DNA from: Devosia sp. MC521 | GTDB taxonomy: Bacteria > Pseudomonadota > Alphaproteobacteria > Rhizobiales > Devosiaceae | DNA: 64,000 bases | Reading direction: 5' to 3' | Assembly: GCF_014127105.1 (NCBI RefSeq) | Contig: NZ_CP059902.1 | Span: 405,001-469,000, forward strand | In this document: positions 1-64,000 of the stretch, one piece after another | Position numbering within the stretch: position 1 is the first letter of the stretch | Layout: the number at the start of each line of letters is the position of its first letter | The notes under the pieces: generated by a model | Database searches by the model: none | Told to the model about the DNA's origin: nothing | The model's input: the letters and a program-made list of their open reading frames with translations, nothing else | Program-made: the position numbers and the translations under genes

Positions 1-420
1 TTCACATCGGGAACGCCATGGCTGCCGATTAAGCACGCGCATTTGGAACTTGCGGTTGACGTTCAGAACGCCGATCCAAACTCGACCCTCAATTTCTTCC
101 GTAAGCTGATTGCTTGGCGGAAGGCACATCCGGCGCTGCTGACGGGTGATATCGCATTCTTTGACACCGACGAGCCAGTCCTTGCTTTCCGCCGCTCGGC
201 AGGAGATCAGGATGTGATCTGCGTCTTCAACCTATCGCCGGAAGCGCGGTCGGTGGACCTTGCAGGGGGCGATTTGGCGCTAGAGCCGGTTAGTCACAAT
301 GCGGTTGTGAGCGGTAGAGCGATTGATTTGGGGCCGAACGGAACGGCGGTTTTGCTAGTGCCTGCGGGCGAAGGTTCGGTGGCGTATCGAGCGCCAGCCC
401 CTGCGGTTGCGGAGGAGTGA
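1..420 (+). CDS. Alpha-glucosidase (GH13), C-terminal part
   Basis: This is the 3' end of a gene that starts upstream of the window. The frame is open from base 1 and the fragment is 139 residues. Near its start it reads GTPWLPI, the substrate-loop sequence common in oligo-1,6-glucosidase and alpha-glucosidase members of GH13. It is followed by a helix of the type N-x-L-x-F-x-R-K-L-I-x-W-R-K and then a C-terminal beta domain. The enzyme would hydrolyse alpha-glucosides such as maltose or sucrose-like oligosaccharides to glucose. The catalytic residues lie outside the window, so substrate preference cannot be judged. The family call is firm; cytoplasmic location and a sugar-uptake operon upstream are inference. 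Confidence 0.85.
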   Translation, partial: FTSGTPWLPIKHAHLELAVDVQNADPNSTLNFFRKLIAWRKAHPALLTGDIAFFDTDEPVLAFRRSAGDQDVICVFNLSPEARSVDLAGGDLALEPVSHNAVVSGRAIDLGPNGTAVLLVPAGEGSVAYRAPAPAVAEE

Positions 421-468
421 ATTGCTCCGCCAATTGGAGGTTGGCTCATAGAGCTGGAGAGGGGGGCA

Positions 469-1560
469 TTAGTGCCCCTTTTCTTTTGCCTCCAAACGGC
501 GAATGAACAAGGCAACGGTTGGAATAGCGAAACTCAAAAGCAGCAGACGGATGACGTGATGCGCCGCGATGAAGGCGGTGTCATAGCCCATGGCAATCGC
601 CAAAGCGCCGACGCCTTCGAGTGCACCGGGCGAAAGGGCGAGCCAAATTTGCGCCATGGGAATGTCGACCAATTGCGCAACGCCATAGGCCATGGCGGTG
701 ACGATTACCAGCATCACAGCTGTGGCGATGACCCCACCGAGGGCGGCGGCTTTAAATTCTAGCCAGGTGATTCCGATAAACCGTGAGCCGATCAGGGCGC
801 CGGTGAGGATGAAGATGGTGACGACGAGTTGGTCGGGCAGGGGCTGGCTGTAGGCACCGCCCAGCTTGGCGATTGTTGCGGCCGCCATAGCACCCAGCAC
901 CATCCCTGCAGGGATTTTGAGTTTCACGAAAACGAGGCCCACGAGGGCGCAGCACAGCGCGAGCAGCAAGATCTGGGCTATTGAAAGGGGATCTCCGGCG
1001 GCCGGCAGATCAGGCGCTTGCACGGGCAGGAACATCGCGCCGATCGGGACTGCGATGGTGAGGAACAGAACGCGCATCACCTGTATGATGACGATCTGTC
1101 GGGCATTGCCGATGCCGGTCGCGGCAATCCCTAGAACGAAGGACAGGTGGCCCGGAAACGAGCTCAAATAGGCTGTGCCCGCGTCGAGCTTAAAAAGCTT
1201 GGTCAGCAGCCAGCCAGTGACCAGCACGATGATGATCAACTCGAGCGCCAGCGCTGCCAGCGACACCGGCCATTGTCCGAGCAACTCCAGACTATTGGGC
1301 GCGACGCTGGCGCCGATAGAAACGCCAATGAATACAAAAATGAGGTCACGCAACCAATCGGGCACGGTGAGCGGGAATTTGAGTATCGCCGCAATACTGA
1401 CGCTGATGGCGCTGCCCATCAGCCAGCCTGCTGGAAAGCCTATGAGCTCCGCACTGACCCCGCCCAAAATGGCAATCAGCAGAGTGCCAAGCGTGAACAC
1501 CCCGCTTCGTGCGGCGGACAGTGAGGCTGGTGCGGACATCTGGGCTCTCAGACACGCCAT
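469..1560 (-). CDS. AbrB-family membrane permease/regulator
   Basis: A very hydrophobic protein of 363 residues with about ten membrane segments. It shows the internal duplication typical of the AbrB (ammonia monooxygenase-like) family. Both halves contain an S-P/F-P-G-x-L/A motif followed by an ALA- or LGIA-type helix and then a VIRLLLL-like helix, at about residues 135-170 and 310-345. The annotated start reads MACLRAQ. An internal Met at residue 8 (MSAPAS, base 1539) is an equally likely start. It follows the M20 amidohydrolase on the same strand, with a terminator between them (1587-1620), so it probably has its own promoter. The substrate is unknown. Confidence 0.8.
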   Translation of the reverse strand: MACLRAQMSAPASLSAARSGVFTLGTLLIAILGGVSAELIGFPAGWLMGSAISVSIAAILKFPLTVPDWLRDLIFVFIGVSIGASVAPNSLELLGQWPVSLAALALELIIIVLVTGWLLTKLFKLDAGTAYLSSFPGHLSFVLGIAATGIGNARQIVIIQVMRVLFLTIAVPIGAMFLPVQAPDLPAAGDPLSIAQILLLALCCALVGLVFVKLKIPAGMVLGAMAAATIAKLGGAYSQPLPDQLVVTIFILTGALIGSRFIGITWLEFKAAALGGVIATAVMLVIVTAMAYGVAQLVDIPMAQIWLALSPGALEGVGALAIAMGYDTAFIAAHHVIRLLLLSFAIPTVALFIRRLEAKEKGH

Positions 1561-1586
1561 ACGCGGGGGCAGTGGCGTGGTGCTTC

Positions 1587-1620
1587 AAAAAAAACCGCCT
1601 CTTGGAACAAGAGACGGTTT
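1587..1620 (-). terminator. Rho-independent terminator of the M20 amidohydrolase gene
   Basis: On the minus strand a hairpin (AAACCG and CTCTT arms separated by one mismatch, loop of 5) is followed directly by eight T. It starts 21 bases after the amidohydrolase stop codon. Confidence 0.85.
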
Positions 1621-1641
1621 GGGTGTGTATCAACGATATCC

Positions 1642-2817
1642 TTAGCGGACGGGCAGTGCTTTTTCGATGAGCCGCGCCCAGTAGCTCACGCCGACAGGAA
1701 TGGCATCATCGTTGAAGTCGTAAGTGTCGGTGTGTAATTCGCTGCTCGGGCCATTGCCGATGAAGATGTAAGCGCCGGGACGCTCATTGAGCATGAAGGA
1801 GAAATCCTCTCCGCCCATAGAGGGTTCGCAGTCGTCGTTTACCCGGTCGGAGCCGACGACATCGCGCGCAACAGCGGCAGCGAAGGCGGTCTGATCGGCG
1901 GTATTGACGGTGACAGGGTAACCGCGTGCATACCGAATGGTCGCTGTCGCGCCAAAGCTTTGGGCAAATTGCGGAACCAATTCGGTGAGGCGCTGCTCAA
2001 TGAAGTCTTGGACCTTTCCATCGAGCGTCCGCACTGTACCGGTCACTTTTGCGGTGCTGGAAATGACGTTGTCTGCTTCACCCGCTTCGATCATGGTGAC
2101 GCTGAGCACCGCGTTATCCAGCGGGCTCAAATTGCGGGAGACGATAGACTGCAAAGCGGTGACCATTTGGGTCGCCACGATGATCGGGTCGATGGTCTGC
2201 TGAGGACGTGCCGCATGGCCACCCTGGCCATTGATGGTGATGTAGAACCGGTCGGTTGCGGCCATGATGCCGCCCGTCCGAATGGCGAAATGGCCGAGCG
2301 GCAGTCCGGGCCAATTGTGCATGCCGTAGAATTCATCAACGGGGAAGCGCTCGAGCAGGCCATCGTCAAGCATGACCTTGCCGCCGCCGCCGCCTTCTTC
2401 GGCTGGCTGGAAAATCAGCACGACACGACCATCAAAATTGCGTGTCTCTGCTAGATATTTTGCAGCTCCGAGCAGCATGGAGGTGTGGCCGTCATGGCCA
2501 CAGGCGTGCATTTTGCCTTCCACGGTGGAGGCATATGGCGCGCTGGTCTTCTCGAAAATTGTCAGCGCATCCATATCGGCGCGCAGCCCAATCGAGCGTC
2601 CCGAAGTGTTGGTGCGCCCGTTGATGACAGCCACAACGCCGGTACGGCCAACGCCTGTTACCACCTCGTCCGCGCCGAATTCCTTGAGTTTTTCGGCGAC
2701 AATGCCCGCAGTGCGATGAACGTCGAACAAAATCTCCGGATGGGCGTGCAGGTCGCGGCGCCAAGCGGTGATTTCGTCATGGAATTCAGCAATGCGGTTG
2801 AGGATAGGCATAGGCAA
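1642..2817 (-). CDS. M20 family amidohydrolase (hippurate hydrolase-like)
   Basis: This 391-residue protein has the layout of the M20D peptidase/amidohydrolase group (HipO, IAA-amino acid hydrolase, N-acyl-amino acid deacylase). The metal-binding HACGHDGH motif lies near residue 109 and a QPAEEGGGG motif near 138. A dimerisation domain with GQGGHAARP follows, and the last metal-binding stretch GGEDFSF lies near residue 335. These enzymes cleave N-acyl amino acids or short peptides in the cytoplasm using two metal ions. The start at 2817 lacks a good ribosome binding site, and a Met two codons later is also possible. No signal peptide is visible. The exact substrate cannot be told from sequence. 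Confidence 0.9.
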   Translation of the reverse strand: MPMPILNRIAEFHDEITAWRRDLHAHPEILFDVHRTAGIVAEKLKEFGADEVVTGVGRTGVVAVINGRTNTSGRSIGLRADMDALTIFEKTSAPYASTVEGKMHACGHDGHTSMLLGAAKYLAETRNFDGRVVLIFQPAEEGGGGGKVMLDDGLLERFPVDEFYGMHNWPGLPLGHFAIRTGGIMAATDRFYITINGQGGHAARPQQTIDPIIVATQMVTALQSIVSRNLSPLDNAVLSVTMIEAGEADNVISSTAKVTGTVRTLDGKVQDFIEQRLTELVPQFAQSFGATATIRYARGYPVTVNTADQTAFAAAVARDVVGSDRVNDDCEPSMGGEDFSFMLNERPGAYIFIGNGPSSELHTDTYDFNDDAIPVGVSYWARLIEKALPVR

Positions 2818-3058
2818 ACCAAAGCAGGGGAAGACATGGCAGTGTCTCTGTCCTGTCCCTCGCCGTCAAGTTTTTGCGCGCCATGGCGGCGCTGGTGCAA
2901 GTGTATTTTGTGCCTTTCCGAGTAGCGGAGGCGACAAAGGCTTACAGAGCGGTTTGCTTTTCCAACAAAGCTGACGGCCTTAGCCCAAATTTCCTTTGCT
3001 TTGGGTTGCCCGCCCCAGCCATTTTTGCGATTGAAACTCCGGTATGACGGAGTAGCTC

Positions 3059-3817
3059 ATGAAAATCCTCGTCGCGGTAAAACGTGTGGTCGACCACAAC
3101 GTACGCATTCGCGTTCGCCCCGATGGTACGGGCGTCGAAACCACGGGCGTCCGCATGTCGATGAACCCGTTCTGTAAGCACGCGGTTGAAGCTGCTGTGC
3201 AATTGGCGGAGGCCGGGCACGCCACTGAGGTGGTGATCGTCTCCATCGGCCCAAAACCTGCCAATGACGTCATCCTCACCGCCCTCGCCATGGGCGCGCA
3301 TCGTGGCATTCTGGTCGAAACCGATCAGGCATTGGAAACGCTGACCATTGCTAAGCTGCTGGCTAAGGTGGTCGAGGAAGAACAGCCTGACCTCGTGCTT
3401 TTGGGCAAGCAAGCCGTCGATGATGACAGCAATCACGTTGGGCAAATGTTGGCAGCGCTGACCGATCGGCCGCAGGCGACATTCGCATCCGAGATCAAAA
3501 TTGCGGGCAGTGATTTGGAAGTCACCCGGGAAGTGGATTATGGGCGCGAGACGATCGCGCTCAGTTTGCCGGCCATTGTCACCGCTGACCTACGCCTCAA
3601 CACCCCGCGCAATGCGGCACTTCCCATGGTCATGAAGGCGCGATCCAAGCCGCTCGCTGTTCGCGCCGTGAGTGAATTCGGCGTTGACCTCACCCCGCGC
3701 CTGACCGTGGAAAAAACAACACCGCCGCCCGAGCGCGTCGCCGGGACAAGTGTTGCGTCTGCAACCGAGCTGGCTTCGCTTATCGCGGCAGATATCAACG
3801 AGCTGGAGGCAATCTAA
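3059..3817 (+). CDS. etfB: Electron transfer flavoprotein beta subunit
   Basis: The product has 252 residues, the usual EtfB length. It shows the N-terminal V-K-R-V-V-D segment, the nucleotide-binding stretch around LLGKQAVDDDSNHVGQ (near residue 120), and the recognition-loop region RLNTPRNAALPMVMKA near residue 180 that docks onto acyl-CoA dehydrogenases. With EtfA it forms the FAD/AMP heterodimer that carries electrons from flavoprotein dehydrogenases to ETF-ubiquinone oxidoreductase. The stop codon overlaps the etfA start by one base (TAATG), so the two are translationally coupled. Confidence 0.95.
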   Translation: MKILVAVKRVVDHNVRIRVRPDGTGVETTGVRMSMNPFCKHAVEAAVQLAEAGHATEVVIVSIGPKPANDVILTALAMGAHRGILVETDQALETLTIAKLLAKVVEEEQPDLVLLGKQAVDDDSNHVGQMLAALTDRPQATFASEIKIAGSDLEVTREVDYGRETIALSLPAIVTADLRLNTPRNAALPMVMKARSKPLAVRAVSEFGVDLTPRLTVEKTTPPPERVAGTSVASATELASLIAADINELEAI

Positions 3818-4743
3818 TGAGCGTTCTTGTTCTCGCTGATCTCGACAACACCCAGCTTTCGCCCGCAACAGCGCGCGTCGTTGGCGCGGCCGCACAACTC
3901 GGCGCGGTTGATCTATTGGTGCTTGATCCTGCAGCAACATCGGCCGCGTCCGCTCTACAGGGTGTCGCTAAGGTGATTTCAGCGGCCGTTCCGCTTGAGG
4001 CCAAAGCCATCGCTGCGCTGCTCGAAAGCCTCGCGCCTCACTATGACTACATCGTCGCCAGCGCTTCGAGCGTAGGCAAGGATGTGATGCCGCGCCTCGC
4101 TGCAAAACTCGACATTCAACCGGTTACCGACATTATCGCTATTGAAGGTGCAAGCTGCTTCGTGCGTCCGGTCTATGCTGGCAATGCGCTCGAAACGGTT
4201 TCTGACAGTCAGGCAAAGCATGTCCTCACCGTCCGGGCCTCTGCCTTCCGCCCTGTCGCCGGAACTGGTTCGGCGCCTGTCGAAACCCTTTCTTCCACTG
4301 TCCCCGCAGCAGCCCGATTGATCGCGCAGCACCGCACTGAAAGTGATGTGCCAGATCTTTCGACGGCACAAGTCGTCGTGGGTGGTGGCGTGTCAGTCGG
4401 ATCGGCTGAGGGGTTCAAGCTCATCGAAAATCTTGGCGCTGTGTTGGGTGCCGCCGTTGGCGCGACTCGCGCGGCGGTTGATGCGGGCTACGCCCCCAAT
4501 GATTGGCAGGTGGGGCAAACCGGAAAAATCATCGCTCCAGATATTTATATCGCCGTCGGCATCTCTGGAGCCTTGCAGCATTTGGCAGGTATTCAGGGGG
4601 CCAAGAAGATCATCGCGATCAACAAGGACCCAGAGGCCCCGATTGTTAAAATCGCGGATGTCGCGCTGATTGGTGATCTTTTCGAGATCGTTCCCCAGCT
4701 CACAGCAGAACTGCAAAATCTGGGCGTATCCCGGCGCGGTTAA
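3817..4743 (+). CDS. etfA: Electron transfer flavoprotein alpha subunit
   Basis: A 308-residue EtfA with a complete C-terminal FAD domain. It contains GATRAAVDAGY, QVGQTGKII, YIAVGISGALQHLAG and INKDPEAPI, all at the expected places. The FAD-proximal motif that usually reads S-G-G-R-G reads GGGVSVGS here (near residue 190), so the usual Arg, which contacts the flavin in characterised ETFs, is replaced by Val. The rest of the fold looks intact, so I still call it functional. It is cotranscribed with etfB. An aminotransferase gene follows 96 bases downstream. Confidence 0.93.
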   Translation: MSVLVLADLDNTQLSPATARVVGAAAQLGAVDLLVLDPAATSAASALQGVAKVISAAVPLEAKAIAALLESLAPHYDYIVASASSVGKDVMPRLAAKLDIQPVTDIIAIEGASCFVRPVYAGNALETVSDSQAKHVLTVRASAFRPVAGTGSAPVETLSSTVPAAARLIAQHRTESDVPDLSTAQVVVGGGVSVGSAEGFKLIENLGAVLGAAVGATRAAVDAGYAPNDWQVGQTGKIIAPDIYIAVGISGALQHLAGIQGAKKIIAINKDPEAPIVKIADVALIGDLFEIVPQLTAELQNLGVSRRG

Positions 4744-4839
4744 GTCCGCGCGAGAGGCGAACGCTTCTTGCCCAGCTTGCAATTGCAAAAATCCCGGCCC
4801 GGCCTATAAAGACCGTGCCTTTTCACCGGACGAAGCACA

Positions 4840-6024
4840 ATGTTCGAAACACTTACTCAGGCCCCTAGCGACAAGATCCTTGCGCTGATGGGCGAATATG
4901 CCGCTGACCAGCGTTCCACCAAGATCGATCTTGGCGTAGGCGTTTACAAAGACGAGAAGGGCGTGACCCCGGTCATGACTTCGGTTCGTAAAGCTGAAGA
5001 GCGTATTCTTTCGAACGAAAAAACCAAAACCTACCTTGGCATCGCTGGCAACAAGGGCTTTGGCGCCGCTGTGCTCGATCTCATCTTTGAAGATGGCCTG
5101 GATCGCTCGCGTGTTCGTATCGCGCAGACACCAGGCGGCACAGGTTCGCTTTGGGTGCTGATGCAGCTGATCACCCGCGCGCGTCCGGGTGCTTCGTTCT
5201 ATGTGTCTGACCCAACTTGGGCCAACCACGTGCCAATGGCAAAGCAGGCCGGTTTTGATCTCAAGACCTATCCTTACTTCGACACTGAAACGCGTGGCGT
5301 AAAGTTCGATGAGATGCTCGCGACACTCAACGGCCTCAAGGCTGGCGATGTTGTGCTGCTACACGGCTGCTGCCACAATCCAACCGGTGCAAACCTGACC
5401 CCGGCCCAGTGGGATCAGGTCGCTGATAGCCTCGTCCGCACGGGCGCACTGCCATTTATCGATCTGGCCTATCTCGGCTTTGGCGATGGCATCGAAGCTG
5501 ACGCCTATGGCACCCGTAAGGTCATCGCTGCCGTGCCAGAAGCCGTTCTCGCCTTCTCGGGCTCGAAGAATTTTGGCCTCTACAAGGAACGCGTTGGTGC
5601 GGCCATTTTGGTTGCCCGCAATGCGGCTGAAGCCGATATTGCCAATTCGCAGATGCTCAATGTCGTGCGTGGCGCCTATTCGCAGCCACCTGATCACGGC
5701 GCTGAAGTCATCCGCACCATTCTCACGGACGCCGCGCTGCGGGCCGAGTGGGAAACCGAGCTGACCGAAATGCGGAATCGCATGATCTATCTGCGCGAAA
5801 AGCTTTCCGCAGCGATCCGCGAACGCTCCAACAGCACGGACTTCGACTTCGTCTCGAGCCACCGTGGCATGTTCTCGCTGCTTGGCTTGACCAATGAAGC
5901 GGTCGAAAAGCTCAAGCAGGAAAACGGCGTCTACATGACTGGTGACAGCCGCATCAACGTTGCCGGCCTGCCGGAAGCGAAGATGGGCGAACTTGCTGAC
6001 GCTATTCTGGCCGTTAGCCGCTAA
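4840..6024 (+). CDS. Class I aromatic/aspartate aminotransferase
   Basis: A PLP enzyme of 394 residues resembling AspC/TyrB. Signatures in order are the N-terminal D-L-G-V-G-V-Y-K-D segment, Y-L-G-I-A-G-N near residue 65, and W-A-N-H binding the cofactor. Then come HGCCHNPTG near 175, D-L-A-Y-L-G-F near 207, and the cofactor-lysine motif SGSKNFGLYKERVG with Lys near residue 243. A late Arg in SRINVAGL (near 371) would bind the substrate carboxylate. It transfers amino groups between aspartate or aromatic amino acids and 2-oxo acids in the cytoplasm. Aspartate and aromatic specificity are not separable by eye. It has its own start region after etfA. Confidence 0.9.
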   Translation: MFETLTQAPSDKILALMGEYAADQRSTKIDLGVGVYKDEKGVTPVMTSVRKAEERILSNEKTKTYLGIAGNKGFGAAVLDLIFEDGLDRSRVRIAQTPGGTGSLWVLMQLITRARPGASFYVSDPTWANHVPMAKQAGFDLKTYPYFDTETRGVKFDEMLATLNGLKAGDVVLLHGCCHNPTGANLTPAQWDQVADSLVRTGALPFIDLAYLGFGDGIEADAYGTRKVIAAVPEAVLAFSGSKNFGLYKERVGAAILVARNAAEADIANSQMLNVVRGAYSQPPDHGAEVIRTILTDAALRAEWETELTEMRNRMIYLREKLSAAIRERSNSTDFDFVSSHRGMFSLLGLTNEAVEKLKQENGVYMTGDSRINVAGLPEAKMGELADAILAVSR

Positions 6025-6106
6025 GCGTCTTAGCTGATGTATGCTGATGCACCCGCCTCTGTGTGGGTGCATCATTTTTTGATCCAGAACGAGGAATTGC
6101 AGCGCC

Positions 6107-7165
6107 ATGGCTGACGTAGAACTGGCCGCCCGCATTAAAGCCGCGCTTTCTGAGGTCGAAATTCCCGGCGGCGGCGATCTCGCCAGCTATGCCGGGCTTT
6201 CCGAAATCATCGTTACGCCAAGCGCCATCGCTTTTGCGATTGCCGTCGCCCCTGGCATGGAAGCCGCGTTTGGGCCAACGCGGGAGCAGGCGGTTAAACG
6301 CGCGCAGGCCCTTGGTGGCGACCGCAAGGTTCTGGTGTCGGTGACGGGCGACAAGCCCAATGTCGCAAAATTCTCGCATGGCAAGGCTACCCCGCCGGGC
6401 AAAACCAAGGTCGATGGGATCAAGCGCATCATCGGCGTTGGATCGGGCAAGGGGGGCGTTGGCAAATCCACCACGTCAGTGAACTTTGCGCTCTCGCTCG
6501 CCGCCGAAGGCCTAAAAGTCGGCATTTTGGACGCGGACCTTTATGGCCCCTCCGTGCCAAAACTGCTCGGGCTTGAAGGCAAGCCCGCCATTCGCGATGA
6601 CGGCATTTTCACGCCCCACGAAGCCTATGGCTTAAAAGTTATGTCGATCGGCTCGATGTTGGTCGAAGGGCAGGCGGTCGTGTGGCGCGGACCAATGGCG
6701 ACCTCGGCGCTGCGCCAATTGCTGCGCGAAACCGATTGGGGCGATCTCGACGTTTTGGTCATCGACCTGCCGCCCGGCACCGGCGACATCCACATAGCTC
6801 TATTCCAGCAAACTATTGTCGACGGCGTGGTGATTGTCTCAACGCCTCAGGACTTGGCGCTCATCGACGCGCAAAAGGCCATCGACATGCTGGGCAAGAT
6901 GCAGGTGCCAGTTCTCGGGCTGATCGAAAACATGAGCTATTTCATCGCTCCCGATACCGGCAATCGCTACGATATTTTTGGCTCTGGCGGGGCCGAACGC
7001 GCCGCAGCAACTATGGGCATTCCCTTTGTCGGGGCGATTCCTTTGGTCATGTCGATCCGCGAAAATTCTGATGCCGGCACACCTCCAGTTGTTGCAGTGC
7101 CAGAGGGCGCAGAAGCGCAAGCCTATCGCGCCATCGCGCGCAAAGTGATCACCACGCTGCGCTGA
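6107..7165 (+). CDS. Mrp/ApbC-type P-loop ATPase without cysteines
   Basis: The product (352 residues) has an N-terminal MIP18-like domain (about residues 1-85) and a deviant Walker A, GSGKGGVGKST, near residue 111. Switch motifs D-A-D-L-Y-G-P-S and D-L-P-P-G-T-G-D follow. This is the Mrp/Nbp35/ApbC layout, normally linked to iron-sulfur cluster transfer. Bacterial ApbC proteins usually carry a CxxC in the segment after IENMSYF. Here that segment reads IAPDTG, and the whole protein contains no cysteine, so it cannot hold a cluster through Cys ligands. The fold call is firm; a role in Fe-S assembly is uncertain. Confidence 0.88.
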   Translation: MADVELAARIKAALSEVEIPGGGDLASYAGLSEIIVTPSAIAFAIAVAPGMEAAFGPTREQAVKRAQALGGDRKVLVSVTGDKPNVAKFSHGKATPPGKTKVDGIKRIIGVGSGKGGVGKSTTSVNFALSLAAEGLKVGILDADLYGPSVPKLLGLEGKPAIRDDGIFTPHEAYGLKVMSIGSMLVEGQAVVWRGPMATSALRQLLRETDWGDLDVLVIDLPPGTGDIHIALFQQTIVDGVVIVSTPQDLALIDAQKAIDMLGKMQVPVLGLIENMSYFIAPDTGNRYDIFGSGGAERAAATMGIPFVGAIPLVMSIRENSDAGTPPVVAVPEGAEAQAYRAIARKVITTLR

Positions 7166-7186
7166 TCTCCCGCTCACCACCAGCCC

Positions 7187-7223
7187 AATCCCTCCCCCGA
7201 CTTCGGGGGAGGTTAGGTGGGGG
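7187..7223. repeat. REP-like GC-rich palindrome
   Basis: An intergenic hairpin with CCCTCCCCCGA/TCGGGGGAGG arms, followed by a GGTTAGGTGGGGG-type tail. It belongs to the same family as elements near 22.3, 46.5, 60.0, 60.1 and 60.7 kb. It sits just after the Mrp gene. Confidence 0.65.
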
Positions 7224-7310
7224 CATACCAACTCGCACACCGCATTTATATCGATTGCATAGCGGGCTTCGCCAATGCTATCCGATTGCCCCAGTGCAGG
7301 AGGAGTGCCC

Positions 7311-8624
7311 ATGTTTTCGTTCAATCGTCACGATTTCGGTCCCAATTTCACCTTTGGCGTGGCGACAGCCGCCTATCAGATTGAAGGTGGCCAAAAAGAC
7401 GGCCGGGGCTCCTCTATTTGGGATAGTTTTTCCGCGACGGCTGGCAATGTTCACAATGGTGACACCGGCCGCGATGCCTGCAATCACTACGAACTGTGGC
7501 CGCAAGATCTCGATCTGATCCGAGACGGCGGCTTTGACGCCTATCGCTTTTCCTTCTCTTGGCCGCGCCTCATTCCGGAAGGGACTGGCGCGATAAACCA
7601 AGCTGGCGTCGACTTTTATGATCGTCTTATCGACGGCATGCTCGAACGCGGCATCAAACCCTATTCAACGCTCTATCACTGGGATCTGCCATCCACCCTG
7701 CAGGATCGCGGCGGTTGGATGAACCGTGACATTGCCAATTGGTTTGGCGACTACGCGACACTGATCGGGGAAAAATTCGGTGATCGCCTACACGCCACAG
7801 CCACGATCAATGAGCCGTGGTGCGTTGCTTTCCTCAGCCATTATCTCGGTGCCCACGCCCCCGGCTATCGCGACTTGCGCGCTGCAGCTCGGGCTATGCA
7901 TCATGTGCTTTTCGCACACGGCACCGCCATTGACGCCCTACGCGCCACCGGCACGAAAAACCTCGGCATTGTGCTGAACTTGGAAAAGGCCGAACCGGCC
8001 ACCGACAAGCCCGAAGACCTTGCCGCCTTCAACATGGGCGACGCGCTGTTCAACCGCTGGTATCTCGGCGGCGTCTTTAAGGGTGAATATCCCAAGGAGC
8101 TGCGCGAATGGCTCGCGCCTTATCTTCCAGCCAACTATGAGGCCGATATGGGCGTTATTTCGCGTCCACTCGATTGGCTCGGCATCAATTACTACACGCG
8201 CGGGCTCTATAAAGCCTCGTCCAACCCCAATGTGCCAGCCGAGCAGGTCAAAGGCCCGCTCGAAAAAACCGATATTGGTTGGGAAATTTACCCGCAGGGT
8301 CTCACAGACCTCTTGGTGCGCGTCTCCAACGAATACACCAAGATCCCGATCTACATCACTGAAAACGGCATGGCCGAGGTCGAAGGCGACAATGATCCGC
8401 GCCGCGTGACCTATTACGAAGATCACCTCAACGCCGTGCGCACGGCTCAGGCAGCAGGCGCCGATGTGCGTGGCTATTTCGCTTGGTCACTGCTCGACAA
8501 TTACGAATGGGCGGAGGGCTACAATAAGCGCTTCGGCCTCGTGCATGTCGATTACGCAACGCAAAAGCGTACGCCCAAGGCCAGCTTCCGCGCCTTCCAG
8601 GGCTTGCTGCATAACACGCGTTAA
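7311..8624 (+). CDS. GH1 beta-glucosidase
   Basis: The start at 7311 is preceded by a strong GCAGGAGG ribosome binding site, giving 437 residues. An upstream in-frame ATG at 7275 lacks this. The GH1 signatures are present: F-G-V-A-T-A-A-Y-Q-I-E-G-G at the N-terminus, TINEPW with the acid/base Glu at residue 168, and ITENGM with the nucleophile Glu at residue 351. FAWSLLDNYEWAEGY lies near the C-terminus. It hydrolyses beta-glucosides such as cellobiose to glucose. No signal peptide is seen, so it is cytoplasmic. Its TAA stop shares a TTAA with the stop of the converging ABC ATPase gene, which may supply the sugar or be unrelated. Confidence 0.95.
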   Translation: MFSFNRHDFGPNFTFGVATAAYQIEGGQKDGRGSSIWDSFSATAGNVHNGDTGRDACNHYELWPQDLDLIRDGGFDAYRFSFSWPRLIPEGTGAINQAGVDFYDRLIDGMLERGIKPYSTLYHWDLPSTLQDRGGWMNRDIANWFGDYATLIGEKFGDRLHATATINEPWCVAFLSHYLGAHAPGYRDLRAAARAMHHVLFAHGTAIDALRATGTKNLGIVLNLEKAEPATDKPEDLAAFNMGDALFNRWYLGGVFKGEYPKELREWLAPYLPANYEADMGVISRPLDWLGINYYTRGLYKASSNPNVPAEQVKGPLEKTDIGWEIYPQGLTDLLVRVSNEYTKIPIYITENGMAEVEGDNDPRRVTYYEDHLNAVRTAQAAGADVRGYFAWSLLDNYEWAEGYNKRFGLVHVDYATQKRTPKASFRAFQGLLHNTR

Positions 8625-10186
8625 GCGGCGAAAACCTCGGGTAATCGTGCGGCCACCAGCGCTTTCGTCAGAGAGTGCTGGGGCTGCGCGAAGAGCTTCT
8701 GAGGCGCGCCTTCCTCGACGATTTGGCCCTTCTCCATCACCAGCACACGGTCAGCCATAGCGCCAACCATGTCGAGGTCGTGGCTGATGATGAGATAGCT
8801 CAAGCCATGCTCGGCGCGCAGTTTTGCCAGCAGCGCCAAAATATCCCCGCGAACGGAAACGTCGAGAGCCGACACCGGTTCGTCGAGCACCACAAGCTTT
8901 GGTCGCGTCACCATGGCGCGGGCAATGGCGAGGCGTTGGCGCTGACCGCCGGAAAATTCATGCGGGTATCGGTCGAGCATTTTAGGATCGAGCCCAACAG
9001 CGCTGATCGCCTCAACTAGCCGCGCGTGACGGTCAAGTGGCGAGAGCGCACCGCGCAAGGGCAGGGGCTCGCCAAGCGATTGCCCGATGGTCATACGCGG
9101 ATCAAAGCTACCGAAGGGATCTTGGAAGACCAAGGAAATGTCGGCGCGGCGCGTTGGTGGCAGGTCTTTGCCGTGATAGCGCGTGCCATCAAACACGAAT
9201 TGCCCCGAGGTGGCGCTGTCGAGACCAACGATCATGCGCGCCAATGTGGTCTTGCCACAGCCCGACGGGCCAACGAGTGCCAAGCACTCGCCTTTGCCAA
9301 TGGAAAAACTCACATCTGAAACGGCTTTTACGGGCTCCTGGCGGCCAAAGAAGCGTCCGCCCTGTGCGTAGGCGCGCGTCGCCGCTTCCACGCTCAGAAG
9401 GGGCTCGGGGCCGACAAATGTCCCGTCGGTGAGGCGATCGATGCGCGTCGCCTTGAGCAGTTTTTGCGTATAGCTGTCCTTGGCATTGGCAATCACATCG
9501 GTAGTGGCGCCGATCTCGACCAGTTTGCCCTTCTGCATAACGCCCACGCGCTCGCAGAGCACCGCCACAGCCTTGATGTCATGGCTGATGAACAGAAGCG
9601 TCATCTGCCGCCGCGTGCTCACCTCTGCGATCAGATCAAGCACTTTGCGCTGCGTGATCACATCGAGCGCCGAGGTCGGCTCGTCGGCAATCAGCAATTC
9701 CGGCTCACCAGCCAAAGCCATAGCGATCATGGCACGCTGGCGCTGTCCGCCCGAAAGCTGGTGCGGATAGCGCTCGGCGTGTTTGGCCTCAAGCCCGACC
9801 TCATCGAGCAGCGCTGCAATTGCCGTGTCGCCACGCTTTGGTGCGTCAGAGAGCACAAGGGCTTCCTCAATCTGCTTGCCGATCTTCATCAGCGGATTGA
9901 GCGCCGTCATAGGTTCTTGAAAAACAAAGCCGATGTTTTGCGCGCGCAGACGCGCCATGTCCTGCTCGTCCTGCGGCAGCGGCGCGCCATCGAACAGAAT
10001 ACGACCGGAGACTTTGGCGAGGTCCGGCAACAGGCCGGCAATGGCCATCGCCGTCATCGATTTGCCAGACCCACTCTCCCCGATAATGCCGAAGCGCTCT
10101 CCCTTGGCAATCGACAGGCTCAAGCCGTCAACTGCCGCATAGGAGCCAAAGTGGATCGTGAGATTTTCAAGTTCAATGAGCGCCAT
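8621..10186 (-). CDS. Dpp/Opp-type ABC transporter, fused double ATP-binding protein
   Basis: This 521-residue protein joins two complete ABC ATPase domains, equivalent to DppD and DppF in one chain. Walker A motifs are GESGSGKS (near 36) and GPSGCGKT (near 308). Signature motifs SGGQRQR occur twice, and Walker B motifs are LLIADEPTSALD and LVVLDEPVSALD. It powers the permease pair encoded just upstream on the same strand (2-base gap). The fused arrangement resembles GsiA/YejF. The family suggests import of peptides, opines or oligosaccharides. The convergent beta-glucosidase hints at sugars but proves nothing. Confidence 0.93.
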   Translation of the reverse strand: MALIELENLTIHFGSYAAVDGLSLSIAKGERFGIIGESGSGKSMTAMAIAGLLPDLAKVSGRILFDGAPLPQDEQDMARLRAQNIGFVFQEPMTALNPLMKIGKQIEEALVLSDAPKRGDTAIAALLDEVGLEAKHAERYPHQLSGGQRQRAMIAMALAGEPELLIADEPTSALDVITQRKVLDLIAEVSTRRQMTLLFISHDIKAVAVLCERVGVMQKGKLVEIGATTDVIANAKDSYTQKLLKATRIDRLTDGTFVGPEPLLSVEAATRAYAQGGRFFGRQEPVKAVSDVSFSIGKGECLALVGPSGCGKTTLARMIVGLDSATSGQFVFDGTRYHGKDLPPTRRADISLVFQDPFGSFDPRMTIGQSLGEPLPLRGALSPLDRHARLVEAISAVGLDPKMLDRYPHEFSGGQRQRLAIARAMVTRPKLVVLDEPVSALDVSVRGDILALLAKLRAEHGLSYLIISHDLDMVGAMADRVLVMEKGQIVEEGAPQKLFAQPQHSLTKALVAARLPEVFAA

Positions 10187-10188
10187 GG

Positions 10189-11016
10189 TTACAGCCCCTC
10201 ACGGCGCAGACGCGGATCAATCGCATCGCGAAGTCCATCGCCAGCCAGGTTAAGGGCGATGACGATCAGCACAATGGTGAGCCCTGGAATAATGCTCAGC
10301 ATGGGCTGAATGAGGAAGAGGCTCTGCGCGTCGCGCAGCATCAGCCCGAGGCTGGTCGCTGGTGGTTGGGTGCCAAGACCAATGTAGGAAAGCCCCGCTT
10401 CCGAGAGGATGCCGAGCGAGAGCTGAATGGTCGCCTGCACAATGACCAGGCTCATGATGTTGGGCAGCAGATGCCGCGCCGAAATGGCGATATTGCCCAA
10501 GCCCGCGAGCCGTGCAGCCGACACAAAATCCTGCGTCGCGACGGCGAGCGCACCGCCGCGTGCCACGCGCGCAAAAACGGGTATGTTGAAAATACCAATG
10601 GCCACCATGGCGTTGATCTCGCCCGGCCCAATCAATGTGGTCATTAAAATAGCGACAATCACCGATGGAAAGGCGAACGTCAGGTCGGAAAACCGCAAGA
10701 CCAACCATTCAACCGCGCCGCCCCACGCCGCGGCTGCAAGGCCGAGCGGCACACCGATGCAGAGACCAATGAGTGTACCTACAGCCGCAACAGAAAAGCT
10801 CGTCAGCGTGCCACTCATAATCAGCGAGAGCATGTCGCGACCAAGCTGATCGGTACCGAGCCAATGCTCGGCACCCATGGCTTGGAACCGACGTGACACG
10901 GCGATTTGCTCAATCGGGTAGGGCGTCCAGATGAGCGAGAGCATCCCCAAAAGCGCAAAGGCGAGCGCGGCGCTGAGGCCAATGACGAGGCTGGGGTGAC
11001 GAAGCATATGTTTCAT
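10189..11016 (-). CDS. ABC transporter permease, DppC type
   Basis: A 275-residue inner-membrane permease with about six membrane helices. It has the BPD transport signature near the C-terminus (ARHLLPNIMSLVIVQATIQL, then SEAGLSYIGLG), which is the EAA loop that contacts the ATPase. The N-terminal helix and first periplasmic loop (WLGTDQLGRD) are typical of DppC/OppC proteins. It overlaps the upstream DppB-type gene by four bases and lies two bases from the ATPase gene, so the three are one operon. Confidence 0.92.
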   Translation of the reverse strand: MKHMLRHPSLVIGLSAALAFALLGMLSLIWTPYPIEQIAVSRRFQAMGAEHWLGTDQLGRDMLSLIMSGTLTSFSVAAVGTLIGLCIGVPLGLAAAAWGGAVEWLVLRFSDLTFAFPSVIVAILMTTLIGPGEINAMVAIGIFNIPVFARVARGGALAVATQDFVSAARLAGLGNIAISARHLLPNIMSLVIVQATIQLSLGILSEAGLSYIGLGTQPPATSLGLMLRDAQSLFLIQPMLSIIPGLTIVLIVIALNLAGDGLRDAIDPRLRREGL

Positions 11017-11960
11017 GTGCGCCCCCGCAAACGCGGATCAATCAGCACATAGGCAATGTCGGTGATCAGCATGGTCAGGCTCACCACCAGAACCAGTACC
11101 ATGGTTGTCCCGCTCACAAGGATGAGGTCACGCTCAGAAATCGCCGTAAAAATCAGTCGTCCGAGGCCGGGAAGGTAGAAAACATTCTCGACAATAATGG
11201 TCCCAGCGACGAGAAACGCAAACTGCAGCCCGAGGATGGTCATCACCGGCAAGAGGGCGTTGCGCACCCCATGCCGCCACAACGCTTGGCTTTTGGTGAG
11301 CCCTTTTGCGCGGGCTGTTCGAATAAAATCTTGTCCAGCCATGTCCACCAGAGCCGTGCGCATGACGCGTGCCAGAATGGACGCCTGAGGCAGCGCAAGC
11401 GCGAGCCCGGGCAAGATCATGCCGCGCGCCGCCGCGCCGAAATCTTCACTCCAGGGCGTAAAGCCCCCGGTTGGCAGCCAACGCAGTGACACCGAAAAGA
11501 CCAGCGTCAGCAACATGCCGAACCAGAAGTTTGGTATGGCGACACCCGTTTGCGCAGCGATCATCAGCGCCGTGTCGGCGGGCTTACCGCGGTTCTGCGC
11601 GGCCAAGATGCCAATGGGCAGACCAATGACGACGGAGACCATCATAGCGATGACGGTCAGAGGCAAGGTCACCTGCAGTCGCTCAACAATGAGCTGCATC
11701 ACCGGCTGCTTCTGCGTCGCTGACACGCCGAAATCGCTGTTCATCATCCCCCACACCCAAGTGAGAAACCTCTGATAGGCGGGGGCATCAAGGCCCATTT
11801 GAGCGCGCAGCGCAGCGACGGTTTCTTCCCGCGCATTGATGCCCAGAATGAAGCGCGCCGGATCACCGGGCAGCAGATTCAACAGGAAAAAGATCAGCAG
11901 CGCTGCGATCAGGAGCGTTGCGGCAAATCCGGCAATGCGGCGGGCGAGATAGAGGATCAC
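11013..11960 (-). CDS. ABC transporter permease, DppB type
   Basis: A 315-residue permease with six predicted helices. It has the N-terminal L-x-R-R-I-x-x and L-L-P-G-D-P-A segments of DppB/OppB, and the C-terminal VAGTIIVENVFYLPGLGRL signature. It pairs with the DppC-type protein. The start is GTG at 11960 with no clear Shine-Dalgarno. The six-T tract of a hairpin (11967-11996) lies only six bases upstream, which may tune its expression relative to the binding protein. Confidence 0.92.
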   Translation of the reverse strand: MILYLARRIAGFAATLLIAALLIFFLLNLLPGDPARFILGINAREETVAALRAQMGLDAPAYQRFLTWVWGMMNSDFGVSATQKQPVMQLIVERLQVTLPLTVIAMMVSVVIGLPIGILAAQNRGKPADTALMIAAQTGVAIPNFWFGMLLTLVFSVSLRWLPTGGFTPWSEDFGAAARGMILPGLALALPQASILARVMRTALVDMAGQDFIRTARAKGLTKSQALWRHGVRNALLPVMTILGLQFAFLVAGTIIVENVFYLPGLGRLIFTAISERDLILVSGTTMVLVLVVSLTMLITDIAYVLIDPRLRGRT

Positions 11961-11966
11961 GACAGC

Positions 11967-11996
11967 AAAAAACCTTCCCCGTGTTTGCGGGGAAGG
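11967..11996 (-). terminator. Terminator-like hairpin inside the ABC operon
   Basis: A perfect 9-bp stem (CCTTCCCCG / CGGGGAAGG, loop of six) is followed on the minus strand by six T. It lies 39 bases after the binding-protein gene's stop and six bases before the permease start. This is a common layout for making more binding protein than permease. Confidence 0.75.
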
Positions 11997-12035
11997 CCGT
12001 AAATCAAAAAATTGTGGCTGACCTGTAGCAGTCGC

Positions 12036-13511
12036 TTATTCCGTCCAGTGAATGTCGCGCAACACCACGCCTTCAATCGGCGAGTTTTGCCACATGCCGT
12101 CGAGCTTGGCGTTCCAAACGCCGGTCTGTGGCAGCTGGAAGAGGTAACCGTTGACGGCGTCCTTGGCGATGATGGTTTGGATCTCTTGCACAAGACGCTT
12201 GCGTTCGGAGGGATCGATTGTGCCATTCATCGTCTCGTTGAGGGCCTGAACTTCCGGGTTATCATAGCCGAAATAGTAGTTCGGGTCGGCATAGATGCCA
12301 ATATCGAACGGCTCGACATGGCTGATGATGGTCAGGTCGAAATCCTTGTTGCCAAACACATCCTCCAGCCAAGGCGCCCATTCCATATTGATCAGCTCGA
12401 GTTTGATGCCGATCTGGGCAAATTCGCTGGCGATGATCTGGCCGGAGGTGCGTGCATAAGCTGGCGGTGGCAGCTTCAGCGTTGCCGAGAAGCCATCGGG
12501 GAAGCCAGCTTCTGCGAGCAGTGCCTTGGCCTTTTCCAAATCATAGGGATAGGTCGCGGTCAGGTCGAGATAGTCGGCGTGGTGTGGCGCGAAATGGGTG
12601 CCAATCGGCGTGCCATAACCATAGGTCGCGGCCACCAGCTCGTCACGATTGATCGCATGGGCCATCGCCTGACGGACCTTGAGATGGGTGAACGGTTCAC
12701 GCTGGTTGTTGGTCGAGAGAATGGTCTCGCCTTCCGTCGTGCCGGTAACAATCTTGAACTGCGGATTGTTCTCGAAAATAGCCAGCGCCTCCGCACCAAA
12801 ATTATTGGTGCCGTCGATGTCGCCTGCCAGGAGCGCATTGGTCATGGTCGCGGTATCGCCGATAAAGCGATAGGTCACCTTGGTGAGCGCCAAGGGCATG
12901 CCCCAATAGGCGCCATTGGCTTCCAGAACCACGCGGCTGCCGCGATCCCACTGCACGAAATGCAGCGGCCCGGTCCCAATCGGCTCGTTCGCGTTGTTTT
13001 CGGCGCTTTCTGGCGCAACGATCACAGCGTCGCCACGACCAATGTTGAAGAGAAACAGGCCATCCTGACGCTTGAGTTTGAACTCGACAGTGAGCGGATC
13101 AATCACGTTGACGCTGTCGATAACCTGATACAGCGCCTTCTGTGCGTTGACGCTGTCGTCAGCCAAGATCCGATCAAAGGTGAACTTTACGTCTTCAGCG
13201 TCAAAGCTCGTGCCGTCATGGAAGGTCACGCCTTCATTGAGCACGAAGGTATAAGCTTTGCCGTCCTCAGAGACGGCCCAGCTCTTGGCCAGACCGGGGG
13301 ACACAGATCCATCCTGTTCGATGCGCACAAGCGCCTCAAACACGTTCTGGAACACAACGATGTCGATGGCTTCAGCCGCGCCTGCGGTCGGGTCGAGCGC
13401 TGGTGGCTCCAATACGACGCCGAGCTTGAGCTCGCTCGGTTGCGCCAAAGCGGCGGTGGTGGCCAAGATCAGGCCGGCGGTGGCCAGCGCTAGGGATTTG
13501 GTCATCGTCAT
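12036..13511 (-). CDS. ABC transporter periplasmic substrate-binding protein (SBP_bac_5)
   Basis: The start at 13511 (MTMTKSLALATAGLI) follows an AGGAG site and gives a 491-residue precursor. It has a signal peptide ending near A-L-A-Q, so the mature protein is periplasmic. Family 5 features include the early LDPTAGAAEAIDIVVFQNVFEALV segment, the G-V-T-F-H-D-G-T-S-F motif near residue 90, and KVRQAMAHAINRDELV near residue 275. This is the ligand-binding partner of the permeases downstream. It is the first gene of the operon. Ligands of this family range from di- and oligopeptides to opines, nickel and oligosaccharides, so the ligand remains open. Confidence 0.92.
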   Translation of the reverse strand: MTMTKSLALATAGLILATTAALAQPSELKLGVVLEPPALDPTAGAAEAIDIVVFQNVFEALVRIEQDGSVSPGLAKSWAVSEDGKAYTFVLNEGVTFHDGTSFDAEDVKFTFDRILADDSVNAQKALYQVIDSVNVIDPLTVEFKLKRQDGLFLFNIGRGDAVIVAPESAENNANEPIGTGPLHFVQWDRGSRVVLEANGAYWGMPLALTKVTYRFIGDTATMTNALLAGDIDGTNNFGAEALAIFENNPQFKIVTGTTEGETILSTNNQREPFTHLKVRQAMAHAINRDELVAATYGYGTPIGTHFAPHHADYLDLTATYPYDLEKAKALLAEAGFPDGFSATLKLPPPAYARTSGQIIASEFAQIGIKLELINMEWAPWLEDVFGNKDFDLTIISHVEPFDIGIYADPNYYFGYDNPEVQALNETMNGTIDPSERKRLVQEIQTIIAKDAVNGYLFQLPQTGVWNAKLDGMWQNSPIEGVVLRDIHWTE

Positions 13512-13643
13512 GGGTGTCTCCTGAGGCCGAACTGTCCACGTCTCGGCAGAGATATGTATAGGCAAAACGCTTTGCGCACGCATCGCCCCTGTCTGTCAAA
13601 CTTTTCGCCTATGTGGGCGCCGCAAAGGCGCTATGCACTCGGC

Positions 13644-16493
13644 TTAAGCTTGCGGAGAGAATGGCGTTTCGCTGTCGATGACGAGTGGTCGATCGTCGAT
13701 CAGGTCAGAAGGGATGCGCAGGCTGAACAACATGCCATCGCTGCCTGCCGGATCAACGGTCAGTGTCACTGTGTTGACCGCCAAAAGCGAGCGGGTCAGC
13801 GCTAGGCCAACGCTGGAGCGGACGGGTGCAAGGCTCTTGCCATTGCGATCCAGACCATCGCGGAACACCACGAACCGTTCTGTCAGATCAACGGTTCGGG
13901 CTGAGCTGTCGCGCACCTGAATGGCGATAGCCCCATCGTCCAGACGATGCGCCGAAATCACCACTGCGCCGCCCTTGGGCGTCTGGTCGATTGCACTGGC
14001 GAGAAGGTTCAGCACGGCCTGCGCCAGCGATGCTCTATCGGCGGTGACGCGGGGGAGTTGTTCAGAGATCGCGTTGCGCACGATGACTCGCGCGGTGCTG
14101 GCTTGTTCGCGAATGCGGATCACGCAGCTTTCAAGAAGGCTCGTTAGATCAAGCGTCGCGCGTTGCGGCATGTAGCGCCCGTCACGCAAGCGCGAATAGT
14201 CATCGAGCTCATCCACGAGCGCCGCAATTTCTTGTCCGGCTCGCGCGATATCGTCGGCAAAACCGGCATAACGATCATCATCCAGTTCACCAAAGCTCTT
14301 GGTGCGCATGATGTCGGAAAAACCGATGATGGTGTTGAGCGGACGGCGAACGCCACGGCTGATACGGCCCAGAAGAGCGGGATCTACATCGCTAGAATTG
14401 GTGCGGACGGGCATGGTTTCGCGCTTCCGCACAAATCCAAAATAGCCCGAAATTATGCCTGCCTGTCCAAGCGCGAACAGTAGGAGGTCGGCTTTGCCAT
14501 CGCGCATACGCAGGGCAAGGCATGGACGTGCTGATTCAGCAAAACGGGCAGGGCGCTCCATGAAGCGGCGGAGGGCTGGGGCGTCCTCATCGGCCACAAT
14601 GCTGGAGAGCAGACGGCCCAGAATCGCTTTGCCACCACCCAGCGTTTGCGTGGCCGTATCATTGGCATCGCTGATCACGCCGGAGCGGTTCGCCTCGATA
14701 TAGCCGTCCTGGCGCAAATCAGCGTAGCTGCGCGCAAAGTCTCGCACCGCATCTTCGTGGCTGGTGCGCACTTCGGACGTGCTGGCAGACAGCATAAGCG
14801 CGGGGCGGCCTTGCCAAGAGATAGACTGTAGGCGCGCGGTGACCGGCACCAGAGTGCCGTCGCGCTGTACGAGGTGATTGATCGGGCCAGCCTGCTGGTC
14901 TTCGCCTCCAAACGAAGGGAAAAGAGCGCCGAGCCCAGCCTGACGCAGAGCGTCGACACTCTCATAGGCCACCATTGCGGTAATGGCGCGGTTCGCAAAC
15001 AGGATTTGCTGGTCGCGGAACACGAGAATGCCCAGTGGCAAACGGTTCAGAACCAGTGTCTCGCCGCCGAGATTGATCAGCGCGCCCGAGCCCGCAACCT
15101 GAGGCACATTGGGCTGGCGGGCTTTATTCTCCTGCGATGGCAAGCCACCGACGCGATCATTGAGAATGCGCGAGAGTTCATCGAAATTGTAGCGCGAGAC
15201 GCGCTCGACGGTTTCAAGGTCCGGCACAGGCTCCGCAAGGGGCTCGTGGTCTGCCTCGTTCCGAGTCTTCTCGATAGGCTCGCTACCGTCGCTGTTGAGC
15301 ACAAAGCGCGTTGGTTCCGAAGGCGTAGGCGGCTTGTGGCTCGCGACAAACCCTCGACCAACGATCTTGAACAGTTTTGGCGACTCAGGCGGTTGCTCGA
15401 CAGCCTCGACAGCCTCGACAGCCTCGACAGCCTCGACAGCCTCGACAGCCTCGACAGCCTCGACAGCCTCGACAGCCTCGACAGCCTCGACAGCTTCGTC
15501 TTCGGGGACGAGTTGGAGGATGGTGGCGGGAGTGTCCGTAACTGCTGCGGGTTGCGTTACCGCTGGAGGCGTGTCGTCGCGCTCTGTAAGCGGGGCGAAA
15601 AGCGTATCGCCCTCGGACAGTTTGGCCACGAGATCGCTGAGACGACGTGCGACCTTTGTTGCCTGCTGAGCTGGCGCTGTGACTTGCACCGGCGCGGAAT
15701 CGGCATCCAGCGCCTCTTGCCAGTGCGCAGGCTCATCAATGCTTGGATCGAGGTCAGGGCGCGGCGCGGGTTCATAAACCGCTTCAGCGTCGGTTTCCTG
15801 CCAGCTTTCCAACTCACGCAAATAAGTGTGGTCCGCCTCAATGGGCGGCAGGGGGTGTTCTAGCGACGCGTCTTCTGCCTCTAGCCCATCAGGGTCTATA
15901 GCGGGTGGAGCGTCGCTCGAAAGCGCTTGCGGCTCGTCCGCGCGTGTTTCAGCCTCAGGAGCCTCAGGAGCCTCAGGAGCCTCAGGAGCCTCAGGAGCCT
16001 CAGGAGCCTCAGGAGCCTCAGGAGCCTCAGGAGCCTCAGGAGCCTCAGCTGTCTGCGCGGTTTCTACGGCGTGTTGCTCGGCTTCGGCAGCAGCTTGAGC
16101 GAACTGAAGAACGCCCGCTGCCTCAAAAATCTCTTCAGAAATCGGGTCGACCGCAACGATCAGCAGCACGCTCTCGTCGTTTTCCCAAGCGAGAGGCGTG
16201 GTCGCGCATGTCGAAGAGGTTGGCTTTTCGCCCGCTAGAAACTGAATGCGCGCCAAGCTCGTACGGCCTAGTGACCCCAGTCGGATTGTGCGCTGAACCT
16301 GACCCTTAATGGGTTTGGCCAAGGGGGTACGCTTTAGACCGCTTTTTTTCACTTTCGCCAAAAACAGCTCGGCGGCAGCGTTGTGCCACAACAGCGTTTG
16401 CCCATCACCAGACCATAGCCATGACGGTCGCGAATCCGAAGCATGCGCAAGCACGCGATCCGCATTCGGCAATGTCGTCCAGCTATCGTTCAT
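13644..16493 (-). CDS. PAS-containing histidine-kinase-like protein with degenerate catalytic residues
   Basis: A 949-residue protein with no clear membrane segment. The order is an N-terminal PAS-like fold (about 1-130), then a long acidic, low-complexity region with an EAP tripeptide array (near 150-180) and an EAV array (near 334-366). PAS-like segments lie around 480-690, followed by a DHp/HATPase module. The H-box that normally reads S-H-E-x-R-T-P-L-N reads SRGVRRPLN, so Arg replaces the phosphoacceptor His. The ATPase N-box reads LLASAID, where Asn is usual, and the G1 box reads DSSAR instead of D-x-G. Autophosphorylation therefore looks unlikely. It could be a scaffold or sensor in the PleC/DivJ/PdhS-like network. 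Confidence 0.75.
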   Translation of the reverse strand: MNDSWTTLPNADRVLAHASDSRPSWLWSGDGQTLLWHNAAAELFLAKVKKSGLKRTPLAKPIKGQVQRTIRLGSLGRTSLARIQFLAGEKPTSSTCATTPLAWENDESVLLIVAVDPISEEIFEAAGVLQFAQAAAEAEQHAVETAQTAEAPEAPEAPEAPEAPEAPEAPEAPEAPEAPEAETRADEPQALSSDAPPAIDPDGLEAEDASLEHPLPPIEADHTYLRELESWQETDAEAVYEPAPRPDLDPSIDEPAHWQEALDADSAPVQVTAPAQQATKVARRLSDLVAKLSEGDTLFAPLTERDDTPPAVTQPAAVTDTPATILQLVPEDEAVEAVEAVEAVEAVEAVEAVEAVEAVEAVEAVEQPPESPKLFKIVGRGFVASHKPPTPSEPTRFVLNSDGSEPIEKTRNEADHEPLAEPVPDLETVERVSRYNFDELSRILNDRVGGLPSQENKARQPNVPQVAGSGALINLGGETLVLNRLPLGILVFRDQQILFANRAITAMVAYESVDALRQAGLGALFPSFGGEDQQAGPINHLVQRDGTLVPVTARLQSISWQGRPALMLSASTSEVRTSHEDAVRDFARSYADLRQDGYIEANRSGVISDANDTATQTLGGGKAILGRLLSSIVADEDAPALRRFMERPARFAESARPCLALRMRDGKADLLLFALGQAGIISGYFGFVRKRETMPVRTNSSDVDPALLGRISRGVRRPLNTIIGFSDIMRTKSFGELDDDRYAGFADDIARAGQEIAALVDELDDYSRLRDGRYMPQRATLDLTSLLESCVIRIREQASTARVIVRNAISEQLPRVTADRASLAQAVLNLLASAIDQTPKGGAVVISAHRLDDGAIAIQVRDSSARTVDLTERFVVFRDGLDRNGKSLAPVRSSVGLALTRSLLAVNTVTLTVDPAGSDGMLFSLRIPSDLIDDRPLVIDSETPFSPQA
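15403..15492. repeat. 9-bp tandem repeat, ten copies (EAV array)
   Basis: Ten exact head-to-tail copies of GCCTCGACA lie inside the kinase-like gene. They encode repeated Glu-Ala-Val on the minus strand. The unit is a multiple of three, so copy-number change alters length without a frameshift. Confidence 0.95.
15952..16041. repeat. 9-bp tandem repeat, ten copies (EAP array)
   Basis: Ten exact copies of GCCTCAGGA in the same gene encode repeated Glu-Ala-Pro. The unit differs from that of the other array, so the two arose separately. Exact identity between copies suggests recent slippage. Confidence 0.95.
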
Positions 16494-16798
16494 GGGCCGT
16501 ATCGGTCCGATCCCTTAGCGCCTAAACCCTTGTCTCATTTCGGGACAAGATTTGGGCATACTTAATGAAACTTCAATAACGTGCTCACCACAACGAATCC
16601 AGTCAGACACGCAAGATCACATCTTTGTTCTATCCGCATGGTTAAGTGCCGATCCCTAATTATTGGTCACGAGGGCCGGAAACCGGGCACATTGCGACAC
16701 GCTGTCCACAGCTAAAAATCGGTGCTTGTCAGATGCAAAATCTGACCGTATGTTCCGCCCAAGTTGAGGGAAATGCTTAGCACTTCCCCAGACGGTGT
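16494..16798. other. Intergenic region upstream of tRNA-His
   Basis: A 305-base gap between the divergent kinase-like gene and tRNA-His. It holds the tRNA promoter described separately and presumably the promoter of the kinase-like gene. I see no ORF with coding character. Confidence 0.6.
16726..16754 (+). promoter_or_regulatory. Promoter of tRNA-His with palindromic spacer
   Basis: A TTGTCA -35 box and a TATGTT -10 box are separated by exactly 17 bases. A GC-rich discriminator (CCGCCC) follows, as in stable-RNA promoters. The spacer contains a perfect 7-bp inverted repeat (GTCAGAT, five bases, ATCTGAC) that overlaps the -35 box. Predicted from sequence only. Confidence 0.6.
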
Positions 16799-16875
16799 GC
16801 CGCCTTAGCTCAGTTGGTTAGAGCGCTAGATTGTGGATCTAGAGGTCCTCGGTTCGATCCCGAGAGGTGGTACCA
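16799..16875 (+). tRNA. tRNA-His (GTG)
   Basis: A full cloverleaf of 77 bases with encoded CCA. The D-arm is GCTC/GAGC, the anticodon stem CTAGA/TCTAG with loop TTGTGGA (anticodon GTG), the variable loop AGGTC, and the T-arm CTCGG/CCGAG. The acceptor stem begins G1:U72 and the discriminator is A73. The base before G1 is T, so no G-1 is encoded. Most bacterial tRNA-His have G-1:C73. This atypical form is known from alphaproteobacteria such as Caulobacter, where it is matched by a divergent HisRS. A hisS of the matching type lies 4 kb downstream. Confidence 0.97.
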
Positions 16876-17234
16876 CCCCCAAATCATAACAATGATGTAT
16901 GGTGGGCGCGCGAAACGTGTTATACGGCTTCGCTGATCGATTGTTTCCCGACTATCTCTTGAACAATCGCTCGATCATTCCTACGTAACCGTCGTGTTGT
17001 ATCGACTGGTTACATTTCTACCTGTCAGGTTCCACTCTCCGGCAATTCGGCCTTCGCGAGTGGTCTGCAACTCTTTCACCCCTCTTATAGTTCGGTTCGT
17101 AAGCCAAGCTTTTGAGGCTTTGCGTGGTTATCGCGGCCATTGGGGCCCGCAGCGCACACTTTCCCTATCCTGCCGACACTTAGCTGCGGACGGCGCTCAT
17201 AGCGCGTCCACGCCGGCTTTGTTGGCCGTACGAC
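16876..17234. other. Intergenic region after tRNA-His
   Basis: 359 bases with no convincing gene. An imperfect inverted repeat near 16935-16980 (GATCGATTGTT and AACAATCGCTCGATC) may be the tRNA terminator or a structured RNA, but it lacks a clear T tract. Confidence 0.4.
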
Positions 17235-17498
17235 ATGATGATGAAGATGATGAAAACCAATATTTTGAATACCCCCGGTCAATTGTTCCTGGGGTCTGAT
17301 CTTGCAGCGGCGAAGGCACAAGGCCCGCGTCACTTCCGCAATTCCGGCAATGCGGTGCGCTTCGCTATGGAGCAGGCCGCGCCTGTGCACCTGCGTGGTG
17401 CTTTGCTCAAAGTGGATGGCCAGAGCTTCGGTCCGGCTCAGATTGCCAAAATGCATCAGGATCTGCTGATTGCAGGCAAAAAAATACGCGGCCTGTAA
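17235..17498 (+). CDS. Small hypothetical protein
   Basis: An 87-residue protein starting in a run of ATG codons (MMMKMMKTN). The true start is uncertain within about 15 bases, and the last ATG of the run (17250) is also plausible. The body contains RNSGNAVRFAMEQAAPVHLRGALLKVDGQSFGPAQIAKMHQDL, which here is split over about residues 35-78 and looks globular rather than random. A strong plus-strand terminator 35 bases downstream supports a real transcription unit. I do not recognise a named family. No signal peptide or membrane segment is visible. Confidence 0.6.
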   Translation: MMMKMMKTNILNTPGQLFLGSDLAAAKAQGPRHFRNSGNAVRFAMEQAAPVHLRGALLKVDGQSFGPAQIAKMHQDLLIAGKKIRGL

Positions 17499-17532
17499 AG
17501 ACCACGTTTAAACCGAATCGCTTCGGAATAGA

Positions 17533-17575
17533 GCCTGCCCTGTCAGCTGATGCGGACAGGGCGGGCTATTTTTTT
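17533..17575 (+). terminator. Rho-independent terminator
   Basis: A 12-bp stem (GCCTGCCCTGTC with GACAGGGCGGGC, one G-T pair) has a 10-base loop and is followed by TATTTTTTT on the plus strand. It ends the small gene at 17235-17498. Its T tract abuts the stop codon of the converging rpsU. Confidence 0.9.
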
Positions 17576-17831
17576 AGTTAGCCGTACGGCCTGGAGCGCC
17601 TGCGCGCACTGGGCGCTTTGGTGCTGCAATCAGACCTTCACGGATTGCCTGCTTGCGAGCATTCTTGCGAGCGCGGCGAACAGCTTCACCCTTTTCGCGA
17701 ACGCGCTTCTCAGAAGGCTTCTCGAAATAGTTGCGGAGCTTCATTTCACGGAAAATGCCTTCACGCTGAAGACGCTTCTTCAGAACGCGGAGGGCTTGAT
17801 CGACATTGTTGTCGCGAACCTGTACCTGCAA
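17574..17831 (-). CDS. rpsU: 30S ribosomal protein S21
   Basis: An 85-residue, strongly basic protein. It begins [19 protein letters not shown] and contains GIFREMKLR and [12 protein letters not shown], all characteristic of bacterial S21. The start codon is TTG, eight bases after an AGGA Shine-Dalgarno. The C-terminal extension is longer than in E. coli S21 (about 70 residues), as is usual in alphaproteobacteria. It acts in initiation on the small subunit. Confidence 0.95.
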
Positions 17832-17965
17832 AAATCTATCCTAACGTGGTGTGTTGCCTGACGAGCAGGCAGTGAGCTTGGTGCTTCTGGGAAGACGCCT
17901 TATCAGCATTTCTCGAAATGACCAAATGGAGTCAGCACAAGAATCACACTTCTCGTGCACTCAAA

Positions 17966-19828
17966 TCACCGTGTAAGCCTCAAAGCGGTGATTTGGCGGG
18001 CGATTTGATCGAATGCGTCGTTCAACGATGCGGCATTGTCAGCGAGGAAATGGTTTGCCAGGCTCGACGCGCAGTTTTCAAGTGCGATCGCTGCTGGTGA
18101 TCCTTTGGTGATTCCAAAGCCGACTGTGTAGACCTGTATGCCCGTGTTGTTTTTCATTGCCGTACAGTAGTCACTGGCTTGCTTGTAAGGGCCGCCGTTG
18201 GGGGACGCGCAATTGATTCTTTCGGCATTCCCGCTGCCGCCGGTGCTGCTGATCCCTGAAACGACACCATTGCAGTGAACCGTGTTGAATTCACCATCGG
18301 TCATGATGATGGCGGCCTTCATCAGGTGTCGTTGATGATAGGGGGCAGGTGCGCTCGTTGGCCAGACGTAACCAAAACTTGGTGCGAGCATATTCCAGCT
18401 CCACAATATGCCTGTGCTCCCAGAGGTTGATCCACCTGCTGTCAGGCCGTTTATCGCTGAGGTGAGCGTTGCCTTGCTCGTGGTCAATGGCACGATCTTG
18501 CTCGAGCTACACACGTTGCTATAGTCTGGGTCTGGATCGATATAGGGATAGTTGCGGCCCATAAATGTCGTGCTAGGCGGGTTATCTGTAGCGGCGTTTC
18601 GGGCCCGCTCAGTGGCGCAAGTGCTGATTTGCTGCACGCGTCGAGTGTACCCGATGTCGGTAAATTCGAATTCGACGCAGCCGACACTCTCGGTCTGCCA
18701 ACGACACCAAAAGCGCCCGGTGTTGGCTTGATGGGTTTGGTTTCGATTGGGGGCAGTGCCCGTAATGACGAAACTATTGGCGGTTACAGCGCTGATGATG
18801 TGTTTTCGGTTGTTGTAGCTGGTCAGTCCAGCGACGTCTTGGACCCATATCTCTTCGCCCTCGGCGTAGCCATGCCCCGGCGAGGTGAACACAGCCATGC
18901 AGTCCGAGCGGCGGCATTTGGCAAAGCTTCCCTTGTTGGCAACAACAGAGTTGATACCTCCGCTAACGTCCAAGGTGAAAGTGTCTGTCGAAACGCTCGA
19001 GACGCGGAGTCTTTGCGTATCGAATTTGCTGACGCCGGTGTCGCGCACATAGACATAATCATTCACCCTGAGCCCGTGCCGGGATGAGGTGAACACTGCA
19101 GGATTGGCGGTCGAAATATTCGTGATGGCTTGGTAGCCGGTCGCTGTCCATGAAATGGTTTGAATGTCCCGCCGCGGACGTATCGGGCCTCTGATAGCCT
19201 CTTCATAGGGGGCAACATTGACCGACTGCGCATAAGGTACTAGCGCCACCTTGGCATAGTTTCCGGTTCTATTGAGCGCCAAGATTGTGTCGACGAGCGA
19301 GTGAGTTGCGTCTTTCAAAGTCTTTAGGCGCGTTGCGCCTGAAGGGAGCGTGATGCTCATTGAGCCGGTGACATCCAGCGCGATCGACACTTCGACATTG
19401 GCGATGCCTTTGGTGGCTTGCGAGGTTATTGTCGCGTAGAGCAGGTCAACGCCGACAAGTTTGACGAAAATGGTTTCGACGGCAAAGCTGCCAGAGAGCA
19501 TCAGCTCGCCCTTGTCGCGGTTGACCACCACGGTATCTATCTTGGCTTTTTGGATACCTTGGGTACCGAGCCGCTCCAGCACCAGTGCCTCGGCCTTTGC
19601 GCGGATAGTCTCGTCGGTTTCGGCTGGATCGTTGATCGACGGCTGGAGGGCCAGTGTGGCCGCGTCGAGTGCCGTTTGCGAGCGGGTTCGGGCTTGCTCA
19701 AGGGTCACGTAGTCCACGACTGCGCCGCCCATGGCCACCAAGACAACTGCCATAATGCCAAATACAACTGCAAAGACGCCGCTGTCATCGCGGCGAAAGC
19801 GCTGTAGCAGTCGGCAAAATTGCAGCAT
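17966..19828 (-). CDS. TadG-like pilus assembly protein with vWA domain
   Basis: The start at 19828 follows a GGAG site and gives 620 residues. The N-terminus has a short basic segment (RRDDSG) followed by one membrane helix, the Flp-pilus TadE/TadG-type anchor. A von Willebrand factor A domain starts near residue 150 with the MIDAS motif DVTGSMS, and M-T-D-G-E-F-N occurs near residue 530. A Cys-containing, beta-rich insertion lies in the middle of the vWA domain. The protein would sit in the inner membrane facing the periplasm. No other tad genes are nearby, so it is an orphan. Its exact role is unknown. Confidence 0.85.
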   Translation of the reverse strand: MLQFCRLLQRFRRDDSGVFAVVFGIMAVVLVAMGGAVVDYVTLEQARTRSQTALDAATLALQPSINDPAETDETIRAKAEALVLERLGTQGIQKAKIDTVVVNRDKGELMLSGSFAVETIFVKLVGVDLLYATITSQATKGIANVEVSIALDVTGSMSITLPSGATRLKTLKDATHSLVDTILALNRTGNYAKVALVPYAQSVNVAPYEEAIRGPIRPRRDIQTISWTATGYQAITNISTANPAVFTSSRHGLRVNDYVYVRDTGVSKFDTQRLRVSSVSTDTFTLDVSGGINSVVANKGSFAKCRRSDCMAVFTSPGHGYAEGEEIWVQDVAGLTSYNNRKHIISAVTANSFVITGTAPNRNQTHQANTGRFWCRWQTESVGCVEFEFTDIGYTRRVQQISTCATERARNAATDNPPSTTFMGRNYPYIDPDPDYSNVCSSSKIVPLTTSKATLTSAINGLTAGGSTSGSTGILWSWNMLAPSFGYVWPTSAPAPYHQRHLMKAAIIMTDGEFNTVHCNGVVSGISSTGGSGNAERINCASPNGGPYKQASDYCTAMKNNTGIQVYTVGFGITKGSPAAIALENCASSLANHFLADNAASLNDAFDQIARQITALRLTR

Positions 19829-20116
19829 AACCCTACGTCTCCTGATCTTTGTCACCAAAGAAAAGGTCGGTTTGCGCGCGCTTTCGCGCTGTAACGCCAA
19901 CCAGCCTATGACCTCATGTGTTGGCTACAGTATCGATCTGAAACGAAAATTTTAGGTCAAACGAACTGGTTACTCTGCGGTAAAGCAAATCGTCTGGCGT
20001 TGTATCAAAGCAACACGTGGCGATGATCTGAGTAGATCGTGTCGAGATGGATTGCCTTACACCGGATCGTGACTTATCCATTCGTCATCCGTAACGCCAA
20101 ACTGAGGAGGCGCAAC

Positions 20117-20176
20117 ATGACTGTAATGTTCCATCGCCATTTCTCGTTTGGTCTCCATCGCAGCTGGCTCGTCTAA
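20117..20176 (+). CDS. Possible 19-residue micro-protein or leader peptide
   Basis: ATG at 20117 is preceded at ideal spacing by GAGGAGG, one of the best ribosome binding sites in the window. The frame runs 19 codons to TAA and encodes MTVMFHRHFSFGLHRSWLV. It has three scattered His but no run of one amino acid, so a classical attenuator is not indicated. It lies about 150 bases before the next small gene. Translation is plausible; function is unknown. Confidence 0.4.
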   Translation: MTVMFHRHFSFGLHRSWLV

Positions 20177-20299
20177 TCTCGCCAGTCGCCTAGGTCACAT
20201 GCTGACCGCGGATATTTCAACTTTCACATCTCTTGCGCGCTGAAACCGGGTCGCTTTGCGCCCCTTTGGTCTCCAGCGCTTCATTCAATCCAATGAGGG

Positions 20300-20320
20300 C
20301 CGAAGCGTAAAACGCTTCGG
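20300..20320 (+). promoter_or_regulatory. Hairpin overlapping a ribosome binding site
   Basis: A perfect 9-bp inverted repeat (CCGAAGCGT, AAA, ACGCTTCGG). Its 3' end includes the GG of the GGAAG site for the ORF at 20330. It could mask the ribosome binding site. Confidence 0.45.
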
Positions 20321-20329
20321 AAGATCACT

Positions 20330-20593
20330 ATGTCTATTGCCTCCGTTTCCCAGCCTCCAATCATCATGAAGCTGGAATTCTCAATCGCTGATGCAGTGCG
20401 CCAGCGCGGCCTGATTGCGGTTTTAGTTGCCGCGATCAGTGCTTGGGCTGAGCAGAAGCAAAACTATCCTGAGGTCCCACATTACCTGCGTGCAGACGTG
20501 GGGCTGTCGCCGGAAGACCACTTGAGCTCTCAATGGTTGGGCGTAGACCTGCACGCCTACCGCCTGCATCCCCCCAATAGGGGCTCGGTTTGA
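20330..20593 (+). CDS. Small hypothetical protein with DUF1127-like C-terminus
   Basis: An 87-residue protein. A central Ala/Val-rich helix is followed by YLRADVGLSPEDHL, which resembles the L-x-D-I-G-L core of DUF1127-type small proteins of Hyphomicrobiales, some of which affect phosphate and RNA metabolism. A GGAAG site lies seven bases before the start, partly inside a hairpin. The DUF1127 link is a weak resemblance only. It does not overlap other genes and precedes hisS by 167 bases. Confidence 0.5.
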   Translation: MSIASVSQPPIIMKLEFSIADAVRQRGLIAVLVAAISAWAEQKQNYPEVPHYLRADVGLSPEDHLSSQWLGVDLHAYRLHPPNRGSV

Positions 20594-20760
20594 GATCATA
20601 AGGCGGTCGGACCACCGGCCGCCTAACGCTCACACCAAACACCAATCAGAGTCGGGGAGGGCATTTGGATCATTTTCTCCAAGTGCCAATTGTCCTCCCC
20701 TGTTGTCTCCCCCCGGCCTATCGTCTAGGAACAAGCCGACTTTCCGCAGGTTTTAAAAGC

Positions 20761-22257
20761 ATGTCCGAAAAGACCAAGCTCATCACGCCACGTCTCCCAC
20801 GTGGTTTCGAAGATCGTACTCCCGGCGATATCGCTGCCGTTGGCGCCATGATCGGCAAGATCAAGGCCGTGTACGAACGCTATGGTTTTGACCCGGTCGA
20901 AACCCCGCTGTTTGAATACACCGATACGCTCGGCAAGTTTTTGCCCGACACCGACCGTCCAAACGCGGGCGTGTTCTCGCTGCAGGACGACGACGAACAG
21001 TGGATGAGCCTGCGCTACGATCTCACGGCACCGCTCGCTCGCTATTTCGCCGAGAATTTTGAAACCCTGCCAAAGCCCTATCGGTCCTACCGTCAGGGTT
21101 ATGTATTCCGCAATGAAAAGCCCGGTCCGGGTCGTTTCCGTCAGTTCATGCAGTTTGACGCCGACACTGTTGGCGCCGGTGGTCCGGAAGCGGACGCCGA
21201 AATGTGCATGATGATGGCTGACGTCATGGATGCGCTGGGCCTTCAGGGCCAGTACATTGTGCGCGTCAATAACCGTAAGGTTCTCGACGGCGTGCTGGCC
21301 ACAGCAGGCGTTACCACGGACGAGCAAAAGCTCACCGTTTTGCGCGCTATCGATAAGCTCGATAAGTTCGGCCCTGAGGGCGTCAAACTCCTCCTCGGCG
21401 CGGGCCGTAAGGACGAGTCGGGTGACTTCACCAAGGGCGCGGGCCTGTCTGCTGAGCAGATCGATCCCATCATGGGCTATATCGACAGCGGTATTCCTGC
21501 TGACGGCGTTGAAAAGGGCTCCAACGAGCATGTTATCTCCACCATCAACACCCTCGCAGGTCTGATCGGTGGCTCGGAAGCGGGCTTGGCTGGCGTTCAG
21601 GAACTGGCGTCGATCTTCGGCCTCGTTAACGCCGCTGGCTTTGGCGGTCGTGTCATTCTCGACCCATCGGTCGTGCGTGGACTTGAATATTACACCGGCG
21701 CTGTCTTTGAGGTTGAACTGACCTTCAAGGTGCAGAACGAGAAGGGCCAGGACGTGGTCTTTGGTTCTGTCGGCGGCGGTGGTCGTTACGATGGTCTGGT
21801 CTCGCGCTTCCGTCGTGAGCCGGTTCCGGCGACAGGCTTCTCCATCGGCGTCTCGCGCCTTGCCAATGCGCTCAAACTCACGGGCAATCTTGCCACGACC
21901 GAGCCTGCTGGCCCAGTTGTCGTCCTGGTCATGGATAAGGACCAGATGGCTGGCTATCAGGCCATGGTCGCCGAGCTGCGCAACGCTGGCATTCGCGCTG
22001 AAATGTTCCTGGGCAACACCAAGAACTTTGGCAAGCAGGTCGCCTATGCCGACAAGCGCAACGCCCCGGCCGTGATCATCGAAGGCTCGATGGAACGCGA
22101 ACAGGGCATTTTGCAGATCAAGGATCTGGTTGCTGGCAAGCAAGCCGCAGAAGGCATCACGGACAACGCTGAATGGAAGGCTGCCCGCCCGGGCCAGTTC
22201 GAAATCAAGCGTGAAGACCTCGTCTCTGCTATCCAGAAGCTCTTGAGCGAACAATGA
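20761..22257 (+). CDS. hisS: Histidyl-tRNA synthetase (divergent alphaproteobacterial type)
   Basis: A class II synthetase of 498 residues, longer than the roughly 424 of E. coli HisRS. The start [21 protein letters not shown] at 20761 aligns with the family; upstream ATGs would add a non-conserved leader. Motif 2 appears as [22 protein letters not shown] near residue 118. The histidine-specific motif reads [12 protein letters not shown] (near 305), and motif 3 is [11 protein letters not shown]. The anticodon-binding domain follows from about residue 380. It charges tRNA-His. The motif 2 loop differs from the usual Q-x-G-R-Y-R-Q-F-H-Q form, fitting a tRNA without G-1. It heads the hisS-hisZ-hisG cluster. 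Confidence 0.95.
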
Positions 22258-22286
22258 TGCTCGGAGCCGCCAACGAACGCCTTCTG

Positions 22287-22335
22287 TCCTCTCCCCTGCG
22301 GGGAGAGGTCGGCGCGCTGCGCCGGGTGAGGGGGG
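22287..22335. repeat. REP-like palindrome between hisS and hisZ
   Basis: CCTCTCCCC/GGGGAGAGG arms around TGC, followed by a second small palindrome (GGCGCGCTGCGCC) and GGGTGAGGGGGG. It is a member of the interspersed family listed under findings. Confidence 0.65.
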
Positions 22336-22369
22336 CTAACTTTCTTCTTCAGCTCGTGAGCGGTCTCCA

Positions 22370-23434
22370 ATGACAAACGCCGCCTATCGTCGTTCCCAAC
22401 TCGAAGCGCTGGTTGAAGCGCAGGGTGGCTATCGCGCTACCCCGCCCCTGCTCTTGAAGGCAGACCCATATTTCGATCTTGCAGGCGAAGAGTTCGGTCG
22501 CCGTCTGCTGCTCACCACCGACGTGACTGGCGCAGAATATTGCCTGCGCCCCGATTTTACCCTGCCCATCGTTGCCGACTATATCGCCAATGGCACCCGC
22601 GAACCGGCAGCCTTCTCCTATCTCGGCCCGATCTTCCGCCAGCGCGAAACCGGCCCCGCCGAATTTGAGCAGGCCGGTGTTGAACTCCTTGCTCAGCCCG
22701 ACGGCGATATCGCGCTCGATCAGGTGCTCACCTTTGCCCGCGCGGCATTGCGCCTTTATGGCGTCAGCCCCGAAGTGCGCCTTGGTGGTGTTGGTCTATT
22801 TGAGGCGTTGCTCGCGCAGGCCGATATGCCGGCTGCTTGGCGTAGCCGCATTCGTCACCGTTTCGGCCACCAAGAAGCAATGGAGCGTTTGCTCTCTCGC
22901 CTCGAACAGAGCGGCGACAGCGCCAGCAGCGCTGTGGTGGAACGCGATGCCCTGATTGAAGACGTCACTGCGCGCATGGTTTCGGCTGGTCTCAGCCTCA
23001 CCGAAGGCCGTACGCCAGAAGAAATTGCTGATCGCTATCTGGCCCAGCAAACGCTTGATGCGGAACATGTACCTGCCGCAACAATTGCCTTGCTGCGTAC
23101 CTATCTCGCGATCAAGGGCGACGTGCTGACCGCGCTGCGCGAGATCGAAGCCTTGGGCGAAAAGCATAAGCTTTTCCTTGGCGCGCCTGTCCGTGCGATC
23201 CGCCGTCATCTCGATGGTTTGGGCGAAGCACGTGTCACCTTTGACGCTAGCTTCTCGCCGCGCCTCGATTATTACACCGGCATTGTTTTTGAGATGCGCG
23301 GGCAGGGCGATACAGTCCTTGCCTCCGGCGGCCAATACGATCGCCTCCTCGAACGCCTCGGCGCGACCGCCCCAATCGCAGCATCGGGCTGTGCCTTGTG
23401 GGTCGACCGTCTTGAAGCGGAGTGGCCAAAATGA
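22370..23434 (+). CDS. hisZ: ATP phosphoribosyltransferase regulatory subunit
   Basis: A 354-residue HisRS paralogue. It keeps the catalytic-core fold (FGRRLLLTTDVTGAEYCLRPDFTLP, split here, then PAAFSYLGPIFRQRETGPAEFEQAGVE and RLDYYTGIVFEM) but has no anticodon-binding domain. HisZ binds the short form of HisG and is needed for its activity and for histidine feedback in the first step of histidine synthesis. It overlaps hisG by four bases (ATGA), which implies translational coupling. The two proteins form a hetero-octamer in characterised cases. Confidence 0.92.
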   Translation: MTNAAYRRSQLEALVEAQGGYRATPPLLLKADPYFDLAGEEFGRRLLLTTDVTGAEYCLRPDFTLPIVADYIANGTREPAAFSYLGPIFRQRETGPAEFEQAGVELLAQPDGDIALDQVLTFARAALRLYGVSPEVRLGGVGLFEALLAQADMPAAWRSRIRHRFGHQEAMERLLSRLEQSGDSASSAVVERDALIEDVTARMVSAGLSLTEGRTPEEIADRYLAQQTLDAEHVPAATIALLRTYLAIKGDVLTALREIEALGEKHKLFLGAPVRAIRRHLDGLGEARVTFDASFSPRLDYYTGIVFEMRGQGDTVLASGGQYDRLLERLGATAPIAASGCALWVDRLEAEWPK

Positions 23435-24123
23435 CCCTTACTCTTGCCGTTCCCTCCAAGGGCCGTCTCGAAGAACTGACCCGCGAATGGTTTGCCCATC
23501 GCGGTTTGACAATCACCCGTCCGGGAGGTGCACGCTCCTATCTTGGCGCCATTGAGGGCATGCCGGAGATCACCGTGCGCTTCTATCCGGCCTCCGAAAT
23601 TGCGCGCGAGCTGATCCGTGGCAATATCGACCTCGGTGTGACCGGGCGCGATCTGATCCACGAAACCAGCGAAGCCGGTCCCGCATCGGTTGAATTCGTG
23701 CGCGATCTGGAATTTGGGCATGCCGACGTTGTTGTCGCTGTCCCGGAATCCTGGATCGACGTGACCCATTTCCACGATCTGGCTGACGTCGCCTCCGACT
23801 TTCGTTCGCGCCACAAGCGCTGGATGCGGATTGCCACCAAGTACATCACCATCACGCGCCAGCATTTTGAGCGCGCGGGTATTGCGGAATACCGTATCGT
23901 CGAAAGCCTCGGCGCCACCGAAGCGGCTCCCGCAGCGGGCGTCGCGGACATCGTCGTGGACATCACCTCGACCGGCTCGACGCTTGTCGCCAATGGCTTG
24001 CGTGTTCTGGAAGACGGGGTCATGCTCAAGAGTGAAGCCAATCTCATCGTCTCGAAGACCGCCCCTTGGGATGTGGAACGCAAGGCGATTTTGAGCGACC
24101 TTCTCAACAAGCTCGGGAACTAA
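23431..24123 (+). CDS. hisG: ATP phosphoribosyltransferase, short form
   Basis: 230 residues from the ATG at 23431, which overlaps the hisZ stop. This is the short form that lacks the C-terminal regulatory domain and depends on HisZ. Signatures include LAVPSKGRLEE at the start, GVTGRDLI near residue 70, and V-D-I-T-S-T-G-S-T-L binding PRPP near residue 175. It condenses ATP with PRPP, the committed step of histidine synthesis. The in-frame GTG at 23422 would add three residues and is less likely. Confidence 0.95.
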   Translation: MTLTLAVPSKGRLEELTREWFAHRGLTITRPGGARSYLGAIEGMPEITVRFYPASEIARELIRGNIDLGVTGRDLIHETSEAGPASVEFVRDLEFGHADVVVAVPESWIDVTHFHDLADVASDFRSRHKRWMRIATKYITITRQHFERAGIAEYRIVESLGATEAAPAAGVADIVVDITSTGSTLVANGLRVLEDGVMLKSEANLIVSKTAPWDVERKAILSDLLNKLGN

Positions 24124-24125
24124 TC

Positions 24126-24290
24126 ATGGAACTGGCGCTGATTTTGCTCGTCGTTTTGATCGGTGTCAGCGCCATTCTTTATTCGGGTTGGTACCCGCAA
24201 AAAGATCGGAAAAAAGCCCCGGTGGTGGCGCCTGAAGCGCCATCCGCTGATGTTGCACCTGCTGAAGCGCCAAGCGAGCCTCAGCCTTAA
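24126..24290 (+). CDS. Small single-pass membrane protein
   Basis: A 54-residue protein starting two bases after the hisG stop. An N-terminal hydrophobic helix (LALILLVVLIGVSAILYSG) is followed by a basic stretch and a Pro/Ala/Glu-rich tail (APEAPSADVAPAEAPS). No family is recognised. Its tight spacing suggests cotranscription with hisG. Its stop shares the palindrome TTAA with the converging GtrA gene. Confidence 0.6.
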   Translation: MELALILLVVLIGVSAILYSGWYPQKDRKKAPVVAPEAPSADVAPAEAPSEPQP

Positions 24291-24682
24291 CGCGATTTTT
24301 TATAGATCAGCTTATCGGCGGCAAGGAAGTTGACGCCGAGTCCGGCTATACTGCCCGCAGCGACAGCAAGCGTTAGGCCGAGGCTGGTATGGGGAACAAT
24401 ACTGGCGACTATGCCATAGGCGAGCCAGTTCATCCCAGCGCCCGGCAACATAGCCGTCAGATAGCGCAAAAACTCTTCGCCCTTGCTAACCCCAGTCCTG
24501 CGATCTTTAAATGTGACATTGCGGTTGATCACCCATGTGGTGCCAACACCGGCGAGGAAAGACAGCGCTCTTCCCCAGAACGGTCCGATGTAGGGCGCTG
24601 TTAAAACCAACACCCCAGCATCCACTACAAAGGCCAATCCGCCAGCGAAGGCGAAGGGCACGAGCCGCCGAACCGCACTCAT
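24287..24682 (-). CDS. GtrA-family membrane protein
   Basis: A 131-residue protein with four membrane helices. It has the GtrA/DPMS3 signatures R-x-x-x-F-x-x-x-G-G near the start, FLAGVGTTWVINRNVTF in the middle and a K-x-x-V-Y-K-x-like end (DKLIYKKS). GtrA proteins work with polyprenyl-phosphate glycosyltransferases and are thought to flip the lipid-linked sugar. The neighbouring GT2 gene overlaps it by four bases (24679-24682), which matches that pairing. Confidence 0.88.
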   Translation of the reverse strand: MSAVRRLVPFAFAGGLAFVVDAGVLVLTAPYIGPFWGRALSFLAGVGTTWVINRNVTFKDRRTGVSKGEEFLRYLTAMLPGAGMNWLAYGIVASIVPHTSLGLTLAVAAGSIAGLGVNFLAADKLIYKKSR

Positions 24683-25626
24683 TGTAGGGCCTGCGGTGCA
24701 CGCATTTCAAGGTATCGCAGTCTCTTGGTTTCTCGTCGACCGGTGACTACGCTGTCTAGGATCACCGCGGTCGCGCCCAAAACAACCCCACATAAGACGC
24801 CAAATCCAGCCAGGATTGCGGTGGGGAACCGGGGCACAAGGCCGGTGTCGAGATACTCAATGATGATGGGCACGGCCAGCAGCATTGAGATGATAGCGAT
24901 GATCGCCCCGGTGCAAAGATAAAGCTGTCGCGGTCGTTCTCGGGCATAAAGACGAACGATCATTTCCAGAATTCGCAGCCCATCGCGATATGTGCTGAGC
25001 TTGCTCGTCGAACCCTCGATGCGGCTGCCATAGGCGGTCGGCACTTCGCTATAGGGCGCGCGGAGCTCAAGCGCGTGAATGGTCAGCTCTGTCTCGATTT
25101 CAAAGCCCTGGGAGAGCGCCGGGAAAGATTTGACGAACCGGCGCGAGAGGACGCGATAGCCCGAGAGCATATCGGTAAACCCACTCCCGAAAATGCGGGC
25201 CACTGTGCCAGTCAGCAGCCGATTTCCAAGGACGTGACCCGGACGATATTCCTGCCCATCGCCAATGGGCTGGCGTGTACCAACAACGAGGTCTAACCCC
25301 TGGTCGAGGAGTTGGTCGACCATGAATTGGCTCTGGCTGGCGTCATATGTGCCATCGCCATCAGCCATGACATAAACGTCCGCATCGACATCGGCAAACT
25401 GCCTGCGCACAACATTGCCTTTTCCACGATAGGGCACATGCCGGACGATGGCACCCGCTGCCGCAGCGATCTCGGCCGTGTGATCGGTCGAGGCATTGTC
25501 GAAAACGTAGATGCTGGCTTCCGGTAAGGCAGCGCGAAATGCCGCTACCACGTCGGCGATGATGTTAGCCTCGTTGTAACATGGCAGGATAACCGCTACA
25601 TGGTTGCCCCGATAAAGCTTGGTCAC
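24679..25626 (-). CDS. GT2 glycosyltransferase (polyprenyl-phosphate mannosyl/glucosyltransferase type)
   Basis: A 315-residue family 2 glycosyltransferase. The N-terminal domain has A-V-I-L-P-C-Y-N-E-A near residue 12 and the D-x-D motif in MADGDGTYDASQ near residue 87. A region with GSGFTDMLSGYRVLSRRFVK follows. Two C-terminal membrane helices (about 235-290) anchor it. It would transfer a hexose to polyprenyl phosphate on the cytoplasmic side. It forms an operon with gtrA. The product's use in envelope decoration is inference. Confidence 0.9.
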   Translation of the reverse strand: MTKLYRGNHVAVILPCYNEANIIADVVAAFRAALPEASIYVFDNASTDHTAEIAAAAGAIVRHVPYRGKGNVVRRQFADVDADVYVMADGDGTYDASQSQFMVDQLLDQGLDLVVGTRQPIGDGQEYRPGHVLGNRLLTGTVARIFGSGFTDMLSGYRVLSRRFVKSFPALSQGFEIETELTIHALELRAPYSEVPTAYGSRIEGSTSKLSTYRDGLRILEMIVRLYARERPRQLYLCTGAIIAIISMLLAVPIIIEYLDTGLVPRFPTAILAGFGVLCGVVLGATAVILDSVVTGRRETKRLRYLEMRAPQALQ

Positions 25627-25692
25627 GCGTAATCTCCCCCCGGAAACGTGGCCATCTTACCGGCACATCATCAAAAAAAGTGTAACGATCCT

Positions 25693-26442
25693 ATGCTCGA
25701 TCCCTTGCTTCTTCTTGCCCTAATGGGTGTGGGCATGTTGGCAGGTTTTGTCGATGCGATTGCCGGGGGCGGGGGGATGATTGCGCTGCCTGCCATTATG
25801 GCGACCGGCATTTCGCCTGTAGCTGCGCTGGCGACCAATAAAATGCAGTCCATTATCGGCACTGGCATGGCGGGCCTCACCTATTGGCGTCGCGGCTTTG
25901 TCGACATCAAGAAGCTGCTGCCTGCGGTGGTGCTGACGTTTTTGGGCTCAATGCTGGGCGCTTTCACTGTCGCCTCGATCGACGTAACCTTCCTCACCGT
26001 CGCCGTACCAGTGGCGCTCATCGCCATTGCGCTTTACTTCTTATTCGCGCCAAAACTCTCCGATGCCGATCGTGTCGCGCGCCTGCCCGAGCACATCTTC
26101 ATCCCGGTCATGGGTTTCCTGATCGGCTTTTACGATGGGATTTTTGGGCCCGGTACAGGTTCGTTCTTCTCGATTGGCTTTGTGGTCCTGTTCGGCCTCG
26201 GACTTACCCGCGCCACAGGCCACACCAAAATCCTCAACTGCACGTCCAACCTGGCAGCGCTCGTGATCTTCATCCCGCAGGGCCATGTTGTCTGGCCGTT
26301 CGCCATTGCTATGGCCCTTGGCCAGATCATCGGCGGCTATGTTGGCGCGCGCACCGGCATTAAGTTCGGCGCAACGCTGATCCGCCCCTTGGTCGTCGTC
26401 GTCTCGATTGCGATGGCCGTCAAACTGCTGTTCTGGCCTTAA
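25693..26442 (+). CDS. TauE/SafE-family sulfite/sulfonate permease
   Basis: A 249-residue inner-membrane protein from the ATG at 25693. It has about eight helices. It shows the repeated family motif: GFVDAIAGGGGMIALP in the first half and GFYDGIFGPGTGSFF in the second. A-T-N-K-M-Q-S lies in between. Members export sulfite or organosulfonates or take up small anions. An upstream ATG at 25648 would add 15 non-hydrophobic residues and is less likely. It converges on a small gene with a shared TTAA stop. Confidence 0.88.
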   Translation: MLDPLLLLALMGVGMLAGFVDAIAGGGGMIALPAIMATGISPVAALATNKMQSIIGTGMAGLTYWRRGFVDIKKLLPAVVLTFLGSMLGAFTVASIDVTFLTVAVPVALIAIALYFLFAPKLSDADRVARLPEHIFIPVMGFLIGFYDGIFGPGTGSFFSIGFVVLFGLGLTRATGHTKILNCTSNLAALVIFIPQGHVVWPFAIAMALGQIIGGYVGARTGIKFGATLIRPLVVVVSIAMAVKLLFWP

Positions 26443-26672
26443 TCGAGGCCAGCAGCCGAACGCAGCGCAGCGTTGATACGGTCCTGCCAGCCGGGGCCGT
26501 CATCCTGAAAATGTTCCAACACAGCCCGGTCGAGCTTTAGGCTCACCAGCTCTTTGCCTTCGGGTGGCGCGTGGACACGCGCTGCAGGAGCCTCTGTGCT
26601 TGGCTTGCTGGTCGCCGCCTTGAAGGCCGCTTCAGCCGTATCGAGGGCGCTGGCGCGTCTTGGTGGTCGCAT
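26439..26672 (-). CDS. Orphan BrnA-like antitoxin-type protein
   Basis: A 77-residue basic protein. Its C-terminal half, VSLKLDRAVLEHFQDDGPGWQDRINAALR (in pieces, residues 43-72), matches the ribbon-helix-helix BrnA antitoxin pattern: hydrophobic strand, L-D, helix, G-P-G-W-Q-x-R-I-N-x-x-L. BrnA normally follows a BrnT toxin gene. No brnT lies on either side, so this copy is an orphan, perhaps a free transcription factor. The family call comes from motif resemblance. Confidence 0.6.
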   Translation of the reverse strand: MRPPRRASALDTAEAAFKAATSKPSTEAPAARVHAPPEGKELVSLKLDRAVLEHFQDDGPGWQDRINAALRSAAGLD

Positions 26673-26731
26673 ATGTATGGGTCCTTGTGTGAGCGCATTC
26701 TACACGCGCTAGGTCGTCCCGTCTCAATCAC

Positions 26732-26766
26732 TCAAAAGAAAAGGCGCCGTGTTTCCACGACGCCTT
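26732..26766 (-). terminator. Terminator of the groESL operon
   Basis: A 10-bp stem (AGGCGTCGTG / CACGGCGCCT on the minus strand) with a GAAA tetraloop is followed by TTTTCTTTT. It starts about 43 bases after the groEL stop. Confidence 0.92.
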
Positions 26767-26808
26767 TCCCGTTTCGCTTTAGACCGGTTGGTCTGAGCGT
26801 GTGGACTA

Positions 26809-28473
<1,665 letters not shown>

Positions 28474-28507
28474 TTAATGGGAGAGACAGTCAAAAGCGGA
28501 GAGGCAA

Positions 28508-28798
28508 TTAAGCCTCGATCACGCCCATGATGTCGCTTTCCTTCATGATGATCAGGTCTTCGCCGTCGACCTTAACTTCGGTGCCGCTCCACTTGCCGAA
28601 AAGCACGCGATCGCCTGCCTTTACGTCGAGGGCAACGGTCTTGCCAGCGTCGTCGCGAGCACCTGGGCCCACAGCAACGACGATACCTTCAGACGGCTTT
28701 TCCTTGGCGGTATCTGGAATGATGATCCCGCCCTTGGTCTTTTCTTCACTGTCAACGCGACGGACGACTACGCGGTCATGCAGGGGACGAAAGCCCAT
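28508..28798 (-). CDS. groES: 10 kDa chaperonin GroES
   Basis: A 96-residue GroES starting [14 protein letters not shown]. It includes the mobile-loop stretch [18 protein letters not shown], split here around residues 17-34, and the conserved VGPGARDD near residue 43. It caps GroEL. The gene lies 58 bases before groEL, with CIRCE 47 bases upstream of its start. Confidence 0.98.
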
Positions 28799-28844
28799 GG
28801 TAATATCCTCTTGGCATCATTTCTGAATGCAATTTTGCGCACTG

Positions 28845-28871
28845 TTAGCACTCGATACATCTGAGTGCTAA
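28845..28871 (-). promoter_or_regulatory. CIRCE operator of groESL
   Basis: An exact consensus TTAGCACTC, nine bases, GAGTGCTAA. The inverted repeat continues outward (CACTG on the left, CAGTG on the right), making perfect 14-base arms at 28840-28853 and 28863-28876. This is the known binding site of the repressor HrcA. Confidence 0.97.
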
Positions 28872-28984
28872 CAGTGCTGCACTGGATATAGGAACGCCCT
28901 CCAAGTGGAGTCAAGGGACGTGAACCTAAGTTTTTTCTCGTGCGTTAGAGCGTCATGACAAACGTGGAAAATAAGGATAGCCCC

Positions 28985-29344
28985 ATGTCCACACTCAACA
29001 CACCGGGCCGGACCATAAGCCCCGTCTCAAGTCGCGTTCATATCTTTTTTGACGGCGACGAAATCGCGAGCACTTCCAAAGCGCTAAAGCTCGAACAGCC
29101 CGGGCGTGAGACGCGCTACTACTTCCCCATTGAGGATGTTCACCCCTCGATCTTGGAGGCGTCTGATACCAAGCGGCAGGAGGATGGGCTCGGTGAAGCG
29201 CATTACTACAATATAAAGACCCTCACCGCCGATGGCGACGATTTAGCCTGGTACTACCCCTATGCCGAGGGTGATTACGCTGAGCTGCGCGATTTGATCA
29301 CCTTTGGCGGCGATCGCATCTCTATTCAGGTGACAGGGGGCTAG
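28985..29344 (+). CDS. DUF427-family protein
   Basis: A 119-residue protein from the ATG at 28985, which follows AAGGA at seven bases. An ATG at 28955 lacks a ribosome binding site. The family pattern V-x-x-D-G-x-x-I-A-x-S-x-x-A-L, then R-Y-Y-F-P-x-E-D-V, then AWYYPYA-x-G near residue 98, is that of DUF427 beta-tent proteins. The function is not established. It is monocistronic, just beyond the CIRCE region on the opposite strand. Confidence 0.8.
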   Translation: MSTLNTPGRTISPVSSRVHIFFDGDEIASTSKALKLEQPGRETRYYFPIEDVHPSILEASDTKRQEDGLGEAHYYNIKTLTADGDDLAWYYPYAEGDYAELRDLITFGGDRISIQVTGG

Positions 29345-29449
29345 GATACGGCTACTGGCACAGGCAAATCCGCATTTCGTGGCACCAGATCATGGAAATG
29401 CCCAACTCCCCCTCTTTCCCTTCCAATCATTCAAGGCCATAAGACGCAT

Positions 29450-29641
29450 ATGAGCGAACAATCGACACTTCAGATCAAACTGCGCCGCGTCGGCGGCGTT
29501 GGCGCAAACACCAACTGGCACTGGGAAGTCCAGGATGCGGAAGGCAAGGCCCTCAAGACTGGCTCTGCCGTCGGTCCTGAGCACAAGGCTTTCGCAACTG
29601 CCCGTATTGCTAAGGAAAAGCTGGAAGCGGCTGGCAAGTAA
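29450..29641 (+). CDS. Small hypothetical protein
   Basis: A 63-residue soluble protein (MSEQSTLQIKLRRVGG...). It has an amphipathic beta pattern with NWHWEVQDAEGKALKTG and a C-terminal Lys/Glu/Ala helix. It lies 20 bases upstream of the EamA transporter gene and could be cotranscribed. I do not recognise a family. Its balanced composition and placement between genes on one strand support it as real. Confidence 0.6.
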   Translation: MSEQSTLQIKLRRVGGVGANTNWHWEVQDAEGKALKTGSAVGPEHKAFATARIAKEKLEAAGK

Positions 29642-29661
29642 GCCCGCCGACAGGAGATAAT

Positions 29662-30627
29662 GTGGATCTCTCGCCTCGAAATTCCAGCACCGCCGAACTA
29701 GGCGGCGTGGCCGGACCTCTCCGAGGCATTTTCCTTAAAATCCTGTCCGTATGCTGCTTCGTGGTCATGGCGACCATGTTGAAAGCCGCTGACACCATCC
29801 CCGCCGGGGAAATGGTGTTCTTCCGTAGCTTTTTCGCACTCGTGCCGGTCCTCGCGTTTCTTGCGCTGCGGGGCCGGCTCTCCACTGCTTTCAAAACATC
29901 GCGCCCCTTTGGGCATGTGTTGCGCGGGCTCATCGGCGTGTGTTCGATGGCGCTTGGCTTTTTCGCGCTGACCCGGCTGCCCCTGCCAGAGGCTACCGCT
30001 ATCGGCTATGCCTCCCCGCTGGTTATTGTCATCCTCTCAGCCATTCTGCTGCACGAGCGCGTCTATACCTTCCGCTGGACGACGGTGATTATCGGTCTCG
30101 TTGGGGTGGTGATCATTCTGTGGCCTCGCCTGACCATCTTCAGCGGCCAGTCCGGCGCTGATTCTGCAGAGACAATCGGCGCGTTAGCGGCCTTGGGGGC
30201 GGCTATTCTTTCCGCTTTTGCCATGTTGCAGGTGCGAAAACTCGTTCAAACCGAGCGCACTGAAACCATCGTGACCTATTTCTTTGTCAGCGCGAGCGTC
30301 CTGAGCCTCGTCACCTTGCCCTTTGGCTGGGTCATGCCAACGCCTGAGTTGGCGGCACTTCTGATTGGTGCAGGATTTTTTGGTGGGTTAGGGCAGCTCC
30401 TCCTGACATCCTGCTACCGTTACGCAGACATGTCGGTTATTGCACCGTTCGAATATGTCTCACTCCTCCTGACGATTATTATCGGTTATCTACTCTTTTC
30501 AGATGTACCGACGATCACCATGATCATCGGTGCGATCATCATCGTCGCCTCCGGCATTGCCGTAATCCTGCGCGAACGTTGGCTCGGCCTCGACCGGCGT
30601 CGCGCGAAAGAAGCTAGTACTCCTTAA
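29662..30627 (+). CDS. EamA-family (DMT) drug/metabolite transporter
   Basis: A 321-residue protein with ten predicted helices in two EamA repeats (about 25-155 and 175-305). It includes R-S-F-F-A-L-V-P-V near residue 55 and the repeat-end motif ATAIGYASPLVIVILSAILL, split here around 115. The start is GTG at 29662 with AGGAG nearby. It exports or imports an unknown small metabolite across the inner membrane. A small membrane-protein gene starts five bases after its stop. Confidence 0.88.
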   Translation: MDLSPRNSSTAELGGVAGPLRGIFLKILSVCCFVVMATMLKAADTIPAGEMVFFRSFFALVPVLAFLALRGRLSTAFKTSRPFGHVLRGLIGVCSMALGFFALTRLPLPEATAIGYASPLVIVILSAILLHERVYTFRWTTVIIGLVGVVIILWPRLTIFSGQSGADSAETIGALAALGAAILSAFAMLQVRKLVQTERTETIVTYFFVSASVLSLVTLPFGWVMPTPELAALLIGAGFFGGLGQLLLTSCYRYADMSVIAPFEYVSLLLTIIIGYLLFSDVPTITMIIGAIIIVASGIAVILRERWLGLDRRRAKEASTP

Positions 30628-30631
30628 GAAA

Positions 30632-31033
30632 ATGCACAGCGCACCTTCAGCAGTTACCCTCACGGTCATCCTGGCCGTTTTCTCCCTCTTCCAGCTCGCA
30701 CTCATCCTCGGCGCACCACTTGGCCAGTACGTATTCGGCGGCCAGAACAAGCGCCTCGAAGGTGGTCAGCGTATTCTCAGCCTCATCGCCATCGTTGTCG
30801 CGGCAGCTGTGAGCTACGCCGCACTCACCACCGTTGGTGTTTTCAGCGAAGAGATCCACAGCACCTATGTTCCTGACACAGGCCTAGTTGTGGCGATGTG
30901 GGGTTTTGCAGCAGTTGTTCTTTACTTCATGCTGACCCAGCTCAATTCCAAGAGCAAGGCAGAGCGCACCGTCATGGCTCCACTGTCTGCTGTTGTACTC
31001 GGCCTCGTATCGGTCGTCGCGTTCGGCCTCTAA
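30632..31033 (+). CDS. Small membrane protein of unknown function
   Basis: A 133-residue protein with four helices (about 8-28, 48-68, 85-102, 112-131). The intervening loop GQNKRLEGGQRILS is typical of a small family of hypothetical bacterial membrane proteins. It starts immediately downstream of the EamA transporter and ends before a strong bidirectional terminator, so the two genes are probably one transcript. No function can be named. Confidence 0.7.
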   Translation: MHSAPSAVTLTVILAVFSLFQLALILGAPLGQYVFGGQNKRLEGGQRILSLIAIVVAAAVSYAALTTVGVFSEEIHSTYVPDTGLVVAMWGFAAVVLYFMLTQLNSKSKAERTVMAPLSAVVLGLVSVVAFGL

Positions 31034-31057
31034 GCCAAACCAACATTCGAAATAACA

Positions 31058-31090
31058 AAGGCCCCCGATTTTGTCGGGGGCCTTTTGTTT
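31058..31090. terminator. Bidirectional terminator
   Basis: An 11-bp stem (AAGGCCCCCGA / TCGGGGGCCTT) with a TTTTG loop and T-rich tails on both strands. It separates the converging small membrane-protein gene and the sigma-54 regulator gene. Confidence 0.92.
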
Positions 31091-31117
31091 TGTGGTGATC
31101 GCGAAAGGGCAGGGGCG

Positions 31118-32551
31118 TTAGCCCGCAGCTGCCATTTCCGCCCAGTTCTGACGCTTGCGGTAGATCGTTGACGGGCTGATCTCGAGTGCTGCTGCCGCTA
31201 GCGAGATATTGCCGCCAAATATGGCCACTGCGTCTTCGATAATGCGCTGCTCTTGCTGCCACATGGGCTGCACCGTGCGGCGACCATCGGCGCGCGGCGA
31301 TTCCACTGCAGACGGTGATACCGCGCGCGCTTCAATATCGGCTGTCGCGAGCATTCGTCCGGTAATGTCGCCACCATCGAACATCACCACGATCCGGCGG
31401 ATCATGTTTTGAAGCTGGCGCACATTGCCCGGCCAGTCTCCACCGGCCAGTTGCTGGGCGGCATCGAGGGTGAAACCACCAAAAACCTTGTTCTCTTCCC
31501 GCGCATAACGCGCGAGGAAATGCCGAGCCAAAACCATGATGTCGCTCGGGCGCTGACGCAGGGGCGGCAAATGGATAGGCAGAACGTGGAGGCGATAGAA
31601 GAGATCTTCGCGGAACTTGCGCTCGGCAATCATCTGCATCGGATTGCGATTGGTGGCGCAAACCACGCGCACATCGACCTTACGTGTGGCCGTTTCGCCA
31701 ACACGCGAAATCACGCCGGTCTGCAGGAAGCGCAAAAGCTTGGCTTGGAGCGAAAGGTCCATTTCGCCGATTTCGTCGAGGAACAGCGTGCCGCCATCGG
31801 CGAGTTCTGCTGCCCCCTTGCGATCTTCATGCGCCCCCGTAAAGGCACCCCGAACGACGCCGAAAAGCTCGCTCTCCATCAAATCGCGCGGAATAGCGGC
31901 GCAGTTGATCGCCACAATCGGCTTGCCGCTCCGCGGCCCTTTCTGGTGCAGCGCCTCGGCGCAGACGTCTTTGCCGGTGCCGCTTTCGCCCGTGATGAAC
32001 ACGGGTGCTGACGACGTCGCCACGCGCCCGATCTGCTCGTAAAGATACTGCATGGCGCTTGAGACGCCGACAAATCCACCGTAGTCGGCGACCCCGCTCT
32101 CGACGCTGGTTTCCATGCCAAGCGCCTTGGGGCGACCATGACGCTGGGCCAATTCGCCAATGCGCGCCGCCAGAGTTTCCCCATTAGTCGGTTTGGAAAC
32201 ATAATCGTGAGCGCCGGCACGCATGGCGGCTAGTGCCCCGCTCACCGAACCGCTGTCGGCAAGCGCAACGATCAAGGCCCCTTCTGCAAGGCGGACAAGG
32301 CGCGCCATGGCGTCCTCGGCACTAGCTGAAAGGTCTGTAAGGCTCGCAAGATCGGCGAGGATAATGTCGAACGACATTTGGCGAAGCAGGTCGTTGGCTG
32401 CTTTCCCGCAATCGACCACGCTGACTTTGGGGCTCACCAATAGGGCGGTTCTCAACGCGCTCCCTAAGCGACTTGCGCCTTCCGCGTCGCGGTCGATCAG
32501 CAAAAGCCGGCCGCACAGTGCGTGGTCGCAACCCGTGGTCATGCTTGTCAT
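31118..32551 (-). CDS. Sigma-54-dependent response regulator (NtrC family)
   Basis: A 477-residue protein with three domains. A receiver domain (about 10-130) has the phosphorylatable Asp in IILADLAS and the conserved Lys in V-S-K-P. An AAA+ domain (about 165-395) has Walker A GESGTGKD and GAFTGA, the loop that contacts sigma-54. A C-terminal Fis-type helix-turn-helix (NISLAAAALEISPSTIYRKRQNW, in pieces) ends it. It would activate RpoN promoters when phosphorylated. No cognate kinase is adjacent. It is divergent from the EAL-domain gene, with 178 bases between. TacA-like control of polar development is a guess from that neighbour. Confidence 0.93.
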   Translation of the reverse strand: MTSMTTGCDHALCGRLLLIDRDAEGASRLGSALRTALLVSPKVSVVDCGKAANDLLRQMSFDIILADLASLTDLSASAEDAMARLVRLAEGALIVALADSGSVSGALAAMRAGAHDYVSKPTNGETLAARIGELAQRHGRPKALGMETSVESGVADYGGFVGVSSAMQYLYEQIGRVATSSAPVFITGESGTGKDVCAEALHQKGPRSGKPIVAINCAAIPRDLMESELFGVVRGAFTGAHEDRKGAAELADGGTLFLDEIGEMDLSLQAKLLRFLQTGVISRVGETATRKVDVRVVCATNRNPMQMIAERKFREDLFYRLHVLPIHLPPLRQRPSDIMVLARHFLARYAREENKVFGGFTLDAAQQLAGGDWPGNVRQLQNMIRRIVVMFDGGDITGRMLATADIEARAVSPSAVESPRADGRRTVQPMWQQEQRIIEDAVAIFGGNISLAAAALEISPSTIYRKRQNWAEMAAAG

Positions 32552-32729
32552 TACGCTCGAAACCCGTTTTCGTCCGCAGCCGGATCGTTTTTGTTGCCGC
32601 TGATTGTTCCTGATTAGGGTAAAGATTCCGTTGGTGTGGCATAGCGTCGTGCTTTTGCCGTCGCTGATGGGATGTTAAGACTCTGTTGTCGAATCCTAAC
32701 AGCGGCGACCGAAGGTTAACGGGGCACTC

Positions 32730-33944
32730 GTGCAAGCACTGATTTATATTTTTATCGCACTCGCCTCGGCCTGCGTCGGCGGTCTGGCATATTTCGCTCT
32801 GACCTTCACACCGGCCAATGCCATTATCGCTGCGATTGTCTTCGCTTGCGTCTGCCTGCTTGCTGTTGAGCGCTCCCTTCGCGTCCGCACCGAACGCCGC
32901 CTTGAGCGCGCTATTCAAGAATTGTCGCGCCTGCTGTCGACCGACGCGCAAGCTGGTGCCGTACTGGGGCAGCGAATCAATACCTTGACCGATTTAAACC
33001 CCGGTCAGCGCCTCGATACCGTCGAGGCTGATATATCAGTTTTAGGGACCGTCATCCGTCAGGTCGCCGAGGCTGTTTCCGACATGGAAGAGCGCGTCGC
33101 CAAGGCGCAGCCCATGCCCGCTTACGACACCATCGGCACCCCGCCGCCCGCTCCCGCGATCAAAGAATCTGAACCGATCATTCCTGCGGACCTCGTGCGC
33201 ACGGCGCTCAAGGAGAACCGTTTGGTTCATCACATCCAGCCAGTTCTGCGTTTGCCGCAGCGCCGCGCTGCTCTGTTTGACCTCACTCCGCGCTTGGTGA
33301 TGGAAAAGGATGCGATCGCGGTTCCTGCTGATTTCATGCCGCGTCGCAAGGGTGACGATGTCCTGCGTCAGGTTGAGTATGCTGGCCTTGTCGAAGCCCT
33401 CACCATTGCACGCCGTTCGCGCAATGGCGGTCCTCTCGCCAAAATCAACGTCCCACTGTCCCGTGCTTCGCTCGATGACACCTCAGCCGAGCAATTGCTT
33501 GTAACCCTCGAAGGTCACCGCGAAGTGGCCGAGGCGATCACCTTCCTCTTCACAGAGGCGGATTGGTTCGATCTCGATGCCCGCGAACGTGGCTTTGTGG
33601 CGGCGTTTGCCCGCAAGGGCGTGACCTATAGTGTCGCCAACCTGCGCTCCCTACGCGTTGATGTGGCGGCCATGGCCGACATGGGGGTGAGCTCGGTGCG
33701 CATCGATGCCTCCCAGTTCATCGAGAACCCACAGACCTACACCGATTTCCACCTCAACGACGTCGCGGCTTATCTGGCCCGTCACGAGATCATGCTGGTG
33801 GCAACAGGGGTGGTGAACGAGCGTCAGATCGTCGAACTCTTGGACAATGATATTGTCTTGGTGCAGGGCGATCATCTGGCCAAGGCTGGGCCAATTCGCT
33901 CCGATCTCACTCTGTCGGCAGGACGTGCCAGCCGAGCCGTGTGA
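32730..33944 (+). CDS. Degenerate EAL-domain membrane protein (TipF-like)
   Basis: A 404-residue protein starting at GTG. Two N-terminal membrane helices (about 3-45) are followed by a charged, probably coiled-coil stretch (RTERRLERAIQELSRLL), a linker, and an EAL-type domain (about 155-390). The motif that should read E-A-L reads D-L-T (FDLTPRLV), and the other metal ligands are not evident, so phosphodiesterase activity is unlikely. This layout matches TipF of Caulobacter, a c-di-GMP-binding protein that places the flagellum. No flagellar genes are in the window, so the TipF link is inference. Confidence 0.75.
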   Translation: MQALIYIFIALASACVGGLAYFALTFTPANAIIAAIVFACVCLLAVERSLRVRTERRLERAIQELSRLLSTDAQAGAVLGQRINTLTDLNPGQRLDTVEADISVLGTVIRQVAEAVSDMEERVAKAQPMPAYDTIGTPPPAPAIKESEPIIPADLVRTALKENRLVHHIQPVLRLPQRRAALFDLTPRLVMEKDAIAVPADFMPRRKGDDVLRQVEYAGLVEALTIARRSRNGGPLAKINVPLSRASLDDTSAEQLLVTLEGHREVAEAITFLFTEADWFDLDARERGFVAAFARKGVTYSVANLRSLRVDVAAMADMGVSSVRIDASQFIENPQTYTDFHLNDVAAYLARHEIMLVATGVVNERQIVELLDNDIVLVQGDHLAKAGPIRSDLTLSAGRASRAV

Positions 33945-34024
33945 TCTTCTCCGAGTTTTTGCTTGATCCCTGCGAAGAAAGTGCCACATAGGGCTCAACA
34001 CCGTCGCCACGATCAAGGCAAATT

Positions 34025-34891
34025 ATGACCTCGTCCCTGCCCAATATTACCGGTTTTTCCGAGATTTCGAGTCGCTATGATGCGGTTCTGAGCGATGTTT
34101 GGGGCGTCATTCATAACGGCATTCATGCCTTCCCCGAGGCCGTTGAGGCCTTGGTCAATTTCCGCAAGGGTGGGGGCCGTGTCGTGCTCATCACCAATGC
34201 GCCGCGCCCTTCTGCGCCCATCATTGAAATGCTGGACGAACTCGGCGTTCCGCGTGATGCCTATGACGACATCGTCTCCTCAGGCGACGCAACCCGCTCG
34301 ATGATTGCCAAGTACAAGGGCAAAAACATCCATCACGTTGGTCCCGAAGCCAAGGATGATGCGCTCTATGAAGGTTTCGACCTTACCCGCACCGACACCG
34401 CTGCGGCAGATGTCGTTATCGTCACCGATCTCGATGATGATGATGATACCCCAGAAATGTACCGCGAACGCGCACAGGGCTGGTTAGCGCGTAAGCTTCC
34501 AATGATCGTCGCCAACCCTGATCGTGTCGTCGAGCACGGCGAAAAGATCATCTATTGCGGCGGCGCTTTGGGCGACCTCTATTCGGCCATGGGCGGCATG
34601 GTCTACATGGCTGGTAAGCCCTACGCCCCGATCTATGACGAAGCTTTGCGCTTGGCCGAAAAGGCCAATGGCGCTGCGCTTGATAAGTCTCGTGTCATCG
34701 CTATTGGCGATAGCGTGCGTACCGACGCGACGGGTGCGGCCCAGTTCGGCATTGACCTGCTGTTCATCACCGGCTCGATCCACGCCGCTGAGCTCGACGC
34801 ATTCGGCAATCCTGATCCACAGGCCATTGCCGATCTCCTGGAGCCAAGCCGTGCCCGCACCGCTGGTTATCTTCCTCGATTGACCTGGTGA
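34025..34891 (+). CDS. HAD-IIA family hydrolase
   Basis: A 288-residue HAD phosphatase of the type annotated as TIGR01459. Motif I is L-S-D-V-W-G-V-I-H-N-G near residue 23, motif II is VVLITNAPRP, and motif III/IV is VIAIGDSVRTDATGA near residue 225. Members are NagD-like phosphatases acting on sugar phosphates or nucleotides in the cytoplasm. The next gene, ribF, starts four bases after the stop. A role as a flavin-pathway phosphatase is possible but unproven. Confidence 0.88.
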   Translation: MTSSLPNITGFSEISSRYDAVLSDVWGVIHNGIHAFPEAVEALVNFRKGGGRVVLITNAPRPSAPIIEMLDELGVPRDAYDDIVSSGDATRSMIAKYKGKNIHHVGPEAKDDALYEGFDLTRTDTAAADVVIVTDLDDDDDTPEMYRERAQGWLARKLPMIVANPDRVVEHGEKIIYCGGALGDLYSAMGGMVYMAGKPYAPIYDEALRLAEKANGAALDKSRVIAIGDSVRTDATGAAQFGIDLLFITGSIHAAELDAFGNPDPQAIADLLEPSRARTAGYLPRLTW

Positions 34892-34895
34892 TCCG

Positions 34896-35867
34896 GTGAG
34901 CTTTACCCGTCTTTCCAGCTTAAGTGGTTTCCCCGAGGCGGCGCGCGGCGCTTACTTCGCCATTGGCAATTTTGATGGCCTGCATCGCGGCCACCAAACC
35001 ATCATCGCCAAATTGCGCGAGCGGGCGGCAGAGGCGGGCGTTCCTGCCTTTTTGCTCACCTTCGAGCCGCATCCGCGCGACGTTTTTGCACCCTTGCCTT
35101 ATCTGTTCCGCCTCACCAATGGCGAGGCGAAAGCGCGTCTGGCGCAAGCCTTGGGCTTGGATGGCATTGTCATTCTGCCCTTCGATAAGCCGTTTTCCCA
35201 GATTGAGGCCGAAGACTTTGTGTCGACCATTCTGGTCGAGCAGCTCGGTGTAAAAGGCGTTATCGTCGGTGCGGATTTCCACTTCGGTCGCCAGCGTCGG
35301 GGCACGCCAGCCTTCCTGGCTGCCGCCGGTGCGCGCCTTGGCTTTGCCGTCGAACAGCTTGATCTGATGGATGAGGGCGATGAGCCCATCTCGTCCTCGC
35401 GTATTCGCGCAGCTCTCTCCGAAGGTGCTGTCACGGCCGCCAACCGTCTTCTGGGCTATCATTGGTTCTTTGAAGGCTGCGTGGTGCAGGGCGATCAGCG
35501 TGGCCGCGAACTCGGCTACCCAACTGCCAACACCATGACGCCGACAGGCTTCCAGCTTGCACAGGGCGTTTATGCCGTTCGCGCGCGCCTGGGCGATCGT
35601 CTGTTCGATGGCGTCGCTGCCTTCGGCAAGCCGATGTTCAACAATCAGCTCCCTCCATTTGAAACCCATCTCTTCGATTTCAACGAAGACATTTATGGGC
35701 AGACCTTGGAGGTTGCGCTGGTGGGTCACATTCGCGGCCAGGAAGTCTTTTCAGGCCTCGATGAGCTGATCACGGCGATGGATCGAGACTCCCGCAAGGC
35801 GCGACAGATTATCGCTGAGACCCAGCCCCTGTCCGAGGTTGATCGTCAGCTCGGCTTTTTCGGCTAA
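34896..35867 (+). CDS. ribF: Bifunctional riboflavin kinase/FAD synthetase
   Basis: A 323-residue RibF starting at GTG. The N-terminal FMN adenylyltransferase domain has IGNFDGLHRGHQ (residues 22-33) and F-E-P-H-P-R-D. The C-terminal flavokinase domain starts near residue 185 with GRELGYPTAN and contains FGKPMFNN-x-x-P. It makes FMN and FAD from riboflavin. It is coupled to the HAD hydrolase upstream. Confidence 0.95.
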   Translation: MSFTRLSSLSGFPEAARGAYFAIGNFDGLHRGHQTIIAKLRERAAEAGVPAFLLTFEPHPRDVFAPLPYLFRLTNGEAKARLAQALGLDGIVILPFDKPFSQIEAEDFVSTILVEQLGVKGVIVGADFHFGRQRRGTPAFLAAAGARLGFAVEQLDLMDEGDEPISSSRIRAALSEGAVTAANRLLGYHWFFEGCVVQGDQRGRELGYPTANTMTPTGFQLAQGVYAVRARLGDRLFDGVAAFGKPMFNNQLPPFETHLFDFNEDIYGQTLEVALVGHIRGQEVFSGLDELITAMDRDSRKARQIIAETQPLSEVDRQLGFFG

Positions 35868-36023
35868 GCGCCCAATACAAGCGCTAAAGACAAGACGCGC
35901 ATCGGCCACAGAAGTGCCCGGCCGGTGCGAACTCTGCCCTAGGGACGCAAATCAACCTTTGCCCCAGCGGCCTTGCCTTGCTACAACCCCCGCAATTCTT
36001 CCAAAAACCCCGATTGCCGATCC

Positions 36024-38948
36024 ATGAACGATACCGCACAAGGCGCGACCGAAACCGATTATTCGGCCACGCTGTTCCTGCCGGAAACCAATTTCCCAAT
36101 GCGCGCCGGGCTGCCCCAGCGTGAGCCAGACTGGCTCAAGCGCTGGGAAGACATGGACATTTACGCCAAGCAGCGCGAACAGGCGAAGGATCGCCCTTAT
36201 TTCACGCTGCATGATGGCCCTCCATACGCCAACGGCAACATCCATATCGGTCACGCGCTGAACAAGACGCTGAAAGATATGGTGTCCCGTTCGATGCAGA
36301 TGCTTGGCTTCAACGCGGCGTACGTGCCGGGTTGGGACTGTCACGGCCTGCCGATCGAATGGAAGATCGAAGAGCAGTACCGCGCCAAGGGCAAAGACAA
36401 GAACGAAGTTCCGGTTGTCGAATTCCGTCAGGAATGCCGCGCCTTTGCTGAAGGCTGGGTCGACATCCAGCGCGAAGAGTTCAAGCGCCTCGGCGTTTTG
36501 GGTGAATGGGACAACCCATACCTGACCATGAGCTTTGACGCGGAAGCCCAGATCGCGCGCGAGTTGATGAAGGTTTCCATGTCCGGCCAGCTCTATCGCG
36601 GCTCTAAGCCGGTGATGTGGTCGGTTGTTGAGCGCACCGCGCTCGCTGAAGCCGAAATCGAATATGCTGATTACGAGAGCGACACCATCTGGGTGAAGTT
36701 CCCTGTGATCGCCGGTGCGCATCAGGACGCTAAGGTTGTCATCTGGACCACCACGCCGTGGACCATCCCTGCCAACCGCGCGATCTCGTTCTCGAACCGT
36801 ATCGCCTACGGTCTCTATGAGATCACCGACGCGCCGGAAGAAAACTGGGCCAAGATTGGCGAAAAGCTGATCATCGCTGACAAGCTCGTTGGCGAAGTCA
36901 TGGCCAAGGCCAAGGTTTCCGCTTTCGAAAAGCGCGCAACCGTCACCGCTGAAGAGCTGAGTGCCATCACCGTTGCGCACCCACTGCGCGGCTATGCTGG
37001 TGGCTACACCTTCGACGTGGCTCTGCTCGATGGCGAACACGTCACCGACGACGCTGGTACCGGCTTCGTGCACACCGCTCCAGGCCATGGTCTTGATGAC
37101 TTTGGCATCTGGATGGAATCGACCCGCCTCCTGCAGGATCGCGGCATCGACCCGGCAATTCCTTATGTTGTCGACGATGGTGGTTTCTACACCAAGGACG
37201 CACCGGGCTTTGATGGCGCGCGCGTCATCGATGACAACGGCAAGAAGGGCGATGCCAACAATCGCGTTATCACCGCTCTGGCTGAAGCTGGCGCGATGAT
37301 GGCCCGTGGTCGCGTCAAGCACCAGTATCCGCACTCTTGGCGTTCCAAGAAGCCGGTGATCTACCGCAACACCCCGCAGTGGTTCGTCTATATGGATCGC
37401 GAGTTCGACGGCAAGGCAGGCGACACCCTACGCTCGCGTGCAATCAACGCCATCGATGCGACCAAGTTCTACCCTGCAACGGGCCAGAATCGTCTGCGCG
37501 CCATGATCGCCGATCGCCCTGATTGGGTTCTGTCGCGCCAGCGCGCTTGGGGCGTTCCGATCACCGTCTTCGTCAACAAGGCCACTGGTGAAATCCTTCG
37601 TGACGAACTCGTCAACGAACGCATCGCGCAGTCCTTTGAAGAAAAGGGCGCCGACGCTTGGTACTTTGATGGCGCTGCCCAGCAGTACCTCGGCGACGCG
37701 TATAACGCTGACGACTACGAGATGATCAAGGACGTCCTTGACGTTTGGTTCGATAGCGGCACGACCCATGCCTTCGTTCTGCGCAACAAGCAGAAGTGGC
37801 CGCATCTGAAGTTCCCGGCCTCGATGTATCTTGAGGGCTCGGATCAGCACCGCGGTTGGTTCCATTCGTCCCTGCTCGAAAGCTGCGCCACCAATGGCCA
37901 CGCGCCATATGACAGCGTGCTGACCCATGGTTTCACCATGGACGGCGAGGGCAAGAAAATGTCGAAGTCCTTGGGCAACACCGTTGCGCCACAGGACATC
38001 ATCAAGCAGTTCGGCGCTGATATCCTGCGCCTGTGGGTTGCATCCTCCGATTACACGGAAGACCTGCGCCTCGGTAAGGAAATCATCCAGACGTCGGTCG
38101 ACAGCTACCGCAAGCTGCGCAACACCCTGCGTTGGCTCTTGGGCAATCTGGCGCACTTCAAGGCGGACGACGTTGTCGACGCCAAGGATATGCCAGAGCT
38201 CGAACGCCTCATGCTGCACCGTCTCGCCCAGCTCGATGCTGGCGTGCGCGCAGCCTACAAGGAATACGACTACCGCAAGGTCGTGACGCTTCTGTCGAAC
38301 TTCATGAACATCGAGCTTTCGGCGTTCTACTTCGACATCCGCAAGGACACGCTCTACTGCGATCCGATCTCGTCCATTACGCGTCGTTCGGCGCTCACCG
38401 TTCTTGATCACCTGTTCAATGCGCTGACGGCTTGGCTCGCTCCGATCCTAGTCTTCACCATGGAAGAGAGCTGGCTCGAGCGGCACCCAGGCACAGAAAG
38501 TTCGGTTCACCTGCGTCTCTTCCCGGAAATCCCGGCAGAGTGGCAGGATGACACGCTGGCCGAAAAGTGGAACCTCATCCGCTCGGTTCGCCGCGTCGTG
38601 ACCGGTGCGCTCGAAATCGAACGCCGCGAAAAGCGGATCGGTTCGTCGCTTGAAGCCGCTCCGGTGGTTTACGTTTCGGACGCTCGCTACACCGTTGCGC
38701 TCGAAGGTCAGGACCTTGCTGAAATCGCCATCACCTCGGCGATTAAGGTTCTGCAAAACGAAGGCCCTGTTGAAGCCTTCCGTCTGGACGATGTGGCCGG
38801 TATCTCTGTTGTGCCGGGCCTTGCTGAAGGCACGCGTTGCGCGCGCTCTTGGAAGGTTCTGCCCGACGTTGGTTCGGATGCAGACTATCCAGACGTCAGT
38901 GCCCGCGATGCGCAGGCTCTGCGTGAACGCGCAGCAGCAGGTCTATAA
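36024..38948 (+). CDS. ileS: Isoleucyl-tRNA synthetase
   Basis: 974 residues from the ATG at 36024 ([20 protein letters not shown]). Class I motifs are [13 protein letters not shown] (near 72) and [10 protein letters not shown] (near 647), with the editing domain between, including [15 protein letters not shown] near residue 240. The C-terminus lacks a clear four-Cys zinc cluster, as in many alphaproteobacterial forms. It charges tRNA-Ile. It is followed by a terminator. lspA lies downstream, a common ileS-lspA neighbourhood. Confidence 0.97.
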
Positions 38949-38967
38949 GTCTTTCTCCCGCTTCAAT

Positions 38968-38995
38968 CCTTCCCTCACTTGAGGGGAGGATTTTT
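38968..38995 (+). terminator. Terminator of ileS
   Basis: A 9-bp stem (CCTTCCCTC / GAGGGGAGG, one G-T pair) with an ACTT loop, then A and five T, 20 bases after the ileS stop. Confidence 0.8.
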
Positions 38996-39107
38996 GCCTT
39001 TCTGAGCAAAATGCCTATCATCCCTGCGCAAGCGGAGCTTTGATGGGCGCAGCGCAGTCTTTGCTCACATTGGGGTGATCCCCTTGGGGCGTTAAACGGA
39101 GTTTTGG

Positions 39108-39668
39108 ATGCATAGCTCGTTTCGCAACCCCTCGGTTCTCGCCTCCCTGATGGCTGCCGTTATTGTGTTCGGGATTGATCGTGCACAAAAGGGCTATCAC
39201 ATCGCCCAGGAGTGCTATGCCTTCGGTCAGGCGCTGTGCACGCAAATCCCGTTCGGCTATCGCCCCGTTGAAATGACGGGCTGGCGCGGCGGCGAGATTG
39301 TCCCAGTCACCAATTTCTTTGACTACGTTTTGGTCTGGAACACCGGCATTTCCTATGGCCTTCTCGATGGCCTGCCGGTCTGGGCTTTGGGCGCCATTAT
39401 GCTCGTGGCGGTGGCGGCTCTGTCTGTCTGGTGGCTGCGCACGAGCGATTTTCTCGTTCGCGTGGGCTTGGCCTTCTGCATCGGCGGGGCGCTGTCCAAT
39501 GCGCTTGATCGCTTGATGTATGGTGCGGTGGCAGATTTCTTCCACTTCTATTGGGGCAATTGGTCCTTCTATATTTTCAACATCGCTGATGTCGCGATTA
39601 CGTTCGGCGTGATCTTGCTGTTTTTGGATATGTTCGGCTTTGGCCGAAATTCTGCCAAAACAACATGA
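39108..39668 (+). CDS. lspA: Prolipoprotein signal peptidase
   Basis: A 186-residue inner-membrane protein with four helices. The catalytic Asp motifs are recognisable: VWNTGISYGLL near residue 80, then GGALSNALDRLMYGAVADFFHFY (in pieces, near 127-148), with the two Asp of the aspartic-peptidase active site. It removes signal peptides from diacylglyceryl-modified lipoproteins. A lipoprotein gene follows directly. It is slightly longer than the usual 160-170 residues because of a loop around 40-65. Confidence 0.93.
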   Translation: MHSSFRNPSVLASLMAAVIVFGIDRAQKGYHIAQECYAFGQALCTQIPFGYRPVEMTGWRGGEIVPVTNFFDYVLVWNTGISYGLLDGLPVWALGAIMLVAVAALSVWWLRTSDFLVRVGLAFCIGGALSNALDRLMYGAVADFFHFYWGNWSFYIFNIADVAITFGVILLFLDMFGFGRNSAKTT

Positions 39669-39742
39669 TCACGCTCGTGCCAAAATCTGGCTTTAGCCAA
39701 TATTATGCGTTATAAGCACGCCAAGATCGTAAGGGACGTTGC

Positions 39743-40456
39743 ATGCGTACTGGTTTGACAGGGCAGGTTTCTGCTGTTTCCGCTGCTGCACGAGTTCGAC
39801 TCGTTGCATTTGGGCTTGTCGCGGCGCTGGCGCTGAGCGCATGCACGACCATGGAAGGCACCAATGCCCTCTCTGATTTCGGCACGTTTGAACGCGATGT
39901 CCTCAATCAGACCGCGCGAGGCGTCGGCCTCATTCCGGGCGACGCTCCCAAGGATGATCTGACGAATGCGCGTGCGCCTCTGGCCCTGCCGCGTTCCGGT
40001 GGTGCTCTGCCTGCGCCGCAGCAGGCGACGGCAGTTGCGCAGCTTCCTAAGGACAGCAACACCGTTCGTATCGACACCAGCAACATGTCTCAGGACGACA
40101 TTACCCGCCTGCGCAATGCGCGTGTTGTCGACATGCGTACGCTCAGCGGTCGTGCTCTGACCGAAGACGAGGCGCGCCAGCTCACTGCTCGTATGAAGCA
40201 GAACAATATGGCTGTCACCGCGTCGAACAACCGTCCGCTTTACCTGCCACCTGCAGAGTATTTTACGCGTGTGGGTGATGCTCAGCTTGTGTGCCGCACG
40301 CCAGCTGGCGAGATCGTCTCCTTGCGTGACTCGCGCTGCCCAGGCGATGTCCGCCGCGCTATCGAACGGAGCGGCGCTGTAGCACTACCGCCATCCGCGA
40401 GCTCGTCGAACTCCGGCCCAAGCCTTGGACTGACTTCTAACGAGACAAAGCTCTAA
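39743..40456 (+). CDS. Putative lipoprotein
   Basis: A 237-residue protein with a signal peptide and lipobox ending LSAC, so Cys34 would be lipid-modified. The mature part has a Pro/Ala-rich linker, then TRLRNARVVDMRTLSGRALTEDEARQL near residue 120. A small domain with two Cys (LVCRTPAG and DSRCPGD) may form a disulfide. The C-terminus is Ser/Asn-rich. No family is recognised. Its position just after lspA, 74 bases away, fits a substrate of that enzyme. Outer-membrane localisation is likely. Confidence 0.7.
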   Translation: MRTGLTGQVSAVSAAARVRLVAFGLVAALALSACTTMEGTNALSDFGTFERDVLNQTARGVGLIPGDAPKDDLTNARAPLALPRSGGALPAPQQATAVAQLPKDSNTVRIDTSNMSQDDITRLRNARVVDMRTLSGRALTEDEARQLTARMKQNNMAVTASNNRPLYLPPAEYFTRVGDAQLVCRTPAGEIVSLRDSRCPGDVRRAIERSGAVALPPSASSSNSGPSLGLTSNETKL

Positions 40457-40585
40457 GCGTAGCGGTCGTCACGCCAAACCGAATTTAGCGGTCGGATCTA
40501 TCCGGCCGCTTTCCCTTTTTTTCCGCGCCGCCCGCCTAAGCCCCTGCATAGGCATTATGGGTCCCGCATGTTTTGAAAGTCCGCT

Positions 40586-42505
40586 ATGAGCGACACTCCT
40601 AAACAACCCGAAGCCGCTGACCGTCTAGCCAAGGTCATCGCCCGCGCCGGCCTCTGCTCCCGCCGTGACGCTGAAGGCTGGATTGCCGATGGCCGTATTT
40701 CGGTGAACGGTAAGAAGGTCATTACCCCGGCCTTTAACGTTACCAGCCGCGACAAGATCGAAGTCGATGGCCTGCCACTCGCTGCCCGCCAAGGCACACG
40801 CGTTTGGCTCTACAACAAGCCTGCCGGCCTCGTTGTTACCGAAAAGGACCCAGAAGGTCGCCCAACGATCTTCGAAGCGCTCGACCGCATGGGTCTGCCG
40901 CGCGTCCTCACTGTTGGCCGTCTCGACATCAACACCGAAGGTCTGCTTCTGCTGACCAACGACGGTGGCCTCAAGCGCGTCCTCGAGCTGCCAGCCACCG
41001 GTTGGCTGCGTCGCTACCGCGTGCGTGCTTATGGCCACGTCACTCAGGCGCAGCTTGATGCGCTCAAGCACGGCATCACTGTTGACGGCATCCAATACGG
41101 TCCGATCACAGCAACGCTCGAACGCGAACAGGGCCACAACGTCTGGATGGTTCTTGGTCTGCGTGAAGGCAAGAACCGCGAAGTTAAGAACGTTCTTGGC
41201 TCGCTCGGTCTCGAAGTGAACCGTCTGATCCGCGTCTCCTATGGCCCGTTCCAGCTCGGCGATCTGGCCGAAGGCGGCGTCGAAATGGTCAAGTCCCGCA
41301 TGCTGCGCGATCAGCTCGGCAAGAAGCTTGCTGAATCGGCTGGTGTCGATTTTGAAAGCGAAATGCCAGAGTACGTGCCGCCAGTTCGTGACGAGACCTA
41401 TCGCGTCCGCTCCCCGCGTGACCGTGACCATGCCCGTCCAAATCCTGCCCGTGGCGCCCCGCCGCGTTTTGGCAGCCGCGATGAAGATCGTCCGACAGGC
41501 CGTACTCGCAAGGTACACTTTGACGACGACGGTCGCGCACCAGAAGCCTACGAACCACGCGCTCAGGAACGCGCGCGCTTTGATCGTGATGATCAGCCAG
41601 CGCGCAGCTTCGGCAGCGGCGCACCACGCGAAGACCGTGGTGATCGCGCTCCACGCGGTGACAAGCCATTTGGTGATCGTGCTCCACGTGGCGACAAGCC
41701 ATTTGGTGATCGTGCTCCACGTGGCGACAAGCCATATGGTGATCGTGCTCCACGCGGCGACAAGCCATTTGGTGATCGCGCTCCACGCGGCGACAAGCCA
41801 TATGGTAATCGCGCTCCACGCGGTGACAAGCCGTATGGTGATCGCGCTCCACGCGGTGACAAGCCGTTTGGTGATCGTGCGCCACGTGGCGACAAGCCAT
41901 TCGGCGACCGTCCAAAGCGTGATTTCGGTGATCGCCCACAGCGTTCGGATCGTCCATTTGGCGACCGTCCAAAGCGCGATTTTGGTGATCGTCCACAGCG
42001 CTCTGAGCGTCCATCGGGTGAGCGTCCAGCACGCAGCTTCGGTGATCGTCCGCAGCGTTCGGATCGTCCATCGGGCGAGCGTCCAGCACGCGGCTTCGGT
42101 GATCGTCCACAGCGCTCGGATCGTCCATTTGGTGATCGCCCACAGCGTTCAGAACGCCCATCGGGTGACCGTCCAGCGCGCAGCTTCGGTGATCGTCCAC
42201 AACGCTCAGAGCGTCCCTCTGGCGAGCGTCCAGCACGCGGTTTTGCTGATCGCCCACAGCGTTCGGACCGTCCATCGAATGATCGCCCACAGCGCGATTA
42301 CGGTGATCGTCCGCAGCGTTCGGATCGTCCAGCGCGTGGCGACAAGCCATTCGGTGACCGTAAGCCCTTCGGTGCAAAGCCGTTTGGCGCGAAGCCATTC
42401 GGCGGCAAGCCAGGTGGTGCACGTCCCGCCGGCGGTCGTCCGTCGAACTCGCGTCCATCTTCGGGCGGTCCTCGTCCGACCGGCCCGCGTAAGCCACGCG
42501 GCTAA
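40586..42505 (+). CDS. RluB-like 23S rRNA pseudouridine synthase with long repetitive tail
   Basis: 639 residues. Residues 10-60 are an S4 RNA-binding domain (RLAKVIARAGLCSRRDAEGWI in pieces). The RsuA/RluB-type catalytic domain has GRLDINTEGLLLLTNDG near residue 112, with the catalytic Asp, and G-L-R-E-G-K-N-R-E-V-K near 195. From about residue 270 the protein is a Gly/Asp/Arg/Pro/Ser-rich tail of about 360 residues. It is built from two repeat types, FGDRAPRGDKP and GDRPQRSDRPSGERPAR. RluB usually ends after about 250-290 residues, so the tail is unusually long. It is probably disordered and RNA-binding (RGG-like). Confidence 0.9.
   Translation: MSDTPKQPEAADRLAKVIARAGLCSRRDAEGWIADGRISVNGKKVITPAFNVTSRDKIEVDGLPLAARQGTRVWLYNKPAGLVVTEKDPEGRPTIFEALDRMGLPRVLTVGRLDINTEGLLLLTNDGGLKRVLELPATGWLRRYRVRAYGHVTQAQLDALKHGITVDGIQYGPITATLEREQGHNVWMVLGLREGKNREVKNVLGSLGLEVNRLIRVSYGPFQLGDLAEGGVEMVKSRMLRDQLGKKLAESAGVDFESEMPEYVPPVRDETYRVRSPRDRDHARPNPARGAPPRFGSRDEDRPTGRTRKVHFDDDGRAPEAYEPRAQERARFDRDDQPARSFGSGAPREDRGDRAPRGDKPFGDRAPRGDKPFGDRAPRGDKPYGDRAPRGDKPFGDRAPRGDKPYGNRAPRGDKPYGDRAPRGDKPFGDRAPRGDKPFGDRPKRDFGDRPQRSDRPFGDRPKRDFGDRPQRSERPSGERPARSFGDRPQRSDRPSGERPARGFGDRPQRSDRPFGDRPQRSERPSGDRPARSFGDRPQRSERPSGERPARGFADRPQRSDRPSNDRPQRDYGDRPQRSDRPARGDKPFGDRKPFGAKPFGAKPFGGKPGGARPAGGRPSNSRPSSGGPRPTGPRKPRG
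41640..42350 (+). repeat. Coding tandem repeats in the RluB-like tail
   Basis: The first part repeats a 33-base unit (FGDRAPRGDKP, about nine copies). The second part repeats units ending PQRSDRP or PARGFGD. Copies differ at third positions, so the array is older than the 9-bp arrays at 15-16 kb. Confidence 0.9.
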
Positions 42506-42518
42506 TCAGCAAACCTTT

Positions 42519-42545
42519 AGCCCCCGCGAAAGCGGGGGCTTGTCT
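42519..42545 (+). terminator. Hairpin after the RluB-like gene
   Basis: A 9-bp stem AGCCCCCGC / GCGGGGGCT with a GAAA tetraloop and a weak T-rich tail (TGTCT), 14 bases after the stop. Confidence 0.7.
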
Positions 42546-42602
42546 ATCTGTATTGCAAACCGAATGGCCGCTTAAGCGCCTAGATCGGTGGAGATAAAAA
42601 CC

Positions 42603-43166
42603 ATGCGCATCGTTGCCGGCAAATTCCGGGGCAAGCAGCTCAATTCCCCATCCGACGACAGCATCCGCCCCACCTCGGATCGCGCTCGCGAGTCGATCTT
42701 CAACATTCTAGGTTCGCGTCTGGGACCAGTGCTCGTTGAAAAGCGCGTGCTTGATCTGTTCGCAGGCACGGGCGCTCTCGGCCTTGAAGCCCTCTCGCGC
42801 GGCGCCGCGCACTGCACTTTCGTTGAAACCGGTGCTGAAGGGCGCGGCTTGATCCGCGATCACATTCAGGATTTTGGCGTGGCGGGCATCACCAAGCTCC
42901 TGCGCCGCGACGCCACGGCTCTGGGCACACCCGGTACCTTTGGCCAGTTCGACCTCGTCTTCCTTGATCCGCCCTACAGCCAGTCTCTGGGTGAAAAGGC
43001 GCTCATTGAGATTGCGGCTAACGGCTGGCTCGCCCCTGGCGCGCTGATCGTTTGGGAAGAATCTGCTGATGCCGAAGTCACCATTCCGGCAGGCTTTGAG
43101 CTGGAAGACACCCGCGAATACGGCGCTGCCGCTGTCCGCTTCCTGAGTTTTGGAGTTCGGACATAA
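42603..43166 (+). CDS. rsmD: 16S rRNA (guanine-N2)-methyltransferase
   Basis: 187 residues from the ATG at 42603 (MRIVAGKFRGKQL). The SAM-binding motif is L-D-L-F-A-G-T-G-A-L-G-L-E near residue 54, and the catalytic motif is F-L-D-P-P-Y near residue 120. The N-terminal I-R-P-T-S-D-R-A-R-E-S-I-F-N is typical of RsmD, which methylates G966 of 16S rRNA. It lies close to another rRNA-modifying gene upstream. It ends in a bidirectional terminator. Confidence 0.95.
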   Translation: MRIVAGKFRGKQLNSPSDDSIRPTSDRARESIFNILGSRLGPVLVEKRVLDLFAGTGALGLEALSRGAAHCTFVETGAEGRGLIRDHIQDFGVAGITKLLRRDATALGTPGTFGQFDLVFLDPPYSQSLGEKALIEIAANGWLAPGALIVWEESADAEVTIPAGFELEDTREYGAAAVRFLSFGVRT

Positions 43167-43171
43167 AACTG

Positions 43172-43199
43172 AAAAAGCCGCCCGTGGGCGGCTTTTTTT
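43172..43199. terminator. Bidirectional terminator
   Basis: An 11-bp stem AAAAAGCCGCC / GGCGGCTTTTT with a CGTG loop and runs of A and T on both sides. It serves rsmD and the converging outer-membrane protein remnant. Confidence 0.95.
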
Positions 43200-43560
43200 A
43201 GAACTTGTAATTGATCCCGATGCGGACATCTTGGGTCTTGTCGATCTTGTAAATCGCATCTGACCAGTACGCCCAAGGGTGCTCTTTGCGGCCAAGGAAG
43301 TGCAGATTATACTCGGCTCTCACGGAAATATTGTCATTCAGCGCCACGTCGACGCCAGCGCCAATTGTTGGACCGACATATTGGGAGGTCATCGATTCGC
43401 GATCAGTGTCCGGTAGATGGCTTTCATATGTCAGCATGTTTACTGAACCGGTGCTGACACCCACTTTGCCATAGAGCAAGACGCTATCGAAAGCGTAGCC
43501 GAAGCGGGCCGTCAAGGACGCCAAGTTATTGACGGTCATCTCTTCGTAAGAGCTGGACGT
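43198..43560 (-). pseudogene. C-terminal half of an outer-membrane beta-barrel protein, cut off by an IS
   Basis: The frame encodes alternating beta-strand segments (LTARFGYAFDSVLLYGKVGVSTG, in pieces, and VGPTIGAGVDVALNDNISVRAEYNLHFL). It ends in INYKF, with the C-terminal Phe that outer-membrane barrels use for insertion. This is the C-terminal part of an Omp25/Omp31-like porin-type protein. It has no start of its own: the frame runs into the IS at about 43561. The N-terminal part lies on the other side of the element at 44841-45143. Confidence 0.85.
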
Positions 43561-44840
43561 CCGCAAAAACCCTTGGCGGCTTTGATGCAGTCATGATTCA
43601 TTGATGTCGCCCGATCATGGAGCGTCATCATGGACCCGCATTCGCTTTTCAGCCTGAACGATCACCTCGAAGCCTTGAGCCAACACGGCGATCCGCTCGA
43701 GGTTTTGGAGCGGACGGTGGATTTCGAGTATTTCCGGTCCTGGCTGGTGGAGGGGCTTGGCTACAGTGACGGCAGCAAAGGCGGTCGGCCGCCGTTCGAT
43801 CCGGTGGCCATGTTCAAGATCCTGATCCTGCAGGCACAGCACAACCTGTCCGATGCCCGCACAGAGTTCATGATCCGGGACCGCCTGAGTTGGATGCGCT
43901 TCCTGGGGTTCTCGCTCGGCGATCGCACGCCCGATGAGAACACGATCCGCCATTTCCGCAACCGCATGACCCAGACCGGCACGCTCAAGCGGGTGATGAA
44001 GGCGTTCGACTGGCAACTGCACAAGAAGGGTTACATCCCGATGTCGGGGCAGATCGTGGATGCTTCGCTGGTGCCGGCACCCAAACAGCGCAATACCGAT
44101 GGCGAGCGGGAGGCCATCAAGGCAGGCCAGTCGGCTGACGAGATCTGGCCGAACGAGCCGGCTAAAGCCGCACAGAAGGATACCGACGCCCGCTGGACGC
44201 TCAAGATCGGCGGCAAGGTGCGCTACCGGCCAGACGGCTCGCCCCTGCCCATGATCGCCACTCCGGTGTTCGGCTATAAAAGTCACATCAGCATCGACCG
44301 GCGCTATGGCTTCATCCGGGCTGCAGCGGTGACCTCCGCCTCCCATCCTGACGGCCGGATGCTGCGCCATGTGATCGATCGGGAAAACACCGGCAGCGAG
44401 GTCTGGGCCGACAGCGCCTACAGATCACAGAGCAATGAGGCCTGGCTGGCTGATCGTATGCTGACCAGCCGCATTCATCGACGCAAGCCCAAGGGCAAGC
44501 CGATGCCGATCGCGACCGCACGGGCCAATGCGGCCAAGTCCGCGATACGTGCCAGGGTCGAGCATGTCTTCGCTCATCAGAAGAACCGGTTCGGTCTGTT
44601 CATCCGCACCATCGGCATTGCACGGGCCGAGGCCAAACTCACCTTGGCCAATCTGGCCTACAACTTCGACCGCCTCGTCTTCCACGAAAAGCGCGCAACC
44701 GCGCCATGAGTCTGCCCGGATGACCGGGAAACGCCGTCAATGGGCACCGCCGATCGCCAAACGCCGCGCCAAATCTGCTCAAACACGGAAATCAGACGAC
44801 CACAATCGCAGCCGCAGGCTCAGCGAGCCAGTTCTTGCGG
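43561..44840 (+). mobile_element. IS5-family insertion sequence (ends provisional)
   Basis: A transposase gene sits between the two halves of an outer-membrane protein gene, in the opposite orientation. Candidate ends are CCGCAAAAAC at 43561 and, inverted, CCGCAAGAAC ending at 44840. That would make the element 1280 bases, flanked by GT on both sides. The inverted repeats are short and imperfect and the joined flanks do not restore an open frame, so the ends need checking. The element looks more GC-rich than the gene it interrupts. Confidence 0.75.
43630..44709 (+). CDS. IS5-family transposase
   Basis: A 359-residue DDE transposase that looks intact. The N-terminus carries the DUF772-type domain (GRPPFDPVAMFKILILQ in pieces, then LSDARTEFMIRDRLSWMRFLG). 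The catalytic acids lie in I-V-D-A-S-L-V near residue 140, in W-A-D-S-A-Y near residue 260, and in RARVEHVFAHQKNRFG (Glu) near residue 310. It mobilises the surrounding element. With no internal stop or frameshift it may still be active, which suggests recent arrival. Confidence 0.93.
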   Translation: MDPHSLFSLNDHLEALSQHGDPLEVLERTVDFEYFRSWLVEGLGYSDGSKGGRPPFDPVAMFKILILQAQHNLSDARTEFMIRDRLSWMRFLGFSLGDRTPDENTIRHFRNRMTQTGTLKRVMKAFDWQLHKKGYIPMSGQIVDASLVPAPKQRNTDGEREAIKAGQSADEIWPNEPAKAAQKDTDARWTLKIGGKVRYRPDGSPLPMIATPVFGYKSHISIDRRYGFIRAAAVTSASHPDGRMLRHVIDRENTGSEVWADSAYRSQSNEAWLADRMLTSRIHRRKPKGKPMPIATARANAAKSAIRARVEHVFAHQKNRFGLFIRTIGIARAEAKLTLANLAYNFDRLVFHEKRATAP

Positions 44841-45143
44841 GTCTTCAGCTACCGTTATGGTTGTCATTGCCGTTGAGCTTGCCGAAGAGAACGCTGCCTT
44901 CAACCCCGAGTACAAAATTTTCGAAGTTAGTGAGGTAGCCGGCCTGTACACCGAGCAAGCCCCTTCCATGCCAAAGCTATTGCGGACTCTGTCTGGGCTG
45001 GTCACGAAAGATTTGTCGTTTTGGCTTGTTGTGTAAACGCCACTCACACCAGCATAGAAGCCAGACCAATCATGATCATCTTGCGCCCAAGTGGGCCCTG
45101 CAGTTCCCGCAGCCAACACGACGAATAGAATCAGTTTGTTCAT
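44841..45143 (-). pseudogene. N-terminal half of the outer-membrane beta-barrel protein, with frameshift
   Basis: It starts MNKLILFVVLAAGTAGPTWAQ, a clear signal peptide, then DDHDWSGFYAGVSGVYTT, the opening strand of Omp25/Omp31-like proteins. At the G run on the minus strand (44960-44963) the frame appears to lose one G. In the next frame the sequence continues convincingly as GGLLGVQAGYLTNFENFVLGVEG (in pieces), ending shortly before the IS. The gene is therefore broken twice: by a one-base deletion and by the insertion. A sequencing error at the G run cannot be excluded. Confidence 0.8.
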
Positions 45144-45147
45144 AATT

Positions 45148-45169
45148 TAACCACTAAAATCTGTGGTTA
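45148..45169. repeat. Inverted repeat at the 5' end of the broken outer-membrane gene
   Basis: A perfect 7-bp inverted repeat TAACCAC, eight bases, GTGGTTA, four bases upstream of the start codon. It could be an operator or a 5'-UTR hairpin. Confidence 0.5.
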
Positions 45170-45237
45170 TTTTGGGGGAAAAGTCCGACGACTTCAAACG
45201 CAGAAGTGTTGCATAATGTTGAAGTTCATCTTCAGCA

Positions 45238-45648
45238 TCAATTTTCTAAACAACTTTGGCACTTGCCGCGAATTTCCATGGTCGTGCGCTCCACCTTAAA
45301 CCCGGTAGACTGCGCCCAGCCGCCCAAACGCTCTTCGATTACTGCATCCGCAAATTCATCAACCTTTCCGCAGTCCTCGCAAATCGCAAAAGCAATCAGC
45401 CCCTTGCGGTGACAATGCGCGTCAGCGCAGGCGACGAATGCGTTGAGCGACTCCAGCCGATGCGCCAGTCCGCGCTCCACCAGCTTGTCGAGAGCGCGAT
45501 AAATCTGCAGCGGCGCTTTAATGCCCTCGATGCGCAAGCGATCGAGAATGTCATAGGCTGAAAGTGGGGCAGGGGAGGTGTTGAGCGCGCCCAGCACCAG
45601 TTCCTGATTTCGGGTCAGGTCCGTGGGAATGTCGTGACTATGCGCCAT
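45238..45648 (-). CDS. zur: Fur-family zinc uptake regulator Zur
   Basis: A 136-residue Fur-family protein. A winged-helix DNA-binding half (about 1-80) contains PLSAYDILDRLR and YRALDKLVERGLAHRLES. The dimerisation half has C-x-x-x-x-C-H-R, then ICEDCGKVDEF, and a C-terminal C-Q-S-C that would hold structural zinc. With zinc bound it represses uptake genes. It overlaps the znuB start by 11 bases and is the last gene of a znuC-znuB-zur operon. That context, plus Zur boxes nearby, makes Zur the best call over Fur, Mur or PerR. Confidence 0.92.
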   Translation of the reverse strand: MAHSHDIPTDLTRNQELVLGALNTSPAPLSAYDILDRLRIEGIKAPLQIYRALDKLVERGLAHRLESLNAFVACADAHCHRKGLIAFAICEDCGKVDEFADAVIEERLGGWAQSTGFKVERTTMEIRGKCQSCLEN

Positions 45649-46456
45649 TGTGTTCTTTCCTCCCGAAAAGCCGTCCGGCCGGGACCAATAGTGACAGCAA
45701 AAACAGCACCAGCGCCATCACCACAATCGATGGACCTGAAGCCGTGTCCCAAGTGCGCGAACCGAAGAGCCCGCCAACCACGGCAATCATGCCCAAGCCT
45801 GAAGCGACGAGTGCCATCATTTCCGGCGTCGCACTCAACCGTCGCGCCGTTGCCGCTGGGATAATGAGTAGCGAGGTGATCAGCAAAACGCCAACCAGCT
45901 TCATGGAAATGGCGATCACACAGGCCATCAGCAACATCAGAATGACCCGGCTCACTTCCGGGCGCAGACCTTCAGCCTCGGCCAACTCTGGGCTGACTGT
46001 AGAGGCGAGCAGGGGCCGCCAATTGAGGATCAGCATAAGAAGGATCGCTGCGCCACCGGCATAGATGATGATGATGTCATCCAACGAGACCGCCAAAATA
46101 TCCCCGAACAGGAAGCCCATCAGATCGATGCGCACCGTGGTCAGGAAACCCACGAGAACAAGGCCAACCGCCAGCGTTGCGTGGCTCAAAATCCCCAGCA
46201 GCGCGTCCACTGAAAGCGTGTTTTGGCGCTGCAAGACCAAGAGGGCCCCCGCCACCATTGCCGCCACCACAAAGACGCCGAGCGTCACATTCACCGAGAG
46301 CAGCATGGCCAGGGCGACGCCGAGCAGCGCTGAATGGGCCATGGTGTCGCCAAAGTAGCTCATGCGCCGCCAAATGACGAAGCACCCCAGAGGCCCGGTT
46401 ACAGCGGCAAGCCCAATCCCTGCGATTAGTGCTCGAGAAAAGAAATCACCAAACAT
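45638..46456 (-). CDS. znuB: Zinc ABC transporter permease
   Basis: A 272-residue ABC-3 family permease with about eight helices. It has the family sequences GPLGCFVIWRRMSYFGDTMAHSALLGVA (in pieces, about 20-47) and LITSLLIIPAATARRLS near residue 195. It forms the inner-membrane channel of the zinc importer with ZnuC and ZnuA. It is encoded between znuC and zur on the minus strand. Confidence 0.94.
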   Translation of the reverse strand: MFGDFFSRALIAGIGLAAVTGPLGCFVIWRRMSYFGDTMAHSALLGVALAMLLSVNVTLGVFVVAAMVAGALLVLQRQNTLSVDALLGILSHATLAVGLVLVGFLTTVRIDLMGFLFGDILAVSLDDIIIIYAGGAAILLMLILNWRPLLASTVSPELAEAEGLRPEVSRVILMLLMACVIAISMKLVGVLLITSLLIIPAATARRLSATPEMMALVASGLGMIAVVGGLFGSRTWDTASGPSIVVMALVLFLLSLLVPAGRLFGRKEHNGA

Positions 46457-46490
46457 TTTTAGTCTTCGATCCTAGCAACATACGCAACTC

Positions 46491-46536
46491 TGCCTCCCTC
46501 CCCCTTGCGGGGAGGGACTGAGGGTGGGGGAACCTC
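46491..46536. repeat. REP-like palindrome between znuC and znuB
   Basis: CCCTCCCCC / GGGGAGGG arms around TTGC, followed by ACTGAGGGTGGGGG. It belongs to the interspersed family and lies inside the znuCB operon. Confidence 0.65.
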
Positions 46537-46545
46537 ATCACGATG

Positions 46546-47334
46546 TCACTCATGGCTATGCCCATGCTCGTGGTCATGCTTTGCGCCAACCACGCAGCCG
46601 TCATCGTGATGTTCGTGATCGTGGTGGTGCTCATAAATCGCCAGCGCCGAAGCGGCGCGCTCACCAAAGAGCTTGAGATAATTGGGGTCGCGCTTCACCG
46701 CATTGGGCGTGCCGCGACAGCACACATGGCCATTGAGACAAATGACCGTATCGGTCTCCGCCATCACTACATGCAGATCGTGGCTGATCATCAAAATGCC
46801 TGCACCAGTCGTGTCTCGTATTTCCCGGATCAACTGATAGAGCGCCACTTCGCCCGAGAAATCGACGCCCTGCACGGGCTCGTCCAGCACCAACAAATCG
46901 GGCTTGCGGATCATGGCGCGAGCGAACAGCACGCGTTGAAACTCCCCACCCGACAGCTCCTGCACGGCCGCGCCCAGTAAGCGCTTGGCCCCAACGGCGT
47001 CGAGCGCACGGATGATGTCATCCTTGGCGAATGTTCCGGTCAGCGTCATCAAACGCTCGACGGTCAGTGGTAAGGTCCAGTCGATTGCCAGCTTTTGTGG
47101 CACATAGCCAATGGTCAGCCCCGGTTTTCGCGATACCTCGCCCATGCTTGGCTTCAGAACACCTGTCACCATTTTGGCCGTGGTGCTCTTGCCCGAGCCA
47201 TTGGGGCCAATCAGGGTCAAAATCTCGCCGCGCGCAATCGACAGATCAACGCCTTCCACCAACACCCGCGCGCCTTTGCGCACGCCGGCATTGGTGAGCG
47301 TGATGAGCTTTTCGCGTGTGCTGGCGCTGTTCAT
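46546..47334 (-). CDS. znuC: Zinc ABC transporter ATP-binding protein
   Basis: From the ATG at 47334 (MNSASTREKLITL) the protein has 262 residues. A TTG at 47409 would add 25. Walker A is GPNGSGKST near residue 41, the signature is LSGGEFQRVLFARAM, and Walker B is LLVLDEPVQGVD. The tail is His/Asp-rich (HHHDHEHHDDG... HDHEHGHSHE), typical of zinc-linked proteins and probably metal-binding. It energises ZnuB. The promoter would lie in the divergent region shared with znuA, where a Zur-type palindrome sits. Confidence 0.94.
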   Translation of the reverse strand: MNSASTREKLITLTNAGVRKGARVLVEGVDLSIARGEILTLIGPNGSGKSTTAKMVTGVLKPSMGEVSRKPGLTIGYVPQKLAIDWTLPLTVERLMTLTGTFAKDDIIRALDAVGAKRLLGAAVQELSGGEFQRVLFARAMIRKPDLLVLDEPVQGVDFSGEVALYQLIREIRDTTGAGILMISHDLHVVMAETDTVICLNGHVCCRGTPNAVKRDPNYLKLFGERAASALAIYEHHHDHEHHDDGCVVGAKHDHEHGHSHE

Positions 47335-47445
47335 AGTCTTGTTCAACTCAAACTCACTTGGCCCGGGGTCTTCGGGGGGCAGGCTGCGAACGTGATCGGT
47401 GGGAAGCAAGTTTCTCTAACCCACGCTCTTGACGCTTAGCTTTAC

Positions 47446-47458
47446 GTTATAGCATAAC
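47446..47458 (-). promoter_or_regulatory. Candidate Zur box for znuCB-zur
   Basis: A palindrome GTTAT-AGC-ATAAC followed by AT, close to the core of the known Zur consensus (TGTTATA-N-TATAACA). It lies between the divergent znuC and znuA genes, nearer to the znuC side. Confidence 0.65.
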
Positions 47459-47470
47459 ATCGCCGCAAGC

Positions 47471-47488
47471 GTAATAACATAACATTAC
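47471..47488 (+). promoter_or_regulatory. Candidate Zur box for znuA
   Basis: GTAATAACATAACATTAC is a partial palindrome whose right half, read on the other strand as GTAATGTTATG, matches a Zur half-site. It ends three bases before the znuA ribosome binding site region (GAAGG). Confidence 0.65.
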
Positions 47489-47503
47489 CCTGAAGGCATA
47501 CAG

Positions 47504-48481
47504 ATGACCAAGCTGCTCTCCCTCGCCGCGTTCGCGACCATGCTGCTCACCGGCACAGTTTTGGCTGCGCCCGATGTCGTTGCCTCCACCAAGCCCATCC
47601 ATTCGCTGGTCACTGCAGTTATGGGCGATGTCGCCGCACCAATCTTGATCGTCAAAGGCGCAGCTTCCCCGCACACCTATTCGCTCCGCCCATCCGACGC
47701 GGCAGCGCTTGAGAGCGCTGATATCGTCTTCTGGACTGGCAATGGCTTTGAGCTGTTCTTGGCTGATGCCCTCAATACGCTGTCCACCAAGGCCCAAATT
47801 GTCGCCTTCGCCGATACACCCGGCCTGCAGCTTCTGCCCATGCGCGAAGGGGGAGCCTTTGAGGCGCATGACCACGATCATGCGAGCGAAACTGCTGAAG
47901 AGCACGCGGCTCATGCCCATGAGGATGACCACGCGCATGATCATGCGCACGACCATGGCTCTCATGGCGGAGAGGATCTGCATTTCTGGCTAGACCCACA
48001 AAATGCAATCCTCATCGTCGACTACATCGAAACAACACTGGTCTCGGCCGACCCGGACAATGCGGCAACCTATGTAGCCAATGCGCAAACCACCCGTGCC
48101 GCGCTTGAGGCGCTAACGGTCGAACTCGCGGCCCAACTGGCCCCAATTGCCGGAAAACCCTTCGTCGTCTTCCACGACGCCTATCAGTATTTCGAACAGC
48201 GTTTTGATCTCACCCTTGCGGGCACGGTCACCGTCTCGCCAGACGTTGCCCCCGGCGCGGCCCGCATTGATGAGCTTCGGCACAAGGTCTCCGAGCTTGG
48301 CGCAACCTGCGTCTTTGCCGAACCCAATTTCGAGCCCGCAGTGGTGCGCGTCATTGTTGAGGGCTCCGCCGCCAAGTCAGGCGTGCTGGATCCTGAAGGT
48401 TCCGCACTCCCCGAAGGTCCAGACCTGTATCCTGCAATGCTCCGCTCCATTGCCACCGGTCTTGTGGACTGCCTGACCTGA
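47504..48481 (+). CDS. znuA: Periplasmic zinc-binding protein
   Basis: A 325-residue precursor with the signal peptide MTKLLSLAAFATMLLTGTVLA. Metal ligands follow the ZnuA pattern: His in G-A-A-S-P-H-T-Y near residue 58, His in L-H-F-W-L-D-P near residue 163, His in V-F-H-D-A-Y-Q-Y near residue 225, and a late Asp region. Between the first two lies the charged His-rich loop (HDHDHASE... HAHDHAHDHGSHGG), which marks ZnuA rather than Mn-binding homologues. It delivers zinc to ZnuBC. It is divergent from znuC, with a Zur box directly before its ribosome binding site. Confidence 0.95.
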   Translation: MTKLLSLAAFATMLLTGTVLAAPDVVASTKPIHSLVTAVMGDVAAPILIVKGAASPHTYSLRPSDAAALESADIVFWTGNGFELFLADALNTLSTKAQIVAFADTPGLQLLPMREGGAFEAHDHDHASETAEEHAAHAHEDDHAHDHAHDHGSHGGEDLHFWLDPQNAILIVDYIETTLVSADPDNAATYVANAQTTRAALEALTVELAAQLAPIAGKPFVVFHDAYQYFEQRFDLTLAGTVTVSPDVAPGAARIDELRHKVSELGATCVFAEPNFEPAVVRVIVEGSAAKSGVLDPEGSALPEGPDLYPAMLRSIATGLVDCLT

Positions 48482-48570
48482 CAACTCTCCCCCTTCATCC
48501 TATTCCGCCTGCACCCGCAGGCGGTCTCGGCGTCGTCCTGACGCCCGTCTTCGCACGCCTCTCATCTCTC

Positions 48571-48593
48571 GAAATGTAACGTTCTAACATATC
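48571..48593 (+). promoter_or_regulatory. Zur box upstream of the aztD-like gene
   Basis: A 23-base site with left half GAAATGTAAC and right half CTAACATATC. It agrees with the classical Zur consensus (GAAATGTTATA-N-TATAACATTTC) at most positions. It ends 13 bases before the start codon. Confidence 0.75.
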
Positions 48594-48605
48594 AAGGATA
48601 TTCCC

Positions 48606-49787
48606 ATGCGCGTCGCCTTGCTTGCTGCTCTCCTCTTATCCTCGGCCAATGTTCCTCTCGCTTACGCCGAGGACACCCATTCAGTTTGGCGGGCCTTTGT
48701 CGCCGATAGCGCTAGCGCCAATGTTTCTGTCATTGATCTGGACAGTGACAAAACCATCGCGACCTATAAGCTTGCTGCTCCGGCAACGCTCTATGCCGCT
48801 AAGGGAAGGCATGCCGTTTTCGCTGTCCAGGGCAAAGCCAATCAGGTCCAAGCCATTTCGACCGGCCTGACCGTTGAAGACCACGGCGATCATGCCGACC
48901 TCAAACTAGGTGATCCCGCTCTCTTGGCCCCGCAAGCGGAAGGCCAAGAGCCCGCCCATTTCGTCGAACATGGTGGCAAGCTTGCCATCTTTTTTGACGA
49001 AAGCGGCAAAGTGCAGCTCTCCGATGCAACGCTCTGGCAAAAGGGAACATACGAGTCAGTGGAGCTCGACAGTGGCAAGCCCCACCACGGCGTTGCCGTT
49101 CCCTTTAATGGCGGTGCCATTGTCACTAAGCCGGTTTCGGAAGATGGCAAGCTGCCCAGTGGCTTTAATGTCTTTGACGCCAGTGGCGACATTGTCGGGA
49201 CGACGGAGCTTTGCGCCGATGTTCACGGGGAAGCGTCATCAGGCGACGTTATCGCCTTTGGGTGTTCCGACGGGGTGCTGATTGCCAATGGGACTAAGCC
49301 GGACTTTACGCTTCTTCCCTTCACCGACCTGCCCGAAGGGCGGGTAGGGACCCTTCTTGCCGGCAAGAGCCTCGACTATTTTCTCGGCAATTACGGGCCC
49401 AAGCATGTGGCCATTATTGAGCCCGAGGCCGAAACGCCAATTCGCCTCGTCAGCCTCCCAGACACGCGTGTTCATTTTGTTCTGAACGGCGAAAACGCGC
49501 GCTTCGCCTATCTGCTGCTCGCCGATGGTTCGGTGCAAGAGCTTGATAGTGTGCGCGGCGAGTTACTGCGCAAAGCCCAGGTGACGAAGGCTTATGCCAC
49601 CGATGGCGGCCATGGCACGCCAATGCCGCGGATTGCTTATGCGGGCGACGAGTTGCTGGTCACCGATCCCGCCACGGGCAAAATCCACAAGCTCGATCTC
49701 AAAAGTTTTGCCGTGACCGGGTCGATTGAGCTTGGTGGTGCGCCCAGTTCCATTGCTGTTGTCGGCGGCGTTACCGCCGACCACTAG
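48606..49787 (+). CDS. aztD: AztD-like periplasmic zinc metallochaperone
   Basis: A 393-residue precursor with a signal peptide ending near AYAED. The mature protein is built of repeated four-stranded units (V-F-V-A-D-x-x-x-A-x-V-x-V-I-D-L, then similar blades) as in a beta-propeller. It has a His/Asp-rich loop VEDHGDHADL near residue 92 and G-G-H-G-T-P-M-P-R near residue 335. This matches AztD, which hands zinc to the binding protein AztC in Paracoccus. Here it sits next to a ZnuA rather than AztC. The Zur-type site just upstream supports zinc control. Confidence 0.8.
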   Translation: MRVALLAALLLSSANVPLAYAEDTHSVWRAFVADSASANVSVIDLDSDKTIATYKLAAPATLYAAKGRHAVFAVQGKANQVQAISTGLTVEDHGDHADLKLGDPALLAPQAEGQEPAHFVEHGGKLAIFFDESGKVQLSDATLWQKGTYESVELDSGKPHHGVAVPFNGGAIVTKPVSEDGKLPSGFNVFDASGDIVGTTELCADVHGEASSGDVIAFGCSDGVLIANGTKPDFTLLPFTDLPEGRVGTLLAGKSLDYFLGNYGPKHVAIIEPEAETPIRLVSLPDTRVHFVLNGENARFAYLLLADGSVQELDSVRGELLRKAQVTKAYATDGGHGTPMPRIAYAGDELLVTDPATGKIHKLDLKSFAVTGSIELGGAPSSIAVVGGVTADH

Positions 49788-49803
49788 GCACAGAAAGGGG
49801 TCG

Positions 49804-50172
49804 CTATTTCAGCGGCCCCTTGAAAATGAAGAAGGCTCCGAGCGCGATCAGCGCAAAGCCAATGCCGTGGTTCCAGGTCAGCTTCTCACCGAGATAGAAC
49901 ACTGCGAACAGCACGAACACCGAGAGCGAAATGACCTCCTGAATGGTCTTCAACTCGGCGGCGGAAAACGTGCCATAGCCAATGCGGTTGGCCGGAACCG
50001 CAAGCCAATATTCGAAGAAGGCAATCGCCCAGCTCGCCAACACCACCACCCACATCGCTGCGTGGGGGAATTTGAGGTGTCCATACCAAGCGAAGGTCAT
50101 AAAGACATTGGACGCAAGCAAGAGGCCAATCGGCGCAAGCGTGGCAAAGTTGAAGCCCAAGGCTTCCTCCAA
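49804..50172 (-). CDS. DMT-family small membrane protein (DUF486)
   Basis: A 122-residue protein with four helices. The family pattern includes F-M-T-F-A-W-Y-G-H-L near residue 24, then WAIAFFEYWLAVPANRIGY and LKTIQEVISLSVFVLFAVFYLGE in pieces. DUF486 proteins are half-size relatives of drug/metabolite transporters and probably dimerise. The function is unknown. It converges on aztD with a GC-rich inverted repeat (49793-49825) overlapping its stop. Confidence 0.85.
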   Translation of the reverse strand: MEEALGFNFATLAPIGLLLASNVFMTFAWYGHLKFPHAAMWVVVLASWAIAFFEYWLAVPANRIGYGTFSAAELKTIQEVISLSVFVLFAVFYLGEKLTWNHGIGFALIALGAFFIFKGPLK

Positions 50173-50272
50173 AATCAGCTGAAGTGGTGCACTCTCATAT
50201 CAGCATCTGGCCGTCTGCACAGTGGGTGTGTTGCGCCAGAGTTGCTCCCGGCGCATCAGCAAGGCGATCGCT

Positions 50273-50527
50273 TTAGCGGCGCGTGCGGGTGGTCTTTTCC
50301 AGCGAGAAAATCTCGTCGCTCACGTCGTCGATCTTCTTGCGCACCAGCGCCTGAGCGTCATGCAGACCGCGATTATAATAATGCGCCCCAATCTTTTCGG
50401 CGAAGAATTGAACCAGCAATTCAGCGGGAATGGAGCCGATATTGCTATCGAGTTCGTTCTGGAAATAATCTTGAACTTCCGCAACGATAATTTTCATTTC
50501 GTCGCGTTCGAATTTGATGGGTTTCAT
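50273..50527 (-). CDS. DUF2164-family protein
   Basis: An 84-residue protein from the ATG at 50527 (MKPIKFERDEMKIIV), preceded by GAAGG. The longer frame from 50623 runs through the 5' region of the divergent gene and is unlikely. It matches the DUF2164 pattern: an N-terminal strand, VQDYFQNELDSNIGSIPAEL (split), and FFAEKIGAHYYNRGLHDA near residue 45. The function is unknown. It is cytoplasmic. Confidence 0.8.
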   Translation of the reverse strand: MKPIKFERDEMKIIVAEVQDYFQNELDSNIGSIPAELLVQFFAEKIGAHYYNRGLHDAQALVRKKIDDVSDEIFSLEKTTRTRR

Positions 50528-50625
50528 TGTCGGAGCCTTCAGCTTGCGTTCATCTGGCAAGGTGTTGTCTGCGATGCGTTTTGATGCATGCGCATATTCA
50601 AGTTCTGGGAGGAGGATTAACACTC

Positions 50626-51314
50626 ATGCTGACCCGCCTGACTATCTCTACCCTAATCATATCGTCCTTGGCTTTGTCGCCCGTTGCCTTTGCAAAAACC
50701 AAGGATAAGTCCGCCACAGCACCACACACCGCGCCAGAACGCGTGCAATGCGAAGGCGTATTTGGCCCCGACGTTACCGTCGACATGATCATCTCGCACT
50801 TCGGCGCTGAAAACGTCGAGGCGCGTATAGAGGTCGACAGTGTCGAAGGCGTGCTGTTTTCGGCACCTTGGTTTATGGCGACGATCCCGACCGCAAAATC
50901 GCTTTCCAATGGTTCGACGAGGCCAACACGCGTTTCGTCAGCTATGTCGACCTGCCGCCGACGCTGGCCACCCCCGAAGGTCTCTACGTTGGGCAAACGG
51001 CGGCTGAAGTGGCAGCACTCAATGGCGAGCCTGTTAGCTTTGCGGGCTTTTGGTGGGACTATGGCGGCTATGTCTTCCTGCACGAAGGCGGCAAGCTTTG
51101 GAACACCGAAGCGCCCTGTGTACCGATGATCCGCTTCGCGCCAACGGTGGAAGAACCGGACGTCGATGTCACGACGATTTCGGGCGACGTCACCGTCACG
51201 TCAGATGATCCCCTCGTCGCCAAAGTAGGCGTTAAGGTGCAGACGGCCGGCATGGGTTACCAATATCCCGAAGGCTATGATGGTTTTGACGAAGGCGAGC
51301 CCGTAGAGGAATAG
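50626..51314 (+). pseudogene. Secreted protein gene interrupted by a one-base frameshift
   Basis: An excellent GGGAGGAGG site precedes ATG 50626. The first part encodes a signal peptide (MLTRLTISTLIISSLALSPVAFA) and about 60 mature residues up to V-E-G-V-L-F. Between about 50851 and 50866 the coding signal moves to another frame: V-Y-G-D-D-P-D-R-K-I-A-F-Q-W-F-D-E continues there to the stop at 51314. One added base near TTTTCGGC would rejoin them into a protein of about 230 residues with a C-terminal WWDYGGYVFLH region. This may be a real pseudogene or a sequencing error. No family name is offered. Confidence 0.7.
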
Positions 51315-51428
51315 CACTGCGACTGATCTGGGGCCCTTGGCCCCGTAGCCGATCTGTGCAAGGTGGTGAGACTGCCTGCTGGGCTCTCTTTTAGAAAGTG
51401 AGCTCCTTATTGAATTTAGGACGACACC

Positions 51429-51647
51429 GTGACTGAAATTACCCGCGACTCCAATGGCACCCAGCTCAATGACGGCGATAGCGTGACGCTGATCAAAGAC
51501 CTCAAGGTCAAGGGGACTTCGGTAACGCTCAAGCGTGGCACCATGTGCAAGAATATTCGTCTCACCGAAGACACCGATCTGATCGAATGCAATGTCGAAA
51601 AGGTCAAAGGCTTGGTCCTGCGCACTGAGTTCCTCAAGAAGGCCTAG
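51429..51647 (+). CDS. PhnA/YjdM-type domain protein
   Basis: A 72-residue protein corresponding to the C-terminal domain of PhnA (YjdM): D-S-N-G-T-Q-L-N-D-G-D-S-V-T-L-I-K-D-L-K-V-K-G, then LKRGTMCKNIRL and LRTEFLKK. The N-terminal zinc ribbon of full-length PhnA is absent. Despite the name, a role in phosphonate use is not established for the family. The coding sequence is monocistronic or leads into the membrane-protein gene six bases downstream. Confidence 0.88.
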   Translation: MTEITRDSNGTQLNDGDSVTLIKDLKVKGTSVTLKRGTMCKNIRLTEDTDLIECNVEKVKGLVLRTEFLKKA

Positions 51648-51652
51648 AGCTT

Positions 51653-52081
51653 ATGTCGAAGTGGTCGGTCGACGGGCAAAGTCGGCGCTTGCTCGCTATC
51701 ATCCTGCTCGGCCCGATCATCGGTGGGCTCGCGATGCTGGCGCTGAACGTCGTCGTCGAAGGCCTGCCTGAGATCGAATATCTCGGGCCGATCATCTTCA
51801 TGTTTATGGTCTTCGGTTTCCTCTTTGGGGTGCTCCCCGCCATCCTTGCGGCTTTGGTCTATTTGCGCCTCGAACCGCGCCTCAAATCCGCGGCGACCCG
51901 GTGCGGTGCGGCCATAGGCATTGGCTTTACGACCAGCATGCTGGGCGTCTACCTGATCCTATTGTCGGTCGGCGGGGAAACCCTCTTTAGCGCTCCCGAG
52001 ATTTTGCGGGTTGGCTTGTCGGGTGCCTTGGCCCTACTGTTCACCACCTCACCGTGGCGCGCTAGCAGCCCTCAGGCCTAA
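51653..52081 (+). CDS. Small membrane protein of unknown function
   Basis: A 142-residue protein with four hydrophobic segments (about 13-35, 42-72, 82-108, 112-132). The N-terminus is basic and Ser-rich. It starts six bases after the PhnA-like gene, so it is likely cotranscribed. Its last 20 bases overlap the end of the converging gene at 52062. No family is recognised. Confidence 0.65.
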   Translation: MSKWSVDGQSRRLLAIILLGPIIGGLAMLALNVVVEGLPEIEYLGPIIFMFMVFGFLFGVLPAILAALVYLRLEPRLKSAATRCGAAIGIGFTTSMLGVYLILLSVGGETLFSAPEILRVGLSGALALLFTTSPWRASSPQA

Positions 52082-52586
52082 ACGAGCGCGTCAGGCCTTC
52101 AATCACTGGCTCGATCGACGCTAAGTCGCGGATGTGGAATTCCATGCGGAAACCCGCATATTGCCCCGGCTCGCAAAGCTCAACGATCCGCTCGATGCTG
52201 ATGCGGTGGTCGCGTTGCGCGGTGAGGGCGGACCAGTCTGGGGTGCTGGTGTTCATCCCCAGAACCCACCCCTGTGCTTCCAACTCCTGCGCTTGAGCCT
52301 CGGCCACTGCCTCAATGCCTAACGCGTTTTCCCCGGCCCAGAGCGAGAGCACCTGTTCGGCATCCAGCCGATAGTAAATCGCCCCCGTACCGTCTTCATT
52401 CGCACGACTGCTCTCAAAGCCCGGTGGTATGTCGATGGCATAGTGAAAGCTGGGGTTTTGATACTGCCCCCAAAATTGGCCGAGGGCAGGGGTGGCCCCA
52501 AAACTAGCGAGGATCAGTGCTCCGCCGATTATAGACAGGCTGAGGGTTGGGCGCGACTTGGTTGCGAATGTCTCGAAGCAGGTCAT
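52062..52586 (-). CDS. Secreted hypothetical protein
   Basis: A 174-residue protein with a signal peptide: a basic N-region, the hydrophobic core LSLSIIGGALILASFGA, and a site near A-L-G-Q. The mature part contains FHYAIDIPPGFESS near residue 47 and two Cys (ELCEPGQYAGF and the C-terminal PEGC). It resembles small periplasmic proteins with a PsbP/lipocalin-like opening but I cannot assign it. Its start lies 83 bases inside the upstream DUF4282 gene in another frame. That is a long overlap, and a later start cannot be excluded. Confidence 0.6.
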   Translation of the reverse strand: MTCFETFATKSRPTLSLSIIGGALILASFGATPALGQFWGQYQNPSFHYAIDIPPGFESSRANEDGTGAIYYRLDAEQVLSLWAGENALGIEAVAEAQAQELEAQGWVLGMNTSTPDWSALTAQRDHRISIERIVELCEPGQYAGFRMEFHIRDLASIEPVIEGLTRSFRPEGC

Positions 52587-52839
52587 GAATTGAGAAGACC
52601 ACTAAGATGAGCTCGACCGCAAGCCGCCAAATGATGGTTGCCGCTATGGTCAGAAAGATCACAATGACCAAAGACACAAAACCAGTCTGCGGTGTGCTGA
52701 GGCGCAAGTCACCCGTGTAGGTCAGCGCGTTATAAATCCCGGCCAGCGCAAACACACCAATGCAGATAAGTCCGATCCAATAGACGATACGCAGAAGCTT
52801 GGGGGCGATGTAGCTGTTCACCGAAAGGATTGATCGCAA
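52504..52839 (-). CDS. DUF4282-family membrane protein
   Basis: A 111-residue protein. It contains PKLLRIVYWIGLICIGVFALAG (split), then a second helix VSLVIVIFLTIAATIIWRLAVEL (split), and a soluble tail with HDLLRDIRNQ. This is the DUF4282 arrangement of two helices plus a charged C-terminus. The function is unknown. The tail-coding part overlaps the next gene. Confidence 0.7.
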   Translation of the reverse strand: MRSILSVNSYIAPKLLRIVYWIGLICIGVFALAGIYNALTYTGDLRLSTPQTGFVSLVIVIFLTIAATIIWRLAVELILVVFSIHDLLRDIRNQVAPNPQPVYNRRSTDPR

Positions 52840-52919
52840 TACCCCGTCCTCCTGAGAGTGGATCCTCAGGAAGACTAGTTTGGAAACAATAAGCCTCAGT
52901 AAATTGCCGTAGGTCTTAT

Positions 52920-53816
52920 TTACAGGACCACGATGCCAGCGTGCTTGGCCTTGTCTTCTGGCTCAACGTGAATGGTGATCTGGCAGTCTTTGACCAGCTC
53001 TTTAAGCTTGGCTTCAATCCGGTCGCAAATCTCATGCGCCGCATCCACTGTCATCGCGCCCGGCACCACAAGGTGGAAGTCGATAAAGGTAATCTTTCCC
53101 GCCTGTCGCGTGCGGACATCATGGGCTTCTAGCGCGCCGTTTGCCGTGCACGCGATGGCCTCGCGAATAATCTTCTGCGTTTCTGCAGGCACGGCAACGT
53201 CCATCAGCCCGCCAACGCTGTCCTTGATCACACCCCACCCGGACCAGATGATGTTGAGCGCCACAAGGGCTGCAAGAATGGAGTCGAGCTGCGCAATGCC
53301 GGTCGCATAAACCAGCGCCAGGCCAATCAGCACGCCGATGGTCGACACCACGTCCGTCATCAAATGCTTGCCATCGGCTTCAATGGCAGGCGAGCGCGCC
53401 TGACGACCATGGCGGAGCAATACCATTGCCCACACGACATTGATCACCGTCGCACCCGCACTGATCGCCAAACCGAGCGTTGGTGCTTCGGGCATTTCCG
53501 GGTTGAGGAAACCCAGCACAGCTTCGCGCAGAATCAATATGGCCGCGACAATGATCATCACGCCCACGATCACCGCTGAGAAGTACTCGGCCTTGTGGTA
53601 GCCATAGGGCATGTTGGCATTGGCCGGACGCTGCGCCAGACGCACTGCGATCAGCGCCACAATGGCCGTCACCACATTGACGGTCGATTCAAGCGCGTCC
53701 GAATACAGCGCCACCGAGCCAGTCACCCACCACGCCCAGACTTTCAGGCCCAGAACGAGAACCCCAACAACCAGGCTGGTCGATGCTATAGCCAGTGTCT
53801 TGTTGGTGATCGCCAT
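52920..53816 (-). CDS. Cation diffusion facilitator (CDF) metal exporter
   Basis: 298 residues from the ATG at 53816, preceded by GGAAG. Six helices are followed by a cytoplasmic domain. Transport-site residues appear as S-D-A-L-E-S near residue 40 in helix 2 and as H-L-M-T-D-V near residue 150 in helix 5, the tetrahedral metal site of CDF proteins (the first Asp/Glu pair differs slightly from the H-x-x-x-D form). The C-terminal domain has DVRTRQAGKITFIDFHLVVP (split). It would export Zn, Fe, Co or Mn. No metal-dependent operator is visible. Confidence 0.9.
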   Translation of the reverse strand: MAITNKTLAIASTSLVVGVLVLGLKVWAWWVTGSVALYSDALESTVNVVTAIVALIAVRLAQRPANANMPYGYHKAEYFSAVIVGVMIIVAAILILREAVLGFLNPEMPEAPTLGLAISAGATVINVVWAMVLLRHGRQARSPAIEADGKHLMTDVVSTIGVLIGLALVYATGIAQLDSILAALVALNIIWSGWGVIKDSVGGLMDVAVPAETQKIIREAIACTANGALEAHDVRTRQAGKITFIDFHLVVPGAMTVDAAHEICDRIEAKLKELVKDCQITIHVEPEDKAKHAGIVVL

Positions 53817-54019
53817 GGGCAAAGCTTCCTTGCGGCTGGTAAAAACCTGCCTTACGCCGCTCATGCCTGATCAGCAAGTGCTTGAATTTGCAAACGATTT
53901 TCAGAAGCATTCTGAGCAAAGTGCCACAGGCGGCAAGCCATTGATCGACAAGGGTGTTTCCAAAGCTTGCACCCAATCCACAGCTCTTGCGTCCACAAAA
54001 AATCCGCGCGCTGGACACT

Positions 54020-54550
54020 TCAGCTTAATCCGGCAGGCTTGCCTTTGATTGTCATCGGCATTCCGGCGACGACGAAATAGACGTCCTCACACACTTCGGC
54101 GAGCCTTTGGTGGGCCGAGCCTGCCAAGTCGCGGAACGTGCGCGCCATGGCAGTGTCGGGCTCAACACCTTGCCCCACTTCATCGGACACCAGGATCACC
54201 TTAGTGCCTTTGAGTTCGACCAGCGTGGCACACAGCTCGCTCACCGCATTGGCGACGTCATTATTCAGTTTCAGCATATTGCTGATCCACAGCGTCACGC
54301 AGTCCACAAAAATTACATCATGGTTTTTCGACGCTTTGATTAGCGCATGGCACAGCTCAATCGGCTCCTCAATCACGGTGTACCGCATGCCGCCAAGCTG
54401 ATGCGCGGCGATCCGCTCACGCATGTCGCTGTCGCGCTGCGCGGTGGTGACCAGATAGGCCGGTGTTGTGCCGTTTCTCAGGGTTAGTCGTTCTGCAAAA
54501 CCGGTCTTGCCGGATCGCGCGCCGCCCAGTACCAAGCAGTGTCTTTCCAT
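54020..54550 (-). CDS. cobU: Adenosylcobinamide kinase / guanylyltransferase
   Basis: 176 residues from the ATG at 54550 (MERHCLVLGGARSGKTGFAE), preceded by AGGA. The P-loop GGARSGKT is at residues 9-16. Further CobU/CobP signatures are V-T-T-A-Q-R-D-S-D-M near residue 34, VDCVTLWISNML near residue 83 and VSDEVGQGVEP near residue 120. It phosphorylates and GMP-activates adenosylcobinamide in B12 assembly or salvage. No other cob genes are in the window and I could not find a convincing cobalamin riboswitch upstream. Confidence 0.93.
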   Translation of the reverse strand: MERHCLVLGGARSGKTGFAERLTLRNGTTPAYLVTTAQRDSDMRERIAAHQLGGMRYTVIEEPIELCHALIKASKNHDVIFVDCVTLWISNMLKLNNDVANAVSELCATLVELKGTKVILVSDEVGQGVEPDTAMARTFRDLAGSAHQRLAEVCEDVYFVVAGMPMTIKGKPAGLS

Positions 54551-54814
54551 CGGATTTTCCTTGCGGGCGGTCGTTGCGCCGAAGCGTCGATGTCCCCTTC
54601 TCCAACTCACGCTCCGCACCATCTGTTCCCTCAGGAGCATAATGGTTTGAAAACACCCTGCGGAAGAGACGCATTTTATCCTGAATGCTACTTTCGTCTT
54701 AGCGGCTTTCGCATTATGGTCCGCCCCGAAAACAGGCCCTAGCTTGGGACCAATGCGGTCAGCTCCTCCCGGATTCTCGATCGCAGATCCCAGTCCATAG
54801 ACGGAGTCCCATTC

Positions 54815-55756
54815 GTGGCGCGTTACTACCTTGGCGTCGATGGCGGCGGTACCAATTGCCGTGTCAGATTAGCGAACGAAAACCTCGAAGTTTTGGCTGA
54901 GGTTAAAAACGGTCGTTCCAACCTCCAGATCGATGGCGGCGAGCCTGCCTATCGTGCTATTCTCGATGGCACGCGCGATGTGTTCGCAGCCGCCGGTTTA
55001 GATTACGCTGAAACAGCCAATACCTATGCCTGCTTCGGCATGGCTGGTGGTCGTATGGATAGCGCACGCGAGGCTTTCGCCGCTCGTGTGTGGCCCTTCG
55101 CGGGCGTAAAGGTTTATGACGATATCGATATCGCCCACGCTGGTGCCCTTGGTGGCACAGAAGGTGGTGTGGTGATCATCGGCACCGGTTCCGCAGCCAT
55201 GTCCTTGGTTGCAGGCACGCGCTATCAGGCCGGCGGTTGGGGCTTCCCAATCGGCGACCAGATGTCAGGTGCGATTCTGGGACGGGAACTCGTGCGTTAC
55301 ACTGTCGAGGCCGCTGATGGCTTGGTTGAGGGTTCCCCTCTCACCGCCGCCGTCACCGCAGCGCTCGGCGGTTCAAACCAGTCGATTATGACTTGGGCGT
55401 TCGCAACAGAGATGGGCTTGCAGCTCCTCAGCCGTGACGGTTCGGAAGGGTGCGACGATGCCCTGATCGGTCGCGCGCCGGGCGAGTACGGTAAACTCAT
55501 GCCTTTGTTCTTCGACCATCTTGAGCAAAATGATCCAGTTGCCCTCAAGCTTCTGGCCATAGAGCTCAGCTATATCGATACCTACGTTAATTGGTTCAAA
55601 TCCCATGGCGCGCAGGTTATGGCCATTGTTGGCGGCTTGGGGCAGCGTTTGTTCCCCCGCCTGCAAGAGCGCTATGGTGACTTTGTCGCCTTACCGAAGT
55701 ACGAACCTCTGCATGGTGCGGTAATCCTCGCCAAACAGAATTTCGCCGCTAAATAG
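54815..55756 (+). CDS. BadF/BadG-type sugar kinase (N-acetylglucosamine/glucosamine kinase-like)
   Basis: A 313-residue ASKHA-fold kinase. Phosphate 1 is Y-Y-L-G-V-D-G-G-G-T-N-C-R near residue 4. The middle has DDIDIAHAGALGG near residue 98, and phosphate 2 is V-I-I-G-T-G-S-A-A near residue 117. The GWGFPIGDQMSGA sequence near residue 145 is typical of GlcNAc kinases of this family. It uses ATP to phosphorylate an amino sugar or glucose. Placed 11 bases before zwf, it could supply glucose 6-phosphate, or link chitin-type sugars to the same operon. Specificity cannot be decided here. Confidence 0.85.
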   Translation: MARYYLGVDGGGTNCRVRLANENLEVLAEVKNGRSNLQIDGGEPAYRAILDGTRDVFAAAGLDYAETANTYACFGMAGGRMDSAREAFAARVWPFAGVKVYDDIDIAHAGALGGTEGGVVIIGTGSAAMSLVAGTRYQAGGWGFPIGDQMSGAILGRELVRYTVEAADGLVEGSPLTAAVTAALGGSNQSIMTWAFATEMGLQLLSRDGSEGCDDALIGRAPGEYGKLMPLFFDHLEQNDPVALKLLAIELSYIDTYVNWFKSHGAQVMAIVGGLGQRLFPRLQERYGDFVALPKYEPLHGAVILAKQNFAAK

Positions 55757-55767
55757 GGGCTAGTCCG

Positions 55768-57249
55768 TTGTCCAGTCGAATTATTCCAGTGCAGCCCTTT
55801 GATTATGTCGTGTTCGGTGCAACCGGCGACCTGACCAAGCGCAAGCTTGTTCCGGCGCTCTATCACCGTTTTAAAGATGGTCAGTTTGACGAGACGAGCC
55901 GCATCATTGGCGCGTCGCGTTCCAAGCTCTCTGAAGCCGAATTCCAGAAACTGGTGCGCGACGCGCTCCATACTTTTGTGGAAAAAGATTATCAGGACGA
56001 AGCCACAATCGAGCGCTTCGTCTCGATCTGCACCTATGTGCCGGTCGATGCCTCCAAGCCTGACGAGTCAGGCGATCTCGGCGCTGCTCTGCGCGATGAC
56101 GCGAACATTGTTCGTGCCTTCTATCTGGCCGTAGCGCCCGATCTGTTCGAGCCCATCGCTGAGTATCTCAAGGCCAAGAAGCTTTACCGCCGCGACTCCC
56201 GCGTTGTGATTGAAAAGCCGCTCGGCCACGATCTGGAATCGTCGAAGAAGATCAATGACGGCGTCGCCAAGATCTTCCAGGAAGATCAGGTGTACCGCAT
56301 CGACCACTACCTCGGTAAGGAAACCGTCCAGAACCTGCTGGCTCTGCGTTTCGCCAATACCCTGTTCGAGCCCGTCTGGAACTCGGCCCATATCGATCAC
56401 GTGCAGCTCACCGTGGCTGAAAGCGTTGGTGCGGGCACCCGTGGTTATTATGACGAATCTGGCGCCCTGCGCGACATGATCCAGAACCACATGCTGCAGC
56501 TTCTCTGCCTTGTGGCGATGGAGCCACCAGCATCCGACGATGCCAACGCCCTGCGTGACGAAAAGCTCAAGGTTCTGCGCGCGCTGCGTCCAATCACCAA
56601 TGGTGAAGTGGCGACCAAGACCGTGCGCGGTCAGTATCGTGGCGTTTCTTCGGAAACCGCCAAGGTCGCGTCCTATCAGGACGAGCTGCCAGAAGAAAAG
56701 AAGGGCAGCCGCACCGAGACCTTCGTGGCGCTCAAGGCCGAAATCGACAACTGGCGCTGGGCTGGCGTGCCGTTCTACCTGCGCACCGGTAAGCGCATGG
56801 CCGAACGCGTGTCGGAAATCGCCATCCAGTTCAAGCCGATCCCGCACTCGATCTTCGATCACGCCGAAGGCGCGCCGAAGGCCAATAAGCTGATCATCCG
56901 CCTACAGCCAGATGAAGGCGTCAAGCTGATGCTGATGATCAAGGACCCAGGTCCAGGCGGCATGCGCCTGCGCGAAGTGCCATTGAACCTTTCCTTTGCT
57001 GAAACCTTCTCCGAGCGTACGCCTGAGGCATACGAGCGTCTGCTGATGGATGTGATCCGTGGCAGCCAGACCCTCTTCATGCGTCGTGACGAGCTTGAAG
57101 CGGCGTGGTCATGGGTTGACCCGATCCGCGAAGGCTGGGAACGTTCGCCAGACGCTCCGCAAACTTATACAGCGGGCACTTGGGGCCCAACTGGTGCAGT
57201 CGCGCTGATCGAGCGCGATGGCCGCACTTGGTACGAAGGAACGAACTAA
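55768..57249 (+). CDS. zwf: Glucose-6-phosphate 1-dehydrogenase
   Basis: A 493-residue enzyme starting at TTG 55768 with AGGGG upstream. The NADP-binding segment is V-F-G-A-T-G-D-L-T-K-R-K-L near residue 14. The active-site motif RIDHYLGKETVQN lies near residue 178, with the catalytic His downstream in the usual position. It oxidises glucose 6-phosphate to 6-phosphogluconolactone, feeding the Entner-Doudoroff route encoded by pgl and edd next to it. Confidence 0.97.
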   Translation: MSSRIIPVQPFDYVVFGATGDLTKRKLVPALYHRFKDGQFDETSRIIGASRSKLSEAEFQKLVRDALHTFVEKDYQDEATIERFVSICTYVPVDASKPDESGDLGAALRDDANIVRAFYLAVAPDLFEPIAEYLKAKKLYRRDSRVVIEKPLGHDLESSKKINDGVAKIFQEDQVYRIDHYLGKETVQNLLALRFANTLFEPVWNSAHIDHVQLTVAESVGAGTRGYYDESGALRDMIQNHMLQLLCLVAMEPPASDDANALRDEKLKVLRALRPITNGEVATKTVRGQYRGVSSETAKVASYQDELPEEKKGSRTETFVALKAEIDNWRWAGVPFYLRTGKRMAERVSEIAIQFKPIPHSIFDHAEGAPKANKLIIRLQPDEGVKLMLMIKDPGPGGMRLREVPLNLSFAETFSERTPEAYERLLMDVIRGSQTLFMRRDELEAAWSWVDPIREGWERSPDAPQTYTAGTWGPTGAVALIERDGRTWYEGTN

Positions 57250-57250
57250 C

Positions 57251-57946
57251 TTGACTATCGACCGTCGCAGCTTCGCCGATAAGCCCACCTTGGCCAAAGA
57301 ATTGGCCGAGGCGGTGGCTGACCGCATTCGCCAGTCCATTGCCACCCGTGGCAGTGCGGCAATCGCTGTCTCCGGTGGCTCAACGCCTGGAAAGTTCTTC
57401 CAGGTTTTGGGCAAGACCAAAGACATCGAATGGGACAAGGTCACCGTCACCTTGGTTGACGAACGCTGGGTTGATGAAACCTCCGATCGCTCCAACGCGC
57501 TTCTCGTCAACGAGAAGATGCTGCAGGGCCCGGCGGCGGTCGCTCGTTTCTTGCCGCTTTATTCTGGTGGCGATGAGCCGACTGATGCGCAGGTCGCCAA
57601 GACCAACGCGCTGTTGTCGGCGCTGCCGGACACTTTTGCCGCCGTCATTCTGGGCATGGGGAGCGACGGTCACACCGCCAGCTTCTTCCCTGGCGGCGAC
57701 ACGCTCGACGCAGCGCTGACCCAAGAGGGCCCAACCCTCTCGATCCGCGCTCCGGGCGCAGGCGAAAGCCGCATTACCTTTACTCTGCCGCGTCTGCTCA
57801 AGACCGATTGCCTCTATCTGCACATTGAAGGGCAGGAAAAGGCTGACGTGCTTGAGGCTGCGCTGGCCGATGGTCCGGTGGCCGATATGCCAGTCCGGGC
57901 TGTGCTGCGCTCCGGCGCGCCACTCTCTGTTTACTGGTGTCCATAA
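57251..57946 (+). CDS. pgl: 6-Phosphogluconolactonase
   Basis: 231 residues from the TTG at 57251, one base after the zwf stop, with GAAGGA upstream. The DevB-type signatures are V-S-G-G-S-T-P-G near residue 37, then VTLVDERWVD and ILGMGSDGHTASFFPG near residue 135. It hydrolyses the lactone made by Zwf. A start at 57218 would overlap zwf and is less likely. Confidence 0.95.
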   Translation: MTIDRRSFADKPTLAKELAEAVADRIRQSIATRGSAAIAVSGGSTPGKFFQVLGKTKDIEWDKVTVTLVDERWVDETSDRSNALLVNEKMLQGPAAVARFLPLYSGGDEPTDAQVAKTNALLSALPDTFAAVILGMGSDGHTASFFPGGDTLDAALTQEGPTLSIRAPGAGESRITFTLPRLLKTDCLYLHIEGQEKADVLEAALADGPVADMPVRAVLRSGAPLSVYWCP

Positions 57947-57953
57947 ACTCCTG

Positions 57954-57976
57954 GAGCGGTCCCCAATCGACCGCTC
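57954..57976. repeat. Inverted repeat between pgl and edd
   Basis: A perfect 8-bp inverted repeat GAGCGGTC, seven bases, GACCGCTC, eight bases after the pgl stop. It has no T tract. It could stabilise or process the mRNA, or be an operator. Confidence 0.6.
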
Positions 57977-58067
57977 TGGCCGTTTGAGGCTGCCAGTCTT
58001 TTGATGCAAGGCCCATCCGCGCCAGCGGCCCCCCTTTGGCGCGTCCTTGCGAGCTATGGAGATCCAA

Positions 58068-59882
58068 ATGAGTGTCCGTCAGGCTATCCAGGACGTGACC
58101 GACCGTATTGCCGCGCGCAGCCGTGATTCGCGCCGGGAATACCTCAACCGCCTCGAAGCGCAGCGTGAGACATCCGTCCACCGTGCCCATCTCGGTTGTG
58201 GCAACCTCGCACATGCTTTTGCCGCCTGTACTCCGGCAGAAAAAGCAGCTCTAGCGGGCAGCAAGACACTCAATTTGGGCATCGTCACCAGCTACAATGA
58301 TATGCTGAGTGCCCATCAGCCTTACCAATTCTACCCAGACATCATCAAAGAAGCGGCCCGCGAAATCGGCGCAACCGCACAGGTTGCCGGTGGCGTTCCG
58401 GCCATGTGCGATGGCGTTACCCAGGGTTACGCTGGCATGGACCTCTCGCTCTTCTCGCGAGACGTCATCGCCATGTCGACCGCTATTGCGCTCTCGCACA
58501 ATATGTTCGACGCCGCCGTCTATCTCGGCATTTGCGACAAGATCGTTCCCGGCCTCATGGTCGGCGCACTGACCTTTGGTCACTTGCCCGCCGTGTTTGT
58601 TCCTGCTGGCCCCATGCCATCGGGCCTGCCCAATGAAGACAAGAGCCGCGTGCGTCAGCTCTTCATGGAAGGCAAGGTCGGCCGCGCTGAACTCTTGGAA
58701 GCTGAAAGCAAGTCCTACCACTCGGCAGGCACCTGCACCTTCTACGGCACGGCGAACTCAAACCAGATGCTCATGGAAATCATGGGCCTGCACCTGCCAG
58801 GCGCAAGCTTCATCAATCCCGGTACGCCGCTGCGCGATGCGCTGACCCGCGAAGCGACGCGCCGCGCCCTCTCGCTCACCGATCAGGGCAATAATTACAC
58901 GCCAATCGGTCACATCGTCGATGAGAAGGCCATCGTCAACGCTATGGTTGGCCTGCATGCGACCGGTGGTTCGACCAACCACACCATGCACATCATCGCC
59001 ATTGCTGCCGCTGCCGGTCTGAAGGTCACTTGGGACGATATGAGCGACCTTTCGGATGCGACCCCGCTTCTGGCGCGCGTCTATCCAAATGGCGTGGCCG
59101 ACGTGAACCATTTCAATGCGGCTGGCGGCATGGGCTTCCTCATCAAGGAACTGCTCTCCGATGGCTATCTGCACGAAGACGTCAAAACCGTCTGGGGCAC
59201 GGGCCTTTCGGGCTATGGCGTTGAAGCCAAGCTTATCGAGGACAAGCTAGCCCACACGCCCGCTCCCGATGAAAGCGCGCTGCCAAAGGTTCTGACCTCG
59301 GTCAAAACCCCATTCCAGACCTCTGGTGGCTTAAAGCTTCTCACCGGCAATCTCGGTCGTTCCGTCATCAAGGTGTCGGCTGTTAAGCCTGAACACCGCA
59401 TCGTTGAAGCCCGCGCGCGCGTCTTCCACGGCCAACAGGCCATGCAGGACGCGTTCAAGGCCGGCGAGCTGACCGGCGATGTGATCGCCGTCGTTCGCTT
59501 CTCCGGTCCCAAGGCCATGGGCATGCCCGAGCTGCATAAGCTCACCCCAGCCCTCGCCATCCTTCAGGATCGCGGCTTCAAGGTTGCTTTGGTTACAGAC
59601 GGCCGCATGTCCGGCGCCTCGGGCAAGGTCCCAGCCGCCATCCACATGACCCCAGAAGCCATGCAGGGGGGGCCGATTGCCAAAATCCGCGACGGCGATT
59701 TGATCCGCCTCGACGCTGAAGCGGGCACGCTGACCTTCCTTGGCGACCAGGTCGAATTCGACGCCCGTCCTTCGGCCTCGGAAGATTTGACCAATGAACA
59801 CTGGGGCACCGGCCGCGAACTCTTCGCCGGCTTCCGCGCCCTCGTCGGCGCCGCCGACCACGGCGCCAGCGTCTTCAGCTAA
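58068..59882 (+). CDS. edd: 6-Phosphogluconate dehydratase
   Basis: 604 residues from the ATG at 58068, chosen because GGAG lies six bases before it. IlvD/Edd signatures are [16 protein letters not shown] near residue 75, [16 protein letters not shown] near residue 112, GICDKIVPG and [16 protein letters not shown] near residue 220. The Cys residues in these motifs would hold the 4Fe-4S cluster. It converts 6-phosphogluconate to KDPG. The aldolase (eda) is not in the window. It is the last gene of the zwf operon and ends with a strong terminator. Confidence 0.97.
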
Positions 59883-59904
59883 GCCCGATTTATAACATGA
59901 ATGC

Positions 59905-59931
59905 AAAAAGGCCCCCACCGGGGCCTTTTTT
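59905..59931 (+). terminator. Terminator of the zwf-pgl-edd operon
   Basis: An 11-bp stem AAAAAGGCCCC / GGGGCCTTTTT with a CACC loop, ending in six T, 23 bases after the edd stop. Confidence 0.95.
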
Positions 59932-59980
59932 ATGCCTTTCCCTTTGGAGCCAAAATCGCCTTCTCAGGTGAAGACCCTTC

Positions 59981-60113
59981 TTCTCCCTCCCCTTGAGTGG
60001 GAAGGCCGGGGTGGGGTGATTGCATCCCTCCATCTACCTCGCCCTACGGTGCTACGCAGCGGCGGCACACTCGGTCCAATCCCTCCCCCTACCAGGGTGA
60101 GGTTAGGTGGCGG
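59981..60113. repeat. Two REP-like palindromes
   Basis: The first (59981-60020) reads CTCCCTCCCC-TTGAGTG-GGAAGGCCGGGGTGGGG. The second (60078-60113) reads CCCTCCCCCT-ACC-AGGGTGAGG followed by TTAGGTGGCGG. Both belong to the interspersed family, and fill most of the gap between edd and speG. Confidence 0.6.
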
Positions 60114-60177
60114 TAACGCCCCCCGGATCAAAACCCGCCCTTACGTCGTTCCTCTCCAAATCAGTTTTGGAGCCTTC

Positions 60178-60714
60178 ATGTCTGCCCCCGATAGCTTTCG
60201 CCTGCGTCCGCTGGAACGCGAGGATCTGCGCTTCGTGCACAGCCTCGACAACAATGCCACCGTCATGCGCTATTGGTTTGAAGAGCCGTTTGAAACTTTT
60301 GACGAGCTGCTGGGTCTTTACGAAGACCACATTCACGATCAAACCGAACGCCGTTTTGTCGCCGAAGACGCGGGTACGCCCGTCGGCCTCGTAGAGCTGG
60401 TGGAAATAAACCACATTCATCGCCGCGCCGAATTCCAGATCATCGTCGCCCCCGATCATCAGGGCAAAGGCTATGCGGGAAAAGCGGCCCGCGCAGCGCT
60501 CGAATACGGCTTTGCGGTCCTAAACCTGCACAAGCTCTATCTCGTCGTCGACAAGGACAACGCCCGCGCGCTCCACATCTATCAAAAACTCGGCTTCATC
60601 ATCGAGGGCGAGTTGAAAGACGAGTTTTTCGTGCACGGTGAATACCGAACCGTCCTACGCATGTGCCTATTCCAAGCCGATCACCTCAAGAGCCTAGCCT
60701 CAGAAAAGGCCTAG
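60178..60714 (+). CDS. speG: Spermidine N-acetyltransferase (GNAT)
   Basis: 178 residues from the ATG at 60178, with GGAG upstream. It follows SpeG almost throughout: [14 protein letters not shown] at the start, [13 protein letters not shown] near residue 30, [18 protein letters not shown] (split) near residue 80, the acetyl-CoA loop Q-G-K-G-Y-A-G-K-A near residue 102, and [19 protein letters not shown] near residue 137. It acetylates spermidine or spermine to limit polyamine toxicity. The similarity to gammaproteobacterial SpeG as I remember it is high, so transfer is possible. Confidence 0.93.
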
Positions 60715-60725
60715 GACACACACCG

Positions 60726-60770
60726 TCCCTCCTGCCTCCCCCGCGACGGGGAGGGGCCGGGGCGGGGCGG
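60726..60770. repeat. REP-like palindrome after speG
   Basis: CCTGCCTCCCCCGC / GACGGGGAGGGG arms followed by CCGGGGCGGGGCGG, between speG and rsmE. It is the GC-richest member of the family. Confidence 0.6.
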
Positions 60771-60881
60771 CTAAACCCCGCAAGCCCCCTCGTGACGATT
60801 GGACCATCAAAGGTGCCGATCAGCTCTTGCACCCCAGCCGAGGAGCGCGGATATGTGGGGCAGAGTTGAGAGAGTAAGACT

Positions 60882-61631
60882 ATGCCCCGGTCATTTGCAC
60901 AATTGCAGCGCGTGTTTGTCGCCAACGATCTAACGCTTGGTGCGAGCGTCGAGATGAACAAGGACCAGTCCCTTTACCTCGCGGCTGTCCTGCGCAAATC
61001 CGTGGGCGACGAGGTGGTGCTCTTTAACGGTCGCGACGGCGCTTGGCTTTGCCGTCTCACATCCGATTCAAAAAAGCATGTGATCCTGCAAACCGTCGAG
61101 CAGATCGCCCCGCAGTCCCCAGCAACCGACTTCTGGTATGGCTTCGCGCCGCTCAAAAATGAGCGTCTCGATTATGTCATCCAAAAAGCGGTGGAGATGG
61201 GCGCGAGCACCATCCAGCCGGTGATGACCGAATATACGCAAGTCCATCGCCTGAAGATGGAACGCCTTTCCGCCAATGCCATTGAAGCTGCCGAGCAATG
61301 CGAGGTTCTCAATGTGCCTGAAATTGCGCCTGAAGTGACGTTGACGCGACTGATCGAAACTTGGGGCGAGGTACACGGCGACCGCATTCTGATTTTTGCC
61401 GATGAGGGCGAAGCATCGTCTTCCCCTGTTCAGCAACTGACAAATATTGCAGGCCAAAAATTTGGCCTGATCGTCGGTCCGGAGGGTGGGTTCTCGGACG
61501 CAGAGCGCGAAAAACTGCGCTCATTAGAATATGTTAGGCCGATTAGCCTAGGTCCTCGCATCCTGCGCGCGGATACGGCGGCGGTGGCTGCAATGGCGGT
61601 TATCCAAGCGACCATCGGTGATTGGCGATAA
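60882..61631 (+). CDS. rsmE: 16S rRNA (uracil-N3)-methyltransferase
   Basis: A 249-residue SPOUT methyltransferase. It starts MPRSFAQLQRVFV and contains L-R-K-S-V-G-D-E-V-V-L-F-N-G near residue 40, KAVEMGASTIQPVMTEY near residue 104, and the SAM-binding knot IVGPEGGFSDAERE near residue 197, then LGPRILRADTA. It methylates U1498 of 16S rRNA. gshA follows about 70 bases downstream on the same strand. Confidence 0.95.
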   Translation: MPRSFAQLQRVFVANDLTLGASVEMNKDQSLYLAAVLRKSVGDEVVLFNGRDGAWLCRLTSDSKKHVILQTVEQIAPQSPATDFWYGFAPLKNERLDYVIQKAVEMGASTIQPVMTEYTQVHRLKMERLSANAIEAAEQCEVLNVPEIAPEVTLTRLIETWGEVHGDRILIFADEGEASSSPVQQLTNIAGQKFGLIVGPEGGFSDAEREKLRSLEYVRPISLGPRILRADTAAVAAMAVIQATIGDWR

Positions 61632-61703
61632 AAGGCGATTGCTTTCCGCCTTGCGGTGGTTATGTTCGCCGCGCACTTTATGGTTGCAAGCTTCGAGGAC
61701 TAT

Positions 61704-63071
61704 ATGGCCGGCGCCAAAACCACTCCGCTGATTGAATCGCGTAACGACCTCATCGAGGCAATGTCGCGCGGGTGCAAACCCGCAGATCAGTGGCGCATTG
61801 GCACCGAGCACGAAAAGCACGTCTTCTATACCAATCCGCTGGATTCGGTCCCTTATGCCGGTGACCGCGGGATCAAGGCTCTGCTTGAGGGCGTGGCCAA
61901 GGAAACCGGCTGGACGCCCTTCTATGATGGCGAAAACGCCATTGGCCTGAGCAATACCGCAGGCGCTGGCGGCGTGTCGCTTGAGCCGGGTGGTCAGTTT
62001 GAGCTGTCGGGTGCGCCACTCGAAACCATTCACCAGACCGCCGATGAACTGGCGCAACACATGGCCATTTCCAAAAAGGTGGCCGGTGAGCTGGGCATTC
62101 ACTTCCTCGGCCTCGGCGTAACCCCACTGTGGTCCGTCGAGCAGATCAAGGCCATGCCAAAGTCGCGCTACGGCATCATGACCGACTATATGGGCCGCAC
62201 GGGCACGCTCGGGACATCGATGATGTACCGCTCGGCCACAGTGCAGACCAATCTCGATTTTTCGAGCGAAGCCGACATGGTCAAGAAGCTGCGCGTCTCG
62301 GTTGCGCTGCAGCCGATTGCGACCGCGCTCTTTGCCAATTCGCCCTTCGTCGATGGCAAGGACAGTGGCTTCCTCAGCTTCCGCAGCCACATCTGGCTCA
62401 ACACCGATAATGACCGCACCGGCATGCTCCCCTTCGCCTTTGAAGAAGGCTTTGGGTTCGAGCAATATGCCGATTATGCGCTCGACGTCCCGATGTACTT
62501 CGTCATTCGCGACGGCAAGTACATCAATGTTGCGGGCGAAAGCTTCCGCGCTTTCCTCGATGGTGCGCTGCCGCAGCTGCCGGGCGAAAAGCCAACCATT
62601 GGCGATTGGGAAGATCACCTCTCGACCATTTTCCCCGAAGTGCGGATGAAGCAGTTCCTCGAAATGCGCGGCGCTGACATGGGCGACGAACGCCATGTGG
62701 TGGCGCTCTCCGCCTTCTGGACGGGCCTGCTTTATGACGAAACCTCGCTCGAAGCCGCGTGGGAGCTGGTCAAAAACTGGACGCATGAAGAGCGCGAATA
62801 TCTGCGCTCCGAAGTCCCGCGTCTGGGGCTGAACACGCCGTTTGATCGCTCAACCCTGTTCGATATCGCAGCACAAGCTGTGGGCATCGCTTCGGCGGGA
62901 CTTGCGCGCCGCAATCGTCTCAACGCCAAGGGCGAAGACGAAAGCATCCACATTGCACCGCTCGAAGAAACCGTACGCAGCGGAAAGAGCCCGGCCGAAG
63001 TGTGGCTCGACCGCTTCCACAACGAATGGAACGGCGACATCACCCCCATCTTCAAGGCCGCTGAGCTTTAG
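61704..63071 (+). CDS. gshA: Glutamate-cysteine ligase (plant/alphaproteobacterial type)
   Basis: 455 residues from the ATG at 61704, preceded by GAGGA. An in-frame start at 61656 would add 16 residues. GCS2-family signatures include RIGTEHEKHVF near residue 32, GGVSLEPGGQFELSGAP near residue 92, then MMYRSATVQTNLDF and LPFAFEEGFGFEQYADYALDVPMYF (split) near 245. It joins glutamate and cysteine, the first step of glutathione synthesis. Two-domain alphaproteobacterial enzymes of this length are typical. Confidence 0.95.
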   Translation: MAGAKTTPLIESRNDLIEAMSRGCKPADQWRIGTEHEKHVFYTNPLDSVPYAGDRGIKALLEGVAKETGWTPFYDGENAIGLSNTAGAGGVSLEPGGQFELSGAPLETIHQTADELAQHMAISKKVAGELGIHFLGLGVTPLWSVEQIKAMPKSRYGIMTDYMGRTGTLGTSMMYRSATVQTNLDFSSEADMVKKLRVSVALQPIATALFANSPFVDGKDSGFLSFRSHIWLNTDNDRTGMLPFAFEEGFGFEQYADYALDVPMYFVIRDGKYINVAGESFRAFLDGALPQLPGEKPTIGDWEDHLSTIFPEVRMKQFLEMRGADMGDERHVVALSAFWTGLLYDETSLEAAWELVKNWTHEEREYLRSEVPRLGLNTPFDRSTLFDIAAQAVGIASAGLARRNRLNAKGEDESIHIAPLEETVRSGKSPAEVWLDRFHNEWNGDITPIFKAAEL

Positions 63072-63135
63072 GAAGCTCTTGCCCTAAAGCTCCGTCTCGT
63101 CCATACGCCTCCATACATTAGCGATGGAGGCGAGT

Positions 63136-64000
63136 ATGCGCGTTTTGGTCATTGGTTCCGGTGGTCGTGAACATGCGCTCGCTTGGAAGATCGCGCAGTC
63201 GCCAGAGGTCGAGGCGGTCTTTGTTGCGCCGGGCAATGGCGGAACAGATGGCGTCGCCACCAATCTTTCCATCGACGTCACCGACCATGCCGCGGTCATC
63301 GCTGCGGCCAAAGACCAAAACATTGATTTCGTCGTCGTCGGCCCCGACGCACAAGTGGTCGCCGGTCTCGGCGACGATGTGCGCGCCGCGGGGATCGCCT
63401 GCTTCTGCCCCTCGAAAGAAGCGGGCCAGCTCGAAGGCTCTAAGGGTTTTACCAAAGCCCTCTGCGACGAGTTCGATATTCCCACCGCTGGCTATGCCCG
63501 CTTTGAAGATGAAGCCAGCGCGCTGGCCTATCTCTACACCGCTGGCGCCCCCATTGTGATCAAGGCTGATGGCCTGGCCGCTGGCAAGGGCGTCACTGTC
63601 GCCATGAATGTGGAAGATGCAGAAGAAGCAGTTATTGATTGCTTCTCCGGCGCCTTTGGCGCATCGGGCGCAAGCGTCGTCATCGAAGACTTTATGGAAG
63701 GCGAGGAGGTCAGCCTCTTTGTTCTCTGCGACGGCGAAGCGATCTTGCCGCTGACCACGGCGCAGGATCACAAGCGCGCCTTTGATGGCGATGTTGGCCC
63801 GAACACGGGCGGCATGGGCGCGTATTCGCCAGCGCCCGTCATGACCCGCGAAGTTTATGACGAGGTCATGAAAACCATCATTGAGCCGACCGTACGCGGC
63901 ATGGCGCAGCGCGGCACGCCCTATGCTGGTGTGCTCTATGCCGGGTTGATGCTCACAGCCGATGGTCCCAAGCTTGTCGAATACAACGCGCGCTTTGGCG
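63136..64000 (+). CDS. purD: Phosphoribosylamine-glycine ligase, N-terminal part
   Basis: The gene runs off the window end after 288 codons. The start at 63136 follows GGAGG. The PurD signatures are [16 protein letters not shown] at residue 3, [14 protein letters not shown] near residue 75, [16 protein letters not shown] near 136, and [24 protein letters not shown] (split) near 212. It makes glycinamide ribonucleotide, the second step of purine synthesis. The ATP-grasp domain is intact as far as it can be seen. About a third of the protein lies outside the window. Confidence 0.97.

Follow-up and report, generated by a model that had tools for sequence, protein, structure and literature searches.

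Two different arrays of a 9-base unit, each with ten exact copies, lie within a single gene of Devosia sp. MC521, which raises the question of how they arose there and whether they do anything for the protein that carries them. The gene (13644..16493, minus strand) was defined by its open reading frame and by Pfam, codes for a 949-aa PAS-containing pseudo-histidine-kinase, and lies in a 64,000-nucleotide stretch of DNA that is referred to here as the window. We consider it likely that both arrays expanded recently and in frame within a disordered acidic linker of the pseudo-kinase, and that, of the species sampled, only this one has them. Repeats unrelated to these have been gained by this linker in several species, its acidity having stayed in a narrow band, and it offers a testable case of length change in a bacterial signaling linker.

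Two exact arrays in one reading frame

A sequence-only reading of the window had reported two different exact 9-bp arrays of ten copies each, and both were recovered by a position check, by a count of period-9 runs and by TRF. Array 1 has an exact core of ten copies of GCCTCAGGA at 15952-16041, the gene being on the minus strand, within a full exact period-9 run of 98 bases, (GAGGCTCCT)n, at 15951..16048 (minus strand). Array 2 has an exact core of ten copies of GCCTCGACA at 15403-15492, within a full exact run of 99 bases, (GAGGCTGTC)n, at 15396..15494 (minus strand); TRF agrees with both runs, and 459 bases separate the two cores. In the coding frame, array 1 consists of ten copies of GAG GCT CCT (Glu-Ala-Pro; residues 150-179) and array 2 of 11 copies of GAG GCT GTC (Glu-Ala-Val; residues 333-365), the first of which differs by one base (GAA GCT GTC). 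Both are in-frame tandem copies inside the coding frame with a unit that is a multiple of three, so that the frame is preserved as originally supposed. Since 9-base steps keep the frame, an on/off switch is not implied by the sequence. Antisense ORFs also span the arrays; since the arrays are confined to this genome, nothing points to a conserved antisense product. When codons were drawn according to the gene's usage outside the arrays, the chance of obtaining the same codons ten times was ~10^-16 per array, which argues that each array derives from the copying of a single seed.

Such arrays are rare in the part of this genome that was sampled. A scan for exact runs (period 1-120, at least 3 copies, at least 30 bases) of the window and of 53 further 20-kb stretches, together 1,124,000 bases or ~30% of the chromosome, returned no array beyond these two. 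At 26817-26844 there is an exact 9-base run, CCATGCCGC, of 3.1 copies and 28 bases, which is the sole other exact run of at least 27 bases and at least 3 copies in that sample.

A host protein that is a pseudo-kinase by sequence

Pfam PAS_8, HisKA and HATPase_c all scored above cut-off in the 949-aa protein. Its first 125 residues (16119..16493, minus strand) form a conserved N-terminal domain, recognized by conservation (a mean of 66-87% per 25-residue block) and by an AlphaFold model, in which it is a well-folded alpha/beta domain with pLDDT >90 from residue 11 on; a Pfam search matched no family to residues 1-125. Residues 426 onwards are mostly conserved and include the PAS domain (Pfam PAS_8; residues 481-531; 14901..15053), a HisKA-like domain identified by Pfam and by reading of its H-box (residues 708-772; 14178..14372), and a HATPase_c-like domain identified by Pfam, in which the N, G1, and G2 boxes are degenerate (residues 819-929; 13707..14039), all on the minus strand.

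The label of pseudo-kinase given to the protein at the outset is borne out by these boxes. In place of SHExRTPLN, the genus loci have an H-box SRGVRRPLN or a close variant, with Arg at the site of the phospho-acceptor His, and the ATP-site boxes are degenerate (N-box NLLASA, G1 VRDSS, and G2 RSSVGL); S833, S893, and S894 are invariant in 46 sequences. The genus is taken here as a group of 75 genomes that excludes some species that NCBI calls Devosia. Of these 75, 74 had a match to the C-terminal half of the protein at E <= 1e-60, and 72 gave loci that could be read, two partial matches (G042 and G048) and one weak match (G059) being left out. All 72 genus loci read have Arg at the site of the His, as do 46 of the 50 loci read in other family genera; the remaining four have Gln (1) or His (3). 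His is found in all 25 order-level homologues read, a set made up of the best 30 of 100 matching genomes after removal of five from the family itself. Of 13 family loci checked, 11 have Ser instead of the N-box Asn; all 25 order-level homologues have the Asn and mostly retain G1 and G2 as well. The assignment of the 949-aa protein as a pseudo-histidine-kinase by sequence therefore holds. The data point to a kinase-dead histidine kinase spread over the genus and most of the sampled genera of the family (the gene was matched in 14 of 16), and no paper on a Devosia pseudo-kinase was among the 12 of 105 literature matches listed. Loss of the His is nearly family-wide; the three loci that keep it belong to two other genera of the family, so that the change could be dated on a tree. 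A tRNA-His gene (16799-16875) adjoins the pseudo-kinase gene in divergent orientation in the window and in 35 of 35 named loci scanned (71 fetched), and the two are a stable gene pair.

Among sequences of solved structure, the nearest were RetS, which ranked first, HK853-type kinases and DivL, the last being outscored by other solved kinases. A fold search with the whole model returned PAS/histidine-kinase and phytochrome matches, with TM-scores by query length of 0.13-0.16. DivL of Caulobacter (PDB 4q20) is similar to the core of the protein by sequence (E 4.2e-11) and in the fold search and, as described in PMC4211667, it likewise joins PAS to a HisKA/HATPase core that is devoid of the phospho-acceptor His. 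According to the same paper, DivL has Tyr at the His site, with one Ala exception named, and appears to keep its characteristic motifs, whereas the protein studied here has Arg and degenerate N, G1, and G2 boxes, as well as a long disordered linker that sets it apart from DivL. DivL is also characterized by phospho-specific binding of DivK. The best two NCBIfam models, PdhS (NF041593) and DivJ (NF050805), scored 137.6 and 92.2 bits, far short of their cut-offs of 2000 and 1000, respectively, and PdhS membership was rejected; elsewhere in this genome, four sites outscore the kinase core of the gene against the PdhS model. By analogy with other kinase-dead histidine kinases, the protein is probably a docking or relay scaffold for which the linker would serve as a tether, a role that, like any partner, is read solely from domain type.

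A variable acidic linker that gains repeats

The N-terminal domain is separated from the PAS and kinase core by a variable acidic linker, mostly predicted to be disordered (residues 126-425; 15219..16118, minus strand), which we delimited by conservation, lengths, composition, and pLDDT. The arrays had been proposed to sit in a linker, and both indeed lie within this one. Three short conserved motifs were recognized in it by eye, all on the minus strand: motif 1 (AYxRELxSW-like; residues 223-231; 15801..15827), at which the model has a helix (223-237); motif 2 (RLSxLVxRLA...PL-like; residues 283-304; 15582..15647), likewise near a helix (278-294); and motif 3 (LFKVTGRGF-like; residues 375-383; 15345..15371), at two strands (375-378 and 381-384). 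Array 1 sits between the N-terminal domain and motif 1, and array 2 between motifs 2 and 3, with motifs 1 and 2 between the arrays. In the AlphaFold model, which was built on a 46-sequence alignment (mean pLDDT 68, pTM 0.39), most linker blocks have pLDDT <50, with short helices near the motifs. Residues 151-178 and 312-372, which take in nearly the whole of both arrays, are below 50, and neither array has any secondary structure, a low pLDDT being no evidence of a fold either way. The segment that hosts the arrays is accordingly predicted to be disordered, and it is variable among orthologues.

Linker statistics were compiled from 69 of the 72 genus loci, leaving out L035, where the linker meets a contig end, and L065 and L080, two genomes in which either a mutation or a sequencing error splits the frame of the orthologue. 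Linker length is 240 ± 40 residues (range 162-349; CV 0.17), acidic fraction 0.257 ± 0.020 (CV 0.08), and net charge per residue -0.214 ± 0.025. EAP is present in 39 of the 69 linkers and EAV in 26, the linker of this genome included. The stretch between motifs 2 and 3 (71 residues here, against a median of 25 in the others) is the longest of the 69, and that before motif 1 ranks 11th longest. No relation between length and net charge was seen in the 69 genus orthologues (Spearman -0.11, p 0.38, kinship ignored). These data are best read as constraint on acidity and on the short motifs, and not on length, in a linker whose make-up stays acidic and Ala/Pro-rich. The linker of PopZ, as presented in PMC9512792, is likewise acidic and Pro-rich, with composition conserved rather than sequence. 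That paper describes PopZ, a different protein, as having a linker of conserved length in which a longer linker goes with a lower charge fraction, whereas the linker studied here varies twofold in length independently of charge, and compensation of the PopZ type was rejected for it.

Repeats of other kinds occur in the same linker elsewhere. Exact arrays of at least 24 bases and at least 3 copies were found in 4 of 122 orthologue loci, this genome (L009) included, and in 3 of the 121 others the linker holds exact arrays of other sequence. These are a 6-base unit, GAGACT, repeated 5.8 times and read as Glu-Thr (L011); 6-base units in a Glu-Ala frame in a distant member of the family (L085; 3786-3866), to which TRF assigned 13.5 copies with a 96% match; and a 24-base unit coding for EPSAEPTE, repeated four times at a contig start (L035). 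The L035 assembly breaks inside its linker array, one contig beginning with four copies and the other with ~3, so that both contigs of the orthologue (L318 and L319, and L035) start within the 24-base repeat; the contig with the N-terminal part of the gene begins inside the same kind of array. When TRF was run at a score of 50 on the 122 orthologue loci, the linkers (86.9 kb, from 120 loci with both ends found) contained 14 arrays, two of them from this genome and every one with a period divisible by three, compared with 14 arrays in ~398 kb outside the linkers, eight of which had such a period (the TRF array of L055 shows 12% indels, its consensus being 23 bases long, and L035 is outside both counts). 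In-frame repeats are thus about fourfold denser per base in the linker than in its surroundings; most TRF linker arrays of the relatives have just ~2 copies, and exact arrays are few there (3 of 121 loci).

Age, copy number and origin of the arrays

The exact copies had been taken as a sign of recent slippage, and comparison with the relatives agrees as to their recency. Eight relatives differ from this genome at 51-65% of fourfold sites in the conserved domain, and the ten core copies of each array show zero differences, which argues that the arrays arose, or were last homogenized, long after the split from those relatives. Neither unit was found as a triple copy with at most one mismatch in the 74 other genus genomes, seven of which have <90% completeness or >5% contamination; one genome per species was compared, and it is on that sample that the arrays are called species-private.

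Doubt had also been raised as to whether the arrays are artefacts of assembly. That the arrays themselves exist seems secure, for reads must contain the repeated unit; the number of copies is another matter, as ten may be a floor. The true arrays might be longer, having been collapsed by a k-mer graph to about the k-mer size, so that the copy number is partly a product of assembly. The spans of the two runs are nearly equal, at 99 and 98 bases, and since collapse of a period-9 repeat would give k to k+8 bases, any k of 91-98 would fit both; according to PMC6868369, the first stages of one assembler collapse repeats at 96, later expansion being possible. The break within the orthologous linker array of L035 points the same way. 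Against this, the genome is a single contig of 3,780,495 bases, which suggests long reads, and the equal spans may be due to chance. We regard collapse as rather unlikely, and ten copies may nevertheless be a lower bound, given that the spans fit a k-mer ceiling.

What the arrays do for the protein, if anything, has several possible answers. It is conceivable that they were selected for structure, with EAP forming a stiff rod and EAV a helix; array 1 does begin where the long helix of the model (120-149) ends, and proline at every third residue disfavors a helix. Valine at every third residue would make no continuous stripe along a helix, the model leaves the arrays without structure, with pLDDT <50 nearly throughout, and neither array is common to any of the 74 other genus genomes searched; we hold selection for structure to be very improbable. 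A second view, in which the number of copies determines how long and how charged the tether is and thereby tunes the output of the pseudo-kinase, as an adaptive coding contingency locus, has more to draw on. Two arrays lie within one linker and none elsewhere in the 30% genome sample, and according to PMC9512792 the length and charge of the PopZ linker alter condensate properties and fitness. With its arrays removed, the linker has a net charge per residue of -0.143, weaker than in all 68 others (the weakest being -0.148); with them it has -0.183, and eight of the 68 are as weak or weaker. Total linker charge goes from -34 without the arrays to -55 with them, the mean of the others being -51.3, and when 30+33 residues were removed at random from other linkers, 1.4% of trials reached -0.143. 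However, under a stricter control in which the two most acidic windows were cut, 21 of the 68 other linkers reach that value, and the acidic fraction without the arrays, 0.207, is not the lowest, as L050 has 0.189. The charge result, coming from one case, is therefore suggestive at most, and restoration of charge by the arrays is graded here as suggestive. The genus linkers range from 162 to 349 residues with no correlation with net charge, and the unusual length between motifs 2 and 3 is as compatible with loose constraint as with selection; the length tuning that was first envisaged is possible but unsupported. Tuning of output by copy number is on the whole improbable. So, too, with slender odds, is a broader proposal that the linker is an evolvable charged tether, in which slippage arrays of differing acidic units, gained time and again and independently within the family, would keep or restore its negative charge and so tune a kinase-dead scaffold through copy number in a graded and reversible way.

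The favored explanation remains that of recent in-frame expansion. Replication slippage or unequal exchange, which we infer as the origin of the arrays, would have amplified pre-existing Glu-Ala-Pro and Glu-Ala-Val triplets. Nine-base steps would keep the frame, and the Glu, Ala, Pro, and Val of the units resemble the existing composition of the linker, so that selection may let the arrays stand. The arrays would then lengthen the charged spacer that links the N-terminal domain to the short motifs and to the PAS/pseudo-kinase core. As the two arrays are the sole such runs in 30% of the genome, something more than general tolerance may favor the linker. DNA hairpins were considered as a trigger of slippage and found to lack support, since folding showed no more than ordinary hairpin propensity (z of -0.46, 1.43, 3.81, and -0.81 for the four array strands and of 0.44 and 1.13 for two controls).

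In-frame repeat expansion is a known kind of event, found here in an interesting gene. The prokaryotic in-frame coding repeats and low-complexity regions treated in PMC6821194 likewise have a short in-frame unit, Ala, Pro, and Glu, and a possible origin by slippage. The present case differs from them in that two different 10-copy arrays occupy one gene in a nearly array-free genome sample.

The window also contains a long imperfect repeat tail at 41638-42331, with periods of 33, 57, and longer, within an ORF (40586-42505) that we take, by eye, to be pseudouridine-synthase-like and of the RluB type. Its units read GDRPQRS and GDRAPRGDKPF, and it looks older than the Glu-Ala-Pro and Glu-Ala-Val arrays.
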